From IMG/VR virus record IMGVR_UViG_3300007345_000327, positions 1 through 21,872 of that record: a DNA stretch of 21,872 nt, one strand, 5' to 3'. Both the position numbers and the translations under genes were made by a program. Positions 1 to 21,872 of the stretch are shown piece after piece; within the stretch, counting starts at the first letter, position 1, and each line of letters opens with the position of its first letter. Source of the DNA: a virus. Under the pieces are notes generated by a model. The model did not search any database. It worked only from the letters and a program-made list of their open reading frames with translations, and was not told the DNA's origin.

Positions 1-1857
1 GCAGAACGCGCAATGAAGATGGCGCGGCAGGTCAAAGAAGGTAAGTCTTGGCCGTGGCCCGGCGCTTCGAACGTCAAATATCCGATGCTGACGACGGCTG
101 CGCTGCAATTCGCGGCCCGCGCCTATCCGGCCATCATGGGTGGGCCTCGCATCGTCAAGGTGAAAATAGCCGGCAAGGACGATGGCGGCCAGAAAGCAGC
201 CCGCGCAGATCGCGTATCGCAGCACATGAGCTATCAGCTCACGCAGGAACTGCCAGAGTGGGAAGAAGACCTAGACACGCTGCTGCATCAAATCCCGGTC
301 GTCGGCTGCGCGTTCCGCAAGGTCTATCACTCGGAGTTATCGGACGCGGGCTTCTGTTCTGATCTCGTGAGTGCGATGGATTTGGTGGTGAACCAAAAGG
401 CCAAGCATCTCGACACGGTGCCGCGCATTACGCACGTGATCACGCTCTATCCATATGAAGTCGAGGAACGCCGTCGGTCTGGCCGCTTCCGCAATGTGGA
501 CATCGATTTCAAGACCAACGACGAAGGCGGGGAAGACGAGGAGGCGCCGCAAACGTTCCTGGAGCAGCATCGCTTTTGGGATAGCGACGGCGACGGCCTG
601 GCAGAGCCTTGGGTGATCACGGTGCACGAGGGCACTGAAACGGTTGTGCGCATGACGCCAAACTTTGATCCGAAGAAAATCAAGGCCAACGATCAGGAAA
701 TCGTATCAATTCCCCGCAAAAACTACTTTGTGAAAATACCTTTCATTCCTGATCCTGATGGTGGTTTCTATGACATCGGCTTCGGCAAACTGCTGGAGAG
801 CACGTCGGATATCGTAGACACCACCATAAATCAAATGATGGATGCTGGCACGCTCCAGAACGCAGGCGGCGGTCTGATCGGTGGCGGCCTCAAGATGGGC
901 AAGAGCAAGATTACGCGCCGGCCGGGCGAGTATCAGACGGTTGAGGCGGCTGGTTCGGACATCAAGAACGCAATCTATGATTTCCAGCATCCGGGGCCGT
1001 CTCAGGTGCTGTTCAATCTGCTCGGTCTGATGATCGATGCTGGCAAGGACATCGCAGCAATTAAGGATGTGCTGACCGGCGACAACGAAAAGACGATGAC
1101 GGCGACAACCACGATGGCTCTGATTGAGCAGGGCCTCAAGGTGTTCTCGGCGATCTTCAAACGGATTTATCGGTCTCTCACGCAGGAGTTCAAACTGATC
1201 TATGCGTGCAACCGGGACTATCTGAGCGAGGAAAAATATTTCGCGTTCCTGGATGAGGAAGGAGCCGTCGCGCCGCAGGACTACGCCGACGATCTGAACG
1301 TTCTGCCAAGCGCCGATCCGAACGTCATCACCGATATGCAGAAGATGGTGCGGGCGCAGTTCTTGCTGGAACAGGTCGGAAAGGGCAATCCATTCATCGA
1401 TGGCTTCGAGGCGACGAAGCGGGCGCTTGAAGCGGCTGCGATCGAACGCATTGATGAGGTTCTGAAGCCGCCGCCTGAAGGTCCGAACCCGATAGAGGAG
1501 GCACAGCTTGAACGTGCCGCCATCGAGAACGACAAGCTGGCGGCAGAGGTTAAGAAAACGCTGGCAGAGGCTGAGGCAAAAACAGTCGGCGCTGCAATTG
1601 AGGCGATGCAGCCGCCTGAGTTGGTTGATGGTCAGCCGCAAACGGCGGAAGAGCAGCCCAACATGCTGCCAGAGCCGATGATGCCGCAAGAGATGGGGCC
1701 AGAGGGCATGCCACCGGAAGCTATGCCGGGCGGGCAGATGCCGCCTGAAATGATGGACCCTGAAATGCTGGCGCAAATGGAAGCCGAACAGATGGCTATG
1801 CAGCAAGGTCAGCCGGGGCCTGAAACCATGCCGATGATGCCGGGTGAGCCGCAATGA
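1..1857 (+). CDS. Portal protein, P22-like, 5'-truncated by window edge
   Basis: The dodecameric portal is the ring at one capsid vertex through which DNA is packaged and ejected. The frame is open to base 1 (A-E-R-A before the first Met at 13), so the true start lies upstream; 614 residues are seen from Met13 against about 725 for P22 gp1. The N-terminal stretch KSWPWPGASNVKYPMLTTAA followed by QFAARAYPAI is, from my memory of the family, typical of P22-type podovirus portals. Its place just before the scaffold and capsid genes agrees. After about residue 500 there is a charged Ala/Glu/Lys helical region, then a Met- and Pro-rich tail with 16 Met and 16 Pro in the last 67 residues. The stop overlaps the next start (ATGA). 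Family call by recollection, well supported by context. Confidence 0.88.
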   Translation, partial: AERAMKMARQVKEGKSWPWPGASNVKYPMLTTAALQFAARAYPAIMGGPRIVKVKIAGKDDGGQKAARADRVSQHMSYQLTQELPEWEEDLDTLLHQIPVVGCAFRKVYHSELSDAGFCSDLVSAMDLVVNQKAKHLDTVPRITHVITLYPYEVEERRRSGRFRNVDIDFKTNDEGGEDEEAPQTFLEQHRFWDSDGDGLAEPWVITVHEGTETVVRMTPNFDPKKIKANDQEIVSIPRKNYFVKIPFIPDPDGGFYDIGFGKLLESTSDIVDTTINQMMDAGTLQNAGGGLIGGGLKMGKSKITRRPGEYQTVEAAGSDIKNAIYDFQHPGPSQVLFNLLGLMIDAGKDIAAIKDVLTGDNEKTMTATTTMALIEQGLKVFSAIFKRIYRSLTQEFKLIYACNRDYLSEEKYFAFLDEEGAVAPQDYADDLNVLPSADPNVITDMQKMVRAQFLLEQVGKGNPFIDGFEATKRALEAAAIERIDEVLKPPPEGPNPIEEAQLERAAIENDKLAAEVKKTLAEAEAKTVGAAIEAMQPPELVDGQPQTAEEQPNMLPEPMMPQEMGPEGMPPEAMPGGQMPPEMMDPEMLAQMEAEQMAMQQGQPGPETMPMMPGEPQ

Positions 1858-2096
1858 GGCTGACACAAGAGACCTATGAAGAGTGGCTTGCAAATCCCGT
1901 AACAGAGGCAGTGTTTCGGGTGCTTGTTAAGCTTGAATCAGAAGAGAAGGAAGAGTGGCTTGCGTTGTCGTGGGATCGAGAAAACCCTGATCCTTTAAAA
2001 TTGGCCTACCACAAGGGGCGAGCAAACGCCTTTCGTGAATTGCTGGTAGCCGATGCAATAGATATCGAGGTACAGCTAAATGCAGACAGTAACTAA
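1854..2096 (+). CDS. Small hypothetical protein between portal and GroES
   Basis: An 80-residue acidic, mostly helical soluble protein (starts MRLTQETYEEWLANPVTEAV) with no signal peptide, membrane helix or Cys/His motif. Its ATG overlaps the portal stop as ATGA and its 3' end overlaps the co-chaperonin start by 17 bases, so it looks translationally coupled in the head operon. I do not recognise the family. Its G+C is visibly lower than the portal gene. Head position suggests an assembly factor or minor head protein, but nothing in the sequence shows this. Confidence 0.7.
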   Translation: MRLTQETYEEWLANPVTEAVFRVLVKLESEEKEEWLALSWDRENPDPLKLAYHKGRANAFRELLVADAIDIEVQLNADSN

Positions 2097-2427
2097 GGCG
2101 GCGGCCTTGCCCGTCACGCATCTCAACACGTCCGGCCTCACGTGCAAGCAGAACCAAGTGCTTGTGCGCAAGATTGAAGTCAAGGATCGGACGGCCGGCG
2201 GTGTCTACATCCCGGAAATCACGAAAGAACGCGACGAACACGCAGCCGACGAAGGCCATCTGATCGATGCGTCCCCGGCTGCATTCAAGGATATCGGGCT
2301 GCCGGAAGTCGATCCTGGTTCGATGTGCATTTTCCCGCGATATGCCGGCAAGAACGTCAAAGGCAACGATGGCGTGAACTACGTGCTGCTCAACGACAAG
2401 GACATCTTGGCAGTGAGGGCCGAATAA
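2080..2427 (+). CDS. GroES-like co-chaperonin (Cpn10)
   Basis: A 115-residue protein whose residues 25-115 follow the GroES/Cpn10 pattern. NQVLVRKIEVKDRTAGGVYI corresponds to the first strand and the start of the GroEL-binding mobile loop, with V42-Y43-I44 where E. coli GroES has Ile-Val-Leu after the two glycines. DPGSMCIFPRYAG matches the VGDIVIF strand, and NYVLLNDKDILAV matches the C-terminal EVLIMSESDILAI strand. It has about 20 extra N-terminal residues and a longer segment (65-80) before the DPG turn. SD-like GAGG lies at 2067-2070. No GroEL gene is in the window, so it presumably works with host GroEL to fold capsid or portal subunits, as T4 gp31 does. Its place between portal and scaffold supports this. 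Confidence 0.9.
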   Translation: MQTVTKAAALPVTHLNTSGLTCKQNQVLVRKIEVKDRTAGGVYIPEITKERDEHAADEGHLIDASPAAFKDIGLPEVDPGSMCIFPRYAGKNVKGNDGVNYVLLNDKDILAVRAE

Positions 2428-3353
2428 TGGAACAAGAATTCCAGGAACACGAAGAGCCGGAAGCCGTCGAAGGCGTTGACGCTCTGCCGGTGGTCGAGGA
2501 TGAAGGTGGACAGCCTACCGAGGGCGGCGAACCGCAGCTTTCAACCGAAGAACGTGCCCGTGCACAAGGCTGGCGCCCTAAGGATGAATACAACGGCGAC
2601 CCGGATCGATGGGTTGATGCCCAAGCCTTCGTAAAGCGTGGCGAAGAAGAACTCCCCGTCGTCCGTGAGCGCAACCGGCATCTTGAAAGCCGGGTGACGG
2701 AACTCAATCAGAAGCTCGAACAGACCGCCAGCACCATTTCAAACATGGAACGCATGAACCGGGTGGCGGTTCAACGTGCCGTGCAGCGTGAGCGTGAGCA
2801 ACTGGCGCAGGAATACGGCCGCTTGAAAGAGCAGGCCGTTGAGTTCGGCGATGTTGACCAGTTCCGCAACCTGGAAATGCAGGAGCGCCAGCATCTCAGC
2901 CATTTCGACAGCCAGGTGGCGCAGGATTTTGCGCAACAGCAGCCACAGCAGGCGCCGGCCAACGTTTACGAGATGCCAGAAGTGCAAACGTGGGTGAATG
3001 AAAACCCATGGTTTGAGACTAACCGCGAAATGCACAATATGGCGGTCAGTGTTTCGCAGGCGATCGGCGGCGCAAACCCGTCCATGCCCATGGCTGACGT
3101 GCTGAAACAAACGGCGCAGCGTATGCGCGCGATTTACCCCGACAAGTTCGGGGGATCATCGCAGCCGCAGCGCCCATCAATGCCATCGGTGGAAGGTTCC
3201 GCGTCCCGTGGCGCCGCTGTTAGGCAGAGCACACGCGGTGCAGCACAATTGCCGCCGGAAGCACGCAAGCAGGGCCAGGAGTTCGTTAGTGATGGCCTGT
3301 TCAAGAACCTTGATGAATACGCTCGAAGCTATTTCGAGCAGGGGGACGCGTAG
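2427..3353 (+). CDS. Putative scaffolding protein
   Basis: A 308-residue protein (P22 scaffold is 303) between portal and capsid genes, where tailed phages keep the scaffold that directs procapsid assembly and then leaves. It has a strongly acidic N-terminus (residues 1-45), a conserved-looking segment at 44-70 (ARAQGWRPKDEYNGDPDRW) that I associate with podovirus scaffold-like proteins, a Glu/Gln/Arg-rich coiled coil at about 75-160, a Gln/Pro linker at 168-178 and a helical C-terminus. The start is ATG 2427 in the TAATG junction with the co-chaperonin; the frame is open upstream to 2325, but that extension lies inside the GroES gene and reads as unlike protein. Identity rests on composition and position. 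Confidence 0.75.
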   Translation: MEQEFQEHEEPEAVEGVDALPVVEDEGGQPTEGGEPQLSTEERARAQGWRPKDEYNGDPDRWVDAQAFVKRGEEELPVVRERNRHLESRVTELNQKLEQTASTISNMERMNRVAVQRAVQREREQLAQEYGRLKEQAVEFGDVDQFRNLEMQERQHLSHFDSQVAQDFAQQQPQQAPANVYEMPEVQTWVNENPWFETNREMHNMAVSVSQAIGGANPSMPMADVLKQTAQRMRAIYPDKFGGSSQPQRPSMPSVEGSASRGAAVRQSTRGAAQLPPEARKQGQEFVSDGLFKNLDEYARSYFEQGDA

Positions 3354-4037
3354 ATGAGTGATCGGCCCAACGCCCTGCCATGGTATCGAAAGCCAGACGC
3401 GCGCTATGGGCCGACAAACTTCCTGCTGGATGCTGCGGCTAAGTTCGTCGGGCAGCCGCTTTACGATGCATACAAAGGTATCGGACAAGCGGCAGGTTTT
3501 GAGCAAGACCCGAATGCGCCGAAGGGATACGTGAGCCAAGATGCGCTCAATCGCGCGGCTAACGGCATTGCGGCTGGGCAGCTTATGGGCAGCGGATTTG
3601 CGAGAGCGCCAGCGGGCGCGTTGCGCAGTGGTGCTGCCGGGTCTGAGCTTGATATGTCGCAAGCGGCTCGGATGCAGCGTGCAAGGGAGATTGAACAGGT
3701 CTGGGGTCCGAAATGGGATATTCTTATGGGACGAGAATATCGAATCGCGGAGGCTGCCGGCGATCTATCGACAATGTACGATATTCTTGCAGCAAAGTTG
3801 AGTAAAGCGAGCAGTATTGACCCAGAAATGCGGCCCGCCATGGAAAGGACTGTTTGGGATTTATATCATGAGATGGGGCCAGAAGGTCGCGCTCGGGCTG
3901 GTATTGAAGAAAACGCCGCCTTCGACCCTGCCAAATCATCAAGCAGAAACCTTATCGCTGCCGATCCGCTCGCTGGCGCGATGGTGCCAACATACCCGCA
4001 GCCACAGCGTAGAAACCAACTTCCAATGACATTTTAG
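3354..4037 (+). CDS. Hypothetical phage protein after scaffold
   Basis: A 227-residue protein beginning MSDRPNALPWYRKPDARYGP. The ATG follows the scaffold stop directly (TAGATG), with a GGGGG SD at 3341-3345. Residues 20-90 are Ala/Gly-rich with an amphipathic character; residues 100-170 look helical and charged; the last 40 are Pro/Arg-rich. There is no membrane helix or metal motif. I do not recognise the family. The position between scaffold and capsid suggests a minor head or internal protein, which is inference only. Confidence 0.72.
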   Translation: MSDRPNALPWYRKPDARYGPTNFLLDAAAKFVGQPLYDAYKGIGQAAGFEQDPNAPKGYVSQDALNRAANGIAAGQLMGSGFARAPAGALRSGAAGSELDMSQAARMQRAREIEQVWGPKWDILMGREYRIAEAAGDLSTMYDILAAKLSKASSIDPEMRPAMERTVWDLYHEMGPEGRARAGIEENAAFDPAKSSSRNLIAADPLAGAMVPTYPQPQRRNQLPMTF

Positions 4038-4047
4038 GAGTCACTCC

Positions 4048-4515
4048 ATGAGCGACCAAATCGAACTCGAATCCCGTGGCCGTGGCAGGCCGTCTCGCAA
4101 GGAACAAGAGCGAACGGAACGCCGCAGACGCGAAAACCACGGGGCACGTCGTGATCCCCTAGCCGTAGTCGGAGAGAAAAACCCGAACTATGTTTATCGT
4201 TGGATCAACGACAACAATCATGGCCGCGTCCATAGCATGACAGTCGAAGACGACTGGGATGTTGTGAGCACCGAGGAAATGGGCTCGAATGACAAGGGAA
4301 CCGGAACGGTTCTCGAAAGGCCGGTGGATCGCCAGGGTATGAAGGCGGTCTTGGTGAAAAAGCGTAAAGATTGGTATGACCACGACAAGCGCAAGGAACA
4401 AGGACAGGTTGACGAGCTTGAAGAGCAAATCAAGCACGCTGACCACGGCGCGGATGGTCTCGGCACTGGCGAGGGATACGTCCCCGTTGGTGGGATTTCC
4501 ATCGGCCAGCGATAA
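4048..4515 (+). CDS. Conserved phage protein with AT-hook-like basic N-terminus
   Basis: A 155-residue highly charged protein. Residues 7-37 are very basic and contain SRGRGRPSRK, which has the Gly-Arg-Pro core of an AT-hook. It continues with NPNYVYRWINDNNHGR and a C-terminal VLVKKRKDWYDHDKRKEQ helix; I recall both from a phage family often encoded beside head genes (typical form YRWVND ... PKEWYEEDQKAKQ), whose function is unknown to me. An AGGAG SD at 4036-4040 precedes the ATG by 7 bases. DNA or RNA binding is a guess from the basic tail; a structural role is equally possible. Confidence 0.75.
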   Translation: MSDQIELESRGRGRPSRKEQERTERRRRENHGARRDPLAVVGEKNPNYVYRWINDNNHGRVHSMTVEDDWDVVSTEEMGSNDKGTGTVLERPVDRQGMKAVLVKKRKDWYDHDKRKEQGQVDELEEQIKHADHGADGLGTGEGYVPVGGISIGQR

Positions 4516-4540
4516 GCGGCCCTAATCACGGAATTACAAC

Positions 4541-5122
4541 ATGGCAAACACTGACACGCCACGGGGCTTGAGTCCCGTGAGTGATATGTCTGGGGCGCCC
4601 TATAATGGGCCTCTCATGCGCTGTTACGTTCCCGCAACGGATTCGACGGCGATTTATCTCGGTGGACTGGTCAAGACGGCCGGATCGGGCGATGCAGGCG
4701 GCGTTATGAGCGTCACCGGCAACGTTTCGACCGGCGATGCTGTGCTTGGCGTTGTGACGAGCGTTGAACCTGTCACGCGCGAATCGACCATCTACCGGGC
4801 AGCCTCAACTGAACGTTACGTTTATGTGGCTTGTGATCCGAATGCACTGTTCGAAGTGCAGGAAGATTCCGGCGGCGCAGCTTTGGCGGTTACAGCGATC
4901 GGCAACTCGGCCGATCTGACCGGGTTCACCTCCGGCTCAACCGGCACGGGGCTTTCAGCTATCGAAATCGACAGCTCGACGGCAACTGCCTCTGGTGACG
5001 GGACTGAGGATGTCGTCATTCTCGGCTACGTGCAACGTGCTGACAATGAAGTCGGCGCGAACGCGAAACTATTGGTGCGTCTCAACAACCATTTCTTGGT
5101 TGACGCTCAAGCCGGCGCATAA
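4541..5122 (+). CDS. Putative head accessory/decoration protein
   Basis: A 193-residue acidic, Gly/Ser/Thr/Val-rich, beta-strand protein beginning MANTDTPRGLSPVSDMSGAP. From memory, this opening and the later YRAASTERYVYVACDPNALF segment are typical of a phage family encoded next to the capsid gene and treated as head accessory or decoration proteins. A weak CGGA at 4529-4532 serves as SD. The gene ends 12 bases before the capsid start. No enzyme motif is seen. It could instead be a second capsid-associated chaperone, but its composition argues for a virion component. Confidence 0.7.
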   Translation: MANTDTPRGLSPVSDMSGAPYNGPLMRCYVPATDSTAIYLGGLVKTAGSGDAGGVMSVTGNVSTGDAVLGVVTSVEPVTRESTIYRAASTERYVYVACDPNALFEVQEDSGGAALAVTAIGNSADLTGFTSGSTGTGLSAIEIDSSTATASGDGTEDVVILGYVQRADNEVGANAKLLVRLNNHFLVDAQAGA

Positions 5123-5134
5123 GGGGATAATGAT

Positions 5135-6046
5135 ATGGCTGGAACTATTACGACTGGCAATCATCCCGCCGCGCTTTGGCCGGGTGTGCACAAGTTTTGG
5201 GGGATGAGCTACGGCGAACACCCCAAAGAATGGGCGATGATCTTTGATGAATCGAAGTCATCGAAGAACTACGAAGAGGATGTCGAAACCACCAGCTTCG
5301 GCTTGGCTCCGGTAAAGAGCCAGGGCGGCGCGGTCAGTTACGACAGCCACCAGCAGGGCAACACAACGCGCTACACGCATGTTGTTTATGGTCTCGGCTG
5401 GATCGTCACCCGCGAAGAGCGGGAAGACAACCTCTACAAGACCAGCGCCTTCAAACGCACCAAAGCTTTGGCGTTTTCGATGCGCCAGACTGAAGAGGTG
5501 GTTGCGGCGAACGTGATCAACCGGGCCTTTAATTCGTCCTATGTCGGCGGCGATGCGAAGGAACTGATCGCAACTGATCACCCAACGCTTGATGGTACCC
5601 AATCCAATGAGATCGCCACAGCGGCGGACTTGTCGGAAGCAGCGCTTGAAAGCCTCGTGATCCAGATCGGTCAGGCGAAGAACTCGCGGGGCCTCCGTGT
5701 TGCGATCCAGCCTAAAAAGCTGATTGTGCCGGTTGACTTGCAATTTGAAGCGGAACGCATCCTGCGCTCTGAGCTTCAGGTTGGAACGGCCAACAACGAC
5801 GTTAACGCTATCAAGTCCATGGGCTTGTTCCAGGATGGCGTTGTCGTCAACCACTACCTGACCGACACGGACGCGTTCTTCATCAAAACAAATGCCCCGG
5901 ACGGACTGCGCCGGTTTACGCGGCGTGGCACCGACTTCACCCGCGACAATGATTTCGACACAGACAACGCCAAGGCGAAATCGACAATGCGGTTCTCTGT
6001 CGGCTGGACTGAATGGCGCGCCATCTATGGTTCACCAGGAGCTTGA
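5135..6046 (+). CDS. Major capsid protein (Mu gpT-like, HK97-fold expected)
   Basis: A 303-residue protein with the strongest SD of the head genes (AAGGGG, 5121-5126, overlapping the previous stop), as expected for the most abundant virion protein. Segments recalling the Mu gpT/major head subunit family, judged from memory, are TREEREDNLYKTSAFKRTKA with SMRQTEEVVAANVINRAF (helical spine), ELIATDHPTLDGTQSN, and the late RVAIQPKKLIVPVDLQFEAE with SELQVGTANNDVNAI. It is shorter than P22 coat protein (430 residues) and has no obvious I-domain-like insertion. Its place after the scaffold and before the gp4-like adaptor fits. The fold is inferred. Confidence 0.88.
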   Translation: MAGTITTGNHPAALWPGVHKFWGMSYGEHPKEWAMIFDESKSSKNYEEDVETTSFGLAPVKSQGGAVSYDSHQQGNTTRYTHVVYGLGWIVTREEREDNLYKTSAFKRTKALAFSMRQTEEVVAANVINRAFNSSYVGGDAKELIATDHPTLDGTQSNEIATAADLSEAALESLVIQIGQAKNSRGLRVAIQPKKLIVPVDLQFEAERILRSELQVGTANNDVNAIKSMGLFQDGVVVNHYLTDTDAFFIKTNAPDGLRRFTRRGTDFTRDNDFDTDNAKAKSTMRFSVGWTEWRAIYGSPGA

Positions 6047-6049
6047 TGC

Positions 6050-6463
6050 ATGGTCGCTGTAACCAGAACCGCTGGTGGCTATGGTGTTGGTGATGGGCCT
6101 ACCGGGCGCGTCACCAATGCCGGCGGAACGTACTACATGGCCTATTCGTTTGATCCAACATCTGCAACCCAGGTGCTGCTTGGGTACATCCCGGACGGTG
6201 CGATTGTGGTTGATGTTCTTGGCAAGGGCGGCGCCACAGGTGGCACCAATCCAACCGTTGACATCGGCACATCTGGCGACGATGACGGGTTTGCAAACGA
6301 ACTCGATTGCGATGCAGGCACCTCGTCTGCATTGGTGGCCGGAACAACCGGTGCTTTGCACGGCACGGCTGTTTCAGGTGTCACCGCAGTATATGGCAAG
6401 GTTGGTGCTTCGGCTGCGACAGGCGGCACGCATACCGGCTTTATCGTCTACACGGTGAGCTAA
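6050..6463 (+). CDS. Beta-rich structural protein, possible head decoration
   Basis: A 137-residue acidic Gly/Thr/Ala/Val-rich protein with alternating hydrophobic strands (for example QVLLGYIPDGAIVVDVLGKG), no Cys pair and no membrane helix. An AGGAG SD at 6037-6041 gives 8 bases to the ATG. It lies between the capsid and adaptor genes and its stop forms TAATG with the adaptor start. Size, composition and position suit a capsid decoration or tail-accessory subunit; I do not recognise a specific family. Confidence 0.65.
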   Translation: MVAVTRTAGGYGVGDGPTGRVTNAGGTYYMAYSFDPTSATQVLLGYIPDGAIVVDVLGKGGATGGTNPTVDIGTSGDDDGFANELDCDAGTSSALVAGTTGALHGTAVSGVTAVYGKVGASAATGGTHTGFIVYTVS

Positions 6464-7152
6464 TGGCTACCTCCGGCGTCATAACGTTTTCGAAGAATGC
6501 GGGGGAGACGGTAACTTTTGCCCTAAAACTCATCGGAGCGCTCAACGCCCACGACCAGACCGTCAACGCCAACGATATGGCTGACGGTCTGGTCATGCTG
6601 AATTTGATGCTGAAGGAATGGCAGACAACAGGGCCGAACCTTTGGCGCGCAGAGCGTGGTTCTGTGGCGCTGGTGAGCGACACGGCAACATATACGCTAT
6701 CGCCAAGGCCGGTGAAGGTTTACTCCGTCAGATATCGCGACGCGAACGGACGCGATTTGCCCATGCATGAACTGACCGGCGAAGAATACGACGAGCAGCC
6801 GCTAAAATCGAATAACGGCATCCCAACCACGTATTGGCTCGACAATGGTACAACTGCAACCACGATCACAACGTGGCCGGTGCTCAAGACGGCGACCACG
6901 CAAACGCTGCAATATACCTATCAGCGCGTTGTCGAGGATATCACGACATCGATTGATAATTTAGACGTGCCGCAAGAGGCACTGCCGGTGGTGACGTATA
7001 ATTTGGCGGCGCGGCTTCTCGATATGGACGGCGACAGCACGCCAACCGCGCAACGGATCATTGCGCGAGCCGAACAGATGCGGGCGCAATACGAGGCCTT
7101 CGACCGTGAGCAGTTTGTGAGGTTCCAGCCTGACATGGAGATGTATCGATGA
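6463..7152 (+). CDS. Head-to-tail adaptor, P22 gp4-like
   Basis: A 229-residue protein (P22 gp4 is 166) that should sit under the portal as the first adaptor ring. The N-terminal pattern, in which a helix with LKLIGALNAHDQTVNANDM is followed by VMLNLMLKEWQTTGPNLW, is the recurrent signature of gp4-type tail accessory factors. After it come beta strands and a C-terminal helix with the 'PQEALPVVTYNLAARL' segment also recalled from this family. The start is ATG 6463 inside TAATG; the frame is open back to 6307, but that extension overlaps the previous gene and is Cys/Arg-rich, unlike the rest. Confidence 0.82.
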   Translation: MATSGVITFSKNAGETVTFALKLIGALNAHDQTVNANDMADGLVMLNLMLKEWQTTGPNLWRAERGSVALVSDTATYTLSPRPVKVYSVRYRDANGRDLPMHELTGEEYDEQPLKSNNGIPTTYWLDNGTTATTITTWPVLKTATTQTLQYTYQRVVEDITTSIDNLDVPQEALPVVTYNLAARLLDMDGDSTPTAQRIIARAEQMRAQYEAFDREQFVRFQPDMEMYR

Positions 7153-7430
7153 GCGATCAGGTAAAAGTAACGTTCGGCGCGACCGGAACGTCTGACGTGT
7201 TTGAGACGGCGCGCGGCGAGGTGCCGATGTACTATATAACCGGGTTCGGCGTCGGGTCTGTTCGGCTGGAAGTGCAGATTAAGGGGGATTGGCTTCCTGC
7301 TTCTGCGGCTGTTACAGCTGACATGACCGTTGTTGCAGAGCCGTTTACCGGGTTAACCCGCCACGCGCGTTCATGGCGCCTCAACTGCACAGCCTACACC
7401 TCCGGCGATATCGTAGGCTACATTGGCTAG
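7149..7430 (+). CDS. Small hypothetical structural protein
   Basis: A 93-residue protein beginning MSDQVKVTFGATGTSDVFET, coupled to the adaptor by ATGA. It appears to be all-beta, without cysteine motifs other than one Cys near the C-terminus. The 3' end overlaps the next gene by 8 bases. Its size and small-residue content recall phage sandwich-fold accessory proteins, but no family is recognised. A head or tail accessory role is inferred from position alone. Confidence 0.65.
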   Translation: MSDQVKVTFGATGTSDVFETARGEVPMYYITGFGVGSVRLEVQIKGDWLPASAAVTADMTVVAEPFTGLTRHARSWRLNCTAYTSGDIVGYIG

Positions 7431-8268
7431 TTATGGCTATATCGCAGGCGATCACTGGGTTATCTGCGATGAATGCGGGTTCAAGGTGCGCTCATCGCAG
7501 ACACGGCTGCGATGGGACAATCGCCTCGTGTGCCTCAAGGATTGGGAGCCGCGCCACCCGCAAGAGTTCGTGCGTGGGCGCAAGGACAAGCAGCGCGTAA
7601 ACAATCCCCGGCCGGAGCCGGCGGATGTGTTTCTTCAACTGAACCAAATCACAGAGGACAATCTTGAAGGCTTGCCGGTTGATCGGGTGCTGGAACCGGC
7701 CGCCGCGTCGATCACATACACGACCGCCGCGCCAACTATCCCGATATTTGTAGCAAGCGGGTCGATCACTTACACGGGTCAGGTGCCGTTCGTCGTTGTT
7801 GACGACATTCTGCGTCCGGCATCGGCCAGCATTGAGTATTCAACCGCAACGCCGACTGTTGTTATCGGCATCAATGTACTGCCTGAATCCGCGTCGATCG
7901 AATATACGACCGCTGCGCCGGATGTGTTCGTTGATCAGGTGCCGAAGCCAGCGTCAGCCAGCATCGAGTACACGACAGCGGCACCGACTATCGTTGTTGA
8001 TCAGATTATCAGCCCGGCAGCCGAAGCGATCACTTATGCAACGGCCGCGCCGGTCGCTGTAATTGATCAGATCATCAGCCCTGCCGCCGCAGGCATCGAG
8101 TACAGCACGGCAGCGCCAAACGTCGTGGCCAGCATTACGATTACACCGGCCGCCGCGTCGATTACCTACACCGGCCAAACGCCAACGATCCTCAACGGGG
8201 ATACCATGGTGGATGGCTCAAGCAATCAATACGTTGACGAGTCCGGCAACTCTTACGGCATCGTTTAA
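7423..8268 (+). CDS. Zinc-knuckle protein fused to 22-residue tandem repeats
   Basis: A 281-residue protein starting at TTG 7423: an in-frame TAG at 7414-7416 rules out an earlier start, and no ATG precedes the Cys motif. Residues 12-52 hold C15-x2-C18 and C37, then a basic run. I recall similar zinc-binding N-termini with a second C-x2-C and a WDPxHPQ motif from phage proteins; here the segment reads CLKDWEPRHPQ, so the expected fourth Cys is absent and D40 or H45 would have to complete the site. Residues 93-255 are about eight imperfect 22-residue repeats (unit like SASIEYTTAAPTIVVDQIIS). The C-terminal end, VDESGNSYGIV, is found in other phage appendage proteins. It sits in the virion gene series, so it is probably a structural protein or host-binding appendage; function unknown. 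Confidence 0.75.
   Translation: MASYGYIAGDHWVICDECGFKVRSSQTRLRWDNRLVCLKDWEPRHPQEFVRGRKDKQRVNNPRPEPADVFLQLNQITEDNLEGLPVDRVLEPAAASITYTTAAPTIPIFVASGSITYTGQVPFVVVDDILRPASASIEYSTATPTVVIGINVLPESASIEYTTAAPDVFVDQVPKPASASIEYTTAAPTIVVDQIISPAAEAITYATAAPVAVIDQIISPAAAGIEYSTAAPNVVASITITPAAASITYTGQTPTILNGDTMVDGSSNQYVDESGNSYGIV
7699..8187 (+). repeat. Tandem ~66-bp coding repeats (22-residue unit)
   Basis: Inside the zinc-knuckle gene, about eight units share the frame S-I-[TE]-Y-[TS]-T-A-x-P followed by a hydrophobic strand and V-D-Q-[IV]-x-x-P-A. Units are best conserved in the middle (residues 155-230), where two near-identical VDQIISPA segments occur 22 residues apart. The first two and the last units are degenerate (ITYTGQ variant). 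The protein repeat is clearer than the DNA repeat, which suggests old duplication with selection on the protein. Confidence 0.85.
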
Positions 8269-8277
8269 GGAGCAGAC

Positions 8278-8748
8278 ATGGCAGCTGACGCATGGGTGGT
8301 CTATAACAAGACCAAGGAATACATTGGAGACGGGACGATAGACCTCGACGCGGGCGATGCGTTTTTCTCCGTCATCCTCGTGACAAGTGGATACACGCCC
8401 GCACTGACGCATTCGACCTATGCGGACGTTTCGGCCAGTGAAGTTGCGAACGGCAACGGCTACACCACGGGCGGCGATTTTCCTGGCACTGTGACATGGA
8501 CGGAATCGAGCGGCACGGTCACATTCGACAGTGTAGACCCTGCATGGACAGCCGCGGGCGGTTCGATTACCGCGCGTTATGCGGTGTTGGTGCATGTCGC
8601 GGCCGGTTCCGGCGTTCCACAGTCAACCGACAAGATCATGGCATATTGCCTTCTCGACAACGCGCCGGCCGATGTAACGGCGGTTGATGGTGCTGACTTC
8701 ACCATCCAGCTTGCCGCTGGCGGGTATTTCCAAGTGGCTAGTGCCTAA
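8278..8748 (+). CDS. Phage minor structural protein, beta-rich
   Basis: A 156-residue protein with an AAGGAG SD at 8267-8272. Its features are those of a widespread phage family I recognise from memory: an opening VVYNKTKEYIGDGTIDLD, a central VANGNGYTTGGDF, then VTFDSVDPAWTAAGGSITAR and YCLLDNAPADVTAVDG. Members are found among tail or head-fibre genes and are annotated as minor structural or hypothetical proteins. No catalytic motif is seen. It is probably a virion surface component; its precise location is not deducible here. Confidence 0.75.
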   Translation: MAADAWVVYNKTKEYIGDGTIDLDAGDAFFSVILVTSGYTPALTHSTYADVSASEVANGNGYTTGGDFPGTVTWTESSGTVTFDSVDPAWTAAGGSITARYAVLVHVAAGSGVPQSTDKIMAYCLLDNAPADVTAVDGADFTIQLAAGGYFQVASA

Positions 8749-9392
8749 TGGCTAATGTCCGGTGGAAAGATAAGTCGCAGATCACACTTGCGGCAACTGA
8801 TCGATTCCCGGTCACGGATGTTTCGGCAACCAACACCGATGGATATGGCGAAGTCGGAGATATTCCGGTGCTTGGTGTCGGTCAAGAGACAATTTTCGTG
8901 CCTGCCGGTGCAATCTTGTCTGCTACGACCAACGGTGCCGCGTCTGCGCAAATCGAGACAACTACTAATGCTGTAAATGTTGCGGTTCTCGATTTTGACG
9001 ACAGCACCGACGAATATGGTCATTTCCAAGTGCAGATGCCGAAATCGTGGGATGAGGGCACGCTCATCGTGCAGTTCATTTGGCAAACGACCGCAACGAG
9101 CGGCAACTGTATTTGGGGCATCCAGGCGGTGGCGTTTGCCAATTCGGATGCGCTGGATACTGCATTTGGGACGGCGGTGACGGTTACGGATGCTGCAGAA
9201 GCGACGGCCGGCGACGTGATTATCACGGCCGAAACGTCGGCGATGACGGTTGCGGGATCGCCTGGCGCTGAGGAGTACGTGGCTTTTCGAGTTTATCGAG
9301 ACGCAAACGATGGATCTGACACTATGACCGGCGATGCCCGGCTGATGGGCGTCAAGATACATTACACAGTGGATGCGACGAACGACTCATGA
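8748..9392 (+). CDS. Beta-rich virion protein, probable fibre or appendage
   Basis: A 214-residue acidic protein with alternating strands. The segments VQMPKSWDEGTLIVQFIW, IWGIQAVAFANSDALDTAFG and EEYVAFRVYRDANDG match, by recollection, a family common in environmental and marine phage structural clusters. It starts in TAATG with the previous gene and ends in ATGA with the next, so the three genes are tightly coupled. Likely an extended beta appendage domain; no enzyme residues are visible. Confidence 0.72.
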   Translation: MANVRWKDKSQITLAATDRFPVTDVSATNTDGYGEVGDIPVLGVGQETIFVPAGAILSATTNGAASAQIETTTNAVNVAVLDFDDSTDEYGHFQVQMPKSWDEGTLIVQFIWQTTATSGNCIWGIQAVAFANSDALDTAFGTAVTVTDAAEATAGDVIITAETSAMTVAGSPGAEEYVAFRVYRDANDGSDTMTGDARLMGVKIHYTVDATNDS

Positions 9393-9907
9393 TTTACGCC
9401 AAAGTAGTGAACGGCGAGATCGTTTCACGTGAAACGAAGATCGCGCCAACATCGACCATAGCTTCAGATGGTGGCCCAACCTGGCGCCCGATCGAGGCTG
9501 ATGGCCAGCCGAATTATGATGTTGCAACGCAAAATCTCGTGCGTAGCGAAACGATCGAGGTGGATCGAGTTTTTATTGCATGGACGATTGAGGAGAAATC
9601 GCTTGACGCTGCGAAGGCAACGCGGATCGACGCAATCAATGCAGATGCCGGGGCGCGGATATTGTCAATCATGCCGGAATATAAGCAGCGCAACGCTTTA
9701 GCGCTTGGCTTGGAAATGGCTACGACCTATGGCGCGGACCCGGCAGGATGGCCGAGTGCCGAACAATCCATTTATGCATCTGCATCAGCCGCATGGGCGC
9801 TCATCAAGAGTATTCGAGATGCGAGCAACCAAGCGGCTGCTTTGATCAATGCAGCCCAATCAAATGAAGAGGTGCGTGCGGTAATTGTGGTGTGGCCGGA
9901 TGCTTAA
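9389..9907 (+). CDS. Putative fibre-associated or fibre-assembly protein
   Basis: A 172-residue protein. Residues 1-65 (MIYAKVVNGEIVSRETKIAP...) look like the short beta N-terminus of tail fibre assembly or cap proteins. Residues 70-172 are helical, with a SLDAAKATRIDAINADAGAR helix and the segment MPEYKQRNALALGLEM. Coupled to the upstream gene by ATGA and overlapping the glycine-rich gene by 8 bases. The domain layout (short beta part, then helices with an x-x-R-I-x-x-I pattern) loosely resembles the 18493-19044 protein; the two may play the same role for two different appendages. Confidence 0.65.
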   Translation: MIYAKVVNGEIVSRETKIAPTSTIASDGGPTWRPIEADGQPNYDVATQNLVRSETIEVDRVFIAWTIEEKSLDAAKATRIDAINADAGARILSIMPEYKQRNALALGLEMATTYGADPAGWPSAEQSIYASASAAWALIKSIRDASNQAAALINAAQSNEEVRAVIVVWPDA

Positions 9908-10853
9908 AATAAGCAATCTTATTGGATTTGCAGTTGGTGGTGGTAATTCTACGGTATTAGACATCACTTATGCTGATGATTCAACTGGAACGCATGACCT
10001 TGCGACAGGGCCGCTAGTGTTGGCCTATCAGGCGGATAAAGTGCACAGGGTTACGCCGCGCTCTTCTATTGTTGTTGATGTTGAGTTGTGGGGCGGCGGC
10101 GGCGGGTCAGCAGAAGGCCGGGGCGGTGCGGCTGCAAAGGTCGATTTTTCTGATTATACAATGGTGGGTGGAACGGAGTACGCCATAGCAGTTGGCGAAG
10201 GAGGCCAAAATGGCACGGACACAAATCTTGCCGGGGGATGGCCGGATGGTGGCGCTCATCAGGGCGTTACATATAACGGTGAAGACAGGGGTTCAGGCGG
10301 GGGATCGTCTCGGTTTGCGGTAACATCTTCCCTCGTAAGCAGTGGCACAACAACTGCGAATCTCAATGATGCTAGTAGCACTTACTTGGCTATTGCCGGT
10401 GCAGGTGGCGGCGGGCCATCGCGAGGCGGATCAGCAGCAGCAGTCGCAGGCGAAGGCGGTGCAATAACCGGCGTTGCCGGTGGGACGTATGTTAGCCTAG
10501 ACGGTGGCGGCGGTGGAGGCACGCAGTCTGCTGGCGGCGCTGGCGGCGTTGGCCGTACTGGAACGGGCGGGTCTGGCGCCAAATATGCCGGCGGGGATAG
10601 TCAATCTGCGAGCGATAATGCCGCTGGGACAGGCGGCGGCGGTTATTATGGTGGCGGTTCTGGCGGCGGTTATTATGGTGCTGGTGGAGGCGGTAGTTCA
10701 TTTTTGGATGGGTCTCTGACAGGCAACAAAACAAGTGGGTCGGGACTAAATGCACCGTCAGGACAACCTGCAGGATATCCAAACGCGGGCGATGCAGTAT
10801 CTGGTGCAAATGCCGGCGAGAATGGCGTCGTAACAATTACGTTGGCATCTTGA
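9900..10853 (+). CDS. Glycine-rich adhesin-like protein
   Basis: A 317-residue protein with 87 glycines (27%). After a 55-residue beta N-terminus, the pattern VELWGGGGGS, then YAIAVGEGGQNG, YLAIAGAGGGG and long Gly/Ser/Ala stretches to GVVTITLAS resembles the glycine-rich domain found in ALK-type receptors, many bacterial surface proteins and T4-type gp38 adhesins. Start: ATG 9900, inside the end of the preceding gene; the frame opens at TTG 9885 but there is no reason to prefer it. It is probably a host-recognition tip or appendage protein lying on the virion. The family call is from pattern, not from alignment. Confidence 0.72.
   Translation: MLKISNLIGFAVGGGNSTVLDITYADDSTGTHDLATGPLVLAYQADKVHRVTPRSSIVVDVELWGGGGGSAEGRGGAAAKVDFSDYTMVGGTEYAIAVGEGGQNGTDTNLAGGWPDGGAHQGVTYNGEDRGSGGGSSRFAVTSSLVSSGTTTANLNDASSTYLAIAGAGGGGPSRGGSAAAVAGEGGAITGVAGGTYVSLDGGGGGGTQSAGGAGGVGRTGTGGSGAKYAGGDSQSASDNAAGTGGGGYYGGGSGGGYYGAGGGGSSFLDGSLTGNKTSGSGLNAPSGQPAGYPNAGDAVSGANAGENGVVTITLAS
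10635..10680 (+). repeat. 19-bp direct repeat in glycine-rich gene
   Basis: The 19-base sequence ggcggcggttattatggtg occurs exactly at 10635-10653 and 10662-10680, offset by 27 bases (9 codons, Gly-Gly-Gly-Tyr-Tyr-Gly units). In-frame spacing means slippage here would lengthen or shorten the protein by 9 residues without breaking it. Confidence 0.9.
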
Positions 10854-10855
10854 TC

Positions 10856-12262
10856 ATGGCAATTCGTTCGATTTCCCTTGGTACGTCATCCAATCCAGCT
10901 CGCTACGGCCAAGACGGTAACACGCGGCTGATCAACTGCTATGCCGAGCATGCCGGCGCCGAGGGAAAGATGCAATGGCCGCTTTATGCGAGCGATGGCC
11001 TGACATCGTTTGCAACGCTTGGCACGTCGGAAGGTGTGAGGGCCATGCTGCCGCTATCGTCGGCGCTTTATGTCGTGGCTGGACGACTTGTCTACTCAGT
11101 GGACCTGACCGGCACGGCGACCGTTCTTGGCGGCATCCCGACAGATGGCCCTGTGTATATGGCAGCCAACAGTCGCGGCACGGGGCAGCAGGTCGGCATT
11201 GCATCAGATGGCGTGTTTGGCGTGATCGACAACGGCCTATTTGAAATATACCAGGACGACAATTTGCGCGGCCCTAATTCTTTGGCCGTGGTTGATGACT
11301 ACACACTGACATCAGCCGGGCGCGGTTATTGGCAAGTCTCTGCGCAGAACAATATGCGCTCATGGGACGCGCTCGAAACGGCCAATGCAGAAAGCTACCC
11401 GGACGAGCTGGTGCGCATCATCGCACACGAACGCGAGGCCATGCTGATCGGTTCGGAATCGGTTGAGTGGTGGCGCAATGTCGGATCGGCTGATTTCTCA
11501 TTTGCGCGGGTGGCAACCAAACAGATTGGCACGGTGGCCGGTGCAAGCGCTGCCCGTGTTGGCGAAACGGTGTTGTGGATCGACCATGAAAACCAGGTTC
11601 GCGCCAGATCTGGCTATGGCGGGCAGGTGGTGTCAAATAATGCCGTTACGGACGCGATTTCGAGTGTCACGGATAAATCGACAATCAAGGGGTTTGGCTG
11701 GGCACGCGGGAAGCATTCATTCTATGCTATCCGCCATGCAAACTGGTGCTGGGTCTATGACCTTTACACGAACTTCTGGCACGAGCGGCGAAGCCACAAC
11801 AGCAACACTTGGCGGATCGGGGATGTGTGCCGGTTTGCAGGCAAGGCAATCGCTGCAGATGCTACGACTGGCACGCTCTATGAAATGTCCGATACGGCAT
11901 ATGATGAAGCAGGCCAACCGCTTGTGATGACGGTGCAGCCGCCCAGTGTGCATGGCTATCCAAGGGGCGTGAAGATCAACCACCTGTTCGTTGACGCGAT
12001 TGCAGGTGTTGGCGCGGTGAGTTCTGACACTGACGATTCAAACCCGCAATTGGCCGTGCGGCATTCCTTCGACGGCGGGAACAATTGGTCTGCCGTGCGT
12101 CATGAAAGTCTCGGCGCAGCCGGTCAGAGATTGAAGCGCATCAAAATGCGCCGCTTCGGTAAGTCGCGAGAAGACGGGTTTCAGTTCGAGTTGAGCGTAT
12201 CAGCCAAAGTTGCAAAGGGCATCACGGGAATGGCCGTTGATGCTGAACCATTGAGGGCATGA
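10856..12262 (+). CDS. DNA stabilisation / tail hub protein, P22 gp10-like
   Basis: A 468-residue protein, close to P22 gp10 (472). It opens AIRSISLGTSSNPARYGQDG, then NTRLINCYAEHAG, the signature opening of the phage stabilisation (Phage_stabilise) family; WWRNVGSADFSFARV with KQIGTVAGASAARVGETVLW and a late SFDGGNNWS turn fit the repeated-blade structure of this family. It should form the hexameric hub below the gp4-like adaptor and keep DNA in the packaged head. Start: ATG 10856 is preferred; TTG 10850 is in frame two codons upstream. No clear SD, so translation is probably coupled to the upstream stop at 10851-10853. Confidence 0.88.
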   Translation: MAIRSISLGTSSNPARYGQDGNTRLINCYAEHAGAEGKMQWPLYASDGLTSFATLGTSEGVRAMLPLSSALYVVAGRLVYSVDLTGTATVLGGIPTDGPVYMAANSRGTGQQVGIASDGVFGVIDNGLFEIYQDDNLRGPNSLAVVDDYTLTSAGRGYWQVSAQNNMRSWDALETANAESYPDELVRIIAHEREAMLIGSESVEWWRNVGSADFSFARVATKQIGTVAGASAARVGETVLWIDHENQVRARSGYGGQVVSNNAVTDAISSVTDKSTIKGFGWARGKHSFYAIRHANWCWVYDLYTNFWHERRSHNSNTWRIGDVCRFAGKAIAADATTGTLYEMSDTAYDEAGQPLVMTVQPPSVHGYPRGVKINHLFVDAIAGVGAVSSDTDDSNPQLAVRHSFDGGNNWSAVRHESLGAAGQRLKRIKMRRFGKSREDGFQFELSVSAKVAKGITGMAVDAEPLRA

Positions 12263-12612
12263 CGATGAATGGCAGAAAACCAATGAATTCCGAATATGGA
12301 CCGGGAAATATGTATACTGTTGCTTCGGCGCCTCAATATTATCCGCTAAACTGGTGGGAGAACCCAATGCCGCCAAGGGATATGAGTCTCTACGGGGCGG
12401 GAATGTCGGGCTTTCTTGGGGGGACTATGGGTGCTGGTTTGGGCGGTGCCACTGGACCTGGAGCCTTGGCAACGGGCGCCGTCGGCGCGGGCGCCATGAT
12501 GGCGGGTGAATACCTAGCGGACAGGGCTGTGCGACAACCAGCCCGAGATGCTTACAATAACGAATACAGCCCAATGCAACGCATTCCCAATGCGCTCACG
12601 CCGAGGTTCTGA
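12259..12612 (+). CDS. Small Gly/Ala-rich hypothetical protein
   Basis: A 117-residue protein coupled to the hub gene by ATGA. Residues 1-42 are polar with Tyr/Trp/Pro (YYPLNWWENPMPPRD), residues 45-85 are a Gly/Ala/Met-rich hydrophobic stretch that could insert in a membrane, and the C-terminus is Arg/Asn-rich. It occupies the slot between gp10 and gp7 that in P22 contains gp26 (needle, 233 residues) and gp14, but it has no needle-like coiled coil. The hydrophobic middle would suit an ejected protein. Not recognised. Confidence 0.65.
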   Translation: MTMNGRKPMNSEYGPGNMYTVASAPQYYPLNWWENPMPPRDMSLYGAGMSGFLGGTMGAGLGGATGPGALATGAVGAGAMMAGEYLADRAVRQPARDAYNNEYSPMQRIPNALTPRF

Positions 12613-12722
12613 TGCCAACACCATTGCCGCCGCTTCCCCAGTTGGAAAACATCCCACCGGAGCTTTTGCAATGGCTCCGAACGGTCGAGGCAATCATTCG
12701 TGAATTGCAGGAGGGTAGCTGA
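12612..12722 (+). CDS. 36-residue microprotein, Pro-rich then helical
   Basis: A short reading frame starting ATG 12612 in a TGATG junction with the upstream stop and ending TGATG with the next start. An SD-like GAGG at 12603-12606 stands 5 bases before it. The peptide is Pro-rich at the N-terminus (MPTPLPPLPQLENIPPELL) followed by an amphipathic helix WLRTVEAIIRELQEGS. It fills the gap between two genes exactly, and it also carries the strong SD (AGGAGGG, 12709-12715) of the next gene. Either a real small virion or assembly peptide or a leader that couples translation; I favour a real gene at moderate confidence. Confidence 0.6.
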   Translation: MPTPLPPLPQLENIPPELLQWLRTVEAIIRELQEGS

Positions 12723-13381
12723 TGAGCTTCTGGGGTGAATTCACAGGTAGCTGGCAGCGCGGCAAAATCCGGGATGCTGGTGCCGCTCAGGTGGCCGGAT
12801 ACAATAACGGCATTCAGTCCATCAACGACCATAGCAGCAGCGCTAAAAACTATCTGACGCCATACCAGAACCGTGGCGATGCGGCTTACCGGCAATACAC
12901 CGATGCGCTCGGCGTCAATGGTCAAGACGCTCAGCAAAGCTATTGGAACACGTATCAGGCAGACCCGCAACGCGGCTATGATGAAGACAGAGCCGTTGAC
13001 GCTGCACAAAGGCGTGCGTCGTCAATGGGCCTTGGCAATAGCGGTTTTGCCGCTAAGGCCAGACATCGAGTTGGGATGGAAGCCGGCCGGTCATACACCA
13101 TGGATCGGCTTAACAGGTTGCAGGGCCTTGGCGCGCAAGGTTTAGGCGTTGCCAATCAGCTTTCCAATATCGACATGAACACCGGCCAGCAGCTTGCCAA
13201 TCTATACACGGGAAGGGGCAATGCGGAGGCGGGTTCACTCATAGGGCAGGCCGGCACTGGAAACACTGCGTTTAACAATGGGCTGGCGATCGGCGGAACG
13301 CTGATAAGCGGCTTCACACCCGGAAAAAGTAAAACGTCACCGTTCGGCAACATGCTCACCGGCATGAATTTCTTGGGATGA
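12722..13381 (+). CDS. Putative DNA ejection protein, P22 gp7 position
   Basis: A 219-residue protein (P22 gp7 is 229) right after the hub region. It has the pattern I recall for podovirus internal/DNA transfer proteins: QVAGYNNGIQSINDH, then NYLTPYQNRGDAAYRQYTDAL, WNTYQADPQRGYDEDR, and RRASSMGLGNSGFAAKARHR, the last with the typical 'short loop of Gly-Asn-Ser-Gly'. It is Gln/Ala/Gly-rich with a Gly-rich hydrophobic C-terminus (AFNNGLAIGGTLISGF). Such proteins are packaged in the head and injected first with DNA. Strong SD AGGAGGG at 12709-12715. Confidence 0.72.
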   Translation: MSFWGEFTGSWQRGKIRDAGAAQVAGYNNGIQSINDHSSSAKNYLTPYQNRGDAAYRQYTDALGVNGQDAQQSYWNTYQADPQRGYDEDRAVDAAQRRASSMGLGNSGFAAKARHRVGMEAGRSYTMDRLNRLQGLGAQGLGVANQLSNIDMNTGQQLANLYTGRGNAEAGSLIGQAGTGNTAFNNGLAIGGTLISGFTPGKSKTSPFGNMLTGMNFLG

Positions 13382-13385
13382 TCTG

Positions 13386-14348
13386 ATGGTCAACTATTTG
13401 CTTCCGCAAAGTGCGCTAAGGATCAACACGGCGCCGATGACGAACGCGCTTAACCAGTATCGCCAAGGCATGAACCAGCAGTTCGACGCTGAGAGGCAGG
13501 CGGACTGGCGCAAAGAAGACATGGACTGGCGTCAAGCACAGGCCAACAAGGCAGAAGCGAACAGCCTCAGAGACTACAATCTGAGAGCGCAGCAGTTTGA
13601 CTTTCAAAGGCAGAAAGCATCGCAAGGACCGGCGCGGCCTTGGTGGGCTGGTCCACAGGGTCAAATCGATCCTGCAATGGCGCGCTATAGGGAGCTAGGC
13701 AGGCCCACAACTAACGTGAATGTGGGTGCAGGTGAAACGGCTTACGACAAAAAACTTGCTGAGAACAATGCAAAGCTGTTTATAGAAAGTCAGAAATCCG
13801 GGGCAACTGCGCAGCGTGATTTGAACAATCTGCGCGTGATGCGCAGTGCAATGTCAGATCCAAACCTTTACACGGGCACGGGCGGGAACACCGTGCTGTC
13901 GCTAAAGAAGGCGGCGCAAACACTCTTTGGTGTTCCCGTGGCCGGCGTGTCGTCCGGCGAAGTGGTGCAAAATCTTGCCAAGGGGATTGCGGTCTCGCTC
14001 AAGGATAATCTGGAGGGGCCTATGTCTGATTCCGACAGGCGGTTCTTGGTCGAGATGGCGCCCGGTCTGGCAAATTCACCGGACGGCAACAGGCAGATCA
14101 TTGCGCTCGGTATGCTCCAAAAAGAATACCAGATTGCAAAGTCGAAAGCGATTAGAGAATATGCGCGCCAGAACCGTGGCCGGATCGATGCGAATGTCTA
14201 TCAAGCACTCGGTGAGGTTGATCAAAGATTTGCGCAGCAGTTCTCCGGCTTGATCGCTCAGCTTCGCGCAGCCGGTGAAGAACCGCCTCGATCGCCCACT
14301 GCTGGCGTTCCGATCGGCGCGCTTCGCAGCCAGTACGGGCTTGAATGA
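13386..14348 (+). CDS. Putative DNA ejection protein, P22 gp20 position
   Basis: A 320-residue protein following the gp7-like gene, with a GGGA SD in 13374-13379. Residues 20-80 are a Gln/Arg/Ala-rich helix (RQADWRKEDMDWRQAQANKA), typical of ejected internal proteins. Residues 150-270 contain GGNTVLSLKKAAQTLFGVPV and then GPMSDSDRRFLVEMAPGLAN with SPDGNRQIIALGML, a motif I recall from several podovirus virion proteins. The C-terminal 30 residues are Pro/Ala-rich. Shorter than P22 gp20 (471); identity rests on position and composition. Confidence 0.65.
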   Translation: MVNYLLPQSALRINTAPMTNALNQYRQGMNQQFDAERQADWRKEDMDWRQAQANKAEANSLRDYNLRAQQFDFQRQKASQGPARPWWAGPQGQIDPAMARYRELGRPTTNVNVGAGETAYDKKLAENNAKLFIESQKSGATAQRDLNNLRVMRSAMSDPNLYTGTGGNTVLSLKKAAQTLFGVPVAGVSSGEVVQNLAKGIAVSLKDNLEGPMSDSDRRFLVEMAPGLANSPDGNRQIIALGMLQKEYQIAKSKAIREYARQNRGRIDANVYQALGEVDQRFAQQFSGLIAQLRAAGEEPPRSPTAGVPIGALRSQYGLE

Positions 14349-16735
14349 TGGCTGATTTCGAGAAGATCGACAGAAACCTGAAACGCATGTTCCAGGCTAA
14401 GGCGCCTGATGAGCATGTGTCAGCCTATCTTGCTTCGGAAGGGGTTACGGCCGAGCAGGTGTCGCAATGGAAGCAGCAACCTAAAACGGCATATGAGGAA
14501 TATGTAAAGCCGGTTGTTGATAGCGCTGCGGGAATGGCGCAAAGCGCCTATACGGCAGTGGCCGGCAAGCATGATCCAAAATTCAAGGGCTTGCCAAGCA
14601 TCGAGGATGCATCAGGCATAATCGATCCTTACGCAGAAATGTCAGGGGCCAATGATGCCGGATATGGTGATATCTATCAGAAGTCTCTCGGCGACAGGTT
14701 TATGCGCCGCTTCAAGGATGCCAACGGCTATGAAATCATTGAGTTTCGCGGCCAAGATGGCAAGCCACAGCAAGCCTATGTTAATCAACCCGGTCTCGAT
14801 AGCAAGGATGTAAACCGGGCGATCGGATCGGCGCTGCCTTACATGGCAACGGCGTATGGTGTCGGTAAGGTGGCCGGCGGCCTTGGCACGGTGGGCAACA
14901 TGGTTGCGCAAGGCGTTGGCGCAGCCGGCACGAGCGTTGCGCAGGATATCGCGGCCCAAAGTCTTGGTTCCAAACAGCCGCTTGATACGACCCGCGCGGC
15001 GGTGTCCGGCGCGCTCGGTGCGGGTGGCGAATTGCTCGGCCGTGTGGCCGGTCCGTTCATCCGCCGAATGATTGGCGATCGTTCTCTGGTCACGCCGGAT
15101 GGAAAGCTGACGCCACGCGGGAAAGCGTTGCTCGAAAAGAACGGCATCGATCCAAATTTGGTCGATACCGAGCTGGCCAAGGAATTTAAGCGGCAAGCCA
15201 CAAACGCGCTAGACCCGGCGGAAGCTCTGGTTAAATCGCAGACCGATCGGTTCGGCATCCCGACAACCAAGGGGCAGCGCACGAACGATCCGCAGATGCT
15301 CTTGATTGAAAAGGACATTCGCGCTGGTACGCTTGGCCCGCAGGCGAAAGAGAGCCTGCGCAATCTGGATGATGCGCAGAAAGCCGCGATTGACCGGGCC
15401 GCAAGAGGCGAAGCCGGCGGCGATGCTGGAGCCAACGTGATCGCGCCGAGACTTGCGCCGAGGCGCGGCGTGCAAGATCAGGGCGGTGACGTTCTCGGGG
15501 CTGGCGTCAAGCAAGGTTTCGACGCGGCCAAGAGCCGGATTAGTGCGATTGAGAATGAAGCGTGGAAAAAGGCGGAAAATATTGCGCCGCGATCGGGCGC
15601 ATTAGATACATTACCCGACTTCGTGCGGAAGGCGTTAGGGCCTCGGCGTGTCGATATTCCGCCACCGGGTTCATCGCAGCCATCAGAGACGCCGGCCGCG
15701 CTCTCTATGGCGCGTGAGTTGGACGCTTACATAAAGGGGCGTGCTGGTATTAACCCGGAAGCTCCAGAGATACTTGGTCAACAGTCTATTCGTTATATCG
15801 ACGAAATGCGCAAACGGCTTATGTCCATGAAGGATGGCGCGAAAACCTCTACAGACGCGGGGGCCGCCAAGGCGATATACCAGGCATTCGACGACTGGAT
15901 GGTTGACGCGGCCGAAAAAAATCTTCTGACAGGATCGCCGGGCGCTGCTCAAGCGGTCCTTAATGCCAGGCGCACGACGGCTGAACTTAGGAGCATTTTG
16001 CAGCCGCGATTGAACGGCAAGAAAACACCAGCAGCCCGCATACTTGAAAAGGTTGGTGATGCGCAGACGGGCGAGGAGGCATTAAAGGCACTGCTTGGCG
16101 CAGCCGGCCCCAAGGCATCGCTTCCGGCCGGGGCGGTCGATGCCGTGAAACGGTACAAGGCAGCAGCCACGCAGCTCGGCGGAAAAGCAGGCAAAGATGC
16201 ATGGAACGATGTTCGTTTGGCCCATTGGCTGAAACTGGTGGTTGGCAAAAACGGTCAAATGCTGCCAAATCAAACGCTGATCACATCGGTTGAAACGGCC
16301 TTTGCCAATCAACGCAGCTTGATGAATGTGCTTTATAGTAAAAATGAGCAGACATTGATGCGCCAACTCGCGCAGGCACTCAAAAGCGCAACGCCGAAAG
16401 ACCCGAACCCGCCCGGATCTGGGACGGCGGTGCGCAGTCTGTTCCCGCAAATGGTGCAAGATACATTGAAAGCACAACAGCAGCGCTACACGTTCGGATC
16501 AAAGGGCCAACGCCACAAAGTATTGATTGCCAGGATATACCGGGCGCTGGCCAAGGTGGTGCCGCCAATGCTGGAGAAGAATTTCGGCGGCGCAACCGCG
16601 TCGAAAGTCACGACGCAGGCGTTGACGCCAAAAGCACCAAGTCTTGCGGGCTACGCTTCCGCGTTCTCTCCAGCCGCAACGACAGATCGGACAGCGGACT
16701 TTGCCGCGCCTCCGAATTCCCTCACGAGACGGTGA
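14345..16735 (+). CDS. Large DNA ejection / internal virion protein, P22 gp16 position
   Basis: A 796-residue protein, third in the ejection set (P22 gp16 is 609). Residues 158-208 and 213-238 are Gly/Ala-rich, weakly hydrophobic stretches (GSALPYMATAYGVGKVAGGL) that could enter a membrane during ejection; the rest is helical and Lys/Ala-rich. No transglycosylase Glu-Ser motif or other lysozyme signature was found by eye. The start is ATG 14345, overlapping the upstream stop as ATGA, with a second ATG at 14348. The 3' end overlaps the reverse membrane gene tail to tail by 14 bases. Function inferred from position and size. Confidence 0.7.
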   Translation: MMADFEKIDRNLKRMFQAKAPDEHVSAYLASEGVTAEQVSQWKQQPKTAYEEYVKPVVDSAAGMAQSAYTAVAGKHDPKFKGLPSIEDASGIIDPYAEMSGANDAGYGDIYQKSLGDRFMRRFKDANGYEIIEFRGQDGKPQQAYVNQPGLDSKDVNRAIGSALPYMATAYGVGKVAGGLGTVGNMVAQGVGAAGTSVAQDIAAQSLGSKQPLDTTRAAVSGALGAGGELLGRVAGPFIRRMIGDRSLVTPDGKLTPRGKALLEKNGIDPNLVDTELAKEFKRQATNALDPAEALVKSQTDRFGIPTTKGQRTNDPQMLLIEKDIRAGTLGPQAKESLRNLDDAQKAAIDRAARGEAGGDAGANVIAPRLAPRRGVQDQGGDVLGAGVKQGFDAAKSRISAIENEAWKKAENIAPRSGALDTLPDFVRKALGPRRVDIPPPGSSQPSETPAALSMARELDAYIKGRAGINPEAPEILGQQSIRYIDEMRKRLMSMKDGAKTSTDAGAAKAIYQAFDDWMVDAAEKNLLTGSPGAAQAVLNARRTTAELRSILQPRLNGKKTPAARILEKVGDAQTGEEALKALLGAAGPKASLPAGAVDAVKRYKAAATQLGGKAGKDAWNDVRLAHWLKLVVGKNGQMLPNQTLITSVETAFANQRSLMNVLYSKNEQTLMRQLAQALKSATPKDPNPPGSGTAVRSLFPQMVQDTLKAQQQRYTFGSKGQRHKVLIARIYRALAKVVPPMLEKNFGGATASKVTTQALTPKAPSLAGYASAFSPAATTDRTADFAAPPNSLTRR

Positions 16736-17045
16736 TGGCTGCCAAAATAGCAATCAACCCACTGGCAACCAATGGCGAAAGACAATAGAGGTTGCTCCAT
16801 TCGTCTTGTTGTATGTTGTGCCATGTGTGTCGGAGTTCTATGACCTTATGAACAGCCATGCCGGGAACGAGAACAATCTGCCAGCATAGCGCGTATTTGG
16901 CCCATTCTGGTTGCCTGTAGAGAAGTGCAAGCAAGGCCGCCGCAGTTGTTAGTCCCCATAGCATCAGAACCAACAAAGCACAGTTGATCGCCTTGCGGCG
17001 GAATGCTTTGGGTTTGTGCAAGTCGATGGCGTTTGCGTTTGTCAT
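16722..17045 (-). CDS. Reverse-strand three-helix membrane protein, sieA-like position
   Basis: A 107-residue inner-membrane protein on the minus strand, the only likely gene so oriented. The ATG is at 17045-17043 with a good SD (GAGG, 8 bases before it, read from 17057-17054). The frame is also open to a Met at 17087, but that would reach within 3 bases of the next gene's start and bypass the SD. Three helices are visible at about residues 19-42 (INCALLVLMLWGLTTAAALL), 50-68 and 86-106, with a basic N-terminus. By hand count 16741-17040 has 151 G/C in 300 bases (50%) against 64% for 14761-15060, suggesting separate origin. Not recognised; a superinfection-exclusion or other host-altering (moron) role is inferred from place and orientation. 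Confidence 0.72.
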   Translation of the reverse strand: MTNANAIDLHKPKAFRRKAINCALLVLMLWGLTTAAALLALLYRQPEWAKYALCWQIVLVPGMAVHKVIELRHTWHNIQQDEWSNLYCLSPLVASGLIAILAAITVS

Positions 17046-17089
17046 AAATTCAGCCTCGTCCGCTTGTAGCGGCAATATGAGGAGCAAAT
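17046..17089. promoter_or_regulatory. Divergent 44-bp intergenic region
   Basis: This is the only divergent start pair in the window: the reverse membrane gene leaves leftward at 17045 and the tail fibre gene leaves rightward at 17090 (SD GAGGAG, 17079-17084). It holds a short perfect hairpin at 17060-17072 (ccgct-tgt-agcgg). The reverse gene must have its own promoter at or just beyond this region, possibly inside the start of the fibre gene. I could not point to convincing -35/-10 boxes. Confidence 0.4.
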
Positions 17090-18493
17090 ATGCCCGATAG
17101 CAGACTCATCTTCAAGCCCGGCTTTCGCGTCACCGACGAGAACGGAACGCCGCAGAGCGGGGCAACGCTGGAGTTCTACGACGCGGGCACATCCAACACC
17201 CGCGCGGTCTACACAGACAGTAGCCTAAGCACATCAGCAGGCTCAACCGTCACGTGTGATGCGGGCGGCTATCCAACCGTCTCTGATGTCAAGGCTTTGC
17301 TCTACACCGGCACAACGGCTTATAAGATCATCGCCAAGAAGTCGGACGCCACCACACTGTGGTCTCACGATAACATCCTCGGCGCGCTCGACACTTCGAC
17401 TTTTTTAACCGGCAATGTCACGGCGGAAGCGCCGATTGTTGCAACGTCCAGCGATTCAACTCTCACGACAGCCGACAAGGGTAAGCTCTACAACGTCGAT
17501 TGTTCCGGCGCGACGGTGACGATTACACTGCTATCTGCGGTTACGGCAACGGATGGTTTCCCGATCGGTATCCGGCACAATGGCACGGCAAACCAGGTTG
17601 TCATTCGCACGGTTTCGAGCCAGACCATCAAAAGCGCGTACAGCAGCACACATTTTGCGCTGCGATCGTTTGGTGAAGTTGTGTGGATCACATCGGACGG
17701 TGCCGGCTGGAACGTTTCAAGCTATGTGCCGCCGTTTCTCACGCGCGACATATCAATCTTTCGGGTCACTGACCGGCGCACCTCGCCGCCAACTTCGCCC
17801 GTGGTTGGTGAGCGCTACATTGTTGTCGGAACGCCAACCGGCGCATGGTCATCTTATGCAGAACATGACGTGCTCGAATATGATGGGCTTTCGAGCTACA
17901 TCCAATACACTCCGACTGCTGACTGCGGATGGATTGCCTACGTCATCGATGAAGATATCAATGTGCAGTTCCAGGCAAGTGCTTGGACGAACATCGACAC
18001 CGATGATAATGATTATTTAGTCATTTCAGAAGTGGTTGCGTCCGCAGCATCAGAGGTTGAGTTTACCGGCCTTAGCACCGACTATGAAAGCTACAAGATT
18101 TTTGCGAACAACTTCACGCCATCAACTGACAACGTATCATTGGAGGTGGAGTTCTCAAGCGATGGCGGCGGAAGCTATATCACAGCAGATTACGGTTATA
18201 CATATCAGACACTAGCTTCTAGCGGTCAATCTGCAAGCGCATCGCAAATCAACATTGCAGATGGCGTGTATGATAACACGCCAAGCAGTTTTGAATTAAC
18301 GCTGATTGATCCTACAACGGCAGCACCAACAACACTGTTCGGTGTAGGCTCAATACGTCGGGCTTCGTATAACGAAGCGATACCGTTTTCTGGAATACTG
18401 ACTACCTCAACGGCGATTGACGCCATGCGGTTCACTCTGAGTTCTGGCACGATCACTGGCACATTCACGATCTACGGCATCAAGGGGGCGTGA
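17090..18493 (+). CDS. Tail fibre / host receptor-binding protein
   Basis: A 467-residue three-part fibre. Residues 1-100 resemble a particle-binding N-terminus of the 'F-x-x-G-x-x-x-x-G-x-x-x-Y-x-x-G-T ... YTDS' type (SGATLEFYDAGTSNTRAVYT). Residues about 225-302 match the DUF2793 pattern (SPPTSPVVGERYIVVGTPTG, W, then CGWIAYVIDED ... W). Residues 320-467 form a beta-rich tip (TDYESYKIFANNFTPSTDN, LEVEFSSDGG) that I recall at the C-terminus of many alphaproteobacterial phage fibres. SD GAGGAG at 17079-17084. It occupies the P22 tailspike position after the ejection genes. No depolymerase or intramolecular-chaperone motif is evident. Confidence 0.82.
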   Translation: MPDSRLIFKPGFRVTDENGTPQSGATLEFYDAGTSNTRAVYTDSSLSTSAGSTVTCDAGGYPTVSDVKALLYTGTTAYKIIAKKSDATTLWSHDNILGALDTSTFLTGNVTAEAPIVATSSDSTLTTADKGKLYNVDCSGATVTITLLSAVTATDGFPIGIRHNGTANQVVIRTVSSQTIKSAYSSTHFALRSFGEVVWITSDGAGWNVSSYVPPFLTRDISIFRVTDRRTSPPTSPVVGERYIVVGTPTGAWSSYAEHDVLEYDGLSSYIQYTPTADCGWIAYVIDEDINVQFQASAWTNIDTDDNDYLVISEVVASAASEVEFTGLSTDYESYKIFANNFTPSTDNVSLEVEFSSDGGGSYITADYGYTYQTLASSGQSASASQINIADGVYDNTPSSFELTLIDPTTAAPTTLFGVGSIRRASYNEAIPFSGILTTSTAIDAMRFTLSSGTITGTFTIYGIKGA

Positions 18494-19044
18494 TGCATAC
18501 CAAGGTTGTAATCGACCTAAAAACACGCACTGTCAAAACGGTGCGCATGTACCCGGTTCTTGATGGTGGTGATACCGTTGTTGATATGGTGCCCGATCCT
18601 GATCAAGTGCTGCCCGCCGGCCGAAAAATGGGAAGTCCTGATCATGCCAGCGTGAAAATTGGGGATCACTGGGATGGGGCGCGGTATGTCCGTCAAGCCA
18701 CAAGGGAACAAATCAATCGCGAGCGAGACAGGCGATTAGATGGTGGCGTGGTGCATGGTGGTGTAGAGTTCCAATCAGACGAAGCGAGCCGGGCAGCGAT
18801 AGCCAAGAAGACGACGCTTGCACTTGGTTTGATGGCGGTCGGAAAGCAGGGCGACACATTCACTTGGATTTCTGCAAACAACAGCCAGATCACAATGACA
18901 GCAACGGAATTTTATGATTTCGGCGATGCCGTCGATACATACGAAGAGAACATCCGATTTGTAGCGCGTAAGCTCAAAGACTCAAGCCCGATTCCGGGGG
19001 ATTACGCCGATGATAAATACTGGCCGAGCCGAACGCTCGACTAA
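18493..19044 (+). CDS. DUF4376-like fibre-associated protein
   Basis: A 183-residue protein after the fibre gene. Residues about 70-170 follow the DUF4376 pattern: EQINRERDRRLDGGVVHGGV, then FQSDEASRAAIAKKTTLALG, TWISANNSQITMTATEFYDF and a closing ENIRFVARKLKD helix. The N-terminus is a short beta region. Such proteins lie next to phage fibre genes and may help fibre assembly. Start: ATG 18493 in TGATG, with GGGGG at 18484-18488; GTG 18490 is in frame one codon before. Confidence 0.75.
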   Translation: MHTKVVIDLKTRTVKTVRMYPVLDGGDTVVDMVPDPDQVLPAGRKMGSPDHASVKIGDHWDGARYVRQATREQINRERDRRLDGGVVHGGVEFQSDEASRAAIAKKTTLALGLMAVGKQGDTFTWISANNSQITMTATEFYDFGDAVDTYEENIRFVARKLKDSSPIPGDYADDKYWPSRTLD

Positions 19045-19489
19045 GCAGGCAGGGGCTATAGCAGACGCATTCGCTGCGCGCGCAAGAGACGGTGTCAATG
19101 GCGTTTCCACAAGTCGTGAAGTTGTTGTCCGGGAAACGATCTCCCCGACGATCGAACAAGCCATTGTAGACCTGCAAACCCGCGTTACCGATTTGGAGAA
19201 CAGGCCGGAGCCGTTGATGCAGGTTGCTGCAAACGACGCAGTGGCGGTGCCAAAAGGCCTTGGTGATCTTCTGGAACGGGTTCTTTCCGTCGAAACCAAC
19301 ATGGTGAGCCAAGCAGACATCGACGAGCTTGCAAGCATCATCGGCGACATTGGCAACGCAGGCATGACGCATGCCGGTGTGCTTAGCAAACGTATCGACG
19401 CATTAGAGGCCCGTGTCTCAAATCTTCCATCGGATCTGCTGGCTGAAGTCGGGCGTGCACAAGCGGAACTGAGAGCGCGCCGGCCTTAA
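19010..19489 (+). CDS. Coiled-coil hypothetical protein
   Basis: A 159-residue soluble protein with an SD (GGGGG, 18996-19000) 9 bases before the ATG. The start lies 35 bases inside the previous gene, in another frame. Residues 45-65 (PTIEQAIVDLQTRVTDLENR) and 125-155 are heptad-rich coiled coils; the remainder is Ala/Val/Asp-rich. There is no membrane segment. It may be an oligomeric fibre or lysis-region accessory protein; no family recognised. Confidence 0.68.
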   Translation: MINTGRAERSTKQAGAIADAFAARARDGVNGVSTSREVVVRETISPTIEQAIVDLQTRVTDLENRPEPLMQVAANDAVAVPKGLGDLLERVLSVETNMVSQADIDELASIIGDIGNAGMTHAGVLSKRIDALEARVSNLPSDLLAEVGRAQAELRARRP

Positions 19490-19506
19490 CAGGCAAAGGA
19501 TAATTT

Positions 19507-20559
19507 ATGGCCAGATCGTCGATCAATGCGAGCCATCTGTCTCTGACAGCTATCGCATACATCATCGCTGGTTGCTCTGCGGTTCTGACGGGTATCTTTG
19601 GCTCGACGTTCGGCGGCGAAAGTTGGGTGCTGTCTGCGATATGTTTTCTGATGTTCTTCTGCATCTCATTGCTCTCGCCTCTTCTTTTCAACGCTCTTAC
19701 TAAATCAGTATTGCAGCAGAACTGGGGAAAGATCGCGGTTTTTTTCTTGTTCGGATTGTTTTTCTTCGCAACCGACGTGATTACGAATGCTGGCACGGTG
19801 GCTCTGTTCCGCAAGGCCGATCTTGTGCGCACGGATAACCAGAACGACAAGGCCAAGAACGCACGCAATGAAGTCTCGCGCATCGAGAAGGACATGGCGA
19901 CGATCAAGGCAACGGTCGCATGGAAAGGCGTCTACATTGGCGAAAGTGGCACGCGCTACCCGCTGACCGATCCAACCGCGTTCGATGAGCAAATCAGGTT
20001 GCAGGAAAAACTCGTGAGCCAAGAAGCGGCGCGGGTTGAGTGCGGCCCAAAATGCGAAGAACGCCAGCGCAAGTTGAAAGAGCTACTGGCGGCACGGGCA
20101 AACGCAGTTGAACGCACCGGCCTGCAGAACCAATATCGCACGCTTGATATTGAATTGAAAGAATCCAAAGCCGCAGCTGCGGAAACGCCGACGCAAGCCT
20201 CAGCCGCACTTGAGCACGCGCGCAATGTTGCGGCAGCCTTCACCTTGCAGATCGAGCCTGACAAGAAATCGCGGTTCTGGGCGAACTACGGCCTCAGTGC
20301 CTGGGGTGGGATTGCAACGTCATTGGCGTCGATCGCTGCCGCCATTTTGCTTGCTGCATCGACAGTAGGCGGCTGGCGTCGTCATCAAGAATACGAACCG
20401 GCGCCAGAAGCTCGCAATCCGTACCTGGAAGACATGCGGCCAGAGGTTGCTGGCGGAAACTTGTCTCATACGTTTGTATTGCAGGAGGGTGATGGTCTGG
20501 AGGCCGTGCGTATAGCTCTACGGCGATTGGCTGAGCGCAATCAAAAGGTCTCAGCATGA
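19507..20559 (+). CDS. Four-helix membrane protein with long coiled coil
   Basis: A 350-residue protein with a good SD (AAAGGA, 19495-19500). Membrane helices are visible at about residues 12-33, 40-63, 75-98 and 265-287; residues 105-240 between helices 3 and 4 are charged coiled coil with a Cys pair (ECGPKCEE, C179/C183). The soluble C-terminus (290-350) is probably on the same side as the N-terminus. The layout (three helices, coiled coil, one helix) loosely recalls DUF4407-type proteins, but I am not sure of that. Standing directly before the amidase and coupled to it by ATGA, it could be a holin-like or lysis-control protein, though it is unusually large for a holin. Confidence 0.72.
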   Translation: MARSSINASHLSLTAIAYIIAGCSAVLTGIFGSTFGGESWVLSAICFLMFFCISLLSPLLFNALTKSVLQQNWGKIAVFFLFGLFFFATDVITNAGTVALFRKADLVRTDNQNDKAKNARNEVSRIEKDMATIKATVAWKGVYIGESGTRYPLTDPTAFDEQIRLQEKLVSQEAARVECGPKCEERQRKLKELLAARANAVERTGLQNQYRTLDIELKESKAAAAETPTQASAALEHARNVAAAFTLQIEPDKKSRFWANYGLSAWGGIATSLASIAAAILLAASTVGGWRRHQEYEPAPEARNPYLEDMRPEVAGGNLSHTFVLQEGDGLEAVRIALRRLAERNQKVSA

Positions 20560-21461
20560 AGATCATTGATCACAAGTTAGGCGGCGCCCGCTACGATCAA
20601 ACCGCACACATTGGCGATGTCATCGCCCCGACGCTGATTGTCGTGCACGGCACCGGCACGCGGATTGATAAGGGCTCGGCTGTTGACTACTGCAAAAAGA
20701 ACGCGCGCAAGGTCGCATATCACATCATCATTGAGAGAGACGGCGAGGTTGTGCAATTGGCGCCGCTCAATCGCCGTGTGAACCATGCCGGCCGGTCAAG
20801 CTGGAAGGGCCGCCAGTGGTGCAACAGTTTCTCGATCTCGATCGGGCTTGTTGATCCAGGCAAATTGAAGGGCACGCCAAATAAGGCGATGGCGTTTTAT
20901 CGCGAGTGGTTTACCGAGTTCGACGGATTGCAGGCCAAAGACACGCCACACCATGGCCGGGGCCACATCTGGCTACCCTACACGCCAGAACAGCACGCCG
21001 CGATCAATGAGGTTGTGGCGGCGATAAAGGCCGCATATCCCGGCATTGACATTGCAGGCCACTACCAAATCTCGCCAGGCCGCAAGATCGATCCAACGCC
21101 ATTGATTGACATTGCAGCGCTGGGCGGCACGGCACCGACGCTCGATGAAGGCATGGCGGTTGCGGTTGAATCCACACACAAGACGCTGGCCAAGAAATCA
21201 CGGGAATACAAATCGACCAATATCCTTGGCAGCTTGATGGCGGGGGGCGCGGTTAGCACGTCCGTTTTGGAGGCGGTCAGCATTTCGAACATCCAAGCCA
21301 CAAAAACCTATCTGGACGTGTTTACGGGCTTCGTCAAGGCATACAGCGCACCTGTCGTGATTGGCGCGTGCGTGTTCGGCTGGCTGGTCTGCGAAGCCAT
21401 TAAACATTGGAAGCGTGAGAGCTATGAGGCCGGCAACTATGTGCCGTCAGGTGATACATGA
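20556..21461 (+). CDS. N-acetylmuramoyl-L-alanine amidase endolysin with C-terminal membrane segment
   Basis: A 301-residue lysin that should cut the amide bond between MurNAc and the peptide stem. Residues 1-182 fit the Amidase_2/T7 lysozyme-type fold: H31 in LIVVHGTGT (first zinc ligand), Y55-H56 in VAYHIIIERDGEV, H77 in VNHAG, an ISIGLV strand, and GHYQISPGRKIDP giving H169 and D179 as the other ligands. After residue 205 comes a linker, then hydrophobic segments at about 222-245 (amphipathic) and 262-284 (SAPVVIGACVFGWLVCEAI, transmembrane). No N-terminal signal peptide is seen. SD AAAAGG at 20543-20548. The C-terminal membrane helix is an unusual addition that may anchor the enzyme or act in release. 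Confidence 0.88.
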   Translation: MKIIDHKLGGARYDQTAHIGDVIAPTLIVVHGTGTRIDKGSAVDYCKKNARKVAYHIIIERDGEVVQLAPLNRRVNHAGRSSWKGRQWCNSFSISIGLVDPGKLKGTPNKAMAFYREWFTEFDGLQAKDTPHHGRGHIWLPYTPEQHAAINEVVAAIKAAYPGIDIAGHYQISPGRKIDPTPLIDIAALGGTAPTLDEGMAVAVESTHKTLAKKSREYKSTNILGSLMAGGAVSTSVLEAVSISNIQATKTYLDVFTGFVKAYSAPVVIGACVFGWLVCEAIKHWKRESYEAGNYVPSGDT

Positions 21462-21718
21462 TCTGGGCACTATTCAGGGCCGTAACGGGCTCATTCATGG
21501 GGCGTATGGTGGCTGTCGGTCTAGCTGCCCTTGCTGCGCTCGGCATTAACAATGTCTACCAGCGTTCGATAGGCGGAAAGCAAGCCATCGCAAAGGTCAT
21601 TAAAAAATCGAACGAGGTTGCAAAAGCACGCAATGAGAAGGTCCGCAAAATTCGCCGCAATATCAGCCCTAGCACTGCTTGGAAGCGGCTGCGCACAGAA
21701 TATGCCAACACTGATTGA
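21458..21718 (+). CDS. Inner-membrane spanin-like protein (Rz-type)
   Basis: An 86-residue protein coupled to the amidase by ATGA. One N-terminal membrane helix at about residues 16-34 (MVAVGLAALAALGINNVYQR) is followed by a strongly basic, helical periplasmic part (residues 40-80). This is the layout of an i-spanin, though shorter than lambda Rz (153 residues). Together with the overlapping lipoprotein gene it would join inner and outer membranes at lysis. Alternatively a small pinholin-type membrane protein; the gene overlap argues for a spanin. Confidence 0.68.
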   Translation: MIWALFRAVTGSFMGRMVAVGLAALAALGINNVYQRSIGGKQAIAKVIKKSNEVAKARNEKVRKIRRNISPSTAWKRLRTEYANTD

Positions 21719-21863
21719 GACGGCGAAGCTGTGCGAAGCATGGACGGTGTACAAGCCACGGAAGGGTGACCTGTTGAGTGCAAAATCAGCGGCGCAATTA
21801 CTCGCCAATAACGAGGCGCGCATTGTGTATGGCTGCAAGCGTTTGGAGAACGAGGCGGCATGA
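21633..21863 (+). CDS. Outer-membrane lipoprotein, o-spanin-like (Rz1-type)
   Basis: A 76-residue protein in the +1 frame relative to the i-spanin gene, starting inside it and running 145 bases past its end. The signal peptide MRRSAKFAAISALALLGSGC ends in a lipobox-like Leu-Gly-Ser-Gly-Cys (Cys20 would be lipidated; Gly at -3 is atypical). The mature part has two further Cys and the pattern W-x-V-Y-K-P-R-K-x-D-x-L-S-x-x-x-A-x-x-L-L-A-N-N, which I recall from small proteins downstream of phage lysis genes. TTG 21618 is also in frame but ATG 21633 gives the better signal peptide. The stop overlaps a further start as ATGA. Confidence 0.68.
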   Translation: MRRSAKFAAISALALLGSGCAQNMPTLIETAKLCEAWTVYKPRKGDLLSAKSAAQLLANNEARIVYGCKRLENEAA

Positions 21864-21872
21864 TGAGGACAA
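21860..21872 (+). CDS. Start of a further gene, cut by window edge
   Basis: An ATG at 21860 (or 21863) forms ATGA with the spanin stop and has GAGG at 21852-21855 as SD. Only four codons (M-M-R-T) are in view, so the product cannot be guessed. Tight coupling fits the pattern of the whole operon. Confidence 0.35.

Follow-up and report, generated by a model that had tools for sequence, protein, structure and literature searches.

A small reverse-strand membrane gene behind the third ejection protein gene of a virus, a candidate analogue of P22 sieA

Among the late genes of the virus record analysed here (the window, the whole stretch of 21,872 bases), one small gene runs backwards between the third ejection protein gene (ejC) and a tail fibre gene, which raises the question of what a predicted membrane protein does at this place and in this orientation. 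The original prediction had described a lone minus-strand gene with its own Shine-Dalgarno sequence and three membrane helices in exactly this slot, and had likened it to the superinfection exclusion gene sieA of phage P22. The gene, its possible ribosome-binding site and its predicted helices are confirmed by the features below, as is its place, from PHROG matches.

12722-13381, plus strand: first ejection protein gene (ejA), matching phrog_598 'DNA ejection' (E 3.9e-13)
13386-14348, plus strand: second ejection protein candidate, by position between ejA and ejC; conserved in the sibling L004
14345-16735, plus strand: third ejection protein gene (ejC), 796 aa, by position behind the PHROG 'DNA ejection' gene and from relatives
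16722-17045, minus strand: reverse gene, 107 aa, with an ATG start, a basic N-terminus and three predicted transmembrane helices
17046-17089, no strand: 44-bp spacer separating the start of the reverse gene from that of the tail fibre gene, the two being divergent
17054-17057, minus strand: GAGG, possible Shine-Dalgarno sequence of the reverse gene, 8 nt before its ATG
17060-17072, no strand: CCGCTTGTAGCGG, an inverted repeat of 5 bp within the spacer, identical in the sibling
17090-18493, plus strand: tail fibre-like gene, with a PHROG tail fibre match

The reverse gene and its neighbourhood

The helices of the product are predicted by AlphaFold at about residues 12-42, 46-75 and 82-106, with hydropathy windows at residues 23, 53 and 88; its location in the membrane is thus a predicted one. 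The gene converges with ejC, overlapping it by 14 bp at the stop end, and the GAGG ahead of it is identical in the sibling virus L004. Scans of the spacer for a sigma-70-like promoter gave nothing above chance.

L004 and L005 are two IMG/VR contigs with one common sequence, about 85% identical to the window in DNA, and have the reverse gene in the same position (protein identity 96% for L004). That the gene is genuine and strongly constrained by purifying selection follows from its comparison with L004, which shows few amino-acid changes and mostly third-position differences: 24 of the 324 bases differ, 19 of them at third codon positions of its frame, and 20 of the changes are synonymous against four non-synonymous (dN/dS 0.049). 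The same 24 changes placed randomly gave a mean of 15.5 amino-acid changes, and four or fewer in none of 20,000 trials. Between the same two viruses, dN/dS is 0.069 for ejC and 0.076 for the second ejection gene.

The original prediction had also set a low G+C of the gene (50%) against a high one of the ejection gene (64%). The former value holds (50.6%), while the latter is 57.4% for ejC, with 56.1% for the whole window, so that the contrast was overstated; its direction recurs in the relatives, where the G+C of the reverse gene is below that of ejC in 16 of 16 cases. As hydrophobic codons are T-rich, low G+C alone is no proof of foreign origin. The gene scores poorly under the phage's own codon-usage model, and since this score failed on the window gene itself, it was not used for excluding ORFs.

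No worthwhile match to the protein was obtained in Pfam, PADLOC, PHROG or NCBIfam; in particular, it is matched by no PADLOC model of the known anti-phage defence families and by no holin family of Pfam, PHROG or NCBIfam. An NCBIfam ABC permease match (18.9 bits against the 120 needed) and a PHROG match at E 0.17 were treated as noise. Searches by tblastn against 50,697 phage and 72,556 plasmid records and a scan of genome contigs with the protein found no match, and Foldseek comparisons of both structural models with BFVD, and of the second also with PDB, returned nothing below E 1.

On its other side, the reverse gene adjoins a receptor-binding module. The tail fibre gene keeps its N-terminal part in the sibling and diverges in its C-terminal part, and the next gene (18490-19044) is also divergent. 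Further differences from the sibling lie elsewhere in the window. A glycine-rich, ALK_LTK_GRD-like gene located between tail genes (9885-10853) has a partly similar counterpart in L004 (11499-12458) between a four-helix gene and an amidase, and seems to be one gene that has moved. The endolysin region (20556-21479) is 95.8% identical to the sibling in DNA against about 81-86% for most of the shared genome, which suggests a recent exchange of this region. Proteins of 350-400 aa with four predicted helices, the last of them preceded by a long soluble stretch, are encoded in the window (19507-20559) and in the relatives L017 (3529-4737) and L020 (243-1310), on the late-gene strand in the window and L017, and on the reverse-gene strand, upstream of the reverse gene, in L020. 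Endolysins with a single C-terminal transmembrane helix are encoded by the window (20556-21461, an amidase) and by L009, L010, L030, L040, L044 and L058; whether or not the phage has the reverse gene, no separate holin was visible close to these endolysins.

Recurrence at the ejC stop and sequence families

A total of 28 distinct ejC loci with a readable downstream junction were compared, including the window; 27 of them are in the ejC tree, and the other is a prophage of the genome G579. These relatives were gathered by ejC profile searches, which in 385 class-level and 398 phylum-level genomes yielded essentially one further prophage, that of G579. Most are fragments of uncultured viruses, their helices were predicted by hydropathy and some of their start codons are uncertain; the MAG contigs C112 and C244, which carry L017 and L020, are possibly stray viral contigs in the bin.

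At 24 of the 28 loci, ejC is faced by a convergent small membrane ORF on the minus strand, for which one to three helices are predicted. The stop of this ORF is no more than about 75 bp from that of ejC, mostly 3-20 bp away, and at most loci between -20 and +2 bp relative to it. Where the gap behind ejC is at least 100 bp, a membrane ORF stops between -35 and +40 at 20 of 22 loci, whereas 2.3 would be expected from first-order Markov shuffles of the same gaps; the remaining two (L030, -76, and L053, -44) have such an ORF slightly further into ejC. As a control on the same contigs and under the same length limit, a minus-strand membrane ORF was found at 18 of 25 ejC ends against 15 of 195 other plus-gene ends (Fisher 2.7e-12), and gapped plus-plus junctions elsewhere in these contigs have one in 2 of 31 cases. 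The reverse gene is missing in MW202785, L010, L056 and L058, where the gaps between ejC and the fibre gene are 13-57 bp. Some of the short ORFs found at single loci, mainly those of family C described below, could be due to chance; the whole pattern is not. A chance or shadow ORF, for which the poor codon-usage score of the window gene might speak, is refuted by its dN/dS with 19 of 24 changes in third positions and by this recurrence far above shuffles and controls, and we give it practically no credence.

The reverse proteins fall into at least five sequence families. Family A (L017, L020 and L031) comprises proteins of 102-134 aa with about three helices that are related by sequence (BLASTP E 1e-8 for L017 with L020 and 2e-5 for L017 with L031). 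Family B (six loci, 57-73 aa, two helices) has a visible motif, FVFT...GxWLxWxRE..RW...W.YRP, and its close pair L037/L038 has a non-synonymous to synonymous ratio of 0.14. Family C (six loci) consists of proteins of 36-47 aa with one helix and often VKxxKxG. The others are L032/L033 with one helix, L061, L045, and the G579 protein with its counterpart in Phage CBW1004C-Prop1, while the reverse cassettes of L030 and L060 encode proteins of one or two helices together with a lipoprotein. The window protein is probably a member of family A, although the link is weak: it scores 14.5 bits against the profile of L017, L020 and L031, a score reached by 5 of 1000 hydropathy-preserving shuffles, and the pairwise E is 0.012. 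Adding the family A alignment raised the AlphaFold confidence of the window model from 60 to 80, which is only suggestive because that alignment included L045, which the profile does not support. L045 had been placed in family A by eye and was removed after the HMM test.

The original prediction had proposed that the locus may be a hotspot for host-altering genes, an idea that varied reverse-strand small membrane genes in related phages would support. Comparison of the interval across relatives, as had been suggested, found such genes, with at least five families among the 24 loci, but a general swap site is not what the ejC tree indicates. Families B and C each occupy one side of one branch, and all family labels together require 9 changes on the tree against 17.9 in shuffles. 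The families thus follow the ejC clades, each of which keeps its own kind of membrane gene, so that the locus behind ejC is not a site of fast cargo exchange, and the reverse gene is better described as a stable, fast-diverging partner of ejC than as random cargo. Sequence turnover within one ejC clade can be fast, judging from L017 and L020, which share 74% in the C-terminal part of ejC and 28% in the reverse protein. The window and L004 stand apart from the other members of family A on the ejC tree, so that family A may be old, may have moved, or may owe the resemblance to convergence.

As neither an integrase nor a repressor was seen in the window fragment, a temperate life is deduced from the relatives, at least ten of which carry integrases: an integrase is present in 8 of 23 partial records and in MW202785, and a recombinase-like ORF in L017. 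In L017, a ParA-like gene (2402-3250) and a tyrosine recombinase-like gene (4706-5689) directly follow the reverse gene, and this element may be a plasmid-like prophage. L065 (G579 C15, 172000-191000) is a prophage in a chromosome and apparently a remnant: besides its three ejection genes it has an integrase-like gene and, in reverse orientation, a membrane operon of two genes; few other virion genes were seen, and host-like genes lie close behind.

The G579 reverse protein matches gp54 of Phage CBW1004C-Prop1 (MZ188970) by sequence alone (tblastn E 4e-4). The gene of gp54 is reverse-oriented and stands ahead of the tail fibre gene, at 4 bp from the third gene of a cluster whose first member is a 'DNA transfer protein p32'; its neighbour on the reverse strand is a 'putative exported protein'. 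The same layout is therefore present in an annotated phage record: in CBW1004C-Prop1 as in the window, a gene for a small membrane protein runs backwards between the third ejection-cluster gene and the tail fibre gene. Unlike the window protein, gp54 has two helices, and it is akin to the G579 protein, with no detectable kinship to that of the window.

Candidate functions of the reverse gene

We propose that the window gene encodes a SieA-like inner-membrane exclusion protein, analogous and not homologous to P22 SieA, a reading to which we give close to, though not quite, an even chance. Under this proposal, the reverse gene would be transcribed on its own from the minus strand at times of late-gene silence, in the prophage or in early infection, and its product would sit in the host inner membrane, interfere with the ejection-protein conduit of incoming related phages and thereby keep out their DNA. 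An ejection protein as the target would explain why the gene is kept beside ejC and diverges with it. Expression in the lysogen, inner-membrane location, contact with the conduit and exclusion itself are all inferred here. In favour of exclusion, we count the conservation in the sibling, the recurrence at the ejC stop, the tracking of ejC clades, the integrases in relatives, the matching layout in CBW1004C-Prop1, the layout of P22 sieA and a lipoprotein in L060, which is encoded on the minus strand of the reverse cassette, 185-562 bp behind the ejC stop, and has a weak match, at E 4.5e-4 among a batch of ten proteins, to phrog_1119 'Cor superinfection exclusion protein'. Against it, we count the absence of SieA similarity, of a PADLOC match, of a promoter above chance and of an integrase or repressor in the window fragment, the small size of the family C proteins, and the weakness of the link to family A, whose other members the ejC tree sets apart from the window.

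Other functions would fit parts of these observations. The reverse gene could be a prophage-expressed envelope gene, a moron serving for instance receptor masking, adhesion or a conjugation block, with ejection proteins not its target. The lipoprotein or exported-protein partners in L030, L033, L060 and CBW1004C-Prop1 agree with this, as does the action on a receptor of Cor, which the L060 lipoprotein weakly matches (PMC11436027), but the fixed place at the ejC stop and the co-inheritance with ejC would then be needless, and we consider such a role unlikely. Near-universality could also suit a function in the lytic cycle, in which the product would be a partner of ejC, either as a membrane chaperone or as an immunity protein sparing the membrane of the producer cell from new ejection protein. 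Its tracking of ejC clades and its overlap with ejC would be natural for such a partner; however, strong late transcription would run antisense to a gene on the opposite strand, and the gene is missing in four relatives with intact ejC, which makes this account unlikely to much the same degree, if slightly more so.

A holin or antiholin, timing lysis from the other strand, would accord with a small membrane protein of one to three helices, with the lack of a separate holin near the endolysins of the phages examined, and with a single-helix reverse-strand protein of Bcep22-like phages that was once named a putative antiholin (PMC9144972), a reading that the authors of the JC1 study doubt (PMC9144972). 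The reverse gene is, however, on the strand opposite to the endolysin and spanin-like genes, the latter being located elsewhere in the window and in L030, and L009, L010 and L058, all lacking the reverse gene, encode the same type of endolysin with a C-terminal helix and show no visible substitute. The single Pfam holin match is weak and below the cut-off (E 0.025) and belongs to P0008, a member of an unrelated family; altogether, a role in lysis appears rather improbable. Still less credible, to a point where we give it hardly any weight, is a type I toxin-antitoxin pair with the reverse gene encoding its small hydrophobic toxin, which the family C members of 36-47 aa with one helix would resemble; the window protein has three helices, strong amino-acid constraint and no PADLOC match.

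Returning to the proposed exclusion function, we offer a broader and more doubtful conjecture for a large, mostly uncultured group of short-tailed phages. The reverse genes behind ejC may constitute a class of membrane locks that is near-universal and has gone unrecognised, with one kind per ejection-protein clade, each shutting out DNA that arrives through that type of conduit, and comprising at least five families of one to three helices. Position at this junction also offers a simple rule by which to find candidate exclusion genes that escape searches by sequence.

Comparison with known exclusion systems

Membrane proteins reported to block DNA injection likewise include HK97 gp15, TP-J34 Ltp and the Tuc2009 exclusion protein, which act on long-tailed phages and are likened here by description. 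Cor, a lipoprotein known from phi80 and N15, acts on FhuA, a receptor (PMC11436027), and has its weak match in the lipoprotein of the L060 reverse cassette, whereas the window has no such lipoprotein adjoining the reverse gene. In layout, the window gene may be compared with the Bcep22-like phages (JC1 gp70), in which a conserved reverse-strand gene pair ends the virion module and gp70, of debated function, has one predicted helix (PMC9144972). The gp70 gene lies behind a DarB-like gene and before the lysis module, unlike the window gene.

The closest parallel is P22 SieA, an inner-membrane protein with three predicted helices (PMC10883804). The original analogy with sieA is upheld in position, orientation and helix number: both genes occupy the slot between the last ejection gene and a tail gene (the tailspike gene in P22, the tail fibre-like gene in the window), antisense to the late genes, a likeness of position only, and P22 SieA (type A) and the window protein are alike in having three predicted helices. 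P22 sieA is convergent 22 bp behind gene 16, while the window gene overlaps ejC by 14 bp. The two products differ in length (162-164 aa for SieA, 107 aa for the window protein), and the family C reverse proteins, which go down to 36 aa with one helix, are unlike SieA. The expectation that the product would be unrelated to SieA in sequence was correct as far as type A is concerned (BLASTP E 0.86, hhalign probability 0.4%, HMM 0.8 bits), and the cytoplasmic motif of SieA, FxRYPxEAxxFNK, is absent from the translation of the window gene. We do not assign the window protein to the SieA family, since it failed the tests of both sequence and motif. SieA types A-C are themselves about 25% identical to each other, and all known sieA genes have been described from enterobacterial P22-like phages and prophages (PMC10883804). 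Carried by 22 of 66 P22-like phages (PMC10883804), sieA occurs in only part of its phage group, as do genes of the window type, found at 24 of 28 ejC loci.

Leavitt et al. described P22 SieA, with escape mutations that map to C-terminal regions of both gp16 and gp20, as the sole system under study to which a block of injection by short-tailed phages is ascribed, and found it hard to understand how SieA remains in contact with such diverse ejection proteins (PMC10883804). The relatives gathered here offer natural pairs, each made up of an ejection-protein clade and the small membrane protein that accompanies it in a constant position, through which this question of contact becomes open to partner swapping.
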